Source: Anaerolineae bacterium (GTDB lineage Bacteria; Chloroflexota; Anaerolineae; Anaerolineales; Anaerolineaceae). Taken from it: a DNA stretch of 64,000 nt. The notes under the pieces are model-generated. The model saw nothing but the letters and a program-made list of their open reading frames with translations, did not search any database and was not told the origin of the DNA. The stretch lies in NCBI GenBank assembly GCA_013314735.1, contig JABUFD010000003.1:496001-560000 (forward strand). Reading direction: 5' to 3'. A program made the position numbers and the translations under genes. Positions 1 to 64,000 of this stretch are shown piece by piece. Positions within the stretch are counted from its first letter, which is position 1; every line of letters starts with the position of its first letter.

Positions 1-977
1 CGATAAAAAAATTGTGGGCCGGCATCAGTTCCATCAGGATGGAATGAATGGTCCGATAGAGGTCATCCATGCTCTCAGCCGAGACCACGGTCTGGGAAAT
101 GCGGTAGATGGCATCCTGTACCTGCTCACTGCGCCGATGCTCCCTGATCTCCTGCGCCAGGCCGTCCATGGTTTCACGCAGTTGGAGGGTCATGTCGTTA
201 AAAGCGGTGGCAAGCACGCCCAGCTCATCTGGACTGCGGACGGGAACCTGGCTTTCCAGGTCTCCCTGTGCCACGCGCACCGCAGCGCGCATCAGGTCCT
301 TCACCGGCAGGGTCAATTTATTGACCAACCAGTATCCCAGGAGCCACGCAAACGGTACGGTGATGAGCACCGACAACAGGGCGGTCACACGTGCCTGTTT
401 TTCACTGGCAATGACGGCGGAAGCATCAATCTCAATACCAAGAACACCATCCAGGTTCTGGAACTGGTCGATAATCGGCGCGTAACCGCTTAACGTCGCG
501 CTGCCATCTTCTCCCACCGAAAGCACATCCTCCACCCGTGGACTGTCGATCCATGCCATGCCGCCGGCCAGAACGGAACTCTCCTTTAAAAATGGATCGC
601 CAATCGCCGCAGGCGATTCGGCCCCTACGTCCACCACATACATCCAGCTGCCGTCGGGGTTCTGGCGCAGGGTATAGATATGCCGGATAACCTGGCTGGT
701 GCCGCGGATATCTTCCAGGCGCGTTGTCAGCACGCGGTGGAAAGAACTACCGGCGTCCTCCGCAGAGCGGATCAGCGCATGGAAATCGCCGTCCACCAGC
801 GGTACAGAAAAACTAACAATATCGACCAGGCGCTGTTGCAGCGCCGCACGCTGGTCCTGGCGAATGCGATAATACAGGCCAAATGCCATTGCGCCAGCCG
901 CAAACACCACCAACATGGTATAGCCCAGCAGCCACTTGGCGCGCAAATTCAAACGAATACGTCCCCCGTTCGCCATC
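1..977 (-). CDS. Membrane sensor protein with HAMP and GAF domains (5' part, runs off left edge)
   Basis: Translation from the ATG at 977 gives an N-terminal membrane segment (about residues 10-32, LLGYTMLVVFAAGAMAF), an extracytoplasmic sensing region of about 160 residues, a second membrane segment (ALLSVLITVPFAWLLGYW), a HAMP linker (LTLPVKDLMRAAVRVAQGDL) and the start of a GAF domain (DAIYRISQTVVSAESMDDLY). The reading frame is open to base 1, so the output domain (histidine kinase, GGDEF or phosphatase) lies outside the window. It starts 24 bases downstream of the solute-binding lipoprotein gene on the same strand, so the two are probably co-transcribed and the lipoprotein may present a ligand to this sensor (inference). 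The architecture is clear from the sequence; the enzymatic output is unknown. Confidence 0.85.
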
Positions 978-1001
978 AACTGCCCCACCTTGTGATCACG
1001 A

Positions 1002-1895
1002 TCATTCCCCCTCCGGTTCAAGCCATTTTGTTTGCAATTGTACCAGTGTTTCATCCGCCGCCATCGCGGTCAGCTGCTGGTTGATGAAATCCAGCAATTC
1101 CGCCTCACCCGCCGGGACGGCAATTCCCAGCCCGACCCGCGACAGAAATACAGGGTCCCCGTTTTGGTCGCTGACAATCACGATTGATGAGCCGGTATCT
1201 TTTATATAGACCAGGGTATTCAGGTAATCATTAAACACCACATCCACCCGACCTACTTCCAGGTCGAGCAGGGATTCAAGCGTATCCTTGTATTCCACCA
1301 CGTTCAGCGCCGTGCCGTTTTCCAGCAGTTCCTCCGCCAACCTGGCACCGGTGGAACCGATCTTGACACCCACCCGCAGACCGGATAGGTCATTGGTGCT
1401 GCTTATTTCTGCCGCCAATCCGGGTTTGGCTGCCATCACCAGCCCGGTGTCAAGGTAGGGATCGGCAAAATCCACCAGTTCTTCCCGCTCCGCCGTGATA
1501 TACATGGCGGCAATCGTCATATCAACCTTGTGTTCCTGCAGAGCCGGGATCAGGCTGGCAAAAGGCATCTCGACCCATTGTAATTCCACCCCCAGCGCCT
1601 GGGCAATCCGTTGCGCGATATCCACATCCAGACCCACCCATTCACCTGTCTGGGGATCATAATACTCAAACGGTTCTGTGACCGCCGTCCCCACCAGCAA
1701 TACACCATCCGCCTGGATGCGCGCCAGGCCGGACAATGATTCCAGCGGGTTCTCCAGTGCCGAGGTGGCTACAGCGCTCGCTGTTTCCGCCTGCGGTGCA
1801 CACCCCAACACCAACACGGTGAACAGGCACAGCAAAATCACCAGGAGAAACCGGTGGATGATATGGCCTATCATTTTGGGGAAAGATTCGTTCAC
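1002..1895 (-). CDS. Extracellular solute-binding lipoprotein, family 3 (amino-acid type)
   Basis: 297 residues from a GTG start; the ATG at 1874 (residue 8) is an alternative and gives a compact signal peptide. A hydrophobic signal ends in a lipobox, LVLG-C32, so the mature protein is expected to be a lipoprotein. The body has the SBP_bac_3 pattern: EPFEYYDPQTGEWVGLDVDIAQRIA, LIPALQEHKVDMTIAAMYIT, TAEREELVDFADPY and a late LRVGVKIGSTG segment. Such proteins bind polar amino acids or similar small ligands. No ABC permease or ATPase gene lies beside it; the next gene downstream on the same strand, 24 bases on, is a membrane HAMP/GAF sensor. This suggests ligand sensing rather than uptake (inference). 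Confidence 0.88.
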   Translation of the reverse strand: MNESFPKMIGHIIHRFLLVILLCLFTVLVLGCAPQAETASAVATSALENPLESLSGLARIQADGVLLVGTAVTEPFEYYDPQTGEWVGLDVDIAQRIAQALGVELQWVEMPFASLIPALQEHKVDMTIAAMYITAEREELVDFADPYLDTGLVMAAKPGLAAEISSTNDLSGLRVGVKIGSTGARLAEELLENGTALNVVEYKDTLESLLDLEVGRVDVVFNDYLNTLVYIKDTGSSIVIVSDQNGDPVFLSRVGLGIAVPAGEAELLDFINQQLTAMAADETLVQLQTKWLEPEGE

Positions 1896-2052
1896 AATGA
1901 CACTTTTCTACTGCAATGATCGTCAAGTAAAAGTGTGTCCATGCTGCCAGGAGATTTCTGCGAAGGGACTTATTTGTATGATTGTACTTGAAAATTTGCT
2001 ATTTTACCTTGACAATTACCTTTTCCGGGAAATTCCGCCCTCATCACAAGGT

Positions 2053-3018
2053 TCATTCCGAATTCGTTTGACCCAGCACCGCTTGTAAATCGGCCAACAA
2101 TTGGCGAGTTCGTAGTTCACGACCAACGGCGGTAAGGTGGTAATAGGTGTCAAAGAAGTAAGAACCAGGATAAAAGAAATCCTGCGGCTGTCCAAAAACG
2201 GGAAATTGAAGATGATCAACAACGTACCTGGAATAACACTCCGCCATGTGCATATCTTCATGCTTTCCCTCCACCAGGTAAGCGGGAAATGTGAGGTAAA
2301 CAGAAACCCCATTGCCAGCCAGGTCATCAGCAAATTGATTGTACACATCAATCATCGGTGTACACGCACCTCCAGTGCAGTCGATTGTAAAAGGCACCGG
2401 TTGGGGTGAAAGGGTATCCCGATCGAGATGTGTAGTTAGATCGCCGTTGGCATTAAAACCTGATGGATTGTAAATAGCATCATAATGTGGATCCACAATC
2501 AGGTCCAAATTCTCTCGTATGTTCAGGAAAACAGAGGCGTATTGGTTGATTGCTTCCTGGAAAATAACCGCAGCTTGCCCCCAGGTCGTCAAATGGCGCA
2601 CATTAAGCGGCGCCACCACCATCAACTGGTACAGCACAGCGTCACCATAAAGGTTGGGCGATTCAGAAATACAATGGTATTCAGGAATTAAAACAACGAT
2701 ATCTCCCGGCTTCAGCGACTGTTGAATTTCCTCCAGTGGATAAAGACAGCCAAGACCTCCCTGCAAGCCCATGTTGACCACAGGATAACCCAGCTCTTCT
2801 TCCAAAATAGTACTGTCAATTCCAAACGCAGTGTTTGAACCCCCGACAATCACCAGCTTGGGGCTGTCGATACTGGACAGCCTGGCTTGTTTCTGACGTA
2901 CGGCTGCCAGGTAACTGGTTTGCCGGGAGCGATGGTAGAACCCATAAAATAACCCGTTCACAATCAAGAATACAATGATAAAAACAATGATCTTCTTTAA
3001 CAATCGAGGTTGTTTCAT
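2053..3018 (-). CDS. SGNH/DltD-AlgJ-like membrane-anchored protein, partner of MBOAT acyltransferase
   Basis: 321 residues with one N-terminal membrane segment (about 10-27) and an extracytoplasmic domain. A GGSN motif near residue 59 (KLVIVGGSNTAFGID) resembles the nucleophile block of SGNH-fold proteins such as DltD and AlgJ, and a late FDTYYHLTAVG segment supplies the Asp/His block. It starts 17 bases after the MBOAT gene on the same strand. MBOAT/SGNH pairs (DltB/DltD, AlgI/AlgJ, PatA/PatB) move acyl groups across the membrane and place them on wall or exopolymers, so this is probably the extracytoplasmic acyl acceptor or esterase. The acceptor polymer is unknown. Confidence 0.7.
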   Translation of the reverse strand: MKQPRLLKKIIVFIIVFLIVNGLFYGFYHRSRQTSYLAAVRQKQARLSSIDSPKLVIVGGSNTAFGIDSTILEEELGYPVVNMGLQGGLGCLYPLEEIQQSLKPGDIVVLIPEYHCISESPNLYGDAVLYQLMVVAPLNVRHLTTWGQAAVIFQEAINQYASVFLNIRENLDLIVDPHYDAIYNPSGFNANGDLTTHLDRDTLSPQPVPFTIDCTGGACTPMIDVYNQFADDLAGNGVSVYLTFPAYLVEGKHEDMHMAECYSRYVVDHLQFPVFGQPQDFFYPGSYFFDTYYHLTAVGRELRTRQLLADLQAVLGQTNSE

Positions 3019-3035
3019 TCATTGATTCCTTAAGG

Positions 3036-4520
3036 CTAGAACTGAAAATAGATGAACTGCTGCGTCGAAGCCTCAGCATAAACACCAAATAAGAGAAAGG
3101 AGAAGATTAACAAAAAATAACTGATCCAACGAAACCACACAGGCTGCTGGCGAAATACGCCATACAGGTTGCTCCGTGATTGAAGGTATTCTAACAGCAG
3201 AAAACCAACCAATCCATGCAGCAAAATCATTAGTTCACCGGTTGGCAATCCCAACAAGCCTTCTCCCAGCAGCCATGCTTCCGGGCGGGTCAGGTTTTCC
3301 ATCAGCCAGATAAAGCGCAAAATTCCGTATCCCTGGCGGACTGAATCAGCACGAAAAAACACCCAGGTGAAACTGACCAGCAGGAACATACCCAACCGTT
3401 TTAACCAACGTTGCGCAATTGTGGATGACTGGCCAGTACCTGGTGCCTTTTTTGGGACACGGGTACTGGCAATCAGCAATTCGACCGACTGAAACAGGCC
3501 GTGGAAAAAACCCCAGGCAATGAAGCTCCAGTTTGCGCCATGCCAAAGCCCGCTGATGAGAAAAGTAATCATCACATCAAAGCACTGCCACAACAAAGCC
3601 GGCTTTTTTCGGCGATGCTTAAAATTCAACGGAATGAATACATAATCCCGCAACCAGTTACTGAGTGAAATATGCCATCGACGCCAGAATTCTGTCACCG
3701 TTTGGGCCATATAGGGATGGTGAAAATTTTCAGCCAAGTTGAAACCCAGCATTTTGGCAGCGCCTAGCGCGATATCGCAATACGAAGCGAAATCAACATA
3801 AACCTGGAATGAAAATGAGAAAACAGCGAACAGCAATTGCACCGAAGAAAAATTTTGCGGAGCCGCAAACACCGTATTCACCAATATAGCCAGCCGATTG
3901 GCCACCACCAACTTCTTAAACAACCCCCAGGCAATCCGCAGACCGCCTTCCACAAAACGTTCTGCCGAAAAAGGCTGTAACTGGCGCAATTGTGGGGCAA
4001 AATGGCTGTAACGTTCAATCGGACCCATTAAGAGTCTGGGGAAAAAAGCATTGTATACCGCGTAATATCCCAGATGATTTTCAGCAATAACCTTTCCATT
4101 TGTGACATCCACCAGGTAACCAATCACCTGGAACACAAGGAATGACAATCCAACTGGATAGATAAGATCCAATCCACGCACTTTAATTGTCAAGCCCAGT
4201 ATCGTAGCCAGGGCATTCAAGCTTTCCGCCGCGAAACCAGTATATTTGAATAGGAATAACACGGCAAGACTGGCAACAATCCCCGTCCACATCCAGCACC
4301 TTTTAGTAGCACGGTTTGCTGCAGCGGCGATTTGCTTAGCAAAAAAGAAGGTAACCAGGGTAATCCCTGCCAGAATGGCAGCCAGTTCGGCCCGGTAAGT
4401 GAGCGCAAAACCATAACTTCCGACAAGGAGAACTATCCAACGCCTGCGCTGCGCCAACAGATAATACAGTACCACAATCAAAGCAAAGAATAGGAAAAAT
4501 GGGATTGAACTGACTGACAT
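3036..4520 (-). CDS. MBOAT-family membrane O-acyltransferase (AlgI/DltB-like)
   Basis: 494 residues from the ATG at 4520; about ten or more hydrophobic segments. The family signature is complete: FWRRWHISLSNWLRDYVFIPL followed by ISGLWHGANWSFIAWGFFHG, with the invariant catalytic histidine in WHGANW at residue 327. Length fits AlgI-like enzymes. These proteins pass acyl groups from a cytoplasmic donor through the membrane to an extracytoplasmic acceptor. The gene directly downstream encodes an SGNH/DltD-like partner, supporting that role. The MFS exporter gene lies 52 bases upstream on the same strand; whether it belongs to the same transcript is not clear. Confidence 0.9.
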   Translation of the reverse strand: MSVSSIPFFLFFALIVVLYYLLAQRRRWIVLLVGSYGFALTYRAELAAILAGITLVTFFFAKQIAAAANRATKRCWMWTGIVASLAVLFLFKYTGFAAESLNALATILGLTIKVRGLDLIYPVGLSFLVFQVIGYLVDVTNGKVIAENHLGYYAVYNAFFPRLLMGPIERYSHFAPQLRQLQPFSAERFVEGGLRIAWGLFKKLVVANRLAILVNTVFAAPQNFSSVQLLFAVFSFSFQVYVDFASYCDIALGAAKMLGFNLAENFHHPYMAQTVTEFWRRWHISLSNWLRDYVFIPLNFKHRRKKPALLWQCFDVMITFLISGLWHGANWSFIAWGFFHGLFQSVELLIASTRVPKKAPGTGQSSTIAQRWLKRLGMFLLVSFTWVFFRADSVRQGYGILRFIWLMENLTRPEAWLLGEGLLGLPTGELMILLHGLVGFLLLEYLQSRSNLYGVFRQQPVWFRWISYFLLIFSFLLFGVYAEASTQQFIYFQF

Positions 4521-4572
4521 TGCCAACCTGTCGCCATGCGCTACCAGAAAATGTTGTTTTAGTGTACCATAA

Positions 4573-5832
4573 TCAGCCCAGTGCCCGAATTTTGGGTTGG
4601 AAGAGGAGAATCAACAGGGCGAATGCGATGATCACTGCGGCGCTGATGCGCACCGTGGCTGCCAGGCCGAGCGCTTCCGCCACTCCCCCCATCACCAACC
4701 CGCCGAGGGAAAAACCGCCAAACAGGCTCAGGCTGTAGACACTCATCACCCGGCCGCGGATGTTGTCCGGCAGGCGGGTTTGCACCATGGCATTGGTGTT
4801 GTTCATCACCGTGATAAAGAAAAAACCCAATCCGATGATCGCTGCCATCGACAGCGCCAGGGTGCGGGTAAAGGAAAACAGGATCATCATCAGCGGCATG
4901 CCGAAGCTGCCCAGGGTCCACAGCTTGCCGCGGATACCCCGATCACTGACCGAAGCCAGCAGCAAAGCACCCACCAGCGCGCCCGCCCCGCGCGCCGAAA
5001 CCAGCCAGCCGTTGGTGCGCACATCGCCGCCCAACACATCCACCGCCCAGGCCGGCAGCAGCGGGATCAACCCCGAAAAACCGAAACTGATCACCCCCAC
5101 CCCGATCAACAGCAACAGCACAATTCGATTTTGCCCAATGAAACGAAAACCGGTTTTCAGGTCTTCCCACATTGATCTGCCCGTGCGGGTGGCTGGGCCA
5201 GCCGGTGCGGCTTTGTCTACCGCGCCCGGTTGTTCTTCATCCCAGGTTTCCTTGCGCATCATCAACAGGGCAATTAAGATCGCGCTGAAGCTGATGGCGT
5301 TGATCAGGAAACACCACGCCGGCCCCCACAGGGCATAGGCGATTCCTGCCGCGGTGGGACCCACCACCATCGCCAGGTTAAAGATGGTCGAATTCAGCGC
5401 AATCGCATTGCCCAGCCGTGATTTCGGCACCAGGTCGGCCGGGATTGACTGCCGCGCCGGGGTATCAAAGGCGTTTGCCGACCCCAGCAGGAAAGTTAAC
5501 CCCAGGATATGCCACGGCGCCACCACGCCGGTAAACACCAGTGCCGCCTGGCCGAACGCCACCAGCATCATCGCGCTTTGCGTGATCACCATCATCTTGC
5601 GCCGCTCCATATGGTCCAGGATCACCCCGGATAGCAGCATGAACAGCCACGACGGCATCGTGTTCATAAAACTGACCAGCCCCAGGTACGAGGCGGAATC
5701 GGTCAGTTCATACACCAGGTAACCCTGCGCGGTGCCCTGCATCTGGCTGCCAAAGATCGACACCAGCTGTCCGATGAAGAACAGGCGGTAATTGCGAAAT
5801 CGGAAGGCTTCCAGGGTGCGGGGTACTCGCAT
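4573..5832 (-). CDS. MFS transporter, EntS/TMS-like exporter
   Basis: 419 residues with twelve predicted membrane segments. N-terminal FRNYRLFFIGQLVSIFGSQMQ and the loop AFDTPARQSIPADLVPKSRLGNAIALNS are typical of the MFS_3/transmembrane secretion effector group, which contains EntS-like siderophore exporters and macrolide exporters. A central cytoplasmic loop (GAVDKAAPAGPATRTGRS) separates the two six-helix halves. Substrate cannot be told. Its ATG is preceded by GGAG and also by a TATACT box only six bases upstream, so it may be transcribed as a leaderless mRNA. Confidence 0.88.
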   Translation of the reverse strand: MRVPRTLEAFRFRNYRLFFIGQLVSIFGSQMQGTAQGYLVYELTDSASYLGLVSFMNTMPSWLFMLLSGVILDHMERRKMMVITQSAMMLVAFGQAALVFTGVVAPWHILGLTFLLGSANAFDTPARQSIPADLVPKSRLGNAIALNSTIFNLAMVVGPTAAGIAYALWGPAWCFLINAISFSAILIALLMMRKETWDEEQPGAVDKAAPAGPATRTGRSMWEDLKTGFRFIGQNRIVLLLLIGVGVISFGFSGLIPLLPAWAVDVLGGDVRTNGWLVSARGAGALVGALLLASVSDRGIRGKLWTLGSFGMPLMMILFSFTRTLALSMAAIIGLGFFFITVMNNTNAMVQTRLPDNIRGRVMSVYSLSLFGGFSLGGLVMGGVAEALGLAATVRISAAVIIAFALLILLFQPKIRALG

Positions 5833-5838
5833 TCTCCA

Positions 5839-5844
5839 AGTATA
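5839..5844 (-). promoter_or_regulatory. Candidate leaderless -10 box (TATACT) of the MFS gene
   Basis: On the minus strand TATACT is followed by six bases (TGGAGA) and then the ATG of the MFS gene. A start site 6-7 bases past the -10 box would fall on the start codon. The same spacing recurs at other genes in the window. Confidence 0.45.
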
Positions 5845-5947
5845 CCAGAGCGCGCGCCTGCCATTTTCACCCTTTCACAACCGGATGACACAGCCCCCGC
5901 ATTCCATGATAAGATTGCATGATTTTATGAATGCGGAGGCATACAGA

Positions 5948-6847
5948 ATGGGCTTGCTGTTTTCATTGCTGACATCCGTGTGTTGGGCACTGACCTCGAT
6001 CTTCTTCACCGCCGGCGGCAAGCAGGTCGGTTCGCGCGTGGTGAACCGGGTGCGGCTCCTGTTCGGCTTCCTCTTGCTCGGTGTGACCAACCTGGTGCTA
6101 TACCGCGAATTCATCCCACTCAGCGCCGCGCCCGACCGCTGGTTGTGGCTGGGGCTTTCCGGCCTGGTAGGGCTGGTGTTGGGTGATGTGTTCCTGTTCC
6201 AGTCCTTTCTGTGGATTGGCCCGCGGCGCGCGATGCTGATTATGGCGGGTGTGCCGGTGCTCAATACCATCTTCGCCTGGTTCCTGCTGGGTGAACAGCT
6301 GGCGCCGTTGCGCCTGCTGGGGATCGTCGTTACAGTTTCGGGCATCCTGCTGGTGCTTTCCGAAAAAACCGGCAACGGCGACCAGCTGTTGAACGACCGT
6401 AAACATTTTTCGTTGGGGATTGCCTTCTGCATTCTCGGCGCGCTGGGACAATCAGCCGGGATGCTGCTCGGTAAGCGCGGAGTCTACGGCGATTTTCCCG
6501 CCCTCAGCGGCACACTGATGCGCGTTACCGCGGCGGTGGCGGCAATGTGGCTGGTGGCGGCACTGGGCAAGCAAGTGCGGCCTTCGATTGAAGCCGTTAC
6601 CCGCGACCGCAAGGCACTCGGGTTCATCCTGCTGGGCACCCTGGCGGGTCCGTTCCTGGGCATCTGGCTCTCACTGGCCGGCCTGCAAAATACCGAGGTC
6701 GGCATTGCCTCCACCCTGCAGGCGCTGGCGCCGGTGATCATGCTGCCCGTGTCGCATTTCCTGTACGATGAAAAAGTCACCCTGCGCGCGGTGATCGGCA
6801 CCCTGGTCTCGATGGCTGGCGTGGCGATGCTGTTCCTGCTGGGATAG
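5948..6847 (+). CDS. EamA/DMT-family transporter
   Basis: 299 residues starting at the ATG at 5948, chosen because GGAGG (5935-5939) lies eight bases upstream and because residues before it are polar and unlike the family. Ten hydrophobic segments in two EamA repeats, with the typical end of each half (ILGVVT-like and GTLVSMAGVAMLFLLG). Members of the drug/metabolite transporter superfamily export small metabolites; substrate unknown. It is divergent from the MFS gene, so the 115-base gap probably holds both promoters. Confidence 0.88.
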   Translation: MGLLFSLLTSVCWALTSIFFTAGGKQVGSRVVNRVRLLFGFLLLGVTNLVLYREFIPLSAAPDRWLWLGLSGLVGLVLGDVFLFQSFLWIGPRRAMLIMAGVPVLNTIFAWFLLGEQLAPLRLLGIVVTVSGILLVLSEKTGNGDQLLNDRKHFSLGIAFCILGALGQSAGMLLGKRGVYGDFPALSGTLMRVTAAVAAMWLVAALGKQVRPSIEAVTRDRKALGFILLGTLAGPFLGIWLSLAGLQNTEVGIASTLQALAPVIMLPVSHFLYDEKVTLRAVIGTLVSMAGVAMLFLLG

Positions 6848-6945
6848 CGCCCGGTCTCTGCCCCCGCCAAAACGCCCCCATCACTGAAACGTTCCCTGCG
6901 CCTGTCGAAGGGACTCGCCCGGCTAACCCATTCTCCCGCCTATGG

Positions 6946-6951
6946 TAGAAT
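6946..6951 (+). promoter_or_regulatory. Candidate leaderless -10 box (TAGAAT)
   Basis: TAGAAT is followed by six bases and the ATG (6958) of the LRR gene. No purine-rich ribosome binding site fits between, which supports a leaderless transcript. Inference from spacing only. Confidence 0.4.
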
Positions 6952-6957
6952 GAACCT

Positions 6958-7470
6958 ATGCAAACCGCCACCACTCTCCCGATCCATATCCTTTCCCGCC
7001 CCAAAACGCAACCGCAGGAGGATTGGATGCCGCTGGATGAAGGTCCGGGTTATTTTGAGTTCGATCCCGCGCTGGAAATCTGCCTGTACCTGCCGCGCGC
7101 TGAAGATGACAGTGCCGAAACCCTCGCCGCGGAATGGGCCGACTGCTCCCAACTGGTGATGGTGGATGTATCTGAAGGTCGCCGCATGGGTGATATGGGA
7201 TTGAAAGCCCTCACTCGCCTGCACCAGCTCAGGGAACTGAATGCCAGTGCCTGCGGGATTTCCAACGAAGGCATTGAATTCCTGTTTGAGATGCCCAACC
7301 TGCAGCGCCTGAACATCAGCCACTGCACCGGCATCGGCGACCTGGGTCTGCGGCGTATTGAACAAATGCGCAACTTGCGCTGGATCAACCTGCGCGGCTG
7401 CCCGCGCGTGACCCAGAACGGGCTCAAACGCCTGGCAAAAAACCACCGCAGCCTGGAAGTGTTCCGCTGA
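6958..7470 (+). CDS. Leucine-rich-repeat protein (AMN1/F-box type repeats)
   Basis: 170 residues, no signal peptide. The second half (about 75-168) is built of cysteine-containing LRRs of about 24-26 residues: LRELNASACGISNEGIEFLF, LQRLNISHCTGIGDLGLRRI, LRWINLRGCPRVTQNGLKRL. The L-x-x-L-x-x-x-x-C pattern is the RNI/AMN1 type known from eukaryotic F-box proteins and found in many bacteria as scaffold modules. No enzymatic domain is visible. Function unknown; a protein-protein interaction role is likely. The 110-base gap upstream contains GCCTGTCGAAG (about 6900-6910), a motif seen again near 17456. Confidence 0.7.
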   Translation: MQTATTLPIHILSRPKTQPQEDWMPLDEGPGYFEFDPALEICLYLPRAEDDSAETLAAEWADCSQLVMVDVSEGRRMGDMGLKALTRLHQLRELNASACGISNEGIEFLFEMPNLQRLNISHCTGIGDLGLRRIEQMRNLRWINLRGCPRVTQNGLKRLAKNHRSLEVFR

Positions 7471-7700
7471 TCCGGTGGTGAAACCAAAAACCAATGAAAC
7501 TTGCTGTCAAAAAACAGAACCGCGAATCACGCTGATCTTCACGGATACTTTTTGTCTCCGTCCACCCGCGTCAATTCGTGGTTAATGGATTAACCCAATC
7601 CTTTTTGTTTTCAAGCCGCAAAACCGTGTATTGTGCTGATGTTCGCGAGTATTTTTATCCGCACCTATCTGCGCAGATTCTTTTGGTATCTGGTGACAGG
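7471..7700. repeat. Intergenic region with degenerate dispersed repeat motifs
   Basis: No gene is seen here. The stretch contains several related pieces (CGCGAATCACGCTGATCT, CACCCGCGTCAATTCGTGG, CTATCTGCGCAGATTC) that look like decayed copies of a short palindromic intergenic repeat. It separates the convergent LRR and cupin genes, so it may also hold transcription stops; no clear hairpin plus T-run was found. Confidence 0.3.
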
Positions 7701-8057
7701 TTACAGCCCGGCCGGTATCCCGCACAGGAATTTCAGCGGCGCGTCACCGGTGTTTTTGAACTGGTGCAGTACATTCGGCGGCACAAAGCACACCACACCG
7801 GGGTAGAGATCATGCCAGGTATCTTCGATCAACAATTGACCCTGGCCTTCAACCACGAAATTCTCATGTTCCCAATTGTGCTGGTGCAGGGGGGAATACC
7901 CACCGGCCTCCAGTTCGATCATCCGCAGGGCATACACCGGTGCGTTGTCATGCTCACGGTCAACCAGCCAGCGGATCTTTGCATTTTTGGCAGGTTCTCC
8001 CACCACCTGGGCTTCCACTTCCGTATAATGAACAGCTTTCCCTTTCAATGGTTCCAT
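7701..8057 (-). CDS. Small cupin-domain protein
   Basis: 118 residues from the ATG at 8057, chosen because GAGGA precedes it by four bases. Single conserved cupin barrel with motif 1 around HQHNWEHENF (H58, H60, E65) and motif 2 in PGVVCFVPPNVLHQFKN, so the metal-binding 2-His/1-Glu/1-His set is present. The sequence resembles the stand-alone cupins that bind a divalent metal and act as isomerases, dioxygenases or ligand sensors. Reaction cannot be assigned. Confidence 0.85.
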   Translation of the reverse strand: MEPLKGKAVHYTEVEAQVVGEPAKNAKIRWLVDREHDNAPVYALRMIELEAGGYSPLHQHNWEHENFVVEGQGQLLIEDTWHDLYPGVVCFVPPNVLHQFKNTGDAPLKFLCGIPAGL

Positions 8058-8184
8058 TATTTCCTCATCACGGCCCACAACGGCTGAATTTTTATCAGAT
8101 TATTCTAGTTATTTAAACCAATTATACCGGGTTCAACTGCCATGTGCCAGTTAAACCTTTGTAAGAAATCCCCGGGCGGCGGGC

Positions 8185-8190
8185 TATAAT
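8185..8190 (+). promoter_or_regulatory. Candidate leaderless -10 box (TATAAT)
   Basis: A perfect TATAAT lies six bases before the ATG (8197) of the beta-propeller gene. The spacer AGGGGT could serve as a very short ribosome binding site or the mRNA could start at the ATG. Confidence 0.5.
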
Positions 8191-8196
8191 AGGGGT

Positions 8197-10956
8197 ATGC
8201 AAATCCCCCGCCTGCGATCTTCTGTCCTGGCTGCCCTGCTGTTGCTATTGTTCTTCACCGCAGCCAGCCCCCTGCCGCAAACCGATCCTGCGCCCGCCAG
8301 TTTTGGCATTCTGCGGGACCACGTCTGGTCCGCGGACGGCAGCCGTTTCCTCACCGTGACTGGCAGCGGGGCACAGGTGTATGCCTGGGACGAGGTGAGC
8401 CTGGCATTGCAGGCCGAGATCATCTCCACCCGGCACCCGCGCAGCGGCGCGCTGAACGCGGACGGCACCCAGGTTTTCCTCGGCACCGAGGAGGGTGTGA
8501 TCGAACTCTGGGATGGACTCAGCGGGGAACCACTGAGCGAATGGGAGGCCCATCGTCTGCCCATTCTCGATCTGGCGGTCAGCGCGGATGATGCCCTCCT
8601 GCTGAGTGTCGGCTGGCGCTCCGATGCCGCCGTGTGGCACAGCGCGGACGGAACGCTGATCAGTACCCTCCCCGCAGGTTCGATCGGTGCCGCAGTCGGC
8701 AATTTCGCACCGGATGGCACTGCCGTCCTGTGGTCCAGGGAATTCAAACTGCAATTCTTTGACCCCCGCAGCGGTGCGCTGCTGGTCAACCGTACCACAC
8801 CGGTATTCCCAAAGAACCCGGTATTTTCCCCCGATGGCTCCTTCCTGGCAGGTGTTTTTAACGGGCAGGCACAGGTGATTGATGCCGCCAGCGGCAAATT
8901 ACAGCAGGCATTGGATGCGGAGTTTCCGATTGAATCCATCAGCCTCTCCGATGATGGCAGCATGGCTGCAGTGTTGGGCGGCGGCCAATACCTGCTGTTT
9001 GACCTCGCCGACGGCACCCTGCTGGAACACTGGCAGGCACAGGCTCCCAACCTGTACCACGCGGCCGCATTTTCCCCGCCCGGCAGCCACCTGTTCCTGC
9101 TCGGCTCCGCCATCCACAGCCGCGATGTGCGGCAACTGGGCTTTTTCAGCCGCTTTCACCTCACCGGGCGCGCCGACGCCTACACCCTCTCACCGGAGGG
9201 CGATTTTCTCGCCAGCCGTGTCAATGCGATCGACTATGTGGAAATCTGGCGCACTGGCACCGCCCGCCCGGTGCAGACCCTGACCGGTTTCGCGGTACCT
9301 GTGATGGATGCCGCTTTCCTGCCGGACGGCCGCCTGGCGGTGAGCGCTGACAGCCTCACCGTATGGGATGCCGCTGCCGGCGAAATTCTCGAAGAATGGA
9401 AGGTTCCCCTGCCGCAAGGCACTGCGGATTTCACCGTGTGGGTCTATGACCCCGACGCGCGCCAGAGCCGTCCCGTGACGCTCGATCACCTGCCGCTGGG
9501 GACGCTTGGCATTTCGGCGGACGGCAGGTGGATCGCCGCGGAGGGGATGGACGGCAGCCTGTATGTATGGGATTTCCTTTCCGCGCAACCTCAGCCGATT
9601 TCGTACCCTCTGGGTCTCACCGCTGCCGCCAGGAACATGCAATCCCAGGTGCGGGAAATTCTCTTCAGCGCGGATCATACCCAGGTCATCGCCTGGCTGC
9701 AGGATGACAGCCTGCATGCCTTCGACCTGGCAACCCGCGCCCAAACCGTAAGTTTTACCCTTCCAGCCGGCGCGCCTGCCTACGAAGAAACCTGCCTGCG
9801 CCAATGGGATGCCGCCCGGCAGGTGCTGGTGCTGGCGGATGGCAGCAGCACCTACGAGATTGACGCCACGGATGGGAGCGTGACCCAGGCAACCGGCGGT
9901 ATATGTGGGTTCAACGGCGCTGATTACACGGTCACGAACGGGAAAATTCCGCTGCAAGACGGCGTGCTCTCGATTTCCCCCGGCACAGCAGACAAGATGC
10001 CTCGCCGCTACAACCCGCGCGATGGATTGCTCGTGTACCAGGACGGCCGCTTTTCGGATTTTCATGTTTTGGTGCGACGCGCAGACAGCACCGGCCGCCA
10101 AACCGACCTGTTCAAAGCCCTCACCGATGACCGCTATCGCGTCGCCGCGCTGCGAGCAGCCTGGTATGACCCCGCCGCGGACATGCTTGCGGTGGCGGAC
10201 GCGCGCGGCTTGCTGTACCGCGGCGGCACACCAGAAAGTGACTTTGGCTTCCCCCCGGCAGCCGCCGTTTTCAGCAGCGAAGACGGGGAAGTGCTGCTGT
10301 CCGGCTTTGACGGCAGTGTGATCCTGCACAGCGAATCCGGCACAGAGGAACTGCTGGCCGGGAAAACCCGCCCGGCGGTTTTCCGCGCACTGGCCTTTGA
10401 CCCCACGGGCAGGCGCAAGGCTGCCGGGAATGACGCCGGGACCGTATTGTTGTGGGATGCGGCCAATGCCATGCTTGCGTTGGAAACCCCCGGCGGTGCG
10501 GTGCAGGCGCTGCTGTTCACACCCGACGCCAGCCACCTGGCGGTGCGCGGTGCCGACGGCATCAGCTTCTGGCAGCTTCGCGAAAGCGCCCCGCCCCAAA
10601 GGCTCGAAACCATGTTGCAGGGGTCTGTTATGGCGTTTTCACCGCAGGGGACACTGCTGGCTGTCAGCACCCGTGAGGGCTATACCACCGCCCTGCGCCT
10701 GTACCGCTTCCCCTCTCTCGAACCGGTTGCGCAATACGCCGTTGACGCCCGGTTGATTGCCTTCCGCACCGAAACCGATTTCCTGGCGCTTTCCGCGCGG
10801 CTCTGGACTTGTACTTTGGGTGAAAATTGCCGTACAATGGACATACCCGAAACCTTCACCATCGATGCTGCATCCCTCACCGCCGCTACCGACCGGATTA
10901 TCCTGGTCACTGTCGATGGACAGGTGCGTGAAACGGTACTGAACCAGGAACCTTGA
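8197..10956 (+). CDS. Large secreted WD40-like beta-propeller protein
   Basis: 919 residues. Residues 1-26 form a signal peptide (AALLLLLFFTAASPLPQ). The rest consists of at least twelve WD40/PQQ-like blades recognisable by patterns such as DGTQVFLGTEEGVIELWDGLSG, SPDGSFLAGVFNGQAQVIDAASG and DPTGRRKAAGNDAGTVLLWDAA, enough for two propellers. No catalytic motif is seen; such proteins act as scaffolds outside the membrane. Stand-alone gene with its own probable promoter (TATAAT 8185). The minus strand carries long open frames across this gene that are codon-composition artefacts. Confidence 0.8.
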   Translation: MQIPRLRSSVLAALLLLLFFTAASPLPQTDPAPASFGILRDHVWSADGSRFLTVTGSGAQVYAWDEVSLALQAEIISTRHPRSGALNADGTQVFLGTEEGVIELWDGLSGEPLSEWEAHRLPILDLAVSADDALLLSVGWRSDAAVWHSADGTLISTLPAGSIGAAVGNFAPDGTAVLWSREFKLQFFDPRSGALLVNRTTPVFPKNPVFSPDGSFLAGVFNGQAQVIDAASGKLQQALDAEFPIESISLSDDGSMAAVLGGGQYLLFDLADGTLLEHWQAQAPNLYHAAAFSPPGSHLFLLGSAIHSRDVRQLGFFSRFHLTGRADAYTLSPEGDFLASRVNAIDYVEIWRTGTARPVQTLTGFAVPVMDAAFLPDGRLAVSADSLTVWDAAAGEILEEWKVPLPQGTADFTVWVYDPDARQSRPVTLDHLPLGTLGISADGRWIAAEGMDGSLYVWDFLSAQPQPISYPLGLTAAARNMQSQVREILFSADHTQVIAWLQDDSLHAFDLATRAQTVSFTLPAGAPAYEETCLRQWDAARQVLVLADGSSTYEIDATDGSVTQATGGICGFNGADYTVTNGKIPLQDGVLSISPGTADKMPRRYNPRDGLLVYQDGRFSDFHVLVRRADSTGRQTDLFKALTDDRYRVAALRAAWYDPAADMLAVADARGLLYRGGTPESDFGFPPAAAVFSSEDGEVLLSGFDGSVILHSESGTEELLAGKTRPAVFRALAFDPTGRRKAAGNDAGTVLLWDAANAMLALETPGGAVQALLFTPDASHLAVRGADGISFWQLRESAPPQRLETMLQGSVMAFSPQGTLLAVSTREGYTTALRLYRFPSLEPVAQYAVDARLIAFRTETDFLALSARLWTCTLGENCRTMDIPETFTIDAASLTAATDRIILVTVDGQVRETVLNQEP

Positions 10957-10983
10957 ACCAGTTGAACCCCCAGGAGTACAGCA

Positions 10984-12327
10984 ATGGGAACGATTAAACA
11001 AGTCATCAAACGCGACGGCGCGCTGGTCGATTTCACCCCCCAGCGCATCTCCAATGCCATCTACCGCGCCGCGGTGGCGGTGGGTGGGCGCGACCGTGAA
11101 CGCGCCGAATGGCTGGGCGCGCAGGTGGTCAAAACCCTTGAGGCACAGCATACCGGCAGTGAACCGCCGCACATCGAGGAAATCCAGGATATTGTCGAAA
11201 AAGTCCTGATCGAAAACGGGCATGCCCGGGTTGCCAAAGCCTACATCCTGTACCGCAATGAGCGCGCCCTGCGCCGCACCGCCCACCGGCAATTGGGCAT
11301 CCTCAACTCCGATAACATCCCGTGGCAGAAGATCTGGCATGTGCTCGATTGGGCCGTGGACCACGGCCTGAACACGGTGGAAGGGTTGAATGCACGCATG
11401 GCACGCGGTGAATTCAATGACATTATCATCGAATCCGAAGCTGCGTATGCCGAAGACCTCGAGAACGCCGCCAACGGGATCCTCGAACGGCAGCAGGAGA
11501 TCAAGGTCGTAATCGTGTGCGGCCCATCCTCCTCCGGCAAAACGACCACCACCCTCAAGCTCGAGGAAAGGCTTTCGCGCCATGGGATGCGTTTTGTGGC
11601 GTTGAACGTCGATAACTACTTCTTCGACCTTTCGATGCACCCCAAGGATGAATTCGGCGATTACGACTTTGAAACCCCACAGGCACTCGACATGGCCCTC
11701 ATCAGCCAGCAGCTTTCTCAACTGGTGGCAGGCGAGGAAGTGCAGATTCCCTACTACGACTTCAAAACCGGGCAACGCAGCCACAAAACCACCCCGATGA
11801 AACTCGGCCCGGGCGATGTGCTCCTGATCGACAGTCTGCATGGCCTGTACCCGCCGATGACGGAAAGCGTAGCGCCCGAGCGCAAGTTCAAGGTCTACCT
11901 CGAACCCCTGCTGCAAATGAAAGGTTCCAACGGCAAGTATGTGCGCTGGACCGATATCCGTCTGATCCGCCGCATGCTGCGCGACGCCGCCTTCCGCGCC
12001 TACGATCCGCGCATGACCCTGACCCACTGGCACTACGTGCGCTCTTCCGAATTGCGCCATATCATCCCCAACAACCCCACCGCCGACTACATCGTCAACT
12101 CCGCCATGCCCTACGAATTGCCGATCTACGCCGCCAAGCTGGGGGCGTCCTTCGCGCAATGGGCGGTGGAATTCAAGGATGATCCCCTGCGGCAGGATGC
12201 CTGGTCACGCGCCGTGCGTGTGCATGACCTGATGAAAGCCGTCACCCCGCAGCCGGATGACAGCCCCATCCCCGGCGATTCCGTCATCCGCGAATTCATC
12301 GGCAACAGCACACTGAAGTATCATTAA
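10984..12327 (+). CDS. ATP-cone domain fused to uridine kinase/phosphoribulokinase-type P-loop kinase
   Basis: 447 residues preceded by AGGAG. Residues 1-90 match the ATP-cone (IKQVIKRDGALVDFTPQRISNAIYRAA ... EEIQDIVEKVLIENGHARVAKAYILYR), the nucleotide-sensing module of ribonucleotide reductases and NrdR. Residues about 170-380 are a uridine kinase/PRK domain with Walker A GPSSSGKTT (G180-T188), NVDNYFFD and DFETPQALD. The combination implies that phosphorylation of a nucleoside or sugar is gated by the ATP/dATP level (inference). The 27-base gap to the beta-propeller gene could mean partial read-through. Confidence 0.85.
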   Translation: MGTIKQVIKRDGALVDFTPQRISNAIYRAAVAVGGRDRERAEWLGAQVVKTLEAQHTGSEPPHIEEIQDIVEKVLIENGHARVAKAYILYRNERALRRTAHRQLGILNSDNIPWQKIWHVLDWAVDHGLNTVEGLNARMARGEFNDIIIESEAAYAEDLENAANGILERQQEIKVVIVCGPSSSGKTTTTLKLEERLSRHGMRFVALNVDNYFFDLSMHPKDEFGDYDFETPQALDMALISQQLSQLVAGEEVQIPYYDFKTGQRSHKTTPMKLGPGDVLLIDSLHGLYPPMTESVAPERKFKVYLEPLLQMKGSNGKYVRWTDIRLIRRMLRDAAFRAYDPRMTLTHWHYVRSSELRHIIPNNPTADYIVNSAMPYELPIYAAKLGASFAQWAVEFKDDPLRQDAWSRAVRVHDLMKAVTPQPDDSPIPGDSVIREFIGNSTLKYH

Positions 12328-12959
12328 TCCCCCCACCCCCGCAGGCGCGGGGCTGAGCCCCGCGAGTTGGGTTATTTACGTGCCCCTCGACAAGCTCGGA
12401 GAACGTCCTTCTCCGGCTCGGGGCGCATTGGGTAAGCACAGTTTACAAGGCATTATCTGGATTCAGTCGAAGCGCGGTTGCTGTGCGTGCTGCATTGATC
12501 TGTGTAGAAAAGCTTGAATAGAGCAAATCACCCTGATTCATGGCTATATTCACCCAGATCAAGCGGATGTACTTCACCGGCGAAAGCCAGGTGAAGCGTG
12601 CCAATTCGAAAGGACTGTTCTACTTCGCGACCTATGACAAACTATCTGCTGAGACCATCCTTCGCACTCCCATCTGGCGACGAGAGGACCGTGACGAACT
12701 TGTCCCGCTGGTATTTCTATAATGACCTTGCTAAGATGGAGCCACCAACGCCAGCCCTGTACACTTCTGCTGGGAAATGGATTGTATGGCCTGAGTAGAT
12801 TTGCCCATCCTTGGGCGATCAACCACGTAAACTGGGCAAGCCGTTATCTGGTTGGTCAGGGGCTGGCTTGGAATTTGACACCCGTGCTATAGTACAAGGA
12901 ACAAAACCTTCGGTTTTGTTTCGGGGAAAGAGCAAGGACCGATTTTAAGAGAACATGAA
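12328..12959. other. Intergenic/degenerate stretch at the left border of an accessory island
   Basis: About 630 bases without a convincing gene. It begins with a short hairpin (12346-12364), then contains a CTCGACAAGCTCGG motif of the dispersed-repeat type. Two short overlapping frames (12540-12722, with a tail PIWRREDRDELVPLVFL, and 12598-12798, with a tail ALYTSAGKWIVWPE) are not recognisable and look like remnants. The following DUF2958 frame is open upstream to about 12879 without an ATG, so a longer ancestral gene may have been lost here. Confidence 0.4.
12346..12364. repeat. Short GC-rich hairpin, CGCGGGGC-TGA-GCCCCGCG
   Basis: Perfect 8-bp arms with a three-base loop, 19 bases after the ATP-cone kinase stop. 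It lacks a T-run. Its core (CGCGG..CTGAGCC..CGCG) matches the small hairpin of the composite repeats at 48266 and 50195, so it is probably a partial copy of the same family. Confidence 0.6.
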
Positions 12960-13272
12960 TTGCCTCCTGAGGAGTTACGGGCACAATTACCGAAACTGTA
13001 TGAAAATGAAGAATATAGCCTGGATGCCAAAGCCCTGGTCAAATTCTTTACCCCTGATTCCAATTGGACCTGGTATGCCAGTGAGTTTGATGGCGAAGAC
13101 ATTCTCTTTGGTCTGGTTTCAGGCTTCGAGGTCGAATTGGGCAATTTTTCCCTTTCGGAACTGGAATCCGTCAAGAGGCCCATTGGGATTGCCGATTAAG
13201 CGAGATATGCATTTCTCTCCACAAACGCTTCAAGAATTGATGAAATTTTGCAATAGCAACAATAGGTGGTAA
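12960..13272 (+). pseudogene. DUF2958 protein, frameshifted
   Basis: The first frame reads [50 protein letters not shown], the hallmark of the DUF2958 family found on plasmids and integrative elements. It stops at 13199 after KRPIGIAD. The next frame continues the family sequence as [17 protein letters not shown] to a stop at 13272. Removing one base at about 13188 (GGG-A-TTG) would join the two parts. The start shown is a TTG; no ATG with a ribosome binding site was found, and the frame is open further upstream. Best read as a decayed gene of a mobile element, or as a single-base assembly error. Confidence 0.7.
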
Positions 13273-13356
13273 GTAGAGCATTTTCTGACGGAAATAGTGT
13301 CAAGTTGAGCACACTTTTTCTGTGACTTTCCCCCAAGCTACCATTCTACTTAAAAA

Positions 13357-13581
13357 TCAGGAATTTGTATCTCTATACCATCGCTTAAACTCATTCCAAG
13401 GAGGCATATGTTCTTCATCCCATACCTGTTCACATTTCCTCCGAAGATCACTTATCGCATCGAAGTAGCTATTCTTACTTTTCGCCCCAACAAGTTGCCC
13501 ATTTATCCAAGATGAAATACAGTACCACTCTCCTTCACGCCAACAATTATAAATGTAATCTCCTTCAGGTGGTTGCCTCAT
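13357..13581 (-). CDS. Small hypothetical protein
   Basis: 74 residues, ATG preceded by AAAGGA. Rich in Trp and Tyr (WREGEWYCISSWINGQLVG ... PPWNEFKRWYRD); no signal peptide or membrane segment. Not recognised. It is the last of a run of minus-strand, AT-rich genes of the 13.3-17.1 kb island. Confidence 0.55.
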   Translation of the reverse strand: MRQPPEGDYIYNCWREGEWYCISSWINGQLVGAKSKNSYFDAISDLRRKCEQVWDEEHMPPWNEFKRWYRDTNS

Positions 13582-13776
13582 AATGTTTCCTTTAAATATT
13601 TATAGTTTAATTTGGTATAACAGATTCTAACGATTTTCCACACGACTTTTGACCTGCTCTAAGAATTACCATCATTTCCAATCTTAGTGCAAACTAAGAG
13701 CATCAAATTATCTAAATCAGTGTTTCAAATTATTTTGGACAATAGTCAACGGTCTAGTATGCTCCTATAGAAAAAT

Positions 13777-14471
13777 TTACATATTTTCCAATTCGTACTT
13801 TGTGACTCTCTCTTCAATGTCGCTGATTGAAGACGGAATAAACGGCGAATCCAGAGAACAATCAGCGTCCCTTACATAACCGCCATCTAATGTACCCGTT
13901 TGCAATTCCTCCCAAACTACCTCATGTTGCAAGTGACACCAACAAATACTCATCCATTTATTTGTGTCTCTCCCCATGCGTCTGAGAAACTCATCCGTTA
14001 TACAAACCTTGTCGACAACAAAAGTAGTACCACTCTTTAGTGAAATCAACCAGAGTTCACGATCAGGATGCCTATCAGATTGTGTTCGACAATAGCCAAT
14101 CTTTATAGTTGGATCACTTTTGTAAACGTATACCGGAACATCTTTCCACAACATCTCATATCTTGCACACCATGTCCCAATAAACACCTTTTCTGCGATG
14201 GTAGACCACTTAGAAACATCTGCTCGGAATTGGTTCATATAAAGCGGTTTTGCAAAAGATTGCTCTACTAAAAATGTGTGGTCTTCATACGGAAATGATT
14301 CCTTCCATTCCTCAAAATAGTCTCTCCTCCAAACAATCTCTTTATTGTTATGAACCAAAGATTCTTTACTGCATTTTGTGATTCTTCACATTTCCCATAT
14401 AAAATTGGATGCTTTTCTTCTCCAAAATTTTTAGGGGCTGCCAATTTATATTCCATAATTTTCTTTGACAT
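13777..14471 (-). pseudogene. Hypothetical protein, probable frameshifted gene
   Basis: An ATG at 14471 with GGGAG upstream opens MSKKIMEYKLAAPKNFGEEK..., which loses sense after about 14350. An overlapping frame continues from about 14385 to 13777 (193 residues from a TTG at 14358 that has no ribosome binding site): VWRRDYFEEWKESFPYEDH ... SISDIEERVTKYELENM. Joined by one frameshift around 14350-14385 they give a single protein of about 230 residues. No family recognised; no membrane segment. The alternative is two overlapping short genes, which I consider less likely. Confidence 0.5.
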
Positions 14472-14536
14472 CACTACTCCCACTTATTTAATTACCAATA
14501 TTTGTTTGTATTCCACAAAATATACTTTTTCCGAGA

Positions 14537-15013
14537 CTAATATATCGCCTGATATGGAAAATTGTCGGGGGACTCGTTTTTGAATTCTTCTGGTTTTTTC
14601 CCTGTTCGAATATAAATTGCGGTCGCTTGCATCTTTAAGTAATTATCAGTTTTTAGATTAGAGATTCCTTGGGCGGAACTCGATAAATTTGCAGAAATTA
14701 GAGCGTTTAAATCTATTAAAAGGTCACGTAAAAACACTGTTGTAACACAAGAATTCTCACCGTCATGATACCGAAGCGCTAAAAATTCTAATCCCCCATG
14801 ATGATTTTCCATGTCCTTCTGTACTTTTTTAAGTATGAATGCCGTTCTGCGGGGACGTAATGGTACAACCTCCATTCCAATATTTCCCCACAACTCTTCA
14901 GGCACATTTGAATTCACAACAAAGCTGCGACTAACACCTGAGTTTTTTAGTGTTTTCCCATCATTTTCTATCGCATATTCCTTGCAAGCTTTCTGTAATT
15001 GCGTTAGTTCCAT
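14537..15013 (-). CDS. Hypothetical protein
   Basis: 158 residues from the ATG at 15013, chosen because AAGGAG lies eight bases upstream. Soluble alpha/beta-looking sequence: MELTQLQKACKEYAIENDGK at the start, a basic patch PLRPRRTAFILKKVQKDM, and ISANLSSSAQGISNLKTD in the second half. No family recognised. Member of the AT-rich minus-strand island; separated by 115 bases from the next gene upstream, so it may have its own promoter. Confidence 0.6.
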   Translation of the reverse strand: MELTQLQKACKEYAIENDGKTLKNSGVSRSFVVNSNVPEELWGNIGMEVVPLRPRRTAFILKKVQKDMENHHGGLEFLALRYHDGENSCVTTVFLRDLLIDLNALISANLSSSAQGISNLKTDNYLKMQATAIYIRTGKKPEEFKNESPDNFPYQAIY

Positions 15014-15128
15014 ATAATTCTCCTTATCATTTGTAATCTTCCCGCGAATCAAACTGAAACCACTTTTAATTATTCGAAGATTTTTTAAACCATTCACACT
15101 GGATTCTTAAATAAAGTTCGCACAGAGA

Positions 15129-15677
15129 TTAATCAGAATAACTTTCCACATAATCAGAATCCTGGATAAATTGCTTCCAATAATGACGATCAGAAAACTC
15201 TTTTTGCTCATCAGTTAAGATTGCACGAATTTTTGCTTTCCCTATACATAAAGGTTTATAATCGCCACTTTTTCTCATATAGTCGTCAATCACCATTGCA
15301 ATAAGAGTTCGGACTCGGTACCATCCTTCTCTGAAATAGTCCTCATCAAAATTCCTCTGCGTAGATAAAAAGTAGTTCTTCGCCTCATCGTATGAAATAC
15401 TCTTCCTTACAAGTAGCAGATTCAATAATTCTTTACGATAAAAACACGAACTGTAAGGTAATGTTTTATATGCATATCCATCAACAAATCGATTTTCAAA
15501 ATAATCTCTTTCCCTCCGGTTATAGTCCACTTCATAATATTCTAGTAAATTTACGAGAAGACTTACCCATTCAGGATCAAAAGTTGGCAGATAGATTCGC
15601 TTTCCGTTTGTAGATGAATTCGTTTTAAAATCCTTGAATTCCCCGAAGTCAATTATTTTGGCTCTATCTTCACACAT
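15129..15677 (-). CDS. Hypothetical protein
   Basis: 182 residues, with AAGGGGTAAGGA before the ATG. Acidic and aromatic-rich (NLLEYYEVDYNRRERDYFENRF), largely helical in appearance, no membrane segment or signal. Not recognised. Neighbours are other orphan AT-rich genes on the same strand; proteins of this size arrayed in tandem are often immunity-like or cassette-borne, but nothing here proves that. Confidence 0.6.
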   Translation of the reverse strand: MCEDRAKIIDFGEFKDFKTNSSTNGKRIYLPTFDPEWVSLLVNLLEYYEVDYNRRERDYFENRFVDGYAYKTLPYSSCFYRKELLNLLLVRKSISYDEAKNYFLSTQRNFDEDYFREGWYRVRTLIAMVIDDYMRKSGDYKPLCIGKAKIRAILTDEQKEFSDRHYWKQFIQDSDYVESYSD

Positions 15678-15789
15678 TTTTCCTTACCCCTTTAGCATCT
15701 ACCTGAAATTTGATCATTTTGAATCTATTAGTTTTCCCATGAGCATTAGGTTGAAAATTCCTGCCATGTGTTCGGCAATTGAAATCTGA

Positions 15790-16026
15790 TTAATGGCTCT
15801 TTTCAGACTTAACAACAATAGTAGAATTGCCATTCACCTTTTGATAACAGGGAATAGACTCCCCTGGGGCAATTACTTCAGAAACCACACCTGAACCATC
15901 AAAATTCCCTCTCCCTGATTCATTCACCCATACCTTATCACTTCCACCACTATTCCAACAAACTCGAACAGTAACTTTTTTCCATGGATCGTTTCGCCGA
16001 TCAAATAAAATTATTGTATTAGCCAT
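15790..16026 (-). CDS. Small hypothetical protein
   Basis: 78 residues, AAAGGA upstream of the ATG. The sequence is rich in beta-prone residues (KKVTVRVCWNSGGSDKVWVN, ESIPCYQKVNGNSTIVVKS) and resembles a single immunoglobulin- or jelly-roll-like sandwich without a signal peptide. Two cysteines. Not recognised. Confidence 0.5.
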   Translation of the reverse strand: MANTIILFDRRNDPWKKVTVRVCWNSGGSDKVWVNESGRGNFDGSGVVSEVIAPGESIPCYQKVNGNSTIVVKSEKSH

Positions 16027-16096
16027 TTAGCATTCCTTTTCATAAACTTTAGAAGAATTGGATTTGTATTGATCAATAATTAATTGTCGATGGGTA

Positions 16097-17101
16097 TTAA
16101 AAAGAATATATTCTCAGACCTAAACCCCAATAATGGGCTACCACTAATCGTGAATCACCCAAAAAAGATACCATTTCTGGATATTTCCCCTGAAATGGAG
16201 ATGAAGATACTTCTTCAGTATAACAATAGATTTCGGTTGTATCATCGAGGTTGACAACAGTTAGACCACCATTATATTGACCGAATGCCATCCAATGGTT
16301 ATCTAAGGAAACAGCTATGGCAGCAGCGGTACAATCAAAATCTATCCTTCTAATAGCTTCACCTAACAGTGTTTGCTCTTGAAGAAAATGTTCATGCTTC
16401 CAATTTTCTGTCATGATTGATGTTCTTATATAATAGGTATCCGTTGATGGATTGTAGGCGTAAAAACTTCCATTACCTTCATGGAAAATGGTTCTATCGG
16501 CTACCGAATAAATATTATGCTGATCAAGTCTATGAGAATAGGCTGTAATCATATATTTATTACCCTTGGTGAATGCCAACGGTGGACACATAAAATCAAC
16601 TCTCCATGATAGTTTATTTTTTGTGTCAATCAAAATCTGATTATTATTTCTGATGAGAATATACTGTCCGTCAGATGAACATAGTTCTACATTACAGTTA
16701 ATATTTTGAGCTTCTTTGATATCTAGGTCTAACAAAGGATTCGTATAAGTTCGAGGGTCGTGTATATCGTATAGTTTCAAACCATCAGTTTTGTGGTACT
16801 CGTCTGGTTGATTATTGCGAGCGAACCCACCAGTAAGAACATGCTCATTGTCCGGCCAAAAAACAATACCTCGTTCACCACCATTACCGCAGTAGAAGGA
16901 AGAAATCACTTGTAGGTTTTGGTTATAAACTTTTACCGTATCAAAGTCCTCGAATGTTCCATCTAGGTTTTTCAGAGCGAAATATTTTTGATCGTGGGAT
17001 ATACCAAGGGAACATGTTGTATTGACTCGCTGATATTCTTCAGGAAGTGAAAATAAATCTGAAAACAGAATATCTTTTTTTATATAACATGATTGATTCA
17101 T
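16097..17101 (-). CDS. Cytoplasmic WD40-like beta-propeller protein
   Basis: 334 residues from the ATG at 17101, preceded by AGGAG nine bases upstream. Contains about six blade-like repeats, for instance GISHDQKYFALKNLDGTFED, VFWPDNEHVLTGGFARNN and IAVSLDNHWMAFGQYNGGLT. No signal peptide, unlike the secreted propeller at 8197. Propellers of this kind mediate protein contacts. It is the first gene of the AT-rich minus-strand island, so it might lead an operon with the small hypothetical genes that follow. Confidence 0.6.
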   Translation of the reverse strand: MNQSCYIKKDILFSDLFSLPEEYQRVNTTCSLGISHDQKYFALKNLDGTFEDFDTVKVYNQNLQVISSFYCGNGGERGIVFWPDNEHVLTGGFARNNQPDEYHKTDGLKLYDIHDPRTYTNPLLDLDIKEAQNINCNVELCSSDGQYILIRNNNQILIDTKNKLSWRVDFMCPPLAFTKGNKYMITAYSHRLDQHNIYSVADRTIFHEGNGSFYAYNPSTDTYYIRTSIMTENWKHEHFLQEQTLLGEAIRRIDFDCTAAAIAVSLDNHWMAFGQYNGGLTVVNLDDTTEIYCYTEEVSSSPFQGKYPEMVSFLGDSRLVVAHYWGLGLRIYSF

Positions 17102-17467
17102 GTTGATTATCTCCTCGCCTGGGAACAAACGCCCTTGATCCTCAGTTGGGTGCCCTGCCTTAATTATTACTACTACCATTTAGTTTAGTATAAAGTGTGG
17201 AATTCAACTAGTCTGGTTCATAGTTTTAAGTGTAATCGTCAAAAATAAAAACACCGTATGAATTAGCCAACCTATACAGAATCTTGTTTTATCATTTCCA
17301 CAAGCCCATAACTGGTTTGCGTCAAGAAATTTCCTCACCGGTTACACCGTTTGATTCCTCCCTGACGTTGTTGAGACCTTGTTTTCAAGGAACTGCTAAT
17401 GAGGCATAGATCTCATATAAACAACAGAAAGGGGGGGGGAATAAAGGTCACTGAGCCTGTCGAAGTG
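17102..17467. other. Non-coding right border of the AT-rich island
   Basis: About 365 bases with no supported gene. Base composition changes here from AT-rich to GC-rich. A run of nine G (about 17430-17439) and the motif CACTGAGCCTGTCGAAGTGC (17450-17469) occur near the end; the latter is of the dispersed palindromic-repeat type and shares GCCTGTCGAAG with about 6900. No tRNA or direct repeat matching the left border was found. Confidence 0.4.
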
Positions 17468-17788
17468 CTACCCCCACACCCGGCGTTTGTTGATCTCCTC
17501 CTTGCGGCGGAAGGCATCTTCCAGGTCGATCGCATACTTGTTGGCGATGGAACAGACAAAGATGAAAATATCCACCAGTTCTTCATCGATCCCGCCCACC
17601 TTCGCGCTGGCATGGTCAAGCTTGATCCCCTCCACCTTGCGTACCGCTTTGAACAATTCGCCGGCTTCCTCCCCCAACATCAGGCATTTCATCAGCACGG
17701 TCTGGTCGATGAAACCGCGCTCCACTTCCAGTTCGCGCACATAGCGCTGCAGGGCGGCAAGGTCGGGGTGTTCAGGCAGGTTCGGCAT
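17468..17788 (-). CDS. MazG-like nucleotide pyrophosphohydrolase
   Basis: 106 residues from the ATG at 17788 (AGGA upstream); longer upstream extension rejected because it lacks family similarity. All-alpha NTP-PPase with the metal-binding EExxE and ExxD helices: GEEAGELFKAVRK and DEELVDIFIFVCSIANKYAIDLEDAF. Enzymes of this group hydrolyse non-canonical or excess (d)NTPs to monophosphate and pyrophosphate. Divergent from the ureohydrolase gene with a 94-base gap that should hold both promoters. Confidence 0.85.
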   Translation of the reverse strand: MPNLPEHPDLAALQRYVRELEVERGFIDQTVLMKCLMLGEEAGELFKAVRKVEGIKLDHASAKVGGIDEELVDIFIFVCSIANKYAIDLEDAFRRKEEINKRRVWG

Positions 17789-17882
17789 ACGTTTTTCCTT
17801 TGACTCCTCAATGAGGCCGCCCGTCCGGGGCGGCGGCATGGTATCATGGCATGAAATCATTCTACCCCAAAAGGAAGCATCC

Positions 17883-18707
17883 ATGACCGACACCCCCCGC
17901 CAACCGATCGCCATTCTTGGCGTCCCCTTTGATGAAAAATCCAGCTACCTGCGTGGAGCGGCACAGGCCCCCGCCGCCATCCGGGAAGCATTTCACTGCC
18001 CATCTTCCAACTATTTTTCCGAACTCGGGGTGGATTTCCAACAGCACCCGGATATCCTGCATGCCGGCGATATCCCCCTGCACGGAGATACCCTCGCCCA
18101 ATTCGAGCAGATCACGAATGCGATCAAAGCCCGCATTACCGCCGGGCAGCGTGTACTGGCGTTGGGCGGCGACCATTCCATCACCTACCCGCTGGTGCGC
18201 GCGGCCGCCGGTCATTACGCCAACCTGACGATCCTTCATTTTGATGCCCACGGCGATCTCTATGATCGGCTGGACGGCGACCCGCTCTCACATGCCTGTC
18301 CTTTCGCGCGCATCATGGAAGCCGGGCTGGCACAGCGCCTGGTGCAGGTCGGGATCCGCACCCTCAACGCCCATCAGCGCGAACAGGTAACCCGTTTCGG
18401 GGTGGAATGCATCGAAATGAAGGATTTCCAGCCCCGCCGCCTGCCCGATCTCAGCGGGGAGGTTTACCTCAGTTTTGACATGGATGCCCTCGACCCCGCT
18501 TTCGCGCCGGGCGTGTCGCACTACGAACCCGGCGGACTGACCACGCGTGAAGCGATTGACCTGATCCACAGCCTGGCGGCGATGCCGATCCACCTCATCG
18601 GCGCCGACCTGGTGGAACTCAATCCCGTTCGCGACAGCCACGGCATGACCGCGATGACCGCCGCCAAATTGATGAAGGAAATTGCCTCGGTGATGTATTG
18701 CCGATAA
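17883..18707 (+). CDS. Agmatinase/arginase-family ureohydrolase
   Basis: 274 residues; AAAAGGAAG precedes the ATG. All binuclear manganese ligands are present: GGDHS (D97, H98), DAHGD (D121-D125) and SFDMDALDPAFAPG (D199, D201). Such enzymes release urea from agmatine, arginine, guanidinobutyrate or similar guanidino compounds, or hydrolyse formimidoylglutamate. The family is certain; the substrate is not, although the size and SFDMDALDP region favour an agmatinase-like enzyme. No polyamine biosynthesis partner lies nearby. Confidence 0.88.
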   Translation: MTDTPRQPIAILGVPFDEKSSYLRGAAQAPAAIREAFHCPSSNYFSELGVDFQQHPDILHAGDIPLHGDTLAQFEQITNAIKARITAGQRVLALGGDHSITYPLVRAAAGHYANLTILHFDAHGDLYDRLDGDPLSHACPFARIMEAGLAQRLVQVGIRTLNAHQREQVTRFGVECIEMKDFQPRRLPDLSGEVYLSFDMDALDPAFAPGVSHYEPGGLTTREAIDLIHSLAAMPIHLIGADLVELNPVRDSHGMTAMTAAKLMKEIASVMYCR

Positions 18708-18732
18708 TGTGGGTTATTTTCTTAAATGATAC

Positions 18733-19266
18733 TTACGGATGCGAAAACCGCTGCCAGGCAGTGTAACTACCGTGCCGCTGCGGGGAAAAAACGGGAACAT
18801 CCTCGACCGGGCAGATACACACAGGACCTTCGTCGCCTTCCTTCAGGCTGCCGCCGACCGCTTCGGCCTCAAACAGAATATACACTGTCGGCCCAGGAAA
18901 ATCCGGGTACGCCACATATGACCACCCCAGCGATTGCACAATCATTACCTGCAAACCGGTTTCTTCGAGAACCTCGCGCACGGCGGCTTCTTCCGGCGCT
19001 TCGCCGTATTCTACAATCCCTCCCGGCAAACCCGGTCCCAGCCCATCGGGTGGATAAAGAAGCACCACCCCGCCTTCGGCTTTGACCACCGAGATCACAC
19101 AGACACAATCCGAAACCAGCTGGATCCAGCCGCAGGCCGGGCAATGAATGCGCGGGATGGCATCAATGACCGGAGATCGCTTCAGGGCAGCCGTACACAT
19201 GGGACAATATTGAAACCGGTGTGCGGCAATCACCTGATCCGAATACGGCAGGTGAATTTCTTTCAT
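18733..19266 (-). CDS. Nudix hydrolase with N-terminal zinc ribbon
   Basis: 177 residues from the ATG at 19266 (GGAGG upstream). Residues about 20-48 hold two CxxC pairs (CPMC ... CPAC), a zinc ribbon as in NudC-type enzymes. The Nudix box is complete: GGIVEYGEAPEEAAVREVLEETGL. The enzyme hydrolyses a nucleoside diphosphate linked to another group; by domain layout NADH, ADP-ribose or nucleotide-sugar substrates are possible. Convergent with the ureohydrolase gene, 25 bases apart. Confidence 0.88.
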   Translation of the reverse strand: MKEIHLPYSDQVIAAHRFQYCPMCTAALKRSPVIDAIPRIHCPACGWIQLVSDCVCVISVVKAEGGVVLLYPPDGLGPGLPGGIVEYGEAPEEAAVREVLEETGLQVMIVQSLGWSYVAYPDFPGPTVYILFEAEAVGGSLKEGDEGPVCICPVEDVPVFSPQRHGSYTAWQRFSHP

Positions 19267-19377
19267 GGTTCCTCCAGTATGAAATGACCGATCATGTATC
19301 ACTCATGATTGTACATCCAACCGGGATTTTTCACAGGCCCAGCGCCGATGGGACAGGGTAAGGAAGCGGATTCCGGT

Positions 19378-20184
19378 TCACCGGCACGGCTCCCATTCCG
19401 CGCCAAGTTCCAGGCTTTTGCGCAGGGAGCGCAATCCCATCGCCTGCGCCTGCAGGCAGAATTCTTCCGGCGCCAGATCATACTCGATCTGGAACACCGC
19501 CTTCCCGGCATCCACAAAGGGCTGGTAGGCTTCACATTCACCATAATCAAAACATTGCTCGTTCACCGCGAAATCAAACTCATCCACCAGTGCCGGAATC
19601 TGGTCCAGGTCATTCTTCAACCCGATTCCCAGGCCGCGGCTGTGGGCTTCTGCCGCCAGCCAGCGGTTGAATGCCAGCTGGTCAGCCGCGCTGAGATCAA
19701 ATCCACTGGCGTTCTGATAGGCATTGACATTATCGGGATCGACTGCATCGCAGCCCTTTTCAGCCGCCAGGTCCAACCGCTCCCGGATGATCGGTGCCAG
19801 CAGATCGATCTGCCGGATATCGAGCCAGCGCTCACCCGGCCAGCCCTGCAATTTGCGTCCCAGGGTTTCGGCGGGGAATGCCGCCGCATCCGGCCGCCAG
19901 TCTTCCCGGCTGCCCGCGCTGAAATAACAAATGATGTGATACCTCTGCCCATGCAGGGCTGCGATCTCCTCCGCTGTGGTATCGAACAGGTCCAGGTTCA
20001 GCACCTCCACCGCCGGGAAACCATCGAACTCCCCGCTGTACTGGATCTGCCATGAGGCATCCGGCGGCGGCACCCGCCAATCGGCAGCCGGGGTGGGCAG
20101 CTGGAATTCGGATGGTACCAGCGCTTCCGGTGCGCAGGCGGAAATAAAAACCAGGAACAACAGGAGCGCCCAATGATTCTTCAT
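19378..20184 (-). CDS. GH114-like endo-alpha-1,4-polygalactosaminidase lipoprotein
   Basis: 268 residues from the ATG at 20184. Signal peptide with lipobox FISA-C17. The barrel shows the GH114 pattern: WQIQYSGEFD, VEVLNLDLFDTTAEEIAALH, RYHIICYFSAGSREDWRPDA, GWPGERWLDIR, CDAVDPDNVNAY and GIGLKNDLDQIPALVDEFDFAVNEQCFDYGEC. Family members cleave partially deacetylated galactosaminogalactan-type polymers or act in spherulin-like wall turnover. Active on the outer face of the membrane. The start codon has only a weak ribosome binding site. Confidence 0.8.
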   Translation of the reverse strand: MKNHWALLLFLVFISACAPEALVPSEFQLPTPAADWRVPPPDASWQIQYSGEFDGFPAVEVLNLDLFDTTAEEIAALHGQRYHIICYFSAGSREDWRPDAAAFPAETLGRKLQGWPGERWLDIRQIDLLAPIIRERLDLAAEKGCDAVDPDNVNAYQNASGFDLSAADQLAFNRWLAAEAHSRGLGIGLKNDLDQIPALVDEFDFAVNEQCFDYGECEAYQPFVDAGKAVFQIEYDLAPEEFCLQAQAMGLRSLRKSLELGAEWEPCR

Positions 20185-20290
20185 GTCACCACTGTAACTG
20201 AAACCACGGGAGAATTCAAACGATATGGGTTGTTTACCAGTGCTTTCCTTTTTCGTTCCGCACAGCCTTTTTAAACCCACCATCGCCATC

Positions 20291-20354
20291 CCATCCCGGA
20301 GGAGGGTACCGGCGCTTCTGATACTCGTGACGTCACCCCCCTCCTCCGGGATGG
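20291..20354. repeat. Inverted repeat with perfect 16-bp arms
   Basis: CCATCCCGGAGGAGGG (20291-20306) is repeated in inverse as CCCTCCTCCGGGATGG (20339-20354) around a 32-base loop. No T-run follows. It lies between the GH114 gene's upstream region and the end of the methyltransferase gene. The flank GGATGGAGGTTC resembles the inverse of GAACCTCCATCCCGGA at about 47381-47396, so it may belong to a dispersed repeat family. Confidence 0.65.
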
Positions 20355-20422
20355 AGGTTCGCAAGTTCACCCGTAGAAATGATCAACGTTAATAACTGCC
20401 GTCTGAATCCATGATAAATGGA

Positions 20423-21157
20423 TTAAATTTTCTCCACCACCCAGAAATGCGACAATCCCAGCACGCGCAGCGGGGTGCGTTCCAATGCCTGCAGGATACC
20501 CCGCAGCGCCTTCCCCAGCCCGCCAAAACGCCCGATGATATTGTCATATGCGCCAAAGATCACGGTTTGCCGCACCACCCTCACCGGCAGGCCGCTGAAC
20601 AGATGGGCCAGATCGCGGCGGCTGTATACGCGCACGTGCGGCGCCAGCTGGTCGCGCCAGCGGCGCGGCAGGTAATTAATGAACAACTTGTTGCCAAAGT
20701 GGTAAACGCCGTTGCGATAGATGCCGTGGGTTTCAAACGGGTAGCCGCGGTTGGGCACAAACAGCACCAGTCGCCCGCCGGGTTTCAGCACGCGCACAAT
20801 CTCCTGTGCCGCCATGCGGTCATCATCAACATGCTCCAGCACCTCGTGGCTCAATACCAGGTCAAATGTGTTTCCCGGCAGGGGCAGTGCTTCACCCACC
20901 CCCAGCAGGGCGCTTCCCAGGCCGGCATTGGCCTCGCGCACCCGGTCCAATTCCACATCCAGCCCCACGGCCAGCGCGGCTTCCTGCGCCAGGTGGTGCA
21001 GGTACTGCCCCACTCCGCAGCCATCCTCGAACACCCTGCCGTGGATGCGCTCGCCAGCAGCGTCACGGATCATCGCATAACGGCGTTCCTGTCCGGCCCG
21101 CCACACAAACGAAGGATTACCGCGTTCAGCGGCTTTTTCCATGCCCGCCTCAGGCAT
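20423..21157 (-). CDS. Class I SAM-dependent methyltransferase
   Basis: 244 residues from the ATG at 21157, which overlaps the stop of the upstream histidine kinase gene by 8 bases; GAGGAG lies ten bases before it. Motif I is FEDGCGVGQYLHHLA, motif II region FDLVLSHEVLEHVDDD, and LKPGGRLVLFVPNRGYPFETHG follows, as in Methyltransf_11/UbiE-like enzymes. C-terminal half includes YSRRDLAHLFSGLPVRVV typical of lipid or glycan-modifying members. Co-expression with the kinase is expected; substrate unknown. Confidence 0.85.
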   Translation of the reverse strand: MPEAGMEKAAERGNPSFVWRAGQERRYAMIRDAAGERIHGRVFEDGCGVGQYLHHLAQEAALAVGLDVELDRVREANAGLGSALLGVGEALPLPGNTFDLVLSHEVLEHVDDDRMAAQEIVRVLKPGGRLVLFVPNRGYPFETHGIYRNGVYHFGNKLFINYLPRRWRDQLAPHVRVYSRRDLAHLFSGLPVRVVRQTVIFGAYDNIIGRFGGLGKALRGILQALERTPLRVLGLSHFWVVEKI

Positions 21158-22853
21158 CCTGTGCGCGCTCCTCGGTGTTGAGGATTGGCACCCAGGCCAG
21201 GATGGTGGTGCCGCTGCTGCGAGCCGAGGTGATCTCCACCTCGCCCCCGGCATTATTGGCGCGCGTCTGCATATTGGAAAGGCCGTGTCCCAGAGTGAAA
21301 CGGGCATCATTGACCGTGAAACCGCGCCCGTCATCATGGATCTCCATCAGCACCCGGTCGGGAGTTTTCCACACATTCAGGCCCACATGCGTGGCGCGGG
21401 CGTGCTTGGCCACATTTGCCAATGCCTCCTGGCAGATGTGGAACATCGCCACCGCCTGGCTTTGGGTCAGTTCCGGTGTACCTTCCTGCGGCCCCTGGTA
21501 ATTCACATTCACCAAAGCATTGACACGGAATTCATTCACCAGGCGCATGATACCGCTGGTGAGGTCCTCTTCGTGCAGTTTGCGCGGACGCAGGTCCAGG
21601 ATATAGAGGCGGATATCGCGGATAGTCGAATTCAAGTCGCGGATCGCCTGGTCTATCACTTCGCGCCCTTTCTGGGGGTCATCGCGCATGATCATGCGGG
21701 TATGCTCCAGCGTCAACCCCACGGCATAAATGGACTGGATCACACCGTCGTGCAGGTCCATCCCAATCCGTTCGCGCTCCTCCAGCACCGCCAGGCGCTG
21801 GCGCGATTCGATCAGGCGCTGGTTTTCCAGCACCACCCCCAGCCAGGCGCTGATCGCCTGCAAAAAGTCATCTTCCTTCTGATCCAGCGGCTGCAGCTGG
21901 CAGGTGCCCACCACCAGCACGCCAAACACGTCATTCTGCCCGGCCAGCGGGAAACAGCTGACCTCGAACTGGCAGGTCTGGCCGTCTTCATGGACCTGGT
22001 GTTTACAAAAATGGCAGTCCGGCAGTACATCGTACTGGGGCTTGCCAGTGCGCGCCGTTTTCCCCACCGGGCCGTCACCATAGCGGATGAATTTCTGCCC
22101 GAACAGGATTTCTTCACTGTCGCCCACATGGAACAGCAGCCGCAATAGCCAACCCTCCTCCTGGCGCAGATAGACTTCACCCACATCAATGTGCAGGTAG
22201 GTCAGTAAATGCGCCAGCAGTTTTCCGAGGGTGTCTTCGATATCGGAAAAATCCGACATGGTGGTGGCGAGTTTGGTCAGCAGCGAGAGGCTCTCGTTGC
22301 GCTGGCGCAGCAGCTGGTCATGCCGCGCCACTTCCTTGCTCAGGCGGGTATTGGCTATCCCGATCGCGGCATAGGTGGCGAGGATTTCCAGCAAGCGCTG
22401 GTCATCCATGCTAAAATGCCCGCCGCCTTCCCGGCCCAGCAGGTAAATACCGCCCTGCAATTCGCTGCCGCGGAACAGCGGCAGGCCCAGGAACGGTGTC
22501 GGCAGGTCAAAGAACGCATGGGTCAGGGGGCAATCCGCCTGTTGGCGGATGTCATCAATCCGCAGCGGATGGGCCGATTCGATCAGCGTTTCCAGTTCAG
22601 TCATGTAGGTGCAGGCGGGGGTTTGCAGCGGCCGGCAGTGCGGCTGGCGCTCGGTAACGCAATTGACCAGGCCGTTATTAAATTCGTGTACACCCACCAG
22701 CGCGTAACTGGCGCCAATCTGCTGGCAGGCAAAATCAGCGATCTGCCGTAAGAGCCGGTCAAGGTCATTCTCCTGCATCATCTGGGTGCTGACTTCATGC
22801 AGCACCGAGAGCTGGGTTTCCAACAGGGAAAGTTGATGGATCATCTCGCTCAT
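21150..22853 (-). CDS. GAF-domain sensor histidine kinase, NarX type (HisKA_3)
   Basis: 567 residues from the ATG at 22853; an upstream GTG at 22892 is possible, but a TACAAT box (22864-22869) lies between them. Two GAF domains (about residues 18-175 and 195-350), a HisKA_3 dimerisation domain with ERERIGMDLHDGVIQSIYAV (phospho-acceptor H368) and a HATPase with IHDDGRGF. The second GAF has a Cys-rich stretch, CHFCKHQ ... CQF, that could bind metal or sense redox state. No membrane segment, so cytosolic. No response regulator gene is adjacent; the downstream gene is a methyltransferase. Confidence 0.9.
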   Translation of the reverse strand: MSEMIHQLSLLETQLSVLHEVSTQMMQENDLDRLLRQIADFACQQIGASYALVGVHEFNNGLVNCVTERQPHCRPLQTPACTYMTELETLIESAHPLRIDDIRQQADCPLTHAFFDLPTPFLGLPLFRGSELQGGIYLLGREGGGHFSMDDQRLLEILATYAAIGIANTRLSKEVARHDQLLRQRNESLSLLTKLATTMSDFSDIEDTLGKLLAHLLTYLHIDVGEVYLRQEEGWLLRLLFHVGDSEEILFGQKFIRYGDGPVGKTARTGKPQYDVLPDCHFCKHQVHEDGQTCQFEVSCFPLAGQNDVFGVLVVGTCQLQPLDQKEDDFLQAISAWLGVVLENQRLIESRQRLAVLEERERIGMDLHDGVIQSIYAVGLTLEHTRMIMRDDPQKGREVIDQAIRDLNSTIRDIRLYILDLRPRKLHEEDLTSGIMRLVNEFRVNALVNVNYQGPQEGTPELTQSQAVAMFHICQEALANVAKHARATHVGLNVWKTPDRVLMEIHDDGRGFTVNDARFTLGHGLSNMQTRANNAGGEVEITSARSSGTTILAWVPILNTEERAQDA

Positions 22854-22863
22854 CTTGGGTTGA

Positions 22864-22869
22864 ATTGTA
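22864..22869 (-). promoter_or_regulatory. Candidate -10 box (TACAAT) of the GAF histidine kinase
   Basis: On the minus strand TACAAT is followed by ten bases and ATG (22853). Transcription would begin a few bases before the start codon, giving a nearly leaderless mRNA. Confidence 0.35.
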
Positions 22870-23021
22870 CCCGATTCCCCCCCCGCTGACAACGAAGCGC
22901 CACTGGCGGCAGAAGAGCCAGCGGTACACGATGATCTCGATAATTTTTTATACTTTCTTCTTACAAATTTGGGTTATGATTACAATAGACTACAAGATGA
23001 ACCGATAGCGAAGAGGTATCC

Positions 23022-23417
23022 ATGCAAAACCAGGCAATTCAACAATTCAACGGCCAACAGTTTGTTAATATCGAAACTTACCGCAAAAGCGGTTTGGGGG
23101 TGCGTACACCGGTATGGTTTTACCAGGACGGCAATACCCTGTTTTTTACCACCGAAGCCAGTTCCGGCAAGGTCAAGCGCATCCGCGCCAATGCCGCCGT
23201 GAAGGCCGCACCGTGTAAAGTCAACGGTGAAGTGATCGGTGAGTGGGTGCCGGCACGGGCAGAATTGTTGGACCAGGCTGGGTATCAGCAAGTCAGCCGC
23301 CTGTTCCGCAAAAAGTACGGCCTGCAGAAGGTTTTTTTTGATGTGATTGGCAAACTGCGCAAGCGCGAAATGACAGCCCTGGCAGTGTATCTGTCACCGG
23401 AGCAGGAGGCGCAATGA
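23022..23417 (+). CDS. PPOX-class F420-dependent oxidoreductase-like protein, copy 1
   Basis: 131 residues, GAGG nine bases before the ATG. Split-barrel flavin/deazaflavin fold with the family pattern RKSGLGVRTPVWFYQDGNTLFFTTEASSGKVKRIRANAAVKAAPCKVNGEV. Homologues bind F420 or FMN and reduce small substrates, or act in coenzyme handling. It overlaps the start of a second, related gene by four bases (ATGA), so both are one operon. Cofactor inferred from family. Confidence 0.85.
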   Translation: MQNQAIQQFNGQQFVNIETYRKSGLGVRTPVWFYQDGNTLFFTTEASSGKVKRIRANAAVKAAPCKVNGEVIGEWVPARAELLDQAGYQQVSRLFRKKYGLQKVFFDVIGKLRKREMTALAVYLSPEQEAQ

Positions 23418-23797
23418 ACGCCGGCAGCGCGTTTGACGGACAGGCATATTTGAACCTGGAAACCCGCAGAGCCAGCGGCGAGCCGGTTTGCACGCCGTTG
23501 TGGTTTGTGCAGGATGGCGAAGTGTTTTACTTCCGCACCCTCGGTACTTCCGGCAAGGTGAAGCGTATGCGCGCCAACCCGCGGGTACGCATTGCCCCCT
23601 GCCGGGTGGATGGCGCCCTGCTGGGCGATTGGCATGCAGCGGAATGGATCGCCCTGGAGAATGGGCTGGAAGCCGAACTGCTGGCACGCTACAACGAAAA
23701 ATACGCGGCCGATATCGCCGCCATCACCAGCCGAGAGATGAACAACAAGCTGCGCGCCAACCAGGGCTACGCGGTGCGCCTGCTGCCGGAGGAATGA
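23414..23797 (+). CDS. PPOX-class F420-dependent oxidoreductase-like protein, copy 2
   Basis: 127 residues. Paralogue of the preceding gene with the same order of motifs (RRASGEPVCTPLWFVQDGEVFYFRTLGTSGKVKRMRANPRVRIAPCRVDG) but clearly diverged. ATGA overlap with copy 1 points to translational coupling and perhaps a heterodimer (inference). Its stop codon directly abuts the stop codon of the convergent YibE/F gene. Confidence 0.85.
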   Translation: MNAGSAFDGQAYLNLETRRASGEPVCTPLWFVQDGEVFYFRTLGTSGKVKRMRANPRVRIAPCRVDGALLGDWHAAEWIALENGLEAELLARYNEKYAADIAAITSREMNNKLRANQGYAVRLLPEE

Positions 23798-25024
23798 TCA
23801 ATGCGCATGGTCATTACCATGGGTATGCCCATGACCGTTGTCTTCCACCAGCGGCCCCAGCACACGGCATAATTTCTGGATGCGCTCCGGGCTGTCCACC
23901 GCCCAGCACGCCATCAGGTTCGTAATTGGCACTGCTGCGAACAAACCCAGCGTTCCCACCAGCGAACGCACAATTTCCTCCGCGATGTAATTGATGTTGA
24001 TCAGCAGCAGGTAATCCGGGTTATTGAGCGAGAACAGCAGGAACATCATCAACGAAGCCCCCAGGTAAGCCAGCACCAGGGTATTGACCGTGGCGGCAAT
24101 ATGATCGCGCCCGATGCGGAAGGCCGCGCGGAAACGCTGCTGGAAGCTCATCGCCGGGTTGGCCAGGTGCAACTCAATCACCGCTGAAGCCTGCCCCACC
24201 ACCAGGTCATCCAGCACACCCAGCGCGCCGATGATCACGCTGGCAATCAACAGGTTCTGTACATTCAGGTTGCCATTCTGCTGTACCAGGAACATCGCGT
24301 TTTCATCACCGAAACCGTTCAGCGCGGCGTAATTGACAAACACCACCGACAGCACCCCGGTCAGCGCCATGGCGATGATGATTGCCGCCAGCGCGATCTG
24401 CGTTTTCAATGTCCAACCGTACACCAGGTACTGGGTCACTGCCAGGAAGATGAAGGACCCCGCAATACTGATCAGGATCGGGTCCGCCCCGGCCAGGATG
24501 CGCGGAATAATGAAATAAAAAATCACAATGACGCTCACACCCATGCTGACCAGGCTTTGCACCCCCTTCCAGCCGCTGACGAGAATGCTGACCGCCACGA
24601 AAATGCCAAACAGCACCAGCAGCGGGGTGGTGCGCACATAATCAATAAAATACGCCTGGAAGGTACCATCCGGCAGCTCCCCCACGGTGATCAAAATTCG
24701 GTCACCTGCCTTCAGCCGGAAACCCTCCGGCAGGATCTGGTAGCGCCCGTGGTCAACCTGGAGCTGGATATCCCTGTAGCGGCCTTCGAGGATGCGCACC
24801 TGTGCCACCTGGTATTCCTGTTCCAGGCTGCCCAGCTGTACTGTACCTTGTTCCACAATTTCCATCACTTCAGCGCGCACGGTATCGGAAGCGTAGCCGA
24901 TGGCGTCCGTCTCCGCTGCGGGATCTGCCCGCAGTGCCCGCACCAACAGGAATCCGCCCATTGCCAGGATAATCGCCAGGGTGATCACAACGTTCATCCG
25001 AATTTTTACCGTTTTGTGTTTCAT
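23798..25024 (-). CDS. YibE/F-family integral membrane protein
   Basis: 408 residues from the ATG at 25024 (AGGTG upstream). One N-terminal membrane segment, an extracytoplasmic region of about 90 residues (EYQVAQVRILEGRYRDIQLQ, LKAGDRILITVGELPDG), then about seven membrane segments with the family motif LGVLDDLVVGQASAVIEL and RIGRDHIAATVNTLVLAYLGAS. The C-terminus is His-rich (GHGHTHGNDHAH), which could bind metal. Function of the family is not established; transport has been proposed. Confidence 0.88.
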   Translation of the reverse strand: MKHKTVKIRMNVVITLAIILAMGGFLLVRALRADPAAETDAIGYASDTVRAEVMEIVEQGTVQLGSLEQEYQVAQVRILEGRYRDIQLQVDHGRYQILPEGFRLKAGDRILITVGELPDGTFQAYFIDYVRTTPLLVLFGIFVAVSILVSGWKGVQSLVSMGVSVIVIFYFIIPRILAGADPILISIAGSFIFLAVTQYLVYGWTLKTQIALAAIIIAMALTGVLSVVFVNYAALNGFGDENAMFLVQQNGNLNVQNLLIASVIIGALGVLDDLVVGQASAVIELHLANPAMSFQQRFRAAFRIGRDHIAATVNTLVLAYLGASLMMFLLFSLNNPDYLLLININYIAEEIVRSLVGTLGLFAAVPITNLMACWAVDSPERIQKLCRVLGPLVEDNGHGHTHGNDHAH

Positions 25025-25272
25025 GTCTATCACCTGCCGCCGCAGCCTTTCTGGTGCCATGCCTGCGCCCATCATATCACGAATCGCGGTGCGTTTCACG
25101 CCGAAAGCCCTGTATCCCGCCGGCCAGTCTGACGCCGTCCCTGCGAAATGAAATTCCTCTCATGGAAAAAGTTTTCATTTGCCAGCCGGAAGGATGGTAT
25201 TTTTTATCATTTTCCCGTATATTAAAAGCATCCATTCAGAAAGTGGATCAGAAAAAAGAAAAAGGTGAAATG

Positions 25273-26619
25273 ATGTCGAATAAAGAGAATTTGTTTGCTG
25301 TGTTCCGCCATGAGCAAAGCGAAGCCGTACCCTGGGTACCCTTCGCCGGCGTGCATGCCGGAAAGTTGAAAGGCTACAGCGGCCGTGAAATGCTGACCGA
25401 TGCCGAAAAACTGTATGAATCCCTGCTGGAAGTGCACCGCGTGTACGACCCGGACGGCATGCCGGTAACGTTTGACCTGCAGATTGAAGCTGAGATTCTC
25501 GGCTGCGACCTGGTGTGGGCGGATGAAGCCCCGCCGTCGGTCGTCAGCCATCCGCTGGGAGAAACCCTCTCAATCCCAGGTGCAATTCCCCAACCCACCG
25601 ACGGCCGCCTGCCGTTGGTGCTGGATGTGATGCGCCGCATGAAAACCGCCGTGGGGCAGGATACCGCCCTGTACGGCCTTGTGACCGGCCCGTTCACCCT
25701 GGCTTCGCACCTGCGCGGGACGGATATCTTCATGGATACCTTCGACCATCCCGAATTCCTGCACGAATTGATGGCTTATACCACGCGCGTTGCCATCGCC
25801 GTTGCCGATCATTACATCGATGCCGGTATGGACGTGATCGCCCTCGTCGATCCGGTGGTATCACAGGTCAGTCCGCGCATGTTCAACAAATACCTCAGCG
25901 GGCCGTTCAAATCCCTGTTCGACCACATTCGCGCGCGCGGGGTTTTCTCCTCCTTCTTTGTGTGCGGCGATGCCACCAAGAACATTAAAGTGATGTGTGA
26001 AACCGGTCCCGACTGCATCTCGATTGATGAGAACATCGACATGGTCAGCGCCAAGCAGATCACGGACAGCTACAATGTGGCCATTGCTGGCAATATCCCG
26101 CTGTCCTCCACCATGTTGTTGGGCACCCAGCAGGACAATATGAAATTCGTGGTGGACCTGCTGGGCAAGGTTGACCATCACAACTTCATCCTCTCTCCCG
26201 GCTGCGATATGCCGTATGACACCCCGGTGGAGAATACCATCGGTGCCATGCAGGCTGTGCGTGAAACCGAAGCGATCCGCCAGCTGGTGGCCAATTACAC
26301 CAGCCCGCTGGATGACATCGATGTGGAACTGCCCGATTACGACAATCTGGAACGTCCGCTGCTGGAAGTGTTCACGATCGATTCCGCCACCTGCGCCGCC
26401 TGCGGTTACATGACCGCCGTTGCCAAACAGGTGGTGGAAGGCATGGACGGCAAAGTAGACTGGGTGGAACGCAACAGCATGAACCGCGAGAACCTGGCCC
26501 GCCTGAAAAAGATGGGGCTGAGCCACCTGCCGGAAATATACATCAACGGCAAACTGGCCTATTCCTCCAACATCCCCAGCGCCGGCGAACTGCGCGCCGC
26601 ATTGGAGAAACTGCTCTAA
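25273..26619 (+). CDS. Uroporphyrinogen-decarboxylase-fold methyltransferase with C-terminal thioredoxin-like domain
   Basis: 448 residues from the ATG at 25273 (AAGGTG five bases upstream). Residues 1-350 form a URO-D/MtaA-like barrel (FRHEQSEAVPWVPFAGVHAGKL, GLVTGPFTLASHLRGTDIF, NIPLSSTMLLGT, FILSPGCDMPYDTPVENT). MtaA-type enzymes use a zinc bound by H-x-C and a later Cys; here the segment is FFVCGDAT, so the Cys is kept and the usual His is replaced. Residues about 365-448 add a thioredoxin/redoxin-like domain with C-x-x-C (TCAACGYMTAVAKQVVEG) and LPEIYINGKLAYSSNIPS. A role in corrinoid-dependent methyl transfer with a built-in redox partner is inferred; no corrinoid protein lies nearby. 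Confidence 0.82.
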   Translation: MSNKENLFAVFRHEQSEAVPWVPFAGVHAGKLKGYSGREMLTDAEKLYESLLEVHRVYDPDGMPVTFDLQIEAEILGCDLVWADEAPPSVVSHPLGETLSIPGAIPQPTDGRLPLVLDVMRRMKTAVGQDTALYGLVTGPFTLASHLRGTDIFMDTFDHPEFLHELMAYTTRVAIAVADHYIDAGMDVIALVDPVVSQVSPRMFNKYLSGPFKSLFDHIRARGVFSSFFVCGDATKNIKVMCETGPDCISIDENIDMVSAKQITDSYNVAIAGNIPLSSTMLLGTQQDNMKFVVDLLGKVDHHNFILSPGCDMPYDTPVENTIGAMQAVRETEAIRQLVANYTSPLDDIDVELPDYDNLERPLLEVFTIDSATCAACGYMTAVAKQVVEGMDGKVDWVERNSMNRENLARLKKMGLSHLPEIYINGKLAYSSNIPSAGELRAALEKLL

Positions 26620-26640
26620 ACCAACCCAAACCCGGCAATT

Positions 26641-26686
26641 AAAAAGAATCCCACTGGTTCATGAAACACTGGGATTCTTTTTTTTT
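26641..26686 (+). terminator. Rho-independent terminator after the URO-D methyltransferase gene
   Basis: AAAAGAATCCCA and TGGGATTCTTTT form a stem around a loop of about a dozen bases, followed by nine or more T. An A-run precedes it, so it can also stop the convergent ribokinase transcript. Confidence 0.9.
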
Positions 26687-26726
26687 CAATCGCTGTCAGT
26701 CATCCGCATCCAGGCCAGCCCGTTGT

Positions 26727-27653
26727 TTACTCCCACTGCTGGCGGTAGGCATCCACCTCGGCGCGGGTGGGCATGGCAGCCTGCGCGCCGGCACGGGTGG
26801 TGGCCAGGGCGGCCACCGCATTGCTGAAACGGAGCGTTTCCTCCACATCTCGGGCTTCCGCCAGCGCCACGGCAAACGCCCCCACAAAAGCATCCCCTGC
26901 CCCTACGGTATCCACCGGCTGCACCGGGTAGGCGGGGTAATAGGCGCGCTGGTGGGCATCAACGTAGTGCGCGCCGCGCGCCCCCAGGGTGATCACCACC
27001 GCGCCCACTCCCCGGCCCAGCAATACCGCGCTGGCATGTTCGATCTCTTCCAGTTCATGTACCGGCAGGCCGCTTAACCGGGCGGCTTCAGTTTCATTCA
27101 CAATCAGCACATCCACCAGCGCCAGCCATTCCGCGGGGAATTCGCAGTACGGTGCGGCATTGAGGATGGTCCTGGTGCCGTGCTGTTTTGCCAATTGCAG
27201 TGCCGCCTGCACCGCATCCAACGGGACCTCCAGCTGGCACACCAGCACAGCCGCGCCGGCAATCACGTCCGCATGGGATTCGATATCCGCGGCATGCAGC
27301 AGGCGGTTTGCGCCGCCGGATGCGATGATGAAGTTATCGCGCGTACCATCCTCAATCCCGATCAATGCCACCCCGCTGTTGACGCCCGGCACACGTTTCA
27401 CGTGCGAACAATCAACCCCGGCGTTTTCCAGGCCGGCGAATAGCGCATCGCCAAAGCTGTCCTGCCCCAGGCAGCCCAGCATTACCGTTGGGCTGCCCAG
27501 CCGGGCGGCAGCCACCGCCTGGTTGGCGCCTTTACCGCCGCCGCTGGTTTGCAGATTGCCGCCCAGCACCGTTTCACCGGGCACCGGCAGGCGCGGGGTA
27601 TGCACCACCAGGTCCATATTGATACTGCCAGCCACCACGATTGCTGTAGCCAT
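26727..27653 (-). CDS. rbsK: Ribokinase (PfkB family)
   Basis: 308 residues. Both PfkB signatures are present: GGNLQTSGGGKGANQAVAAARLG near residue 35 and DTVGAGDAFVGAFAVAL with catalytic base D254. AGSINMDLVVHTPRLPVPGET at the N-terminus is the ribokinase-type sugar-binding start (NxD). It phosphorylates ribose at O5 or a close analogue such as deoxyribose. It starts ten bases after the DUF59 gene on the same strand and ends before a shared terminator. No ribose transporter is adjacent. Confidence 0.9.
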   Translation of the reverse strand: MATAIVVAGSINMDLVVHTPRLPVPGETVLGGNLQTSGGGKGANQAVAAARLGSPTVMLGCLGQDSFGDALFAGLENAGVDCSHVKRVPGVNSGVALIGIEDGTRDNFIIASGGANRLLHAADIESHADVIAGAAVLVCQLEVPLDAVQAALQLAKQHGTRTILNAAPYCEFPAEWLALVDVLIVNETEAARLSGLPVHELEEIEHASAVLLGRGVGAVVITLGARGAHYVDAHQRAYYPAYPVQPVDTVGAGDAFVGAFAVALAEARDVEETLRFSNAVAALATTRAGAQAAMPTRAEVDAYRQQWE

Positions 27654-27663
27654 CAGGCAGCTC

Positions 27664-28026
27664 CTAGTACAGGCCCCATTCGCCGAGGCCCTCCTGCATC
27701 ATCGTGGGTTCCCACAGTTCATCCCCCAGTTCCACGGTCACCATTCGCATCAGAGCCTGCTCGGCGGTCTGTTCCACCTGCTGGATCAACGCCGGGCCAT
27801 AGGGACAAAACGGCGTGGTCAGGATCATCGTGATCAACACTTCATCCTCGCCGTCTTCACCGCTGATGTAACTCACATCACGGATCAGGCCCAGCTGCAT
27901 CATCGATAATCCCAATTCGGGGTCCATCACGGTGTCCATCGCCTCTTCGAGGATCTTGCATAAGCCGGGGTATTCAGCATCGGCATCCCACACGGGACGG
28001 TTGTTGTTTTCGGTTTCTTCTGTCAT
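27664..28026 (-). CDS. DUF59/MIP18-family protein (SufT/PaaD-like)
   Basis: 120 residues from the ATG at 28026, with AGGAGA upstream. Contains the family core ILEEAMDTVMDPELGLSMMQLGLIRDVSYI and ITMILTTPFCPYGPALIQQVEQTAEQAL with the conserved Cys. Proteins of this family assist Fe-S cluster assembly or target-protein maturation. The acidic N-terminus (MTEETENNN) is an extension. Probably co-transcribed with the ribokinase gene downstream, although a functional link is not obvious. Confidence 0.85.
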   Translation of the reverse strand: MTEETENNNRPVWDADAEYPGLCKILEEAMDTVMDPELGLSMMQLGLIRDVSYISGEDGEDEVLITMILTTPFCPYGPALIQQVEQTAEQALMRMVTVELGDELWEPTMMQEGLGEWGLY

Positions 28027-28273
28027 GGCAAATCTCCTGTTCTTCCTGCGGAAGAACCATACACAGTTCAGCAGATAAACTGATTGTACCGCAACGAAGT
28101 GAATTTTTGAAATGCAGCCCGGCTGCGGTGATGGATCAGGGCTGCTCCATGTCGCCTGCCCTTCCAATAAAATGCGGCAACCAGGCAGCACAAGGATGGT
28201 ACAATTCCAGTGATTCAAACAACCGCCCGATGAATTGGGCGGTATGATTAGCGGTAGAAACAGGATCAATGGT

Positions 28274-29317
28274 ATGAATGCGAAGAGTTCCCTTCCCCTT
28301 GGAAAGCTGCCTGCCCCGATGCTGCGGCAGCTCCTCAGCAATGTGCCCATTTCCGACCCGCGCGTGCTGCTCGGGCCGGGTATCGGCCTGGACTGCGCCG
28401 TGATCGATATCGGCAATTCGCTGCTGGTATTCAAATCCGACCCGATCACCTTTGCCACGGATGAGATCGGCTGGTACTGCGTTCAGGTGTGTGCCAACGA
28501 TATTGCCACCACTGGCGCTGAACCACGCTGGATGCTGACCACCTTGCTGATGCCGGGCGGCAGCGCCACCGAAGCCCAGGTGACCGCGATCACCAACCAG
28601 GTCTACCGCGCCTGCCAATCAATGAACATCTCTCTTGTCGGCGGGCATACCGAAATCACCCACGGTATTGACCACCCGATCCTGATGGGCACCCTGGTGG
28701 GCGAGGTGGAGCATACCAACCTGGTCACCCAGCAAGGTGCAAACCCCGGAGACCACATCCTGCTCACCAAGGGCGTTCCGATTGAAGCCACCGCAATCCT
28801 GGCGCGCGAATTTCCGCGCCTGCTGAAACCCGTCCTATCAACGGATGAACTGCGCAAAGCCGCCGACTACCTGTACCTGCCCGGTATCGGCATCACCCGT
28901 GATGCGCGCCTGGCGCGTTCCGCAGGCCGTGTGACTGCCATGCACGATCCCACCGAAGGCGGCCTGGCCGCCGCCCTGTGGGAACTGGCACAGGCTTCTG
29001 CGGTGACCTTGCGCGTCCGCCGTGAGGCGATCCTGATCCCGGACCTGGCGCGGCGAATTTGTGAGCACCTTGGGCTGGACCCCCTGGCAACGATTGCCTC
29101 GGGCGCACTGCTGATGACGGTGGCGCCGGGTGATGCCGAAACCATTTGCCGCAGCCTGCGGGCGGAGGGAATCCATTGCGCTGAAATCGGTGTGGTCAGC
29201 AGCGGTTCAGCTGCTGTCTGGCTGGAGGAAAGCGATGGCAGCCACAGTGCGCTGCCCTGCCCCGCCCGTGACGAACTGGCGCGCTTTTACGAAGAACAGG
29301 CGAACCCTCCCGCATGA
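28274..29317 (+). CDS. AIR-synthase/HypE-like ATP-binding protein
   Basis: 347 residues from the ATG at 28274; an in-frame ATG at 28244 is possible but the family begins at SLPLGKLPAPMLRQLL. The order LLGPGIGLDCAVIDIG, FATDEIGWYCVQVCANDIATTGAEPRWM, LVGGHTEITHGID and TAMHDPTEGGLAAALWELA matches the PurM/HypE/SelD superfamily, closest in look to HypE-like proteins of unknown substrate. No hydrogenase maturation genes accompany it, so HypE itself is doubtful. It overlaps the TPR gene by four bases. Confidence 0.8.
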   Translation: MNAKSSLPLGKLPAPMLRQLLSNVPISDPRVLLGPGIGLDCAVIDIGNSLLVFKSDPITFATDEIGWYCVQVCANDIATTGAEPRWMLTTLLMPGGSATEAQVTAITNQVYRACQSMNISLVGGHTEITHGIDHPILMGTLVGEVEHTNLVTQQGANPGDHILLTKGVPIEATAILAREFPRLLKPVLSTDELRKAADYLYLPGIGITRDARLARSAGRVTAMHDPTEGGLAAALWELAQASAVTLRVRREAILIPDLARRICEHLGLDPLATIASGALLMTVAPGDAETICRSLRAEGIHCAEIGVVSSGSAAVWLEESDGSHSALPCPARDELARFYEEQANPPA

Positions 29318-30633
29318 AAGACCCGCGCGACCTGCTGCAACTTTCCGCGCTGTGTTTGCCCGATATTCCCCTGCCATTGAAGGTGCTGCGCGATGCCCTG
29401 CAATGGCTGCCAGATGACTTCCACCAGGCGCAGCAAACCCTGGTTCAACAGGGTTCGTGGATGGAAATCCCCTCGGTGGGGGTGTTGCTGCCGGTGCAAT
29501 CGTGGCAAAGCCTGCAAGACGGCCAGGCCGGCCAGGCAGCCTCTTTGATTACGGCGGTGCTGGCATCCGCCCAAAGCGCCATGCAGCACCACAGCCGCCT
29601 GGCACAACTGGCAGCCATCCGCGAACTGGGACCGCACTTGCTGCATTTTGCGCAGCAGTCAGATGCGCTGCAATTGGCGGAAAGCCCCCACCTGTACCGG
29701 GTGCTGGGCGAATACCTGCTGGTGGTCGGCAAAGCTCCTGAGGCGGAAAGCTGCCTCCGGCATGCCATGCAATCCCCGCTTGCCCCGCATGCACCCTCCT
29801 GGCAGATCGAACTCCAATCCTTGTTGGGCCGGGCCTGCCAGGCGCAGCAACAGTTTGAACAGGCAGAACGCGCCTACCAGGTTGCGGTTGACACCGCCGC
29901 ATCCCTTTACGGAACTGCCGATTCCCGCCTGTCGCCGCTGGTTGAAAACCTGGGGCAACTGGCCTACACGCGCGGTGATTTTCCGGCAGCGGTGGCTTAC
30001 TACCAGCGCACACTGGAGATCGACCAGGCCGCGGGTGCGGACGCCAACCGCATCGCCAGCCGCTGGAACAATCTCGGGCGCGTTTACCAGGGAGCCGCTG
30101 ACCTGTCCGCTGCGCTGGCTTGTTTCCAGCAGGCGGAAATCCTGTGGCAAACCGAAGGCGTGAGTGACCACCATGTCAACCAGGCGCTGGCGCTGAAAAA
30201 TTTGGGCGTGGTCTACCAGCAATTGGGACAACTGCCCCAGGCAAAGGATTGCCTGGAACGCGCCATCCTGCTCAGTGAGGGTTTTTACGGCAAAGACCAC
30301 CCGGATATCGGGCGGGATGCCGGCTTGCTGGCGGGCATCCTGCAGCAGATGGGCGACCTCGAAGGTGCCCTGGCACAGTTCCGCCGCGCGGTGCGGGTGG
30401 ATCGCAAAGCCTTTGGCGACATCCATCCTGAAGTGGCGCTCAATCTCAACAACATGGGTGTGCTCCTGGCGCAGATGGGCAAACCCACCCGGGCCTGCGA
30501 AACGTTTTCCGAAGCCATCCGTATTCTGGAGCAATGCGCCGCGCCCGATCATCCCTACCGGCTGCAAGCCGAGGAGAATTTGCGAGGTTGCCAGCCCGGC
30601 CTGAATTCGATACAATCAAACCATGCTCCCTGA
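29314..30633 (+). CDS. Tetratricopeptide-repeat protein
   Basis: 439 residues, ATGA overlap with the upstream AIR-synthase-like gene. Residues about 125-430 hold seven or so TPRs of the 40-44 residue kinesin-light-chain type (ALALKNLGVVYQQLGQLPQAKDCLERAILLSEGFYGKDHPD). The N-terminal 120 residues (LPDIPLPLKVLRDALQWLPDD) look like a winged-helix-like or small helical module of a MalT/STAND-type protein but no nucleotide-binding domain follows. Likely a cytosolic scaffold. It overlaps the next gene, a histidine kinase, by 11 bases, suggesting a joint signalling role. Confidence 0.82.
   Translation: MKDPRDLLQLSALCLPDIPLPLKVLRDALQWLPDDFHQAQQTLVQQGSWMEIPSVGVLLPVQSWQSLQDGQAGQAASLITAVLASAQSAMQHHSRLAQLAAIRELGPHLLHFAQQSDALQLAESPHLYRVLGEYLLVVGKAPEAESCLRHAMQSPLAPHAPSWQIELQSLLGRACQAQQQFEQAERAYQVAVDTAASLYGTADSRLSPLVENLGQLAYTRGDFPAAVAYYQRTLEIDQAAGADANRIASRWNNLGRVYQGAADLSAALACFQQAEILWQTEGVSDHHVNQALALKNLGVVYQQLGQLPQAKDCLERAILLSEGFYGKDHPDIGRDAGLLAGILQQMGDLEGALAQFRRAVRVDRKAFGDIHPEVALNLNNMGVLLAQMGKPTRACETFSEAIRILEQCAAPDHPYRLQAEENLRGCQPGLNSIQSNHAP
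30611..30616 (+). promoter_or_regulatory. Candidate leaderless -10 box (TACAAT) inside the TPR gene end
   Basis: TACAAT, six bases, then the ATG (30623) of the histidine kinase. No purine-rich ribosome binding site is seen, so an internal leaderless promoter is plausible. Confidence 0.4.
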
Positions 30634-33600
30634 CCGTGATATACCCCCCCTCCCGGACGACAGCCTGCCGATGGAAGAACAACTGCGCCTGCTGCGCCAG
30701 CACCTGACCGAGCTGAGCCAGCGCGAAACCCATTTTCGCACGCTCTTCAACCGCCTGCCAGTTGGTATCTACGAGAGCAGCCTGGACGGTCAATTGCTCA
30801 ACGCCAACCCCTACCTGGCGCAGTTGTTGGGGTTTGACAGCCTGTCAGACCTGATGCAGCATTCCCTCCAGGACATTTACCATAATTATGATGCGGTGAT
30901 GCCCCAGATCATGCTCACGCTGCAGCGGACGGAGCACATCGACAACCTCGACCTGCGGCTGGTGCGCCGCGACGGCTCCGTGCTGTGGACCTCTGTCAAC
31001 CTGGCCATCATCCGTGATATCCACGGGCGGTTGTGCATCCAGGGCATTGTATGGGATGTCACCCCGCGCAAATTATCGGAACGCGCCCTGCGCGAAAGCG
31101 AGGAGCGCTACCAGAGCGTGGTGATGGCACTGGTGGAGGGGGTGATCGTTTGCAACGCGGATGATATCATCATCGCCTGCAATCCCAGCGCCGAGCAGAT
31201 CCTCGGACAGCCTTCGGTGCAGTTGATCGGAAAACGCCCGCTGCAGCACCTCGAAACCAGGCGTGAAGACGGAAGTGACATTCCCTACGAGGATTACCCC
31301 TCGCTGCAAGCCCTGCGCACCGGCAGGCCCTGCTTGAACCAGCGCATGAAGGTGGTGCGCCTTGATGGCAGCACGGTATGGATTGCAATCAATTCTCAGC
31401 CATTGTTTTATCCCGGTGAAGATACCCCATACGGTGTGGTGTCTTCCTTCCAGGATATCACCCAGCGCGTGGTAACCCGCGCCCAATTGGAACGCCAGAT
31501 GCAGGTGCTGCGGGTGATCAATGCCATATCTGCCGCCGGCGCGGAGAGCAAAAACGAACAGGAATTCCTGCTGCAAACCGAAGCCTGGATGCGGGAAATT
31601 TTCCGCCAGGTAAAGCTCGACCTGCTGGTATTGAATGAAAGCCAGGGCATGCTCGAAAACGTGACCCATGAACACCAGGTACACCTGGGAAACGGGCTGT
31701 CGGGCATCGTTGCCATCGACGGACGCACCCGCATCATCGATGATCTCGGCCCGGAAGCAGAACCGTATGCCCCCCTGCACCCAGGCACACAATCCGCGCT
31801 GTGCACCCCGATCACAGCGGAGGAACAAATTTTGGGGGTGCTGTGCCTGGAAAGTGCCCACCGTGGCGCGTTCGATGAAAACACCGAGGAAATGGCCCGT
31901 GCCCTGTGCGGGCAGATCGCTTCGGTGCTGGTCAAGATGCGCTCGCTGGAAGAAGAACGCCAGCGCCTCAAACAGCTTGAAACCCTCGTCAACATCTCGC
32001 GCGCCATGCGCCGCGCGCAAAACACCACTGAAATCCTCTCGATCCTGGTGGAACGCACGATCGATGTCCTGGGCGCTTCTTCCCTGGCGCTGCTGCTTGA
32101 CCGCGGCCAGGTGCTGCAGGAAGCCTGGCTCTACAACCTGGATCCCGGCCTGACCGGCACCGCCATCCCTGAACGGTTTAATGACCCCTACTGGCAGGTG
32201 ATGCAGAATCGCCAGATGGCTTTTTTACCGACCGAGCACATGCCGCCTGAACCGGAACAGAACCCGGTGCTGCGCGCGGTACTCAGCCACAGCTATTGGA
32301 GTGTGCTGATGCCGTTAAAAGCCACCCATACCATGCTGGGGGTGATGCACATCGCGTTCACGGACCACCGCAACAAACTGACCCGCACCGAGAGGGAAAC
32401 CCTTACCACCATGGCGGAGATCGCCGGCATCTCACTGCACCGCACCCAGATCACCGAAACCCTGGAACAACGCGTGGCCGAACGCACGCGTTCGCTGCAG
32501 GCGCTGTACAATTTGCGCCAGGTGGCAGGTGAACTGCTGGAGCTGCCCGAAATGCTGCGACGGGCGCTGACCGAGGTGCTCAACGCCGTGCAAACCGATG
32601 CCGGTGCAGTATACATGGCGGAAACCAATGCGCGCGGCGAGCGCCGGCTGGTGCTGCATGTGTCCAGCGGCATCCCGCAGCCTGTGATTGACAGCCTGCA
32701 TCAATTGGAATACAAAAACCAGATCTACTGGGAAGACTGGATCCTGCACGACCCACTGATTATCCAGGTACCTGACCTCACCCAGCGCGCACAGGTACCC
32801 CGGGCGGTGCTGGAAAGCAACCTGCGCCATTTTATCGCCCTGCCGATGCGCTTCAAAAACCGGATGATCGGTGTGCTGGCGATCTTCAGTCACCGGGCGG
32901 AGGCTTTCACCACGGAGGACATTAACCTGTTGGAAAATGCCGCCAACCAGGTGGCAGACGCGATTGAAACTGCGCGCCTGCGCCGCCAGGCACAGGAAGG
33001 CGCCGTGGTGCAGGAGCGCCAACGCCTGGCGCGTGAACTGCATGATTCCGTCACCCAGGCCCTCTACAGCCTGAACCTGATGGTGAATGCCGCCCGGCGC
33101 TTTGCCGAAAGCGGCAACCTGGAACGGTCGCTGTATTACCTCGACCAGCTCCCGGATATTTCCCAGCAGGCATTAAAGGAAATGCGCCTGCTGATCTACG
33201 ACCTGCGCCCCTCCGCACTGGAAGAAGAAGGGCTGGCGTTCGCCCTCGGGCAGCGCCTGGAAACGGTGGAACGGCGGGCTGGCGTCAACGCCGCCCTGCG
33301 CTGCGATCCAGCGATCAAGCTGCCGCGGGAAATTGAGGAAGGCATCTACCGCATCACGATCGAAGCCCTGAACAACGTCCTCAAACATGCCGCCGCCACG
33401 GATGCCGCGGTACGGGTGGAAGCCAATGAAGATACCGTGGTGCTCGAAGTGGAAGACAACGGCAAAGGCTTTGAACCCACCCACGGCATCCTGTCCGAAG
33501 GGATCGGGATGAAGAGTATGCGGGAACGTGCCGAGCAGTTACGCGGCAGCTTTGAGATTTTTTCACGCCCCGGCAGCGGCGCCCTGGTGCGCGCCGTGAT

Positions 33601-33673
33601 CCCGCTCAAGCCTGCTTCCGCCACCGGGAACCTGGTGCCCGAAAACTTCAATCCCGGCGATATCAATTACTGA
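30623..33673 (+). CDS. Multi-sensor histidine kinase: PAS-PAS-GAF-GAF-GAF-HisKA_3-HATPase
   Basis: 1016 residues, no membrane segment. PAS domains at about 35-150 (HFRTLFNRLPVGIYESSLDG) and 160-290 (YQSVVMALVEGVIVCNADDI), three GAF domains at about 300-445, 455-610 and 640-790, a coiled coil (LEQRVAERTRSLQALYNLRQ) before the third GAF, HisKA_3 with RQRLARELHDSVTQALYSLN (phospho-acceptor H807) and HATPase with VEDNGKGF and LSEGIGMKSMRERAEQL. NarX/DegS-type output normally pairs with a LuxR-type response regulator, but none is present in the window. Overlaps the TPR gene by 11 bases. Confidence 0.92.
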   Translation: MLPDRDIPPLPDDSLPMEEQLRLLRQHLTELSQRETHFRTLFNRLPVGIYESSLDGQLLNANPYLAQLLGFDSLSDLMQHSLQDIYHNYDAVMPQIMLTLQRTEHIDNLDLRLVRRDGSVLWTSVNLAIIRDIHGRLCIQGIVWDVTPRKLSERALRESEERYQSVVMALVEGVIVCNADDIIIACNPSAEQILGQPSVQLIGKRPLQHLETRREDGSDIPYEDYPSLQALRTGRPCLNQRMKVVRLDGSTVWIAINSQPLFYPGEDTPYGVVSSFQDITQRVVTRAQLERQMQVLRVINAISAAGAESKNEQEFLLQTEAWMREIFRQVKLDLLVLNESQGMLENVTHEHQVHLGNGLSGIVAIDGRTRIIDDLGPEAEPYAPLHPGTQSALCTPITAEEQILGVLCLESAHRGAFDENTEEMARALCGQIASVLVKMRSLEEERQRLKQLETLVNISRAMRRAQNTTEILSILVERTIDVLGASSLALLLDRGQVLQEAWLYNLDPGLTGTAIPERFNDPYWQVMQNRQMAFLPTEHMPPEPEQNPVLRAVLSHSYWSVLMPLKATHTMLGVMHIAFTDHRNKLTRTERETLTTMAEIAGISLHRTQITETLEQRVAERTRSLQALYNLRQVAGELLELPEMLRRALTEVLNAVQTDAGAVYMAETNARGERRLVLHVSSGIPQPVIDSLHQLEYKNQIYWEDWILHDPLIIQVPDLTQRAQVPRAVLESNLRHFIALPMRFKNRMIGVLAIFSHRAEAFTTEDINLLENAANQVADAIETARLRRQAQEGAVVQERQRLARELHDSVTQALYSLNLMVNAARRFAESGNLERSLYYLDQLPDISQQALKEMRLLIYDLRPSALEEEGLAFALGQRLETVERRAGVNAALRCDPAIKLPREIEEGIYRITIEALNNVLKHAAATDAAVRVEANEDTVVLEVEDNGKGFEPTHGILSEGIGMKSMRERAEQLRGSFEIFSRPGSGALVRAVIPLKPASATGNLVPENFNPGDINY

Positions 33674-33700
33674 GCCATCGCGGCGGCTGGCGAAAACTAT

Positions 33701-34024
33701 TCATCGACGCTTGCGGCGCCTAGTTTTATGCACATTGCGCAAACGCCGGATTTGCAAAACGATTAAGGCAACCGAGCCGGAAAACAACAGGATGGCGAGG
33801 CCGATCAGCAGGCGGATGCGTTCTGCGGTAACGCCGCGGCCGCTGTAGAACAGCACCTGCAGCAGGAACCACAGCAGCAGCAACCCCATCAAACCGACCA
33901 GCAGCCAATGCCACCACGGCAGTCCATCGGCAGGGGAAGGAGAATGCAATCCCCGCCCCCCAGTTTCCTGGGAGGCGGGTGTGGGTTTTGGATTCTCAAC
34001 CGGTTGCGGCTTGTTCCGACTCAT
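33701..34024 (-). CDS. Small two-helix membrane protein at the end of the Tad-like operon
   Basis: 107 residues: a polar Pro-rich N-terminus, two membrane segments (about 37-61, HWLLVGLMGLLLLWFLLQVL, and 71-91, IRLLIGLAILLFSGSVALIV) and a very basic tail (RRLRNVHKTRRRKRR). Not recognised as a family. It follows the PA14-domain pilin gene by nine bases on the same strand, so it is probably translated with it. Confidence 0.65.
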   Translation of the reverse strand: MSRNKPQPVENPKPTPASQETGGRGLHSPSPADGLPWWHWLLVGLMGLLLLWFLLQVLFYSGRGVTAERIRLLIGLAILLFSGSVALIVLQIRRLRNVHKTRRRKRR

Positions 34025-34033
34025 CCGGTCCTG

Positions 34034-37000
34034 CTAGCCGATATCCGGCGGTGTGGGCGTGCGGCTGGGTGTATACGTCGGCTGCGGCGTAAAGGTGCGG
34101 GTCGGGGTGCGCGTCGGTGTTGCTTCCTGGGTCGGTGTCCTCGTCGGCGTCCTCGATGGAGTAAAGGTTGCTGTCCTTGTCGGGGTGCGTGAAGGAGTGA
34201 AGGTCTGTGTTGGCGTCCTCGTCGGTGTCCGGGTCGGCGTCCTCGTCGGCGTCAACGTCCGGGTGGGCGTCAGCGTCCGCGTGGGTGTGCGCGACGGGGT
34301 AAAGGTCTGGGTTGGGGTGCGGGTCGGCGTCCTCGTCGGGGTGCGGGACGGGGTGAAGGTCCGCGTGGGCGTCTGTGTGATGGTGGGTGTGCGAGTAATC
34401 GTCGGTGTCCGCGTGATGGTCGGGGTGGGTGTCCGCGTGGGCGTCTGCGTCCGGGTGGGGGTGCGCGACGGGGTGAAGGTCTGCGTTGGCGTCTGCGTAA
34501 TGGTTGGTGTCTGGGTTGGATCCGGCGCCACCGGCACCAGGTACAGCCCATCAATGATGGTGGGCGTATCAATGTACGGCCCGGTCCAGGCAATGTTGAA
34601 ATGATCACTGCTGGTGCTTTCCTTGTGCAATACCTGGATATAGTACAGGGTGCCACCCTCCAGGGTCATCGTCACGGATTGCTGGGAAGCATAAGTGAAG
34701 TAACTGGTGTAACCAGTGGTGGTGTTAATGGGGTTGTAGGCAATCAACGAGATACCGGCCGGGTTGGCATTGTTGCTCATCCACAACTCACCCTGGTCGT
34801 TGGAGGCAATGTAGAAGGTATAGTCACCATCATACGGCGGGCAAACATACCCGCGCAGGCGCGTGCCGTAATTGTTCTGCCAGTTGCGCGGAATATCCGC
34901 ACTATAAACGTAGTTGTGACCATCTGGCTCGCCAAAGCGGTAGGCAGTACTGCCGGTCAGGTCGCTCACGTTGCGGCCGGAAATACCCAGCCACCATTCC
35001 CGCAGCAGGCTGCCATTGTTGGCGCAGTACTGGGCTTCAGGCGGGGCTTCCACTTCGTAGGGGAACAGGTATTCTTCCTCGATCACATTCACATCGGCGG
35101 GGTTGCTGCTTGCATACACCGTCCAGCCCACGCTCAGGTTATCGCCGCCGCCGCCTTCTTTTTGCAAGGCCTCGATATAATACAGCCGGCCAGCCTGGAG
35201 TGAGATTTCACTGGAATACTGCGAAGTGTAATAATCCCAGCGGTTTGCCGGCGTCCAGCTGCCAACCGAAGCGATCTGGGAAGCACCCGCTTCATTGACG
35301 CCCGCCGGGTTGAACAACAACGAGCTGTTATCATCGCTGGCAATCCAGAAGCGGTAGGAACCAGTATACGGGGCGCAGAAGTAACCGCGCATGCGCGTGC
35401 CGTAGCTGTCAGCCCAGTTGACCGGGTTGGTCATATCAGGGACAATTTCTGAAACATCCGGGAAATAGGGATAGTTGGGTGCGGAAGTCAGGTTGCTGAC
35501 CGCACTGCCGGAAATACCCCGGAACACTTCGCGCAAGATACCTTCGCCGTTGCAATCCACCCAGCGCGGGGTTGAGGTCATGGTGGGTGTGGTTGTGCTG
35601 GTGGGTGCCAGGGTATTGGTGCGGGTGGGCACGGTGGAAACATCCGCCGGGCGCAGGTAGCGCCCTTCAACCACGGTCGGGTCAGAGCCGGCCAGTTCAT
35701 TGGGGCCAATCCAGCCCACGGCGAGGTTATCACCGCCGGTGTTTTCCTTCACCAGTGCCATGGTGTAGTACCACTGACCGGCCACCAGGTTGACCGTGAC
35801 GGAACGCTGCGAGGGATATTTGTACCACTCACGGGCGTTAGTCCAACCATCCACCGCGGCAATTTGCATCGCATTATCGGGGTTGGTATTGGTACTCAGC
35901 CACAATTCGCCGTAGTCATCCGAAGCCAGGTAAAAATTGTACTGGCCGGTGTAGGGAGCGCACACGTAGCCGTGCACGCGCATGCCGTAGTAATCATCCA
36001 CGTTGGTGGGAGCTTCGTAACTGGTGAGGAAATTGTAATAGTTGGGTTCGTCCGGGTAACGGTCGTTGTTGGTCAGGTCTGTAATACGCCCCCCGCTGAT
36101 ATCAGTCCACACCTCACGCAGGATGGTGCCGCCGCCGGTACACGGTGCCTGGGTGGGGGTGGGGGTGATGGTGGGCACTTCGGTCGGGGTCGGCGGAATG
36201 GGAGTGAAGGTCGGGGCCAGGTTGATCGGGTTGGAAAGGCCGGCCACGCGTGACGTGCGGAATTTTTCCACAATGCCTTCGCGCACCGCTTCCAGGCGCA
36301 CCGTCGGCCAGATCGAGTTCAGGAAGGGCGTGATCAGGGTATGGCGGAAGGTCAGCCGCACCTGCACACGGTTGCCGGGCGCCCCGGCATCATCGGTGAA
36401 ATATGAGGCACTGTTGGTGGAAATGTTGTACTGCTGGCAGTACAACGGGTAGAGGTAATCCTCCTCGCCATCGTGCCCGGTAAAGTACAGCGGGTTCGGG
36501 TCCAGGCGGTAGCCGATGTCTTTGGATGCGTCATAACGGTTGGAACAAATGTTGGTGCTGAAATATCCCTCCGCACCGGGGTTGCCGCGGTTGTCCACCG
36601 CCAGCGGATTTTGCGGGTTGCTCAGGTAATCAATGTAATCGCCGGTCACAGAAGGATTATTATCCCAGGCAATCCCCATCGCCCCGCGCAGGGAGGCATC
36701 CCGGATGGAGGGCATGCGCGCCCAGTCGATCAGGCTGTTGGTCTTTTCTTCATAATCATCCACGCTGTCCGGTACGCGGCAGTCAATCGCGCCGTCCGCG
36801 TTGTCATCATCGGTCAACCCCAGGGCCGCCCCGGCTTCGTCACAGTATGCCGGGTCATAGTCACCGGTGACGGCCAGGCGCACACCAAACCGTGCCCCGT
36901 TCTCCAATGCCAGGTAGGCCTGCATCAGGCGGCCAAATTCAATCACGGCGAATATGGCAGCCAGCAGCAGGGGCAGCACCAGGGCAAATTCCACAAAGCT

Positions 37001-37066
37001 CTGCGCTTTGCTGTGCGGCCCATTTCGGTTGATTTTTTGGATTGTGAACGGTCTGGTTTTCATCAT
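34034..37066 (-). CDS. TadE-like minor pilin with three PA14 domains and a Thr/Pro repeat stalk
   Basis: 1010 residues from the ATG at 37066 (AGGAG five bases upstream). Residues about 15-50 form a TadE motif ([27 protein letters not shown]), a pseudopilin-like membrane anchor. Three PA14-like domains follow at about 305-472, 503-668 and 682-843, each starting ILREVW/ILREVF/LLREWW and containing [18 protein letters not shown]-type repeats; PA14 domains bind carbohydrate or act in adhesion. Residues 848-1010 are a low-complexity TPTRTPT tail. Short TPT linkers also separate the domains. Probably a surface adhesin delivered by a Tad/Flp system encoded elsewhere. Confidence 0.82.
34060..34520. 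repeat. Coding minisatellite (TPT[RQ] repeats)
   Basis: Degenerate tandem units of 6, 12 and 24 bases based on GTCGGGGTG/GTCGGCGTC (plus strand) encode Thr-Pro-Thr-Arg/Gln repeats on the minus strand. The plus strand is also open (VGVRVGV-type frame) only because of the repeat. Length change by slippage or recombination would lengthen or shorten the stalk. Confidence 0.85.
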
Positions 37067-37094
37067 ACCATCTCCTGAACTTCCCTTCCCGGGT

Positions 37095-39101
37095 TTACTG
37101 GGAAATTCGTGTGTAAATACGGGTTGCAATTTCTTCAAAAATCGGCAGCAACTCCTCGCCGGTTGGTGCGTAATAATACTGCCCGCAGGTGGTCATGTGC
37201 GCCACCCCGTCGCAGGGGTCGGTGGTGCGGTCGCCGTCATCCCCCACCGCGGCCATGTAGCGCAGCAGGTCTTCACCGTAGCTTTCCGTCACATTGCCGC
37301 TGCCATCCACCTTGACCACCGCGCCCAGGCCAATCGAAAAGATGCCCACGTTGTTGCCGATCGGCTCCTGGCCGCTGACTTCAGTCAGCGCCATGTCATC
37401 CACCATATCGAGGGCGTAATCAAAGGGGCTGTACAGGATCTGCCCGTAGAGCAAGGTGGCCGGATCCTGGTAGGTGCTGCCGGGCGGGCAGGTGAGCTGG
37501 TTGTCATCAATGCAGGTACGCGGCCAGGGGCGCTGATCACGGCACATCGCGTTCCACATCGTACTGTACAAACCGGGGTACGTCACCGGTACGGTGGGTG
37601 TATCGGGGTCATCATCCAGCGGCGGGCCGAAACAGAAGCTGTTGGTATACTGGGTGGGAATCTGCGGTGCGCGCGGTGCATAGTTGACGGCGCCATCCGA
37701 GAGGAACACCACGATCCACACCGCGCCGGAGCGGCCGTACTGGGTGAGGATGTTGTTGGCTTCGCGGATGCCGCAGCCGGTGCAGGTGGAAAGCGGCGAA
37801 AGCTCATAGATCGACTGCTGGGTGACCATGTTGCCCAGGTACAGCGCCGAGGCTTCATGGTCCGACATCGTCCATTCCCCGTTCGCGTCCCAGTCATAGG
37901 CATCCAGCATGATATCGGAATCGCAGGGGAAGCCGTTGTTGGGCCAGTTGAAAGCGGCAAACTTGGGGTCTTCCGTCCAGCGGTCCGAATCCAGCTCGCA
38001 GCACATCGCATTGTCTCGATTATCGGTCCCATCCACATCGATACAGGGTGGGAACCGCGGGTCTGCGTCAAACCCGTCACCGTCGCGGTCTTCGGGATTG
38101 ACCGGGTTAAAGGCGAAGTAATTCTTCACCCCATTCGGATCTGCCAGTCCGGGGCTTTTCCACTGCGGCCACAGGCGCGCAAAGGGAGCGTCATTGTGCA
38201 GGGCGATATTGTTGATCGCATTCTTGACTTCATCAATATCATCACTCAGGCTGGTGGGCACGCCCTGGATATTGGGAATCACCTGCGTTTCCGCCGAGGT
38301 ATCGTAGGTTACAATTGCCACGCGGTCATAGCCTTCATGCATTTTATCCACCAGCAGCAGGGCGGCTTGCTTGGCCTGCGCCAGCGGCTGGCAGGTATTA
38401 TTGGCGTTACAATCGGTGGGGTCAAAATCCGCCGGGACAAAGCCCACCGTATCTTCACCCATCGATTCGGAGACATCGATCACGATCACCAGGTCCACCG
38501 GGGCAGCTTCTGTTACGGTATGGGTGGTGAGGGCGATATCGGAGAATCCCAGGATACTCATAAAATACATCGGTGCGCGCTGGGTGGCTTCCACCCAGAT
38601 CAGCTTGCGCGGCGCCTGCAGGCCGCTTTCGGTATTGGGGCAGCGGGCGAAGAAGGTTGGCTCCACCGTGGCCAGGTAACGGTCACGGATGCCATCGGGG
38701 CTGCCGCCGTAGGGTTGATACAGATCGCGGTCGGTGATGGTGTCAAAGGCGTCACAGATGTACACCTTGAGGTCGATCGTACTCATGTCCAGTTCGTGCA
38801 TCGCCAGCACTTCTTCCGCTGCTTCTTCCAGCTTCTCGATCGTCTGGCCTGTCTTAAACTCATTGGCGGCGGTGATCGCCGCCGCGTCCACGGCGCGCTT
38901 CAACTCGCCGTACGTGACATACATGATCCCGGCATCCACGGCCAGGCCAACAGCTGCCAGTAACCCAACCACGGCAATCGCGAAAATGATCAGCGATTGC
39001 CCGCGCTGGTGGCGCAGCCGCCGCTCAGGAGCCGGGGGTTGGGGTTTGATAGGGCGTCGATGTGGGGATCGCCGCAGGAAGGGAAATAACTGTATAGACA
39101 T
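37095..39101 (-). CDS. TadG-like protein with von Willebrand factor A domain
   Basis: 668 residues. N-terminal Tad module with membrane segment ([24 protein letters not shown], about 35-58), followed by a VWA domain whose MIDAS starts at [16 protein letters not shown] (near residue 205) and continues to about residue 620 with large inserts, one Cys-rich. VWA domains bind ligands in a metal-dependent way. The start at 39101 has GAGG six bases upstream and lies 77 bases inside the preceding tadE-like gene. Part of a three-gene minor-pilin operon. Confidence 0.88.
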
Positions 39102-39813
39102 GAATCCTCACCGGATTGGGTAAAAATTGGGAAATCAAGGGGGCATTTAGCCACTGGTGGTAGCAATAATAATATTCCACCACCACAAAGCCGCGCTTGG
39201 GCGGCGCAACTGAACTCAGGTAGTTGTTCATCCGCACTTCGTTCCAGAACGGCGTCAGGCGTTCGATGTTCCCATCGCAGTCATACTGCCAGTTGCTGTT
39301 GTGGTCGGTATCGCTGTCGTGGTCCGAATAGGCATAATAGCCTGCCGGGGGCGGGTAGCTGGCGCTGACGCGGTTGTCCACCACGGTATAGGCCGAGATC
39401 ACCACGTCATCCGTGGTCATATCCAGCTGGGTGGCGGAGTTGATCCCGTTGCAGAAGGGATCGCTCGGCCCGCTACACTGGGGGGAACCTGCCGGGGGTG
39501 AGAAAATGCAGACGGTATCGTAGTAATAATCAAATGGTTCCGTGCGGCAGTTCATATCGGTGGGGCCGTCATAGAACGGGTCGCGCAGGGAGGCAAAACG
39601 GGCTGCTTCGCGCACCAGGTCCAGCCCATCGAGGTAGGAGCCGACAAACGCCGCCACTTCCACCAGCCCCAGCACCATGATCAGCAGGATCGGCAGGATC
39701 AACGCCAGCTCGATCAACGACTGGCCTGCCGCATGGCGGCGTTGTTCTGGCGTGGGTTGACCGGGTTCAGGGGTAGATTGATTTAAATGCGGACGCATTT
39801 TGGGTTGAAACAT
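39025..39813 (-). CDS. TadE-like minor pilin
   Basis: 262 residues. Signature GQSLIELALILPILLIMVLGLVEVAAF (about residues 30-56) with the conserved Glu after the membrane entry, then SYLDGLDLVREAARFASLRDP. The C-terminal part is extracytoplasmic, ending in a Thr/Pro stretch ([13 protein letters not shown]) like that of the PA14 pilin. First gene of the Tad-like operon; its end overlaps the tadG-like gene in another frame. Confidence 0.85.
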   Translation of the reverse strand: MFQPKMRPHLNQSTPEPGQPTPEQRRHAAGQSLIELALILPILLIMVLGLVEVAAFVGSYLDGLDLVREAARFASLRDPFYDGPTDMNCRTEPFDYYYDTVCIFSPPAGSPQCSGPSDPFCNGINSATQLDMTTDDVVISAYTVVDNRVSASYPPPAGYYAYSDHDSDTDHNSNWQYDCDGNIERLTPFWNEVRMNNYLSSVAPPKRGFVVVEYYYCYHQWLNAPLISQFLPNPVRIHVYTVISLPAAIPTSTPYQTPTPGS

Positions 39814-40130
39814 GGGCTTTCTGTCTTTCGAAAAGCGTGATTATGGAAAACCGTTCTGAAGCATTCTTATCCAGAATTAATATACAACATTCATCCTGAA
39901 TATTCAACAAGGTGCAAACTCCCTGTAAGGTTTTGCAGCAAGGTATTCATCGAAGCTGGCATATATCCCTGTCGAAAATCTCAATCCAATCCTATTGTAT
40001 CACGAAACCCTGTCAAAGGCTGCATACTTTCACGGTTGCAGGTTCTACCCCTGCAGGATGTGTACCAACCCCACATTTTTTGGTACGATTAACGCATTCA
40101 CCCCATTTTGATCGAACAAGGAGCCAACCA
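39814..40130. other. Divergent intergenic region between tadE-like and GH20 genes
   Basis: 317 bases with no gene. Both flanking genes are transcribed away from it, so it should contain their promoters; no strong -35/-10 pair could be singled out. A short T-arm-like stretch at about 40038-40060 does not belong to a recognisable tRNA. Confidence 0.4.
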
Positions 40131-42005
40131 ATGGCAAATTCTACGGTTCACCTGACCCTGTTACCCCAACCCCGCACTCTGCACCCACTCGCCGGGGAAT
40201 TCCCCCTGCCGCGCGCCGCGCTGATCCAGATCATCGCCCGGCAGCCGCAGGCGCTGCTGTTCAGCGCAACCCAGTTCCAGCAGTATTTAAAGAAGGAACA
40301 CGGTCTGCACTGGGAGATCGCGGCTTCGGGTTTTGAACCCGGCGCTGCCCTGCGCCTGGTGCTGGACCCCGGCGCCACCGGCGGCCCCCAGGGCTACCGC
40401 CTGGCGATCCTGCCGGAAGGCATCACGATCACCGCCAGTGACGCGGCCGGCATCTTCTACGGCCTGGCCACCCTGCGCCAGATTGCCAGCCAGGCGCGCC
40501 GCGCCAACCTGCCGTGCCTGGAAATTGTTGACGCGCCCGATTTCCCCGCGCGCGGGGTGATGCTCGATATCAGCCGCGACAAGGTCTACACCATGGAAAC
40601 CCTCTATGCCCTGGTCGACCGCCTGGCTGGCTGGAAGATCAACCAGCTGCAGTTGTATACCGAGCACACCTTCGCCTATCGCAATCACCCCCTGCCGTGG
40701 CAAAACGCCTCACCGATGACCGGGGAGGAAATCCTCCTGCTGGATGCCTACTGCCGCCAGCGCTTTGTGGAACTGGTGCCCAACCAGAATTCCTTCGGCC
40801 ACCTGGAACACTGGCTTTCACTGGAACCCTACCAGCACCTGGCGGAGATCCACGGCGAATTCGATGTCCCGTGGGGCAAAGCCCACGGCCCGTTCTCGCT
40901 TTCCCCGGCCGAGCCGGGCAGCCTCGAACTGATCCGCAGCCTGTACGATGAACTCCTGCCGCATTTCACCAGCCGCATCCTCAACATCGGCGCCGATGAA
41001 ACCTTTGATATCGGCATGGGAAAATCCAAAGCGCTGTGCGATGAAAAAAGCATCCCCCAGGTGTACCTCGATTTCCTGCTGGAGCTGTACCGCGAGGTGA
41101 AACGCCGCGGCTTTACCATGATGTACTGGGGCGACATCATCTGCCGCCATCCCGAATTGATCCCGCAGCTGCCCCAGGACGCGATCGGCCTGCTGTGGGG
41201 CTACGAGGCCAGCCACCCCTTCGATGCCGAAGGCGCGGCCTTTGCCGCCGCGCGTGTGCCGTTCTACATGTGCCCCGGCACCAGCAGCTGGAACACGATT
41301 GCCGGGCGGTTGGAAAACGCCCTCGGCAACCTGCGCAGCGCGGCCGAGAACGGCATCCAGTACGGCGCCGCCGGTTACCTCAACACCGACTGGGGCGACA
41401 GCGGCCACTGGCAGGTGCCGCCGATCAGCTACCCGGGCTTCGCCGCCGGGGCAGCGTATGCGTGGTGCCTCAAAAGCAACCGCAACCTCAACCTGGCGGA
41501 AGCCCTCAACCGCCACGCCTTTGCCGATTTGGCGCACGAGATGGGCGGGATCCTGGTTGGCCTGGGCAATCTCTACCAGAAAGCCGGCGTGGACTACCCC
41601 AACAGCACCGTCTTCCATCACCTGCTGGCGCGGCCGCTGGCGGAAATCGCCGCTGCCGAAGGCCTGCAGGCCGACAGCTTTGATGAAGTCCTGATCACGC
41701 TGGACGCGCTCGAACAGCACCTGGCCCAGGCGCGCATGGCCTGCCCCGATGCCGAGTTGATCGAACGCGAAGTTAAAAATACCATCCGCCTGGTGCGGCA
41801 CGCCTGCAAGCGCGCCCTGCTGGCGCTGATGGTCAAAGAAAATGCCCCCGAAAGCGAACAGGCCCGCGCCAAAAGCGTGCTGGGGACGGAATGGAAACAG
41901 ATTTCCCGCGAGTACCGCGACCTGTGGCTGGCGCGCGCCCGCGAAGGCGGCCTGGCGGACAGCATGGGCAAGTTTAAGGCGCTGGAACAGGATTACGACC
42001 TGTAA
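40131..42005 (+). CDS. GH20 beta-N-acetylhexosaminidase
   Basis: 624 residues from the ATG at 40131 (AAGGAG seven bases upstream). Residues 5-125 are the GH20b domain; the catalytic barrel begins at DFPARGVMLDISRDKVYTME. The Asp-Glu pair that stabilises the oxazolinium and protonates the leaving group is D289-E290 in ILNIGADETFD, where most members have H-x-GG-D-E. C-terminal 200 residues are helical and of unknown role. No signal peptide, so probably cytosolic, acting on GlcNAc- or GalNAc-containing oligosaccharides. Stand-alone gene. Confidence 0.88.
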   Translation: MANSTVHLTLLPQPRTLHPLAGEFPLPRAALIQIIARQPQALLFSATQFQQYLKKEHGLHWEIAASGFEPGAALRLVLDPGATGGPQGYRLAILPEGITITASDAAGIFYGLATLRQIASQARRANLPCLEIVDAPDFPARGVMLDISRDKVYTMETLYALVDRLAGWKINQLQLYTEHTFAYRNHPLPWQNASPMTGEEILLLDAYCRQRFVELVPNQNSFGHLEHWLSLEPYQHLAEIHGEFDVPWGKAHGPFSLSPAEPGSLELIRSLYDELLPHFTSRILNIGADETFDIGMGKSKALCDEKSIPQVYLDFLLELYREVKRRGFTMMYWGDIICRHPELIPQLPQDAIGLLWGYEASHPFDAEGAAFAAARVPFYMCPGTSSWNTIAGRLENALGNLRSAAENGIQYGAAGYLNTDWGDSGHWQVPPISYPGFAAGAAYAWCLKSNRNLNLAEALNRHAFADLAHEMGGILVGLGNLYQKAGVDYPNSTVFHHLLARPLAEIAAAEGLQADSFDEVLITLDALEQHLAQARMACPDAELIEREVKNTIRLVRHACKRALLALMVKENAPESEQARAKSVLGTEWKQISREYRDLWLARAREGGLADSMGKFKALEQDYDL

Positions 42006-42041
42006 GGTTTACGACCTGTAACAGGTTTGCGCGCACGTTTT

Positions 42042-42075
42042 AACCGGTGGGAGGACCCAGGTCCTCCCACCGGTT
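42042..42075. repeat. Hairpin repeat, copy 1 (15-bp perfect arms)
   Basis: AACCGGTGGGAGGAC, loop CCAG, GTCCTCCCACCGGTT. It follows the GH20 gene and could stop transcription, but only a short T-run (TTTTCG) follows and a near copy lies at 43212, so it is a dispersed element. Just before it TTACGACCTGTAA occurs twice (41993-42005 and 42009-42021). Confidence 0.8.
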
Positions 42076-42094
42076 TTCGTTAATGCAGGAGGGA

Positions 42095-42159
42095 TGGGAC
42101 GTGGACAATGCCTGAAAATGCCGCTGAATCCCCGGTGCCAGGTGCACGCTTTGTTGGGC
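42095..42159 (-). other. Truncated integron attC-like site (attC1)
   Basis: The plus-strand end GGTGCACGCTTT-GTTGGGC (42141-42159) has a perfect GTTRRRY core and is almost identical to the end of the site at 44877-45004. The inner part (AATGCCTGAAAATGCCGCTGAATCCC) also matches the other sites. The opposite core is missing; the hairpin repeat and the GH20 gene lie there instead. It is the downstream site of the methyltransferase cassette on the minus strand. Confidence 0.6.
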
Positions 42160-42169
42160 AGCCTTTGAT

Positions 42170-42874
42170 TTACTTCCTCCAATACACTCTATACTTCCAT
42201 CGAATATTGGTTATATGTTCTCGCCTGATGTGTTCAATGACTTTCTTCCCAAAAATAAATCCATAGATGCTGACAATATTTTCGATGGTTCCATAATCTT
42301 GATTCGAGAACACATCCTGGTAGGCAAATTGATATTCTTCGATAAAAATGCGATCCACTTCGACATCAAATTTGCCTTTGTATGGATTATCAATGACAGG
42401 ATCGAGATCCCCGCCGTACCAGCCAGGCGGAATACCGACATAGACCACCTTATCCTGCGCTACTCGCAAGCCTTCACGGATGAAATCACGATATCGTTCT
42501 GCGGGAAACAATGCCAATGTGAACCCAGTAACAATGTCCACAGAATTATCCGCCAATGGAATCGCACATGCGTCACCGGAAAGATAAATAAGTCGCGCTG
42601 CCTCGTCACCGAGTGCCGCTTGCCGCGCCTGGCGCAGCATAGCTGGTTCATATTCGATACCGATCACTTGCCGGGCGGTGCGCGCCACTGCCCGGCTTGA
42701 TCTACCGGTTCCAGCGCCGACATCCACAATGAGTTTTCCGTGCAGGTCAATCATTTCGGGCACTTGATCAAACACGGAAGGTTGGTAAGGTACGTTCATG
42801 AATGCTTCGTATACTTCTGGATAGTCACGATATAGAATATCCCAGCGGTTTTCAATTGATTCGGGTCGTGGCAT
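42170..42874 (-). CDS. Class I SAM-dependent methyltransferase, cassette-borne
   Basis: 234 residues; leader TTGAGGAGTAACAG directly before the ATG. Motif I LIVDVGAGTGRSSRAVA, IGIEYEPAMLRQAR, then VDIVTGFTLALFPAERY as in Methyltransf_11/25 proteins; the N-terminus ENRWDILYRDYPEVYEAFMNVP is typical of small stand-alone enzymes. It sits between two attC-like sites and has the size of a one-gene integron cassette. Substrate unknown. Confidence 0.85.
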   Translation of the reverse strand: MPRPESIENRWDILYRDYPEVYEAFMNVPYQPSVFDQVPEMIDLHGKLIVDVGAGTGRSSRAVARTARQVIGIEYEPAMLRQARQAALGDEAARLIYLSGDACAIPLADNSVDIVTGFTLALFPAERYRDFIREGLRVAQDKVVYVGIPPGWYGGDLDPVIDNPYKGKFDVEVDRIFIEEYQFAYQDVFSNQDYGTIENIVSIYGFIFGKKVIEHIRREHITNIRWKYRVYWRK

Positions 42875-42938
42875 CTGTTACTCCTCAATGGTTAGCTAGA
42901 CGTTTCTGTGTCCAGGAGCACATGCTTCAGAATGAGCG

Positions 42939-43068
42939 GTCCAACAGTTTGTGTTACCTGCGCTGGGGTGAGGACGGCGAAGCGCCGTCCGACTGGAAAA
43001 ATGCTGAGGCGCAGAAAAATGCCTGGAAGCGAGCCAGAATGCCCGGCATCGGTTGCACGCTGTGTCAG
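42939..43068 (-). other. Integron attC-like site (attC2)
   Basis: Plus strand: GTCCAAC core (RYYYAAC, 42939-42945), then GTGTTACCTGCGC, a central GGACGGCGAAGCGCCGTCC hairpin, AAAAATGCCTGGAAGCGAGCC, and CGGTTGCACGCT before a degenerate second core GTGTCAG (43062-43068). On the minus strand GTTGGAC starts the methyltransferase cassette. Length 130 bp and layout fit attC. One core is degenerate. Confidence 0.6.
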
Positions 43069-43211
43069 GTACGGATGCATTGAAGGGCATGTTGTTCATT
43101 ATAAATCAAGCTTTTGCTCACAAGTCAGAAAGAGGGAAGACATCCGATTTCTTAAAGCGATACGCCGGTCGAAGTCGGATGAATGGCACAAGATTAATAA
43201 AAGGTCTGTAT

Positions 43212-43241
43212 CCGGTGGGAGGACCAGCGTTCTCCCACCGG
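43212..43241. repeat. Hairpin repeat, copy 2
   Basis: CCGGTGGGAGGAC, loop CAGC, GTTCTCCCACCGG: same element as at 42042-42075 with one G-T pair in the stem. Both copies are followed by a related tail (CGGTTTTCGTTAATG and CGGTTTGGGTTAATG). Confidence 0.75.
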
Positions 43242-43278
43242 TTTGGGTTAATGGTGGGCAAAGTGAACGATGCGCGCT

Positions 43279-44118
43279 TTATTCGCCGGTTGAAGGTGGT
43301 TGAGGATCGAGGGTGTAGATCCAGAAATCACACACCGCGCCGCCTTCCATCAGGGTCGAGGTGCGCTGCATGCGCAGGCCGGCATTATAGGCTTTGTAGG
43401 CTACCTCATCGGTGCTGCATGCCATCAGGTAGCCGACGGTGGGATGCCTCTCCCGGAAATATCTTGCCCACTCGCATTCCCGCACGTGCAGCACCGCTTC
43501 CCGCCTGGTTTTATGGATCACTTCGTGACGCAGCCCGGCAGTGAACAGGCTGGGCGCTGCATTAACCGCGGTGAAATCCTCGATGAATTCCTCAACACTG
43601 CCGGTTTCCCCGTGCGCAGCAGCAAGCCTGCCTGCAACCATCAGGTCATAGACTATCAACTCTCCCTGTTTGCCGTAGTTCTTGATGATGGTTTCGGCCA
43701 GGTAAGCCAGGCCATCAAACCGCAAGTGCAGTGCCTCAAAGGCGGTGATCTCTTTTTCAACCGTATCATTGCCGAAGCAGCGCCGTACCTGGGGGATGGG
43801 CGGCGTGCTTTCGATGACATCCCTGACCGCAGTCCCTGTTACGTCCAGGTGGGGCGCAGGGAAAACGCGGTCAAGCAGCGCTTCAGCGCCCTGGTTTGGG
43901 TTGCTTTCGGGTAAGGCAACTTTGGTCCATCCGGCTGAAAGGATGTGTACGGTGAATGTGTCATCATAAGCCGCCAACGCGGCGCGCCAGACGGCAAGCG
44001 TGTTCTCAACCCCCAGCCGTTCCGATAAATGCCTGAACCACCGCAGATAGGGTGTGTAGAATTCATTGGCACAGATCCGGAACGGAAACACTCTTTCACG
44101 GCACGGCAGATGATTCAT
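43279..44118 (-). CDS. L-2-amino-thiazoline-4-carboxylic acid hydrolase-like protein
   Basis: 279 residues. The C-terminal third has the pattern of the ATC-hydrolase family (PF14196): REAVLHVRECEWARYFRERHPTVGYLMACSTDEVAYKAYNAGLRMQRTSTLMEGGAVCDFWIY, with conserved Cys residues near 231 and 260. In Pseudomonas the enzyme opens a thiazoline ring on the way to cysteine, but most homologues are uncharacterised and occur singly. Located between the membrane-protein gene and attC2, in the cassette array; no attC was found between it and the membrane-protein gene upstream. Confidence 0.75.
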   Translation of the reverse strand: MNHLPCRERVFPFRICANEFYTPYLRWFRHLSERLGVENTLAVWRAALAAYDDTFTVHILSAGWTKVALPESNPNQGAEALLDRVFPAPHLDVTGTAVRDVIESTPPIPQVRRCFGNDTVEKEITAFEALHLRFDGLAYLAETIIKNYGKQGELIVYDLMVAGRLAAAHGETGSVEEFIEDFTAVNAAPSLFTAGLRHEVIHKTRREAVLHVRECEWARYFRERHPTVGYLMACSTDEVAYKAYNAGLRMQRTSTLMEGGAVCDFWIYTLDPQPPSTGE

Positions 44119-44241
44119 CTTTACCTCTTTTGTTGCAGCCAGAACATCAGGTACATGGTTTGAATAAAAAGTCGGGGAACGGGGACGGCGAAACCTACAT
44201 ATTGATCAGTGTCGGGATATTGGTAGTTGGAACTCTCTTTC

Positions 44242-44850
44242 TTATACCAAATCTTTATCGCGATCTTTCTTGTTCTGTTTCCTTAAGGTAACGACATGCA
44301 TCCCCCAACTGGCCAGCGCAAGCAAAAAACCGACGCCCACAGAAAGTAGAGGAATCCATTTGAAAACTTCGAGAGATACAGAGGCCCCAAAAACCCCGGC
44401 AATTAAAGCGTTGGTTAAAGCAGTAATGCCCAACAGACCGGTACCCAACCTGGGTTTCGCTGATGCGGATTTTGACGGATGCGCCGGTAATTCCACATAC
44501 TCTTTTAATCCGTCATCCATCTCGATAAAATAGGTTCTGACCCTGTTAATGGCACGTTCAATCCTCGCAACACTGAGAAAACCTGCAACAAGGCGTGAAA
44601 AGACAAACAGCCCATACAGGTACAAAATCAGCGTAATGAGGATCAGTGAATAAACCAATATTGTAGATGATTTTGAAAACTGGGCAATGATTGTCAGTAA
44701 AGCAACTGAACCGAAAACAATATTGATAAAACTTTTAAACCGCTCATCGCGCCAGGCCATCGCGCCCTCATATGATGCTTTCAGATACCGGAATTCTTCC
44801 AGCATAAAATCAATTGAGTATTGATTTGGTTTTACTTTTTCGGTTTGCAT
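44242..44850 (-). CDS. Hypothetical membrane protein, cassette-borne
   Basis: 202 residues from the ATG at 44850; leader AATGAGGAGATAACA precedes it. The open frame upstream to 44901 runs into the attC3 core and is not used. Four membrane segments in two pairs: FINIVFGSVALLTIIAQF and SLILITLILYLYGLFVF; LLGITALTNALIAGVFGAS and WIPLLSVGVGFLLALASWG. Basic tail KQNKKDRDKD. No family recognised. First gene after the attC3 site, so it begins a cassette. Confidence 0.65.
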   Translation of the reverse strand: MQTEKVKPNQYSIDFMLEEFRYLKASYEGAMAWRDERFKSFINIVFGSVALLTIIAQFSKSSTILVYSLILITLILYLYGLFVFSRLVAGFLSVARIERAINRVRTYFIEMDDGLKEYVELPAHPSKSASAKPRLGTGLLGITALTNALIAGVFGASVSLEVFKWIPLLSVGVGFLLALASWGMHVVTLRKQNKKDRDKDLV

Positions 44851-44876
44851 TGTTATCTCCTCATTAAGGTGAAACT

Positions 44877-45004
44877 GCCCAAGGGTTAGCGTTACCCGCA
44901 CGTGGTCAGGGTTGGACTAGTCTTAAGAGCAGTATAAGCCCGAAGCCAGAAAAATACCTAAAATGAGGCGGAATCCCACTCGTAAGGTGCACGCTTTGTT
45001 AAGT
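44877..45004 (-). other. Integron attC-like site (attC3)
   Basis: Plus strand: GCCCAAG (one change from RYYYAAC) at 44877-44883, GGTTAGCGTTACCCGCACG, a variable centre, AGAAAAATACCTAAAATGAGG, then AAGGTGCACGCTTT and a perfect GTTAAGT core (44998-45004). 128 bp. The inner boxes GTTACCCGC and GGTGCACGC pair imperfectly as expected of attC. Best preserved of the three sites. Confidence 0.7.
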
Positions 45005-45023
45005 TTCTTCATTCCCATAAGGC

Positions 45024-46019
45024 TCATAATGCTTGTAAAGGCAGAATTTGTCGATTGGCAATATTAAAGAAATGTCCTTTAGGCAGACTTTGAACTGCAC
45101 CTAGAAAATCTCGTGATAGGCTTACCGAGTAAGTATTCAAGTTGAATAATGAAACCATAGCCACTATTGATTTGTGATCTCCCGACCAATTAATTGTAAC
45201 AAGGTGTCCTAGCCTCCGCCGGCCAACAACTGCCTCATCAGCCAATATAGGTCTTTCTAAAATATCGACTAGGCGATAATCAGGCTGAATACCATACAGA
45301 ATATAGGAACGGATAGTATTAAATCCAGCTTGTCGTGCTAGGTTAGCTCCCTCACAGTATACAAAATAATTGAAGGCAATCTTAGCTATTGCTCTAAACA
45401 ATGTTGAATCTATATTCGCTGTTACTTCGACATTCCATGCATCTTCGAACGGTTCAAGTGATTCTGCATCTCCCCATGATTTCAAAATAATGCCTCTCAT
45501 TGCCAGAATCTCTTTAGCCTCCTCTGAACTCATGCCAAGGGCAATAACGGCATTGTGTCTTGTTAAATCGACTCTTTGGTTATCAAGCTCTGATTTATTA
45601 GGAACTTTATCTAACGAAAAATAAGCATATTCCGAATCTTCAGCCCTGAGAAAACCAATTTGTTTGACGGGACGGATCATAAGCTTATCGGTTTCTTGAG
45701 AATACTCTAAGTAGACAAGGGCACCTTTGAATTGACCCTCTGCGACTTTAATAACTAGTCGAGATCTACGACCTAAAGATTTATATTCACTGTTTTTTTT
45801 CAGCCCATAGTCGAAGCGTGATAAACCTTCGAACGTATCTCTAGCCAAGTCGATTTCGAGATTATCCCCAAAATACTTATTGCAATCATCGCAGACCTCT
45901 TGGTCAAGCGTAAAGTTGTTGGAAAATAAACCAAACGCTTGAGGTAATACATGCTCCCTTTTTGAATAACTTGATATCGTTTTAGTTTGCATGCAGTAGA
46001 CACATTGGATTTCAGTCAT
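45024..46019 (-). CDS. HNH endonuclease-domain protein, cassette-borne
   Basis: 331 residues. The N-terminus has the HNH_5 zinc-finger nuclease pattern: CVYCMQTKTISSYSKREHVLPQAFG ... VCDDCNKYFGDNLE, with paired CxxC motifs (residues about 6-9 and 43-46) and EHVLP as the catalytic His region. The remaining 270 residues are not recognised. Such proteins often serve in defence or as nicking enzymes. AT-rich; lies between a GTTGGGC core (46048) and attC3, thus the first recognisable cassette of the array. Confidence 0.75.
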   Translation of the reverse strand: MTEIQCVYCMQTKTISSYSKREHVLPQAFGLFSNNFTLDQEVCDDCNKYFGDNLEIDLARDTFEGLSRFDYGLKKNSEYKSLGRRSRLVIKVAEGQFKGALVYLEYSQETDKLMIRPVKQIGFLRAEDSEYAYFSLDKVPNKSELDNQRVDLTRHNAVIALGMSSEEAKEILAMRGIILKSWGDAESLEPFEDAWNVEVTANIDSTLFRAIAKIAFNYFVYCEGANLARQAGFNTIRSYILYGIQPDYRLVDILERPILADEAVVGRRRLGHLVTINWSGDHKSIVAMVSLFNLNTYSVSLSRDFLGAVQSLPKGHFFNIANRQILPLQAL

Positions 46020-46047
46020 GTAAAATTCCAGTGTATTGAAATCAGAA

Positions 46048-46054
46048 GCCCAAC
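46048..46054 (-). other. GTTRRRY core site at the outer border of the cassette array
   Basis: GCCCAAC on the plus strand, GTTGGGC on the minus strand, 28 bases before the ATG of the HNH gene. This is where a cassette would begin. The sequence beyond it does not show a full attC, so it could be an attI-like border or chance (a 7-base match). Confidence 0.35.
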
Positions 46055-46203
46055 AATTAATTATCCAGCAAAACTACAATAGAGCATTGCATTTTGGTAT
46101 TTCTACGAAGTCTTTCCACCCGAATGCCCCGCCAGTACCATACTGATTCTAGCACGGTTCCGAAAGAAATTAAACCTTTTTAATCCCCCTCCCCCCGCTA
46201 TCC

Positions 46204-47289
46204 TTACCCCCTCAACCCATTCGCGATCAGCCGGTCGATCTTGCCCATCGGGTAGGCGTCCATTTCGGCCGGGGTGACCCACACCACGGCGCTGGCCTGC
46301 ACCGGGCGCGGTTCGCGCCCATCCGCCAGGCGGCAGCGGAAGGCGTGCAGCGTGAGGCTGAAATGCGTCAGGGCGTGTTCGTACACCCCGAATTCCGCCC
46401 CCACCGCCACCGCGGCATCGAGTTCTTCTTCGATCTCCCGCGCCAATGCCTCCGGCAGGGTTTCGCCGTCTTCCTTCTTCCCGCCGGGGAATTCCCACAG
46501 CCCGCCAAACAGGCCTTCCGGCAGGCGCTGCGCCAGCAGGATGCGCCCATCCGCGCGCTCGATGATCGCCGCCGCCACCAGCTTGTGCGGGATGGGTTTC
46601 TTTTCGGTCTTCACCGGGCGCTGCGCCTGCACGCCCAGCCCGCAGGCGGTGCAGTACGACCGCAGCGGGCACAGCAGGCAGGCCGGGCTCTGGGGCGTAC
46701 AGACCGCGCTGCCCAGGTCCATCAGCGCCTGGTTGAAATCCCCCGCTCGGCCCGGCGGCAGGAGCTGCTCCGCCAGCGTCCACAGGCGGGTTTCCGCCGC
46801 GGGGGAACGCAGCGGTTCTTCCACGTTGAACAGGCGCGAGTAGATGCGGCGGATGTTGCCATCCAGGCAGGCCTCATCGCGCCCGAAGGCAATCGAGGCG
46901 ATCGCCGCCGCCGTGTAGCGCCCGATGCCGGGCAGGGCTTCCAAACCCTCGCGCGTATCGGGGATCATCCCCGCGTATTGTTCCAGCACCACCCCGGCGG
47001 CTTTGTGCAGGTTGCGGGCGCGGCTGTAGTAGCCCAGCCCCTCCCAGTGGATCAACACCTCCTGCAGGTCGGCCTGCGCCAGGGATACCAGCGAGGGAAA
47101 ACGCTCCATCCAACGCCGGTAGTACGGCAGGACGGTTTCCATGCGGGTCTGCTGCAGCATGATCTCGGACACCCACACCGCGTAGGGCTGCGGGTCGCTG
47201 CGCCAGGGCAGTTCGCGCGCATTGTGGGCGTACCAATCCAGCAGCGCCTGCGCCACGGCTTCGAACGGTTTGCTCTCGTGTGGGTGCAT
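46204..47289 (-). CDS. mutY: A/G-specific adenine glycosylase
   Basis: 361 residues from the ATG at 47289. Catalytic E42 in SEIMLQQT, helix-hairpin-helix LPGIGRYTAAAIA (119-131), catalytic D143 in CLDGNIRR, and the 4Fe-4S loop C197-x6-C204-x2-C207-x5-C213. The C-terminal half (about 230-360) is the Nudix-like domain that reads 8-oxoguanine (PEGLFGGLWEFPGGKKEDGE). The enzyme removes adenine mispaired with 8-oxoG. A TATAGT box lies six bases before the ATG. Confidence 0.96.
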   Translation of the reverse strand: MHPHESKPFEAVAQALLDWYAHNARELPWRSDPQPYAVWVSEIMLQQTRMETVLPYYRRWMERFPSLVSLAQADLQEVLIHWEGLGYYSRARNLHKAAGVVLEQYAGMIPDTREGLEALPGIGRYTAAAIASIAFGRDEACLDGNIRRIYSRLFNVEEPLRSPAAETRLWTLAEQLLPPGRAGDFNQALMDLGSAVCTPQSPACLLCPLRSYCTACGLGVQAQRPVKTEKKPIPHKLVAAAIIERADGRILLAQRLPEGLFGGLWEFPGGKKEDGETLPEALAREIEEELDAAVAVGAEFGVYEHALTHFSLTLHAFRCRLADGREPRPVQASAVVWVTPAEMDAYPMGKIDRLIANGLRG

Positions 47290-47295
47290 GGCGCA

Positions 47296-47301
47296 ACTAT
47301 A
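47296..47301 (-). promoter_or_regulatory. Candidate leaderless -10 box (TATAGT) of mutY
   Basis: Minus strand TATAGT, six bases (TGCGCC), ATG. No ribosome binding site is visible, which favours a leaderless transcript. Confidence 0.4.
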
Positions 47302-47454
47302 CCATAGAGAAACCAGCCCCGGCAAACGTCCGCCCGGCGCGGGTGGTAGCGAACCCTGGTCAATGGCAAACATTCACTCCTGAACCTCCATCCCGGATGG
47401 CGGGAGACTGTTCAAAATGCTTGCCCGGGACGCAAAAGAAGCGGAACAGGATAC

Positions 47455-47483
47455 TTGACAAACACATTTTTTAATTATATTAT
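47455..47483 (+). promoter_or_regulatory. Sigma-70-type promoter of the GGDEF gene
   Basis: TTGACA (47455-47460), 17-base spacer, TATTAT (47478-47483). The region is unusually AT-rich and lies 47 bases before the ATG at 47531, so this gene, unlike several neighbours, has a normal leader with an AGGAG ribosome binding site. Confidence 0.75.
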
Positions 47484-47530
47484 CATTACATAATACTTTA
47501 TTATAATATTCATATATAGGAGAGAGACCC

Positions 47531-48235
47531 ATGTCAAACCCCAATCCCCCGCGCGGGAAAGACCCGCTCACCGGCCTGCACACCCGCAAAGCCTTCCTGC
47601 GCATCCTGCGCGAACGCCTGCCCGAACTGCGCGATGCCCAGCAGGAAGTCAGTTTTGTCTTCTGGGACATTGATCATTTTCTCAGCGTCAACCAGGCCTA
47701 CGGCCATGAAGGCGGCGACATCGTCCTGGTCGAGATCGCCCGCCGCGCCGAACAGGCCCTCGGCGAACAGGCCATCCTGGGGCGCTTCGGCGGCGATGAA
47801 TTTGCCGCCGCCCTGCCGCGCGTGGGGCGCGAGGACGCCCTGCTGATGATGGACCAGCTGCGCCGCAGCATCGCCGAACACCTGCACACCGACCTGGCCG
47901 AGAAACTCGGCAAAGCGGTGGAAACCCCGCTGACGATCTCGATCGGGATCGCCGCCTGCCCGGTGGATGGGCGCACCGAGTACGAACTGATGCGCAAAGC
48001 CTCCGAAGCCCTCTACCGCGCCAAGGTGGAAGGCCGCAACCAGATGCGCCTGGCGCGCGCCGAGGCGATGTCGACCAAGACCACCCACTACACCAATTCG
48101 CAGCTGGAACGCCTCGGCAAACTCGCCGAGGACCTCGGCATCAGCGAAGCCGAACTGCTGCGCGAAGCGATGGATGACCTGCTGCTCAAGTACGAATTCA
48201 ACGACTTCCTCGACCTGACCCCCTGGCGGGTGTAG
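47531..48235 (+). CDS. Diguanylate cyclase (GGDEF) with ribbon-helix-helix-like C-terminus
   Basis: 234 residues, no membrane segment. GGDEF domain at residues 10-180: KDPLTGLHTRKAFL, FVFWDIDHFLSVNQAYGHEGGD and active-site FGGDEF (86-91), so it should make cyclic di-GMP. The product-inhibition site (RxxD, five residues before) is replaced by GEQA. Residues about 188-225 (TTHYTNSQLERLGKLAEDLGISEAELLREAMDDLLL) look like a CopG/Arc ribbon-helix-helix, a DNA-binding fold. The fusion is unusual; DNA binding is inferred. Confidence 0.82.
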   Translation: MSNPNPPRGKDPLTGLHTRKAFLRILRERLPELRDAQQEVSFVFWDIDHFLSVNQAYGHEGGDIVLVEIARRAEQALGEQAILGRFGGDEFAAALPRVGREDALLMMDQLRRSIAEHLHTDLAEKLGKAVETPLTISIGIAACPVDGRTEYELMRKASEALYRAKVEGRNQMRLARAEAMSTKTTHYTNSQLERLGKLAEDLGISEAELLREAMDDLLLKYEFNDFLDLTPWRV

Positions 48236-48265
48236 GATAACCAACAGCGGTTGCCCCAAAAGCCC

Positions 48266-48335
48266 GGCGCGGCTGAGCCGCGCCCCTGCATCTGCGCCCA
48301 AATTAAGAATTGAACCGCCAGGCCTGGCGGTTCAA
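48266..48335. repeat. Composite palindromic repeat, copy A
   Basis: GGCGCGGC-TGA-GCCGCGCC (48266-48284) plus a perfect 26-bp palindrome centred on CCAGG-CCTGG (48310-48335, arms TTGAACCGCCAGG). Joined by CCTGCATCTGCGCCCAAATTAA. It is the inverse of the element at 50142-50211. No gene within. Confidence 0.85.
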
Positions 48336-48392
48336 GGGTTTTCCGGGTGAATTTTGGGACAGCCCCGCATTGTCCATCGATCAGAACCGGGA

Positions 48393-49988
48393 TTAACTCC
48401 CCGGTACCTCGATATCGACCGTGTCGATCTCCACGCGGTGGACGCCGCCGGGAGGCGAGGTTACATCGACAGCGAAGGTGCCGTAGTAGTAGCTGTCGAG
48501 CATCACGTTGTAAGTACCCATGTCACTCCCATTGTACAGCAGTTGGAAGGCATGGTGATCAAGGCGGATCTCGACGGTATGGAAGTTGGAAATACTCTGT
48601 GATGGGATCGTCGTGCTGCCCAGGGTATAAGTGGTGCCGTTATCGTAGCGCTTGATGCTCGCCACCATGTCCGCCCCGCTCTGCGTGACCGACAGTTCAT
48701 ACGCCTGCAGCAGGTCACCGCTGGCGTCATACAGCGCGCGCCACAGGATCTTATAGCCGTCATCCGCGTCGGTCCCGGTACTGCGCAGGGTGATGATCAG
48801 GGTGGCATCGGTGTAGTTCTGCGGGTAATAGGTCAGGGCGCAGAAGTGCCAGCACACTGCCGAGGGCTGGCCCTGGTAATAGCTGATCCCGTCCCACGCC
48901 CAGCGGTTGTCCGGATCGGCCCAGTCGGTGGGGTCGGAACCGAAGGTGGTGGTGTACTTGGCGGTACTGCCCGAGATGGTGAAGGTCCACCAGCCAGTCC
49001 AGTAGCCAAAGTTGGTGCCGTTCTGCCCGCGCACATGCCATTTGTAATTGCCGCCCGGCAGCATGCTGTCGATCGGCAGCTCACACGTCACCCCCGGGCA
49101 AATGTCGGCGGCAAGCGCTTTTTTCTGGTAATAGAGGTCGTCAGTATCGGCATCGAAAATTTCAAACAGGTAATAGATCGCGCCATCGACCGCGCCGAAT
49201 TCAAAGGTCGGCTGGTGCGCGCCGGTGGTGGAACCATCCGCCAGCGAGATACGCGTCGGGCGCGCGATGCGGGTATAGCTGAAAGTGCGCCAGCTGCTCC
49301 ACGGCCCCACCCCTTCGCCAATCGTATCGTAGCCCTGCACGCGCCACTGGTAATCGCCGTAGTTGGAATTCAGGTTGAGCGGGATGCGGAACTCGCAGTA
49401 GGTCACACACACTTCGCTGGAGGTGCTCCAGAAGCCAAGCTCTTCCCCGGCCGCGCTGCGCAGCTGCAGGTAGTAATTGCCGGCGCCGTTGGAATACCAT
49501 TTGAAGGTCGGCCGCCCGCCGTAGACCAGCGCATTCGCGCCGGGGGAACGCAGCGACACCTGCGCCAGGGTGGTATCCCAGGCGGAAAAGGTGTGGTAAA
49601 TGCTCCATGCTCCCTTGCCGACGGCATCATACGCCACCACGTGCCACTTGTAATCCCCCACCGGCAGGTCGGTGTTCAGCGCGACCGTGCACAAATCTGC
49701 CGTGCAGCGCACCGCGGCGGCATAGGTGGCCTTGAAGGCAACCGAGTTATCAGAAACCTTCTTGATCTCCAGCGTGTACTTGGTGCCGCCCGGCACGGTT
49801 TCCCACACAAAGGTGGGGCGCACTGCCGTTTTCTGGTTCTTGTGTGGTTCCACCAGCACCGGCGTTCCCACCACAGCGGCGTCATCCGGCGCCTGTTCAT
49901 CGGCGGCAACCCCCGCCGCCACCGGCTGCGGCAGCGCCAACAGCAACACCAGCACGGCCAACACGAACAACATTCCCAATCGTTTCAT
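48393..49988 (-). CDS. Secreted protein with Ig/fibronectin-like repeats and a C-terminal sandwich domain
   Basis: 531 residues, AGGAG before the ATG. Signal peptide 1-25 (FVLAVLVLLLALPQPVAA). Three fibronectin III-like repeats of about 95 residues (43-135, 140-235, 237-340), each with the strand pattern RPTFVWETVPGGTKYTLEIK and YKWHVVAYDAVGKGAWS. The last 180 residues (TTFGSDPTDWADPDNRWAWDG ... FHTVEIRLDHHAFQLLYNGSDMG) resemble a concanavalin/laminin-G-like sandwich. Probable surface binding protein. Related to the next gene, and flanked by inverted composite repeats. Confidence 0.75.
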   Translation of the reverse strand: MKRLGMLFVLAVLVLLLALPQPVAAGVAADEQAPDDAAVVGTPVLVEPHKNQKTAVRPTFVWETVPGGTKYTLEIKKVSDNSVAFKATYAAAVRCTADLCTVALNTDLPVGDYKWHVVAYDAVGKGAWSIYHTFSAWDTTLAQVSLRSPGANALVYGGRPTFKWYSNGAGNYYLQLRSAAGEELGFWSTSSEVCVTYCEFRIPLNLNSNYGDYQWRVQGYDTIGEGVGPWSSWRTFSYTRIARPTRISLADGSTTGAHQPTFEFGAVDGAIYYLFEIFDADTDDLYYQKKALAADICPGVTCELPIDSMLPGGNYKWHVRGQNGTNFGYWTGWWTFTISGSTAKYTTTFGSDPTDWADPDNRWAWDGISYYQGQPSAVCWHFCALTYYPQNYTDATLIITLRSTGTDADDGYKILWRALYDASGDLLQAYELSVTQSGADMVASIKRYDNGTTYTLGSTTIPSQSISNFHTVEIRLDHHAFQLLYNGSDMGTYNVMLDSYYYGTFAVDVTSPPGGVHRVEIDTVDIEVPGS

Positions 49989-50141
49989 CTGTAGTCTCCT
50001 TGCATCAACAGCCGGGCAGCATTAACCTGCCCTCGTTTTATCAAGTTAACCATACCGGGCAAACGTCAAATAAATGTCAAAACAAGGGGCGGGGCTCCAC
50101 CCCTCAAGGGGGAAGTTGACCCAAAAGTCATCTGGAATGTG

Positions 50142-50211
50142 ATCGAACCGCCATGCATGGCGGTTCGATTGTTAATGCGGGTTTAGATGCAGGGGCGCGG
50201 CTCAGCCGCGC
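50142..50211. repeat. Composite palindromic repeat, copy B (inverted relative to copy A)
   Basis: A perfect 28-bp palindrome (50142-50169, arms ATCGAACCGCCATG) followed by GCGCGGC-TCA-GCCGCGC (50195-50211). The linker TTAATGCGGGTTTAGATGCA matches the inverse of the linker in copy A. Confidence 0.85.
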
Positions 50212-50236
50212 TGGACGTTTGGGACAGCCTCTTCAC

Positions 50237-52186
50237 TCACTCAATGGTCAATGTCCTGTACGCTGTCCAGCGGCCAAAGTTGCGGCCATTCTTGGCGCGC
50301 ATGTGCCAGATGTACGTCCCCGGATCCATCGGGGTATCGAAGGTATAGATGCACAACGAGCCATCGCAGTTACCGGCATCGGGGATGAGCATATTAAAGA
50401 GGAAGGTTTCATCCGGCAGGCGGAACTGCACCAGGTACATCGTTGCCCCGGTGATATCCGAGAAGATCAGGCTGGGATAGCGGTTGCTGGTCACCAGGTC
50501 ATCGATCGGGGCGTATGCCGTCACCCGGCCCAGCTGCGTATAGGTGAATTTGCGCAGATTCGACCACTGGCTGTATCCGCCGGTGGTGGTATTGCGCGCT
50601 TTGACGCGCCAGAAGTAATCACCGAAGTTGCTTTCCAGGTCAAAGCTGATGCGGTACTCGCAATACGGCCCCGGGTCGCAGGCCCCCACCCCGCGCGTCC
50701 AGTTGCCAATGCGCGTACTGCTGGCATTGTACAACTCAATATCGTAGACGGTTGCCGCCGCGATGGGATACCATTTCAAGGTTGGCCTCCCGCCGTACAC
50801 GATCGCATCTGCGCCCGGGCTGCGCAGCAGCGGTGTGCTGATGGTGGCATCGCCGGCATACGCCACGAACACATCCCAGTGGCTGTTGGTGTCACCAGTT
50901 ACCAGGTTCGAGGCCCAGGAAGCAAAAGCAACATAGCGGCCGTCCAGGGACATGCTGGATGAATACGAACCGCCGTTGCCTTCCACCCCCGCGCTGGAAA
51001 CAGATAACCGCCGGATCGTCCCGGCGCTGATATGAACCACGAACACATCGCTTTCGCCGTTGCCGTCACTGTTCACCAGGTCGGTGGCGACGGAGTTAAA
51101 GGCAATCCAGTCACCATCCCCGGAAATATCGGGGGCAACCGATTCCCCGTTGCCCTGGATGCCGCCTGCTGCCAGCGAAACGCGGATGGTGGTGCCGGTG
51201 TTGCGGTCATGGCGGAACACATCTCCCACCGCGTTACTGTCCCCGCTGACCAGGTTGGCCGCGCGGGAATCAAAGGCCACATAGCGCCCGTCCTGCGAAA
51301 GCGAGCAATGATAAGAACCGTTATCGCCCAATACCCCGGCGCTGGATTTGGACACGACCGAGATGCTGCCGGTGGAACGGTTCACCACGAATACATCCGT
51401 ATGGTTGGCACTGTCCCCGCTATAGAAGGTGGTGGAAGCCGATTCAAACCCGATCATGCTTCCGTCATCCGAGATACAGGGAGAGGCTGAACCCATATCA
51501 CCCTCAATCCCCCCGTTGATCGACACCCGGGTGGTAATGGATGTGACCCTGTCATGCACAAAGATATCGGCTTTGCCGTTGGTATCTCCCGCTACCAGGT
51601 TGGAAGCGGAGGAAGCAAAGACCACATAGCGACCATCACCGGATATCGCCGGGCTGTTGGAGGAGGCGTTCCCCTGTACCCCGGCGGAAGATACCGATAC
51701 CCGCGTGGTGGTGTGGTTCACCCGGTCACGTACAAAGACATCGGACACCCCATTGGTGTCCCCGCTGACCAGGGTGGAGGCTTCGGACTGGAATGCCACA
51801 AACTGCCCGTTGGAGGAAATCGCACTCCGTTCCACATCCGCATCCGCGTCCGTACCGCCGGTGGAGGTAGACACCCGTGCGGTGGTATTGTTACTGCGAT
51901 TGCGTACAAAAATATCCTGGATCGAATTGGCATCATCCCCGGTCAACAGGGCGGATTTCGACTCAAACGTCACCAGGCTGCCATCCGCCGAGATGGAGGG
52001 GATGACGCTGTTTTCGTCCCCCTGGGTGATATTATCATTGGCAATCGAAGCGCGCTGAATCTCGATGTCGTACGCGCTGGGCGGATCGAATTCCTCCGCC
52101 GAAACCATCTGCGGCACAGGCAGGCCGCCCAGCACCATTGCCGCCATAAGCAGCATAGAAAACCCAACTTTCCATCCTGATTTCAT
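50237..52186 (-). CDS. Secreted TolB-like beta-propeller with fibronectin-like C-terminus
   Basis: 649 residues from the ATG at 52186 (AGGAGG upstream). Signal peptide about 1-31 (FSMLLMAAMVLGGLPVPQMVSA). Six PD40/TolB-type blades of about 60 residues between 50 and 420, with a near-repeat such as SSAGVQGNASSNSPAISGDG followed by RYVVFASSASNLVAGDTNG. Residues 430-649 are two fibronectin-like repeats sharing SPGADAIVYGGRPTLKWY with the neighbouring secreted protein, so the two genes are partial paralogues. Likely a surface or released scaffold/adhesin. Confidence 0.78.
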   Translation of the reverse strand: MKSGWKVGFSMLLMAAMVLGGLPVPQMVSAEEFDPPSAYDIEIQRASIANDNITQGDENSVIPSISADGSLVTFESKSALLTGDDANSIQDIFVRNRSNNTTARVSTSTGGTDADADVERSAISSNGQFVAFQSEASTLVSGDTNGVSDVFVRDRVNHTTTRVSVSSAGVQGNASSNSPAISGDGRYVVFASSASNLVAGDTNGKADIFVHDRVTSITTRVSINGGIEGDMGSASPCISDDGSMIGFESASTTFYSGDSANHTDVFVVNRSTGSISVVSKSSAGVLGDNGSYHCSLSQDGRYVAFDSRAANLVSGDSNAVGDVFRHDRNTGTTIRVSLAAGGIQGNGESVAPDISGDGDWIAFNSVATDLVNSDGNGESDVFVVHISAGTIRRLSVSSAGVEGNGGSYSSSMSLDGRYVAFASWASNLVTGDTNSHWDVFVAYAGDATISTPLLRSPGADAIVYGGRPTLKWYPIAAATVYDIELYNASSTRIGNWTRGVGACDPGPYCEYRISFDLESNFGDYFWRVKARNTTTGGYSQWSNLRKFTYTQLGRVTAYAPIDDLVTSNRYPSLIFSDITGATMYLVQFRLPDETFLFNMLIPDAGNCDGSLCIYTFDTPMDPGTYIWHMRAKNGRNFGRWTAYRTLTIE

Positions 52187-52417
52187 TCGCGAACCTCCTG
52201 TCATCGTGTCAGTGACTCTCTTCATTATCGGATAGCAACGTCAACAAAACGTCAAAATTGTGCCGACAGCGTAACCCGGCGCACGGCCGCGCCCCCCATT
52301 GATACCGTCCGCTGCACTCTTTTTTCATCCCGATGTTCCTGCCGCACAACGCCCGCAGCCGCCATGCGTTAAATCCATTCTATGCCGGATGATGAAAATG
52401 TCAATCCCTGTTTTTTT

Positions 52418-52939
52418 CTATTCCAGCCGCTCCGCGCATTCGTCCCGATACCCGCAGGCGGCGCAGCGTTCGGGCAGGTCGTGTGAGCGGGGTGGGGTGA
52501 GGCTGACCTTGCGCTGGCGCATCTCGGCCAGCAGGTCGTTGAGCGCGGCTTCCAGCGCTGGGGTGTAGTCCACCTGGAAGCTGCGGTCATTGTAGCGGAT
52601 GATGCCATACGGCGGGCGCTGGCGGAAGATTTCCTCCACCAGCATGCAGTACGCCGCCAGCTGGTAGATGTGGCTGTCATAGGGCTGGCGCGGGGCACGG
52701 CGGCTTTTCACCTCCACCGGCACGGGCAGCCCCTGGTGGCGCACGATATAATCCGGCTTGCCGCTCAGCCCCAGGCGCGCCGAATACAGCGGCTTGACCT
52801 CTTCCCCCGCGCGGCGCGAGCTGTCATCGTAGATGACCTTACCTACAGGCAGGCCTTCCTCCGCCTGCCGTTTGCCGCCGCGCAGCAGCAGAAAGACGGC
52901 CGCCGCCGCCAGGAGCAATGCCAGCAGGATCAGCGGCAT
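52418..52939 (-). CDS. Membrane-anchored Cas4/RecB-like nuclease, C-terminal half
   Basis: 173 residues. Starts with a membrane segment (2-19, PLILLALLLAAAAVFLLL), then the PD-(D/E)XK core: GKPDYIV (D63), PVEVKSR (E76, K78), IYQLAAYCMLVEE (Q93, Y97) and a Cys triad CAACGYRDEC (C159, C162, C168). This is the Cas4/Dna2 nuclease minus its first Fe-S cysteine and His motif, which are found in the small gene just upstream. The ATG follows the upstream stop by a single base (TGA-C-ATG), so the two are translated together. No CRISPR array is present. Confidence 0.8.
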   Translation of the reverse strand: MPLILLALLLAAAAVFLLLRGGKRQAEEGLPVGKVIYDDSSRRAGEEVKPLYSARLGLSGKPDYIVRHQGLPVPVEVKSRRAPRQPYDSHIYQLAAYCMLVEEIFRQRPPYGIIRYNDRSFQVDYTPALEAALNDLLAEMRQRKVSLTPPRSHDLPERCAACGYRDECAERLE

Positions 52940-52940
52940 G

Positions 52941-53180
52941 TCATTTCACCAGCTGCAGGGTAATGCCCACCGCCAGCAGCAGGAGCGCTGCCAGCAGCAG
53001 CACCGCCCCCGCCCGTTGCGCACCGCCGGCGCGGGTCACACGCTGGCCGTGGCGGGCATGGTAGGCGGTGCCTTCCCGCATCGCTTTTTCATTTAAATTC
53101 GGCGCGCCGGTGCGTTGATACCACCAGGCGCGCGCGCAATACAAATAGGTTCCAATTTCCGAAGCACGGATCGTTCGCAT
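52941..53180 (-). CDS. Cas4/RecB-like nuclease, N-terminal half with membrane segment
   Basis: 79 residues. RASEIGTYLYCARAWWYQRTG carries the first Fe-S cysteine (C15) and EGTAYHARHG the His motif (H41) of Cas4-type nucleases. A membrane segment (about 58-77, GAVLLLAALLLLAVGITLQL) ends the protein. Together with the downstream gene all Cas4 motifs are present once, split at a membrane hairpin. It could be a true two-chain enzyme or one gene broken by a one-base shift. Lies 17 bases after the translin-like gene. Confidence 0.75.
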   Translation of the reverse strand: MRTIRASEIGTYLYCARAWWYQRTGAPNLNEKAMREGTAYHARHGQRVTRAGGAQRAGAVLLLAALLLLAVGITLQLVK

Positions 53181-53197
53181 ACCGCCGTCAGGGACGC

Positions 53198-53929
53198 TCA
53201 GTTCTCGCTGCCGGCAGAAGCCTGATCGTCTTCCGCGTCGGGGTCGAATGCCAGGTCAGCGCCCCCCTCTTCCAGGTCGAGGCGCCGCATCAGGTCATGC
53301 ATCGCGCTCGCCAGGCGGTGCTGGCGCAGGCTCATCGTCATATCGCCGCGGGTGCGTTCCAGCACGCCGCGCACCAGGTCGGTCTGGCGCCGCAGGCCGT
53401 AGGTGACGGCATCGGGATAATCGAAGGTGACCAGTTCAGTATAGATCGCGTCCATGTGCTCCAGCAGCACTTCGGCACCGTCCGAATAGCCGCGGCGCAG
53501 GATATCCAGCACGCGCCGGCGCAGTTCGGTGGCGGCTTCGGCCATGCCCTTGGTATAGGCGGCATCTTCCGCCCCCAATGCCGCGGGGGTGGGGAAGGCT
53601 TCGCCCAGCACCAATGCCAGGGTGATGTGCGCCTCAACATATTCCTTGACCGCGTCCTGGGTGTACCCGGCAAAGTACAGGTCGGGGTACGGCGCCAGGT
53701 ATTCTTTTAACGCCGCCACCACCTGGCGCATTTCGGCCAGGTTGGCACGGGCATCATCGAATTCCTCGCGGTGGATGGCGCGGATGGTGTGCGCCGAGAG
53801 GCGCGTTAATTCGCGCGATTGCTGCAGGGCATGGTCCCGCGCCTGGGTGCGGGCTTCGAACGAGGTTCTCAGGCTGTCGGTGATTTCTTTGAGATTGACG
53901 ATACTAGAAATCGATGAAGTCATCGTCAT
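53198..53929 (-). CDS. Translin-family RNA/DNA-binding protein
   Basis: 243 residues from the ATG at 53929 (GGAGA upstream), overlapping the ssb gene by 26 bases. Almost entirely helical. Segments SLRTSFEARTQARDHALQQSRELTRLSAHTIRAIHREEFDDARANL, YPDLYFAGYTQDAVKEYVEAHITLALV and TELRRRVLDILRRGYSDGAEVLLEHMDAIYTELVTFDYPDAVTYGLRRQTDLVRGVLERTRGDMT match the prokaryotic translin group (COG2178), related to the C3PO RNase of eukaryotes. The acidic C-terminal tail resembles an SSB-interaction or regulatory tail. Some databases mislabel such proteins as haloacid dehalogenases. Confidence 0.8.
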   Translation of the reverse strand: MTMTSSISSIVNLKEITDSLRTSFEARTQARDHALQQSRELTRLSAHTIRAIHREEFDDARANLAEMRQVVAALKEYLAPYPDLYFAGYTQDAVKEYVEAHITLALVLGEAFPTPAALGAEDAAYTKGMAEAATELRRRVLDILRRGYSDGAEVLLEHMDAIYTELVTFDYPDAVTYGLRRQTDLVRGVLERTRGDMTMSLRQHRLASAMHDLMRRLDLEEGGADLAFDPDAEDDQASAGSEN

Positions 53930-54359
53930 TAAAATCTCCGAAATCAAAATCGCTGGATGTGGTGGTGGCACCCTGTGCGCCGCCGCCGGCATTGCCGCCG
54001 CCCGCGGTATCGCCGCGTCCGCCGAGGAAGCGCACCGTGTTGGCGGTGACTTCGTAGCTGGCGCCGGCGCTGCCGTCTTGGCGGGTGAAGGTGCGCGGGT
54101 TGCCGCTGTCATCCGAGTTCAGATGGCCTTCCACCAGCACCATGCGCCCCTTTTGCAGGAATTGATTGGTGGTTTCGGCCTGCTTGCCCCACACAGAAAC
54201 GCGGAACCAGGTGGTCTGGCTCACGCGCTGGCCGTCGCGGTTGGTATAGGAGCGGTCGGTGGCGATATTCAGCGAGCAGACTGCCTGCCCGGTGGGGGTG
54301 TAGCGCAATTCGGGATCGCGTCCCAGTCGGCCAACGAGGATAATGGTATGGTATGACAT
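53904..54359 (-). CDS. ssb: Single-stranded DNA-binding protein
   Basis: 151 residues. OB fold with MSYHTIILVGRLGRDPELRYTPTGQAVCSLNIATDR and TTWFRVSVWGKQAETTNQFLQKGRMVLVEGHL. A Gly-rich linker (about 115-135) leads to the acidic tip DDDFIDF, which recruits partner proteins. First gene of a tight operon with the translin-like gene and the split Cas4-like nuclease, unlike the usual rpsF-ssb-rpsR context, so it may be a second, specialised SSB. Confidence 0.93.
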   Translation of the reverse strand: MSYHTIILVGRLGRDPELRYTPTGQAVCSLNIATDRSYTNRDGQRVSQTTWFRVSVWGKQAETTNQFLQKGRMVLVEGHLNSDDSGNPRTFTRQDGSAGASYEVTANTVRFLGGRGDTAGGGNAGGGAQGATTTSSDFDFGDFNDDDFIDF

Positions 54360-54489
54360 GGTTTGGTTTTCCTTTTCATTCTTGGTTCATGGTTCCGGTT
54401 ACAACAAGAAGAGCAAATTGTATTGTACTTCTTAAGCTGATTTTAACACAACTTGTCAATAGATGAACCTGCCTGGAAGGCGGCAGCGA

Positions 54490-55419
54490 TCACACGTACA
54501 CCAGGCAGCCCCGCCCGGCAAGGACCTTTAGCCACCCCGGCACAGCCTGAAGCCGGTTCCAGCGCAGGTCCAGCTTTCTCAAGGCGGGCAGGTCTGCCAG
54601 GCATTCCGGCAGTTCCGCCAGCTGGTTGGCGCGCAGGTCGAGGAACGCCAGGGACTGCAATCGCCCGATCGATTCCGGCAAATGCTGCAGGGCGTTGAAC
54701 CGTAAGTCCAGTTCCTGCAGGGCAGGCAAATAACCGAGGCTTTCCGGCAAGTCCCGCAGCTCATTTCTTTGCAAGACCAGCTTGCGCAAAGAGGTCAGGC
54801 CGCTGATGTCTTCCGGCAGGGCCGCCAGGCGATTGTACTCCACATGCAATTCCACCAACTGGTATAGCCCACCAATCGTTTCCGGCAGGGCAATCAACTG
54901 GTTGCGGTACAGGCGCAATTCCACCAGGTGTTGCAACATTCCCAGCCAGGGCGGTAATTCCGTCAGCGGGTTATCGGTAAAACTCAAATATCGCAGCCGG
55001 GTCAGCAAGCGGATGGCGGCCGGCAGTTCGACAAACCGATTATCACTCAGGTACAGGTATTCCAGTTGGCGCAGTGCCTCGATGGACCCGGGCAGATGAT
55101 CCAGCTGGTTGTGCCCCAGGTCCAGCATCGTCAGCGCAGGAAGGGAATCGAACACATCCGGCAGCTGGCGCAGCTGGTTTTGGGCAAGATTCAGGGTGCG
55201 AAGCGCCCGCAGCCCGCCCAGGCGGGCGGGAATGTCCGTCAGACGGTTGTCGTACAGGCTCAGGGTGCGCAGTTCCTCCATCCCCCACACCGCCGGCGGA
55301 ATTTGTGCCAATTCACAGCCATCAAGGTTCACTTCCTGAATACCAACCGGCACCTGGCCCGCTGCCAGTTGTTCCAATAGCCTCTGTCCATTTTGCGAGG
55401 AACCATGTTGGTGAACCAT
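54490..55419 (-). CDS. Leucine-rich-repeat protein
   Basis: 309 residues from the ATG at 55419 (AAAGGAAAGAG upstream). Ten to twelve LRRs of 23 residues with consensus LxxLxLxxNxLxxLPxxIGxL, e.g. LRTLSLYDNRLTDIPARLGG and LQELDLRFNALQHLPESIGR. No signal peptide, no GTPase or kinase domain. Plant intracellular LRR (PIRL)-type repeats; acts by protein contact. Divergent from the flavodoxin gene. Confidence 0.85.
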   Translation of the reverse strand: MVHQHGSSQNGQRLLEQLAAGQVPVGIQEVNLDGCELAQIPPAVWGMEELRTLSLYDNRLTDIPARLGGLRALRTLNLAQNQLRQLPDVFDSLPALTMLDLGHNQLDHLPGSIEALRQLEYLYLSDNRFVELPAAIRLLTRLRYLSFTDNPLTELPPWLGMLQHLVELRLYRNQLIALPETIGGLYQLVELHVEYNRLAALPEDISGLTSLRKLVLQRNELRDLPESLGYLPALQELDLRFNALQHLPESIGRLQSLAFLDLRANQLAELPECLADLPALRKLDLRWNRLQAVPGWLKVLAGRGCLVYV

Positions 55420-55578
55420 TCTCTTTCCTTTCTCGGGTGCCGGTATGGTAAGTGTATCAGAATCCACCCCATGCAGGCAGGCCAATCCTGCAGTGACCAC
55501 TTTGTTAACGTTCCGCAACCCACCGCACTGCTTCCCGTATAATAAAAGGAAGGCATACATCTGAAGGAGAAAAATCAA

Positions 55579-56094
55579 ATGACACAGAAAAAAGTATTGG
55601 TCACCTACGGCAGCTGGCTTGGTTCCACCCGCGAAGTGGCGGAACGTATCGGCGAAGTGCTGCGCCGCCAGGGCGCGCAGGTGGATGTGATTGACGGGCG
55701 CACGTTAAAAAGCGCCGCCGGGTATGACGGCATCCTGATCGGTACGGCCGTGCGGGCCGGGATGCTGCCGGGTGGGGCGCGCCGCGCCGTCCGCAAGGTG
55801 GCCGCCACCGCCCAGGGTACGCCCGCTGCCGGTTTTGTGGTGTGCCTGGCCATCACCGATGAAAAGATCGAGGATCGCGAAATCACATCGCGCGCCTACC
55901 TCACCAAGCATACCGAGAAAGCCGGGCTGAAGCTGGTGGATGTGCAGCCTTTCGCCGGCGCGGTGCTGGCGCAAAACGCGCGCGGTTTTATGAAGATGGT
56001 CACAAAATCGATGGCCGAACAGACCGGCGACAAACGCGATTGGAGCGCCATCGAATCCTGGGCGCAGGCCGTTTTCCCCAAACTGCTTCCTTAA
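55579..56094 (+). CDS. Flavodoxin-domain protein (HemG-like)
   Basis: 171 residues, GGAG before the ATG. KVLVTYGSWLGSTREVAERIGEVLRRQG is the FMN phosphate loop, YDGILIGTAVRAGMLPGGARRAVR the second FMN-contact region. The size and SRAYLTKHTEKAGL segment recall menaquinone-dependent protoporphyrinogen oxidase (HemG)-like flavodoxins. No haem genes nearby, so only the flavodoxin fold is certain. Confidence 0.82.
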   Translation: MTQKKVLVTYGSWLGSTREVAERIGEVLRRQGAQVDVIDGRTLKSAAGYDGILIGTAVRAGMLPGGARRAVRKVAATAQGTPAAGFVVCLAITDEKIEDREITSRAYLTKHTEKAGLKLVDVQPFAGAVLAQNARGFMKMVTKSMAEQTGDKRDWSAIESWAQAVFPKLLP

Positions 56095-56103
56095 GTCGCG
56101 CCG

Positions 56104-56931
56104 TTAAGCTGGCAGACCCTTGAGGAATTCCCGCACCACGGCAAGATAAGCTTCGAACTGGTCGCGGCGGATGTTGTGTCCGCTGCCCGCCACATGCGCC
56201 ACCTTGCAGGTGGCGCAGATGGATTGCGCCTGCGCCGCGCCTTGCGGTGAAACAATCGCGCCTTTGTCACGCTCGCCCGTGATCAACAGCAGCGGGCATT
56301 GCACACGGGACAGGATTTCCATCCCGGTGGTTTCTTCTTTGATCACCGCCAGGCTGCGGATGAAATCCCAGCTCAGGCGCTTCTTGGAGGCAATCCACGG
56401 TTCCAGTTCCACCGGGGGGTAATGCAGGGTATACTTTTGGGCCATCCGCCGCAGCAAAAAGCGCGGCAGCAGTTTGGTGCGGCGCGCCCCCTTCCGCATC
56501 AACTGCCCCAGGTCACGCGCGGTGCCCTGGCCGAACACGGTTTCACCCTCCAGGATCAGGATCGGATCTTCAAGGACAGCCGCGCGGATACTTTCGGGGT
56601 AGAGTGCGGCGGCAAACAGGGTGGTCTGCGCGCCCATCGAGTGCCCCATGATCACCGGCCGCTCCAGCCGCAGCGCGCCAATCAACCCCACCAGGTCTTC
56701 GGCACGGGCGGTGCTGCTGTAGTCACCGCGTCCGCTGCCGCTGCGCCCATGCCCGCGCGCGTCCGGCAGGACCACATCGTAGTCATCCTGCAGCGCCTGC
56801 GCCAGGCGCGTCCAGCACAGGCCGTCATCGGTGGCGCCGTGCGATAACACCAGGGGTGGTTTGCTGCCGCCGGTGCGCGTGTAATGAATCTTCAGGCCAT
56901 TCACCACCACATTCGCCTGCTGCCATTCTGC
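56104..56931 (-). CDS. Alpha/beta hydrolase
   Basis: 275 residues from the ATG at 56931 (GGAGG upstream). Oxyanion region LSHGATDDGLCWTRLA, nucleophile elbow GHSMGAQ (S98), acid region LLITGERDKGAIV and GSGHNIRRDQFEAYLAVVREFL with the catalytic His. YDVVLPDARGHGRSG is the usual strand-4 segment. Esterase, lactonase or C-C hydrolase activity is possible. Convergent with the flavodoxin gene. Confidence 0.88.
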   Translation of the reverse strand, partial: AEWQQANVVVNGLKIHYTRTGGSKPPLVLSHGATDDGLCWTRLAQALQDDYDVVLPDARGHGRSGSGRGDYSSTARAEDLVGLIGALRLERPVIMGHSMGAQTTLFAAALYPESIRAAVLEDPILILEGETVFGQGTARDLGQLMRKGARRTKLLPRFLLRRMAQKYTLHYPPVELEPWIASKKRLSWDFIRSLAVIKEETTGMEILSRVQCPLLLITGERDKGAIVSPQGAAQAQSICATCKVAHVAGSGHNIRRDQFEAYLAVVREFLKGLPA

Positions 56932-57238
56932 CATACTCACCTCCGATTGCACTCCATCTGCCAGTGAGTATAACAAAAAACCTTGCCTGCGGTTCGCTTT
57001 TTTTGTACAATCAGGTTAACAGGCGGTTATTTTTTTAACACATTCACTCTTACACCCATCATCATCCCTCCCCGCGCCCCGGCCGAACCACACCACGGCA
57101 CCATTCACTCCCCCATTCAAACCACGCCAGACCACATCCCCCATGCGGTCATTTGGCATTTTCCACCGTCACCCTTTTCCAGCACTGCCAGGGATGAGCA
57201 CGTTTTGGGTTTCACCCCATGAAAGGAACGGTAAACGA
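56932..57238. other. Intergenic region
   Basis: 307 bases between divergent genes. C-rich and AT-rich segments alternate; no gene, RNA or repeat is recognised. It should hold the promoters of the hydrolase and the small protein gene. Confidence 0.35.
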
Positions 57239-57493
57239 ATGAACAAATATTCCCCCCTCGAAAAGTACCTGTACTACCTGAAACGCTACGACACTGTCAT
57301 CAACCTGCCCTTTGCGGAAATCGAAGAGATCATCGGCAAACCCCTGCCCCCTTCCGCCCACAAGCACCCCGCGTGGTGGGCGAATGATTCCACCGGCTCG
57401 CACACCCATGCACGGGCGTGGATGCGCGCCGGCTGGAAGGTGGACCACATTGATCTCGCCAACGAGTATGTTGAATTTTCCGTAACCGAATAA
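57239..57493 (+). CDS. Small hypothetical protein with conserved WWxND/ARAW motif
   Basis: 84 residues from the ATG at 57239 (AAGGAACGG upstream). Pattern LPFAEIEEIIGKPLPPSAHKHPAWWANDSTGSHTHARAWMRAGWKVDHIDL is a recurrent small bacterial domain of unknown function that I recall also as an accessory domain in larger proteins. No signal or membrane segment. Confidence 0.75.
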   Translation: MNKYSPLEKYLYYLKRYDTVINLPFAEIEEIIGKPLPPSAHKHPAWWANDSTGSHTHARAWMRAGWKVDHIDLANEYVEFSVTE

Positions 57494-57558
57494 GCCATTC
57501 GCCAGCCCGTGCCCGGCGCTTTCATTTTTCAACTGCCGGGCGCGGTGCCGAAACCCTG

Positions 57559-57564
57559 TATAAT
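57559..57564 (+). promoter_or_regulatory. Candidate leaderless -10 box (TATAAT)
   Basis: Perfect TATAAT, seven bases, then the ATG (57572) of the EamA transporter. The spacer contains AGGGG, too close to the ATG for a standard leader. Confidence 0.5.
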
Positions 57565-57571
57565 CAGGGGC

Positions 57572-58507
57572 ATGTCCACTGCGCCTGCCCCCCAATCGAT
57601 GACCGCCCGCGACTGGCTGCTGACGGTGACGCTTTCGGTGGCATGGGGGATTTCCTTCTTTTTTATCAAGCTTGCCCTGCATGACCTGCACCCCCTTACG
57701 ATCGTCTTTGGCCGGGTGGCAGTGGCGGCATTGGCCCTCAACATCATCCTGCGCCTGCGCGGTGAACACCTGCCCGCCAGCCGCGCCGACTGGAAACACC
57801 TGCTGGTGATCTCGCTGCTCAACAACGTGATCCCCTTTACCCTCATCGCCTGGGCGCAGACCCAGATCGCCTCGAGCCTGACCTCGATCCTGAATGCCTC
57901 CGCCCCGCTGTGGGGGGTGTTGCTGGCGTATACCGTCAACCGCGAACGCCTCAGCGGGGGGCGCGTGCTGGGGATGCTGCTCGGGTTCGGCGGGGTGATC
58001 GTCACCATCGGCGTTGACAGCCTGGGCGGATTGGGGATGAACATCCTTGCCCAGCTGGGCATGCTGGCAGCGACCTTTTCCTACGCCCTCTCCGGCGCCT
58101 ACACGCAGCGCGTCCGCCACCTTTCTCCCCCGGTGATCGCGGCCGGCCAGGTGACGGTCTCGACCGTGCTGATGCTCCCGCTGACACTGCTGATCGCGAA
58201 CCCTTTACAGGGGCCGATGCCGGGGCTGCTGTCGTGGGCGGCGGTGCTGGAACTGGGGTTGATCGGCACCACCGTTGCCTACCTGCTGTATTTCCGCCTG
58301 CTGGCTTCGGCCGGCGCCAGCAACGCCCTGCTGACCACGTTCCTGATCCCGATCACGGCGCTGCTGATGGGCATCCTGCTGCTGGGCGAAACCCTGGCCC
58401 CGTATCACATCGCCGGTATGGCGTTGATCCTGGGCGGGTTATTGGTGATCGACGGGCGCATTTTCCGGCTGGTCCGCCGGAAACAGGTACCGGTTTCGGC
58501 GGAATAA
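57572..58507 (+). CDS. EamA/DMT-family transporter
   Basis: 311 residues from the ATG at 57572. Ten membrane segments in two EamA repeats: WGISFFFIKLALHDLHPLTIVFGRV at the start, LASSGASNALLTTFLIPITALLMGILLLGETL-like motif in the second half and a basic tail RLVRRK. Not closely similar to the EamA protein at 5948. Exporter of small metabolites, substrate unknown. Confidence 0.88.
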   Translation: MSTAPAPQSMTARDWLLTVTLSVAWGISFFFIKLALHDLHPLTIVFGRVAVAALALNIILRLRGEHLPASRADWKHLLVISLLNNVIPFTLIAWAQTQIASSLTSILNASAPLWGVLLAYTVNRERLSGGRVLGMLLGFGGVIVTIGVDSLGGLGMNILAQLGMLAATFSYALSGAYTQRVRHLSPPVIAAGQVTVSTVLMLPLTLLIANPLQGPMPGLLSWAAVLELGLIGTTVAYLLYFRLLASAGASNALLTTFLIPITALLMGILLLGETLAPYHIAGMALILGGLLVIDGRIFRLVRRKQVPVSAE

Positions 58508-58543
58508 ATCGGGCACAACCCAACCCGGTACGGCGCTGCCGGT

Positions 58544-59899
58544 TTACAGATCGACAAAATACGATGCCGCTGCCTGGTCGATCAACTGCGGCGACAACAC
58601 CGGCTGGATCGCGTAAAACTGGGCGATGTCCAGGATATGGTCGCAAATGTCGCGCGGATGGTTGGCGCGCAGCGGGCGTTTCTTCTTCTGGTACCATTCC
58701 TGCAGCAGGTACGCCAACCCCTGGTCGCTGTACTGGATGTGCTTCTGGCGCGCCACTTCGATGAAAATCTTGCGGTATTCATCATAACTCGGGTTGCCGA
58801 TCTCGATCTTGTGGCGCAGGCGGCGCAGGAAGGCCTCATCCACCAGTTCTTTGGGCGGCAGGTTGGTGGAAAACACCACCAGCACATCAAAGGGGGTCTC
58901 GATCTTCTTGCCGTTGTGCAGCGTCAGGTAATCCACCCGGTTCTCCAGCGGTACGATCCAGCGGTTGAGCAGGTCGCGCGGACGCGCCTGCTGCCGGCCA
59001 AAGTCATCGATCAGCAGGATACCGCCGGTGGCCTTCAACTGGAACGGCGCTTCGTAATACTTGGCGGTGTCATCATACACCAGGTCAAGTTCCTCCAGCG
59101 TCAGTTCACCGCCGACCATCACGAACGGGCGTTTGATCTTCACCCAGCGCTGGTCCATGCGGTTCTTGAGCAGGAAATCGGTCTTGCCGCGCTGGCCCTT
59201 GCCGCCGGGGGTTTCATCCACCGCCTGGTGGTTGAGTTCATCGTAGAATTTCACCACCTGCCCGTCGATGTAGATCGCATGCGGCACGTAGATCGGGTCG
59301 CGCTGGATCAGGCGGGCAATGGCTTTGGCGGCGCTGGTCTTGCCGTTGCCGGGCGGGCCATACATGAAGATCGAGGAACCGGAGATCACCGCCGGACCCA
59401 ATTGCGAAAGCACCGTCTTGGAAAAGGTCAGCCCGGCAAAGGCCTGTTCCATGATCTGCGGATTGACGTTGAGCTTGCCCAGCGATTGCTGTTTGACCAC
59501 CTGCACGTATTCCTCCAGCGTCACCGGGGCCGGGCCGGCGTAGGTGCTGCGCGCCAGCGCTTCCCGCGCGCGGTTGATACCGCCGCCGGTGATCTCGTAC
59601 ACGTAGTTGCCCTGGCTGAAGCTGCTGCCGGTGGCGGAGCGCACCTCGACCATTTTGTCACGCTTGAGGGTTTCCAGCAGGCGCTCGACCACGCCCACAA
59701 ACGGCAGGCAGATTTCCTCCGAGATTTGCGTCCCGCGCATCACCCCGCCGTAATACATCACCTTTAACACCAGGTCCTGCAGCCACACATCGTTCAGCCC
59801 GGTTTCCTCCACCGAGGTCACCGCCTGCGGCTGGAACGCCGGGCGCTTGCCGCTGCTGGCGCTGCGTAATTTCGCCTGTAAATCCTGCATTTCTGCCAT
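58544..59899 (-). CDS. AAA+ ATPase
   Basis: 451 residues from the ATG at 59899 (GGGAG seven bases upstream). N-terminal 170 residues include a winged-helix-like part (TQISEEICLPFVGVVERLLETLKRDKMVEVRSATG). Walker A GPPGNGKT (181-188), Walker B GGILLIDDFGRQ, sensor 1 VVFSTNLPPKELVD with arginine-finger region RRLRHKIEIG. The layout resembles the ATPases associated with type II/Tad secretion or MoxR-like chaperones but no partner gene is adjacent. Cytosolic motor or chaperone of unknown target. Confidence 0.85.
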   Translation of the reverse strand: MAEMQDLQAKLRSASSGKRPAFQPQAVTSVEETGLNDVWLQDLVLKVMYYGGVMRGTQISEEICLPFVGVVERLLETLKRDKMVEVRSATGSSFSQGNYVYEITGGGINRAREALARSTYAGPAPVTLEEYVQVVKQQSLGKLNVNPQIMEQAFAGLTFSKTVLSQLGPAVISGSSIFMYGPPGNGKTSAAKAIARLIQRDPIYVPHAIYIDGQVVKFYDELNHQAVDETPGGKGQRGKTDFLLKNRMDQRWVKIKRPFVMVGGELTLEELDLVYDDTAKYYEAPFQLKATGGILLIDDFGRQQARPRDLLNRWIVPLENRVDYLTLHNGKKIETPFDVLVVFSTNLPPKELVDEAFLRRLRHKIEIGNPSYDEYRKIFIEVARQKHIQYSDQGLAYLLQEWYQKKKRPLRANHPRDICDHILDIAQFYAIQPVLSPQLIDQAAASYFVDL

Positions 59900-60123
59900 C
59901 GCAATACTCCCTTCCAACACAACCAACCGGGGAAAGATTCTCTCATTCAGCCAATGGCTTAATTGTACAACCATTTTTGCAAAAATTATTCCGTCCACCG
60001 CCCCGAATTGCCGCTTCTGATGAATTATTTACGACCGCGCGGCGCTTGTTTACCCAATTCATACACCCGCCCGTTACAATCAGTCTGATACCTCCAACCA
60101 GACCCCGACAGGAAACCCATCCC

Positions 60124-60720
60124 ATGCACAAACCCGCCCCCACCGACCATCCCATCCACGAGATTCTACAAAACCGCTGGAGCCCGCGTGCCTTTTCGGA
60201 TGCGCTGCCCGAAACCGAAATCCTGCTGTCACTGTTCGAAGCCGCGCGCTGGACGCCTTCCAGCATGAACGCCCAGCCGTGGGCCTTCATCCTCGCCCGC
60301 CGCGATGACCCAGCCGCATACCAGCGCATGTTCTCGCTCCTCACCGAAAACAACCAGCGCTGGGCCGCCGGCGCGCCGCTGCTGGTGCTGGCGGTGATGA
60401 ACAGCCTGCGCCCCAACGGCAAACCCCACCGCTGGGCGCCCTACGACCTGGGGCAGGCGGTGGCGCACCTCACCTTCCAGGCCGGCGCGCTGGGGCTTGC
60501 TGTGCACCAGATGGGCGGATTCGATGCCGCCCGTGCCGCCGAAGTGTATCAACTGCCCACCGGCTACGAAGCCATGGCCGTGCTGGCGATCGGCGCCGCC
60601 GGTGACCCCGCCGCCCTCCCCGATGACCTGCGCCAGCGCGAACTGTCCCCGCGCGAACGCAAACCCCTGCCCGAAGTGGTATTCGATGGCGAATGGGGCA
60701 GGCCGTTGATTGAGCGGTAA
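60124..60720 (+). CDS. Nitroreductase-family FMN oxidoreductase
   Basis: 198 residues. Typical start ILQNRWSPRAFSDALPETEILLSLFEAARWTPSSMNAQPWAFIL with the FMN-binding Arg/Ser residues, and the late YDLGQAVAHLTFQAGALGLAVHQMGGFD. These dimeric flavoenzymes reduce nitro compounds, quinones or unsaturated carbonyls. A short leader with AGGAAA lies 12 bases before the ATG. Last GC-rich gene before the AT-rich defence-like operon. Confidence 0.88.
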   Translation: MHKPAPTDHPIHEILQNRWSPRAFSDALPETEILLSLFEAARWTPSSMNAQPWAFILARRDDPAAYQRMFSLLTENNQRWAAGAPLLVLAVMNSLRPNGKPHRWAPYDLGQAVAHLTFQAGALGLAVHQMGGFDAARAAEVYQLPTGYEAMAVLAIGAAGDPAALPDDLRQRELSPRERKPLPEVVFDGEWGRPLIER

Positions 60721-60841
60721 AATTGCCGGGGAAGGGTTCCGGCACGGGAAACCATTGAAGGAAAGTCTTACTACACAAAGATTAACTTAACAGATAAGCT
60801 TACTGGTTCGAGTAGGGCTATGTAATTTTTCTCATTGATAC

Positions 60842-60847
60842 TATAAT
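60842..60847 (+). promoter_or_regulatory. Candidate -10 box (TATAAT) of the druA-nurA-herA operon
   Basis: TATAAT lies 27 bases before the ATG at 60875; no good -35 box is visible at 17 bases. AAGG precedes the start codon, so translation uses a normal leader. Confidence 0.4.
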
Positions 60848-60874
60848 CCATAAGTAGAAGGGATTAAGGTATCA

Positions 60875-62065
60875 ATGCTGGTTGAGAAAGAACAGATCGA
60901 GTTAACAATTCCTGTTGATGATAAAAGTCAAATTCGGCAGTATGTCCTACAACACTTAATAGATTTAGGCTTCTCTTGGGATGAGGCTGGGAACTTATCT
61001 TTGGAATCAGATTCTAAGGATTTGATTAAAACTGTCCATCAACCTTCGCGTGAGGAGGAGTTGATTAAGAGACGTTCATTTATCGAACGAGTAGCGCCAA
61101 AGTATGCTTCTTTCTTTGCAAACGGCAAGGATATTAATCCACAAAAAATCACACCTTATGTCGTAGAGGTAAGCACTAACCAACATAATGAAATTTTCAG
61201 CTTTGCTCGATTAATTTGGTCTTTACCTTTTTCGGCAGGCTTTGGTAGAAGAATTCGCTATCTTATTTTTGATAAGTATAACAATAAGCTGATTGGTTTA
61301 CTAGGTCTTCAATCACCGCCTCTTGATTTCGCTGTTCGTGATAATCTGTTTAATTATCCAGATGGCATGAAAACATATTATGTTAATCAAACTATGGATA
61401 TTCAAACATTAGGTGCAATACCTCCATATAACTTTTTACTAGGAGGAAAACTTGTAGCAATGTTAGCTGGTTCTGATGAAATTCGAAAATCATATCAGAA
61501 CAAGTACAATTCAAGAATTACTGAAATGGAAAAAAGATACATACCCAATCATATTGTTGCATTAACCACAACCAGTGCATATGGAAGAAGCAGTATATAC
61601 AATAGATTAAAATATAATGAACATTTGATAGCAAAATCGTTAGGCTTTACAGAGGGGTATGGAAGTTTTCACCTTATGCATTTGTATCCATTATTTAAAG
61701 CGATACTAGAAGCTAACGGAGTTTCCACTTCCGGTGGATATGGTACGGGGCCGCGAATAAAATGGCAAACAATGGAAAGAGCACTTGCATATCTCAATTT
61801 GCCTAGAAAATTTCTAAAGCATGGCATTCAACGTGAGGCATTCATATTTCCATTGTGTAAAAATATTTATGATTATATGAGTGGCATCGCTGAAGAGCCT
61901 GAATATAACAATTTTTCATTTGAAGAACTAGCTTCATTCTGGAAAAAGAGATGGTTATTGCCAAGATCGACTAGAGAGTTGAAATGGAAATCTTGGGACA
62001 AAGATGAACTATTAAAATCTATGATGATTTGGAAAGTCAATGGTGAGATAAAATTTTATGGCTGA
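60875..62065 (+). CDS. DUF4338 protein, Druantia DruA-like
   Basis: 396 residues. The core (about 100-335) carries the DUF4338 signatures LIGLLGLQSPPLDFAVRDN, TYYVNQTMDIQTLGAIPPYN, LLGGKLVAMLAGSDEIRKSY, IVALTTTSAYGRSSIYNRLKY, SLGFTEGYGSFHLMHLYP and GYGTGPRIKWQTMERALAYLNLP. DruA of Druantia type I anti-phage systems has this domain; its biochemical role is unknown. Here it leads an AT-rich operon: its end overlaps the NurA gene by eight bases. The usual Druantia partner DruE is not seen in the window. Confidence 0.85.
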   Translation: MLVEKEQIELTIPVDDKSQIRQYVLQHLIDLGFSWDEAGNLSLESDSKDLIKTVHQPSREEELIKRRSFIERVAPKYASFFANGKDINPQKITPYVVEVSTNQHNEIFSFARLIWSLPFSAGFGRRIRYLIFDKYNNKLIGLLGLQSPPLDFAVRDNLFNYPDGMKTYYVNQTMDIQTLGAIPPYNFLLGGKLVAMLAGSDEIRKSYQNKYNSRITEMEKRYIPNHIVALTTTSAYGRSSIYNRLKYNEHLIAKSLGFTEGYGSFHLMHLYPLFKAILEANGVSTSGGYGTGPRIKWQTMERALAYLNLPRKFLKHGIQREAFIFPLCKNIYDYMSGIAEEPEYNNFSFEELASFWKKRWLLPRSTRELKWKSWDKDELLKSMMIWKVNGEIKFYG

Positions 62066-63197
62066 TATACCTCGCCCTTTCGGGGAATTACCTATGTCCC
62101 TCGTTGAAAAACTACTCGATCAAACAGAGCAAGTGGGAGAAAAACTTGTTTCTGAATTTGTAAATATCAAAGAAAGAAAACAGGATTGGAGAAATCAATT
62201 ACAGGAAAATCGGCTAATTAAAAGAGAGTCAGATCTTCCATTTACCAACCCACCTACCACCTGCGGAATCGATGGAGCATACGCTGTTGAAAGATTGTTA
62301 GCCAGCGATTTGGTGGTAGCCGCAGCAGTTGGAGTTGAAGGAATAACTCCACCATCTGAACCCAGATTCTGGGAGGAACCTGATAACTCATCATATATTA
62401 CTGTTGAACCGCACGAAGCTGAAGTAGGTTCGATATTAAGAGGAATTGCAATTGGCATGGAATTGATACTTGCTATAAGAGCACCTCATAATGTCATTTT
62501 TATTGATGGTTCGTTGATTACGCCAATAATCCACCTCAACCAGGCAATCAATAAAGCAATTCAACATCCAGAGTTGGTAACAAGCCGTTCTTTTTTAAAG
62601 AAATTCCCAGATATCATCGAATCATATAAATTACTACTGACTAACGAGCGAACTGATAAATGTTGGGTAGGTATTGCAAAATACACAAGTAATACAGATA
62701 TTTCAACTACGCTGTCCTTGGGAACAACATTGGATGACAAGGCATTATTAAGCCTGCTGTTAGAACCCGGAGAGTATTCTCAACCTCGGAAAATAGCATC
62801 CGATGGTTCTTGGCATATTAATAATTCACAATTTAAAAATGATGTTAAAGTTTCAAAAAACATTAGGCTCATAGAGGAAAACATTTCGAGTATACACATC
62901 TTATACTACCGACCTTACGGATGGTTACCAGCAATACGCATTGAAAGCAATGCTTCAGTGGTAAGTAATAAAAACAGGTTATCACAGCTATTAATGGCGA
63001 TAAAACATCAATGCAGCACACCTTCGATTATGGAGCCATATCCATTATATATGGCTGATAGAATGGTCAAACACATTTCAGAAGCTATACCAACTTTTCG
63101 CCAAGTGTCAACTCAATCATTGGCTGAACAATATGATGGTGATTTAAATGATGTATTCATGGGGTTACATAGTTATAGAACTGAATCAGGAAGGTAA
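62058..63197 (+). CDS. NurA-domain nuclease
   Basis: 379 residues. The NurA fold shows GIDGAYAVERLLASDLVVAAAVGV (D72), ILAIRAPHNVIFIDGSLITPI (D150), ILYYRPYGWLPAIRIESN and PYPLYMADRMVKHISEAI, i.e. the catalytic Asp residues and the C-terminal conserved block. NurA is a 5'-3' exo/endonuclease that works in a complex with the hexameric motor HerA in DNA end resection. The gene overlaps druA-like by eight bases and is followed three bases later by a HerA-type gene, so a complex is expected. Confidence 0.82.
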   Translation: MADIPRPFGELPMSLVEKLLDQTEQVGEKLVSEFVNIKERKQDWRNQLQENRLIKRESDLPFTNPPTTCGIDGAYAVERLLASDLVVAAAVGVEGITPPSEPRFWEEPDNSSYITVEPHEAEVGSILRGIAIGMELILAIRAPHNVIFIDGSLITPIIHLNQAINKAIQHPELVTSRSFLKKFPDIIESYKLLLTNERTDKCWVGIAKYTSNTDISTTLSLGTTLDDKALLSLLLEPGEYSQPRKIASDGSWHINNSQFKNDVKVSKNIRLIEENISSIHILYYRPYGWLPAIRIESNASVVSNKNRLSQLLMAIKHQCSTPSIMEPYPLYMADRMVKHISEAIPTFRQVSTQSLAEQYDGDLNDVFMGLHSYRTESGR

Positions 63198-63200
63198 ATC

Positions 63201-64000
63201 ATGCAAGAAGAATTAACCCATTTACTAAATAATGCCGAGCAAATAAGTGTACTGGGATCTCCGTCATCTACATCAGAAATTGATCTGGACATTTTAGGCA
63301 ATGCCGTGGAAAAAAAACTGGTAGGTGAACTAGCTTTGTTTAACTTTATTCAGGGTGGTAAACGTCACTATGCTTTGGGCCAGATAACAGAGATTTTACT
63401 AAGAAATGTATGGCATGAAGACCCAACCATGAGAAGTTTAATTCGTCAAAAAGGTAGAATCGACGCTGTTAGTGAACGACAAGACACCCATCAAGGAAAA
63501 ATGACTATCAGTGCAGTATTTTCAGAGGAAAAAAACGGCGGAAATTACCAACCATCATTACTCGGTACTGTGCCTGCTACAGGCACTCCTATTTATTTAG
63601 CAAGTGACAATGTTCTAAGACAATTGCTAAAGAATTATCAACAAGAAATTTTTTACTTAGGCAAAGTATTTGGGTCACAGCCATTATTGCCATTGTGGTT
63701 TAAGCATTTTGACTCAGGCAAACAAGGGGCAGGAGAAGCTTATCACATAGGCATATTTGGTAAGACAGGCTCTGGTAAATCTGTCTTAGCGAAAATGATG
63801 TTACTCGCTTATGCAAAACATCCTGAAATGAACATAATAATTATTGATCCGCAAGGTGAGTTTGCTAAGAATGCAAATAATTCGGGCTATCCAAACAATA
63901 TGGGAGAAGTATTTAATAGAGAAATTTTATCTACTTTAAATCGGACAGTGCAAATATTTAATATTGATACTATCCAACTTGATCGATGGGAGCTTTTCGG
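63201..64000 (+). CDS. HerA-type DNA translocase ATPase (5' part, runs off right edge)
   Basis: 266 residues are visible from the ATG at 63201, preceded by GGAAGG. N-terminal part (about 10-170) fits the HAS-barrel of HerA (VEKKLVGELALFNFIQGGKRHYALGQITEILL). Walker A is GKTGSGKS (187-194) in YHIGIFGKTGSGKSVLAKMM and Walker B is MNIIIIDPQGEF. The remaining ATPase domain lies outside. HerA rings pump DNA and stimulate NurA. AT-rich like the two upstream genes, same operon. Confidence 0.85.
   Translation, partial: MQEELTHLLNNAEQISVLGSPSSTSEIDLDILGNAVEKKLVGELALFNFIQGGKRHYALGQITEILLRNVWHEDPTMRSLIRQKGRIDAVSERQDTHQGKMTISAVFSEEKNGGNYQPSLLGTVPATGTPIYLASDNVLRQLLKNYQQEIFYLGKVFGSQPLLPLWFKHFDSGKQGAGEAYHIGIFGKTGSGKSVLAKMMLLAYAKHPEMNIIIIDPQGEFAKNANNSGYPNNMGEVFNREILSTLNRTVQIFNIDTIQLDRWELF

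What the first reader, a model, noticed from the sequence alone, without database searches (positions are those of the whole stretch)
60842..64000. Coupled DruA-like (DUF4338) - NurA - HerA operon: candidate new anti-phage system
Three genes overlap or nearly touch (8-base overlap, 3-base gap), share an AT-rich composition unlike the GC-rich left flank, and encode a DUF4338 protein, a NurA nuclease and a HerA-type ATPase. DruA is known from Druantia defence, where it pairs with DruB-E including a DUF1998 helicase; HerA/NurA is a motor-nuclease pair. I know of no described system joining DUF4338 to NurA-HerA. A DNA-sensing or -modifying DruA unit feeding a HerA-NurA degradation machine is the inferred role.
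Basis: partly seen in the sequence, partly recalled or inferred. Interest (0 to 1): 0.9.

Follow-up and report, generated by a model that had tools for sequence, protein, structure and literature searches.

The report
DruA–NurA–HerA three-gene defence candidate
A trio of neighbouring genes (a GNAT-fold enzyme called DruA, a DNA-cutting enzyme and the ring-shaped motor that feeds it) recurs together across many bacterial and some archaeal lineages and looks like an undescribed defence module in which DruA may mark the cell's own DNA so that unmarked invading DNA is destroyed.

Summary
In detail: DruA (PF14236), NurA (PF09376) and HerA (DUF87) lie in one AT-rich island, with an 8-base overlap and a 3-base gap. 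One family-less gene follows, then GC-rich chromosome; no DruE or other Druantia gene. The triad recurs: of 82 loci gathered by NurA (window included), 66 have DruA, 13 do not, 3 cannot be scored; 61 of 63 scored bacterial loci carry it, and the triads cover 19 named phyla. No other gene family reaches more than 4 of these loci. DruA has been exchanged inside the operon and also sits beside divergent NurA–HerA pairs in three other loci. NurA's model matches solved NurA (Z 22.6). DruA's model is a GNAT; phage Mu Mom, a DNA-modifying GNAT, tops a tied structural list. Six of ten viral contigs with DruA carry it without NurA–HerA; two of these are 79% and 87% identical to triad DruAs. Best reading: a restriction-like module in which DruA marks self DNA and HerA–NurA destroys unmarked DNA. 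The module is well supported; the marking is inferred, and triad DruA lacks Mom's Ser124. Not plain Druantia. No wet-lab proof; ten literature searches found no description.

The parts
60875..62065 (+). druA-like gene, 396 aa: N-terminal helical part, then a GNAT-fold domain (model residues about 89-348)
   Evidence: ORF; PF14236 E 5.1e-73; PADLOC DruA E 1.8e-97; AlphaFold2 model pLDDT 90.5; GNAT matches
62058..63197 (+). nurA-like nuclease gene, 379 aa; D72, E135 and D150 invariant in 50 aligned sequences
   Evidence: ORF; PF09376 E 4.4e-6; invariant columns; model pLDDT 93; matches solved NurA, Z 22.6
63201..64000 (+). herA-like ATPase gene, in-window part (whole gene 593 aa, to window-equivalent 64982); P-loop GKTGSGKS, K193
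   Evidence: DUF87 E 1.3e-16 for the whole protein; P-loop conserved in alignment A3
60770..64000 (.). left part of the AT-rich island that holds the triad (island runs on to about 66400 equivalent; a 339-aa fourth gene at 65142-66161 equivalent lies outside the window)
   Evidence: GC profile; ORFs; the edge positions are approximate

Best explanation
The triad is a mobile, self-contained module against foreign DNA. HerA (a hexameric translocase) and NurA (a nuclease dimer) form one machine that pumps double-stranded DNA and cuts both strands. DruA is a GNAT-fold enzyme related to the Mom-type DNA modifiers; it most likely puts a mark, probably an acyl group, on the cell's own DNA so that HerA-NurA spares it and destroys unmarked incoming DNA: a restriction-modification-like system built from a GNAT modifier and a HerA-NurA nuclease. 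Shown here: the genes, their conserved coupling, the predicted NurA fold and the predicted GNAT fold of DruA. Inferred: HerA-NurA complex and activity (from characterised relatives), DNA as DruA's substrate, self/non-self gating, anti-phage effect.
For: Coupling: of 82 loci (80 genome loci and 1 viral locus gathered by NurA, plus the window) 66 have DruA, 13 lack it, 3 are unscorable; 61 of 63 scored bacterial loci have it. Of the two bacterial exceptions, Pyrinomonas L091 has a NurA frame that starts only at residue 41, and L133 is a long-branch row with implausibly overlapping frames. In 17 genomes named in both this NurA is present, and in 17 of 17 DruA is beside it. Three gene families recur around these loci (80, 79 and 63 loci); no other reaches more than 4. 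Order DruA-NurA-HerA in 60 of 65, NurA-HerA-DruA in 3, DruA convergent in 1, contig end in 1. DruA was replaced by a distant DruA within the operon in L075/L087 (PF14236 E 4.8e-32 for L075) and, by the two trees, in Poribacteria and L136. DruA also lies beside divergent NurA-HerA pairs (L156 with Mre11- and Rad50-like genes; L157, L158). Modifier role: Foldseek's PDB list for DruA is headed by acetyltransferases; in a second look at 997 chains phage Mu Mom ranks first (Z 9.9, rmsd 3.5, 177 aligned), tied with other GNATs; a short DruA matches PHROG 'Mom-like DNA modification protein' (E 4.8e-5), the short DruA profile matches a Mom profile (prob 91.6, E 8.2e-7), and triad DruA matches the short DruA profile (prob 81, E 1.2e-5). 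Phages: of 10 distinct viral contigs with DruA, 6 lack NurA and HerA in the stretch held, 3 hold the triad and 1 (L151) a Druantia operon; two lone DruAs are 87% and 79% identical to triad DruAs, and three lie beside or within about 5 kb of DNA methylase or PAPS-reductase genes, as expected for an antidote gene. A solved HerA-NurA-like nuclease, TdpAB, matches both proteins; recalled: it works with a DNA-modifying enzyme, TdpC.
Against: Mom's Ser124 (mutated in the solved inactive form) aligns with S219 of short DruAs but, through them, with G191, invariant, in triad DruAs, so the chemistry cannot be simply Mom's. Triad DruA does not match the Mom profile directly (prob 0.5 and 0.3). The Mom rank is a tie with ordinary acetyltransferases, and no PDB match of DruA in Foldseek reaches E 0.001. 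11 of 14 scored archaeal relatives lack DruA, and so does a divergent NurA-HerA pair on a Rhizobium plasmid, so such pairs can exist without it. Some lone viral DruAs may be cargo, not antidotes; L148 is cut by the contig end, and of L147 only part of the contig was held. No activity was measured.
Confidence: 0.5

Rival explanations
1. DruA is a catalytically dead or re-purposed GNAT fold that acts as a sensor or targeting subunit: it binds a feature of invading DNA or a phage protein and loads or switches on HerA-NurA, without marking any DNA.
For: The Mom serine is replaced by Gly in triad DruAs; DruA is swapped between distant branches within the operon, as sensors often are; DruA also occurs with other machines (Druantia; a gene annotated FtsK). 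A published passage describes DUF4338 as a GNAT domain among variable N-terminal domains of DndF (PMC10853773).
Against: 33 invariant columns in 55 sequences, many of them polar, suggest catalysis; lone DruAs in phages close to triad DruAs fit an antidote better than a sensor of phages.
Confidence: 0.25
2. The triad is a DNA repair or recombination module, like the archaeal HerA-NurA end-resection machinery, with DruA as an accessory; not defence.
For: The NurA tree includes archaeal members, one beside Mre11- and Rad50-like genes (L118), and one DruA-NurA-HerA operon continues into Mre11- and Rad50-like genes (L156).
Against: Patchy (25 of 396 class genomes), spread over 19 phyla with relations unlike those of the hosts, AT-rich island in a GC-rich genome, carried on three viral contigs, and the host genome has another, better-matching NurA elsewhere (C9).
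Confidence: 0.12
3. DruA acylates a protein or tRNA (its partners or a host target), so that the module is an abortive-infection or toxin-antitoxin system.
For: The closest solved folds include many protein and small-molecule acetyltransferases tied with Mom.
Against: Constant pairing with DNA-processing enzymes, and lone phage copies near DNA-modification genes.
Confidence: 0.1
4. It is plain or degraded Druantia.
For: DruA family match and PADLOC DruA label; DruA of Druantia-like operons on plasmids is 35% identical to it.
Against: No DruB-E and no DUF1998 helicase in the island; NurA-HerA is the partner in 65 other loci; the DruAs of Druantia operons fall on their own branch (three plasmid ones and viral L151).
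Confidence: 0.03

Closest known systems
Druantia type I (DruA-E)
   Same: DruA family protein as first gene of an operon with a DNA-processing ATPase; on two plasmids DruA is followed by hypothetical genes and a large DEAD/DEAH helicase
   Different: Here the partners are NurA and HerA; no DruB, C, D or DUF1998 helicase DruE
HerA-NurA end-resection complex (Sulfolobus, Thermococcus, Deinococcus)
   Same: Fold of NurA (Z 22.6 to 2ygk, 22.2 to 9x1m) and HerA family; ATP-driven cutting of both strands is published for T. kodakarensis (PMC12977600, passages seen)
   Different: Coupled to DruA, patchy and horizontally spread; the host has a second NurA elsewhere
Tdp system (TdpA HerA-like, TdpB NurA-like, TdpC DNA phosphorothioation; system biology recalled, not read)
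   Same: HerA-like plus NurA-like pair (TdpB Z 14.1; TdpA E 3.9e-8) working with a DNA-modifying enzyme (recalled)
   Different: The modifier slot holds a GNAT-fold DruA; no TdpC sequence was at hand to compare
Phage Mu Mom family (GNAT DNA modifiers)
   Same: Top of a tied structural list for DruA (Z 9.9); short DruAs match Mom profiles
   Different: Triad DruA does not match Mom directly and lacks the serine of Mom S124
HerA-based anti-phage systems (Sir2-HerA, DUF4297-HerA)
   Same: HerA motor plus effector enzyme; weak HerA matches in NCBIfam, PADLOC and PDB
   Different: Nuclease is NurA, and a DruA gene is added

Membership tests
Druantia | DruA present | tested here: met
   PF14236 E 5.1e-73, PADLOC DruA E 1.8e-97
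Druantia | DUF1998 helicase DruE (and DruB-D) in the operon | tested here: not met
   Island holds only DruA, NurA, HerA and one gene without family; then genes on the other strand in GC-rich sequence up to the contig end; the only DUF1998 match in the genome is on contig C9
HerA-NurA nuclease | NurA fold | tested here: met
   PF09376 over its whole length; predicted model Z 22.6 to Sulfolobus NurA, rmsd 3.7, 293 aligned
HerA-NurA nuclease | HerA ATPase with intact P-loop | tested here: met
   DUF87 E 1.3e-16; residues 187-194 GKTGSGKS, invariant in 15 sequences except position 191
HerA-NurA nuclease | NurA metal-binding acidic residues | tested here: inconclusive
   D72, E135, D150 invariant in 50 sequences; their correspondence to Asp49 of T. 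kodakarensis NurA was not aligned residue by residue
HerA-NurA nuclease | Physical HerA-NurA complex with ATP-dependent nuclease activity | not testable with these tools
   No complex prediction or assay available
Mom-type DNA modifier | GNAT fold | tested here: met
   Predicted model pLDDT 90.5; 8bv8 Mom Z 9.9 and many GNATs tied
Mom-type DNA modifier | Direct profile match to Mom | tested here: not met
   Triad DruA vs Mom prob 0.5 and 0.3; only short DruA matches, prob 91.6, E 8.2e-7
Mom-type DNA modifier | Serine 124 | tested here: not met
   Aligned to invariant G191 in triad DruA via short DruA S219; the alignment is indirect
Tdp system | HerA-like and NurA-like subunits | tested here: met
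   TdpB Z 14.1, TdpA E 3.9e-8; these show kinship of the subunits, not that this is a Tdp system
Tdp system | TdpC phosphorothioation enzyme | not tested
   No TdpC sequence fetched; no sulfur-transfer family among the Pfam matches listed for the island's four proteins

The most novel reading that the evidence does not exclude
DruA is a new kind of DNA-marking acyltransferase. The triad is a widespread restriction-like immunity in which an unknown DruA mark protects self DNA from a HerA-NurA shredder, and phages fight it by carrying druA alone. The same logic would then explain DruA's role in Druantia.
Probability: 0.4. Interest if true: 0.88.

Novelty: new variant of a known kind. Interest (0 to 1): 0.74.

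Why it matters
DruA is the first gene of Druantia type I, yet I found no account of what it does; only three papers in the library hold the word DUF4338. The triad isolates DruA with just two partners whose biochemistry is understood from relatives, so DruA's role becomes directly testable in a three-gene system. If DruA marks DNA, it would be a new base modification of wide occurrence and would place HerA-NurA, usually studied as archaeal repair enzymes, among restriction machines.

Tried and rejected
Plain Druantia was rejected (no DruE). The fourth gene of the island (339 aa, two hydrophobic C-terminal stretches by eye) is not core: 1 of 199 class genomes, the window's own, has it; one distant relative sits between NurA and HerA in a Spirochaetes locus (phmmer E 6.2e-9), so it may be an accessory. 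Enrichment in defence islands is not claimed: 94 flank or internal genes (chosen by hand from 165 listed) gave matches to 259 PADLOC families at E 1e-8, and 7 of 10 hand-picked neighbours match restriction, methylase or other defence models while 3 match none, but no matched control was run. The control set of 45 window ORFs listed was never scanned.

Direct Mom homology of triad DruA failed; a NurA-Mom control also gave nothing. Mom was not among the 50 listed viral-library structures. Short DruA found nothing in phage records or viral contigs. DruA has no solved relative by sequence, nor NurA (two chance-level matches only). Empty-site comparison failed: the one other same-genus genome gave no clear counterpart of the right neighbour. 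No direct or inverted repeat of 9 bases or more was found between the two stretches at the island's edges that I compared. Rfam gave no RNA family in the window.

L151 turned out to be a Druantia operon (its next three genes match those of the Nitrosococcus Druantia operon at E 1e-149, 1e-68 and 0), so the count is six; in the tree L151 still bears the label solo_phage.

Dropped rows: one search kept the best 80 of 109 confirmed loci, so more distant NurAs are not counted; L133 was left out, which used the 52 loci with all three proteins long enough; L072, L097, L098, L134, L141 and sequences under 330 aa out of the DruA tree; three unscorable loci out of the ratios. Of the 11 DruA genes not beside this NurA, 8 were looked at, 3 were not (G047, G092, G113). 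and 36/38 overlap: several class genomes appear in both, so they are not independent counts. Several archaeal and short contigs are metagenome bins and could be misbinned.

A HerA-like gene and a NurA-like gene beside the short DruA of L161 are my reading of motifs only; Pfam gave no support.
Full report
What is there. Pfam gives DruA PF14236 (E 5.1e-73), NurA PF09376 (E 4.4e-6, whole profile) and HerA DUF87 (1.3e-16 for the whole 593-aa HerA). The window lies near the end of contig C6; 4801 further bases hold the rest of HerA, a 339-aa gene without family, and then GC-rich genes on the other strand, a PfkB-type kinase first. GC falls from 0.54-0.69 to 0.34-0.40 at the left edge and rises from 0.38 to 0.71 at the right. 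So this is an island of about 5.5 kb. No repeats of 9 bases or more join the two edge stretches compared. The genome has one DruA match and another NurA on contig C9, the one that the NurA profile finds there (that search did not list the window's own weaker NurA).

Recurrence. A search of 396 class genomes with this NurA found it in 25. Of 27 stretches fetched around those hits, 19 hold DruA, NurA and HerA, side by side; of the other 8, six lie at contig ends (L041, L045, L055, L057, L058, L059) and two (L043, L050) have a short DruA that tblastn missed (matches 28-67% identical). A wider scan with a NurA alignment gave 109 confirmed genome loci, of which the best 80 were kept, plus one viral locus. 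With the window that is 82 loci: 66 have DruA, 13 do not, 3 cannot be scored because the contig ends. By domain, 61 of 63 scored bacterial loci have DruA and 3 of 14 archaeal ones. Gene order is DruA-NurA-HerA in 60, NurA-HerA-DruA in 3, DruA convergent in 1, and DruA-NurA at a contig end in 1. The 65 non-window triads cover 19 named phyla, from Chloroflexota (24) and Bacillota (8) to single cases in Cyanobacteriota, Pseudomonadota and three archaeal phyla; 5 are unclassified and 1 viral. On the NurA tree the DruA label needs 5 changes against a shuffled mean of 12.2 (0 of 500 as low). Clustering the neighbouring genes of 81 loci gives three recurring families: HerA in 80 loci, NurA in 79, DruA in 63; the next reaches 4. 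Pairwise distances of the three proteins over 52 loci correlate: DruA-NurA 0.68, DruA-HerA 0.49, NurA-HerA 0.85, with 0 of 2000 permutations as high (shared ancestry is not removed by this test).

The reverse view. PF14236 occurs in 28 of 199 class genomes, one copy each. In 17 genomes named in both this NurA is present, and in 17 of 17 DruA lies beside it; so 17 of 28 DruAs belong to this triad. Of the other 11, I looked at 8. Three sit beside a different NurA-HerA pair: L156 (DruA, NurA E 6.2e-12, HerA E 1.8e-21, then Mre11-like and Rad50-like genes), L157 (NurA E 1.6e-12, HerA E 3.6e-14) and L158 (NurA 19.0 bits, under the 21-bit cut-off; its HerA was seen with my profile only). My NurA profile did not find these NurAs at E 0.001, and my HerA profile found their HerAs only at 1e-10 to 6e-10, so they are far relatives. 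One (L161) lies beside two genes that I read by eye as NurA- and HerA-like, without Pfam support. Two short DruAs lie in IS66 transposon contexts, one is at a contig end (G159) and one on a 3.2-kb contig without a partner (G053).

DruA is exchangeable but kept. In L075 and L087 the slot before NurA holds a short, distant DruA (88% identical to each other; PF14236 E 4.8e-32 for L075). Poribacteria (L071, L078) and L136 carry a DruA of another branch than their NurA (compare). One bacterial locus without DruA, Pyrinomonas L091, also has a NurA frame that starts only at residue 41; the other, L133, is a doubtful locus. In a few operons a further gene is inserted: a sacsin-like ATPase with a NOV_C domain (L095; L099 holds a gene of similar start and a TmtA-type match), a protein with pentapeptide repeats (L102), a GmrSD-type protein (L109). 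Type I, II and III restriction or methylase genes lie near some triads, but enrichment was not tested against a control.

What the proteins are. NurA's predicted model (pLDDT 93) matches Sulfolobus NurA (Z 22.6), the T. kodakarensis HerA-NurA complex (Z 22.2) and TdpAB's NurA-like subunit (Z 14.1). D72, E135 and D150 are invariant in 50 sequences. HerA keeps its P-loop. In T. kodakarensis the complex cuts both strands, needs ATP hydrolysis for double-stranded DNA, and its authors discuss antiviral use (PMC12977600, passages seen). I take the same activity for this pair by family inference.

DruA's predicted model (pLDDT 90.5) is a GNAT: Foldseek's PDB list is headed by acetyltransferases, though none reaches E 0.001. 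In a second look at 997 of these chains phage Mu Mom is first (8bv8, Z 9.9, rmsd 3.5, 177 aligned), with other GNATs within one Z unit, that is, tied. By sequence the link runs in two steps: short DruA matches Mom (PHROG E 4.8e-5 for L075; profile prob 91.6, E 8.2e-7), and triad DruA matches short DruA (prob 81, E 1.2e-5; both are PF14236). The direct step fails, as does a NurA control. Mom Ser124, the residue changed in the solved inactive mutant, aligns with S219, invariant in five short DruAs, and through them with G191, invariant in 55 triad DruAs. So the triad DruA is a GNAT related to Mom but not a Mom. A published passage independently calls DUF4338 a GNAT domain (PMC10853773, one passage), and another describes Mom-family GNATs that modify adenine, fused in jumbo phages to nucleases in what its authors read as a restriction-like unit (PMC7824862, passages).

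Phages. Ten distinct viral contigs with a DruA were found. Three hold the triad (L142, L146, L152; in L152 an N6-methylase-like gene follows). One (L151) holds a Druantia operon. Six hold DruA without NurA or HerA in the stretch held (L147, L148, L150, L153, L189, L190); of L147 about 15 of 22 kb were held, the other five contigs were held whole. L147's lone DruA is 87% identical to the triad DruA of a Syntrophaceae locus, L148's 79% to that of L098, L153's 64% to L140's; L150, L189 and L190 reach only 39-42%. L150 has a D12 adenine methylase beside it, L153 and L147 a PAPS-reductase-type gene about 2 and 5 kb away. Phages that pick up only the marking gene would look like this; so would cargo genes, and L148 starts at the contig edge.

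How it most likely works. Shown: three coupled genes, a NurA fold and a GNAT fold by prediction, a HerA family ATPase, wide horizontal spread. Inferred: HerA-NurA shreds DNA; DruA marks self DNA; unmarked DNA is the target. The closest characterised plan is, from recall only, the Tdp system, a HerA-NurA-like nuclease with a DNA-modifying enzyme; its paper is not held. The best rival is DruA as a non-catalytic sensor, which the loss of the Mom serine would favour. Repair, protein acylation and plain Druantia are less likely for the reasons given in their entries.

Known or new. Ten literature searches over open-licence papers listed no description of DruA with NurA-HerA; several of them show only the best rows of longer lists. 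DUF4338 appears in 3 papers and the word DruA in 17, most of them unrelated. One paper describes a HerA/FtsK, GNAT and TGT system with BREX parts; the words DruA, DUF4338 and NurA do not occur in it (PMC12839542, passages). Type III Druantia papers treat DruH-DruE (PMC13316683, passages; PMC13192584, abstract start in a listing). Subscription papers and most preprints are outside this search, so absence from print is not established.

Noticed in passing
L156 (G088:C30), 17-7941: An operon DruA - NurA - HerA - Mre11-like - Rad50-like, which ties DruA to a full end-processing set.
   Followed up: partly
L160 2729-4069; L163 1024-3641: Short DruA genes lie in IS66-type transposon contexts (TnpB_IS66, DDE_Tnp_IS66), so a GNAT-fold gene travels with a transposon.
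   Followed up: partly
L002 8143-9162 (window-equivalent 65142-66161) and L123 1436-2521: A family-less gene with hydrophobic C-terminal stretches occurs in the window's island and, as a distant relative, between NurA and HerA in a Spirochaetes triad; possible accessory or membrane effector.
   Followed up: partly
L095 2769-5933, L099 6833-9964, L102 5817-8114, L109 1435-3201: Different large genes (sacsin-like ATPase with NOV_C, pentapeptide-repeat protein, GmrSD-like) are inserted inside the operon in different hosts.
   Followed up: partly
L151 7536-17115 (viral contig IMGVR_UViG_2713896713_000001): A Druantia operon (DruA and three genes matching the Nitrosococcus plasmid Druantia) on a viral contig.
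   Followed up: partly
L189 9559-15711; L190 8489-14631: Two related viral contigs carry DruA facing a conserved three-gene set (391, 378 and about 884 aa) of unknown function.
   Followed up: no
L169 2639-8708 (Haloplanus plasmid): A large DruA (705 aa) is followed by two unnamed genes and a gene annotated as DNA translocase FtsK, another DruA-plus-pump pairing.
   Followed up: no
DruA model meac0195dbd4c (window 60875-62065): Predicted proteins labelled Faunusvirus, Yasminevirus and Dasosvirus match the DruA model at E 1.8e-15 to 1e-8, so DruA-like folds seem to reach giant viruses (that these are giant viruses of protists is recalled).
   Followed up: no
L164 2213-3334: A Synechococcus phage protein with a DruA match (PF14236 E 9.3e-9) is annotated 'methylcarbamoylase mom' in its record.
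   Followed up: partly
L155 8007-11040 (Rhizobium leguminosarum plasmid): A divergent NurA-HerA pair without a DruA in the 17 kb held.
   Followed up: no
G000:C9:574217-575053: The host genome holds a second, separate NurA that matches the family profile better than the window's.
   Followed up: no
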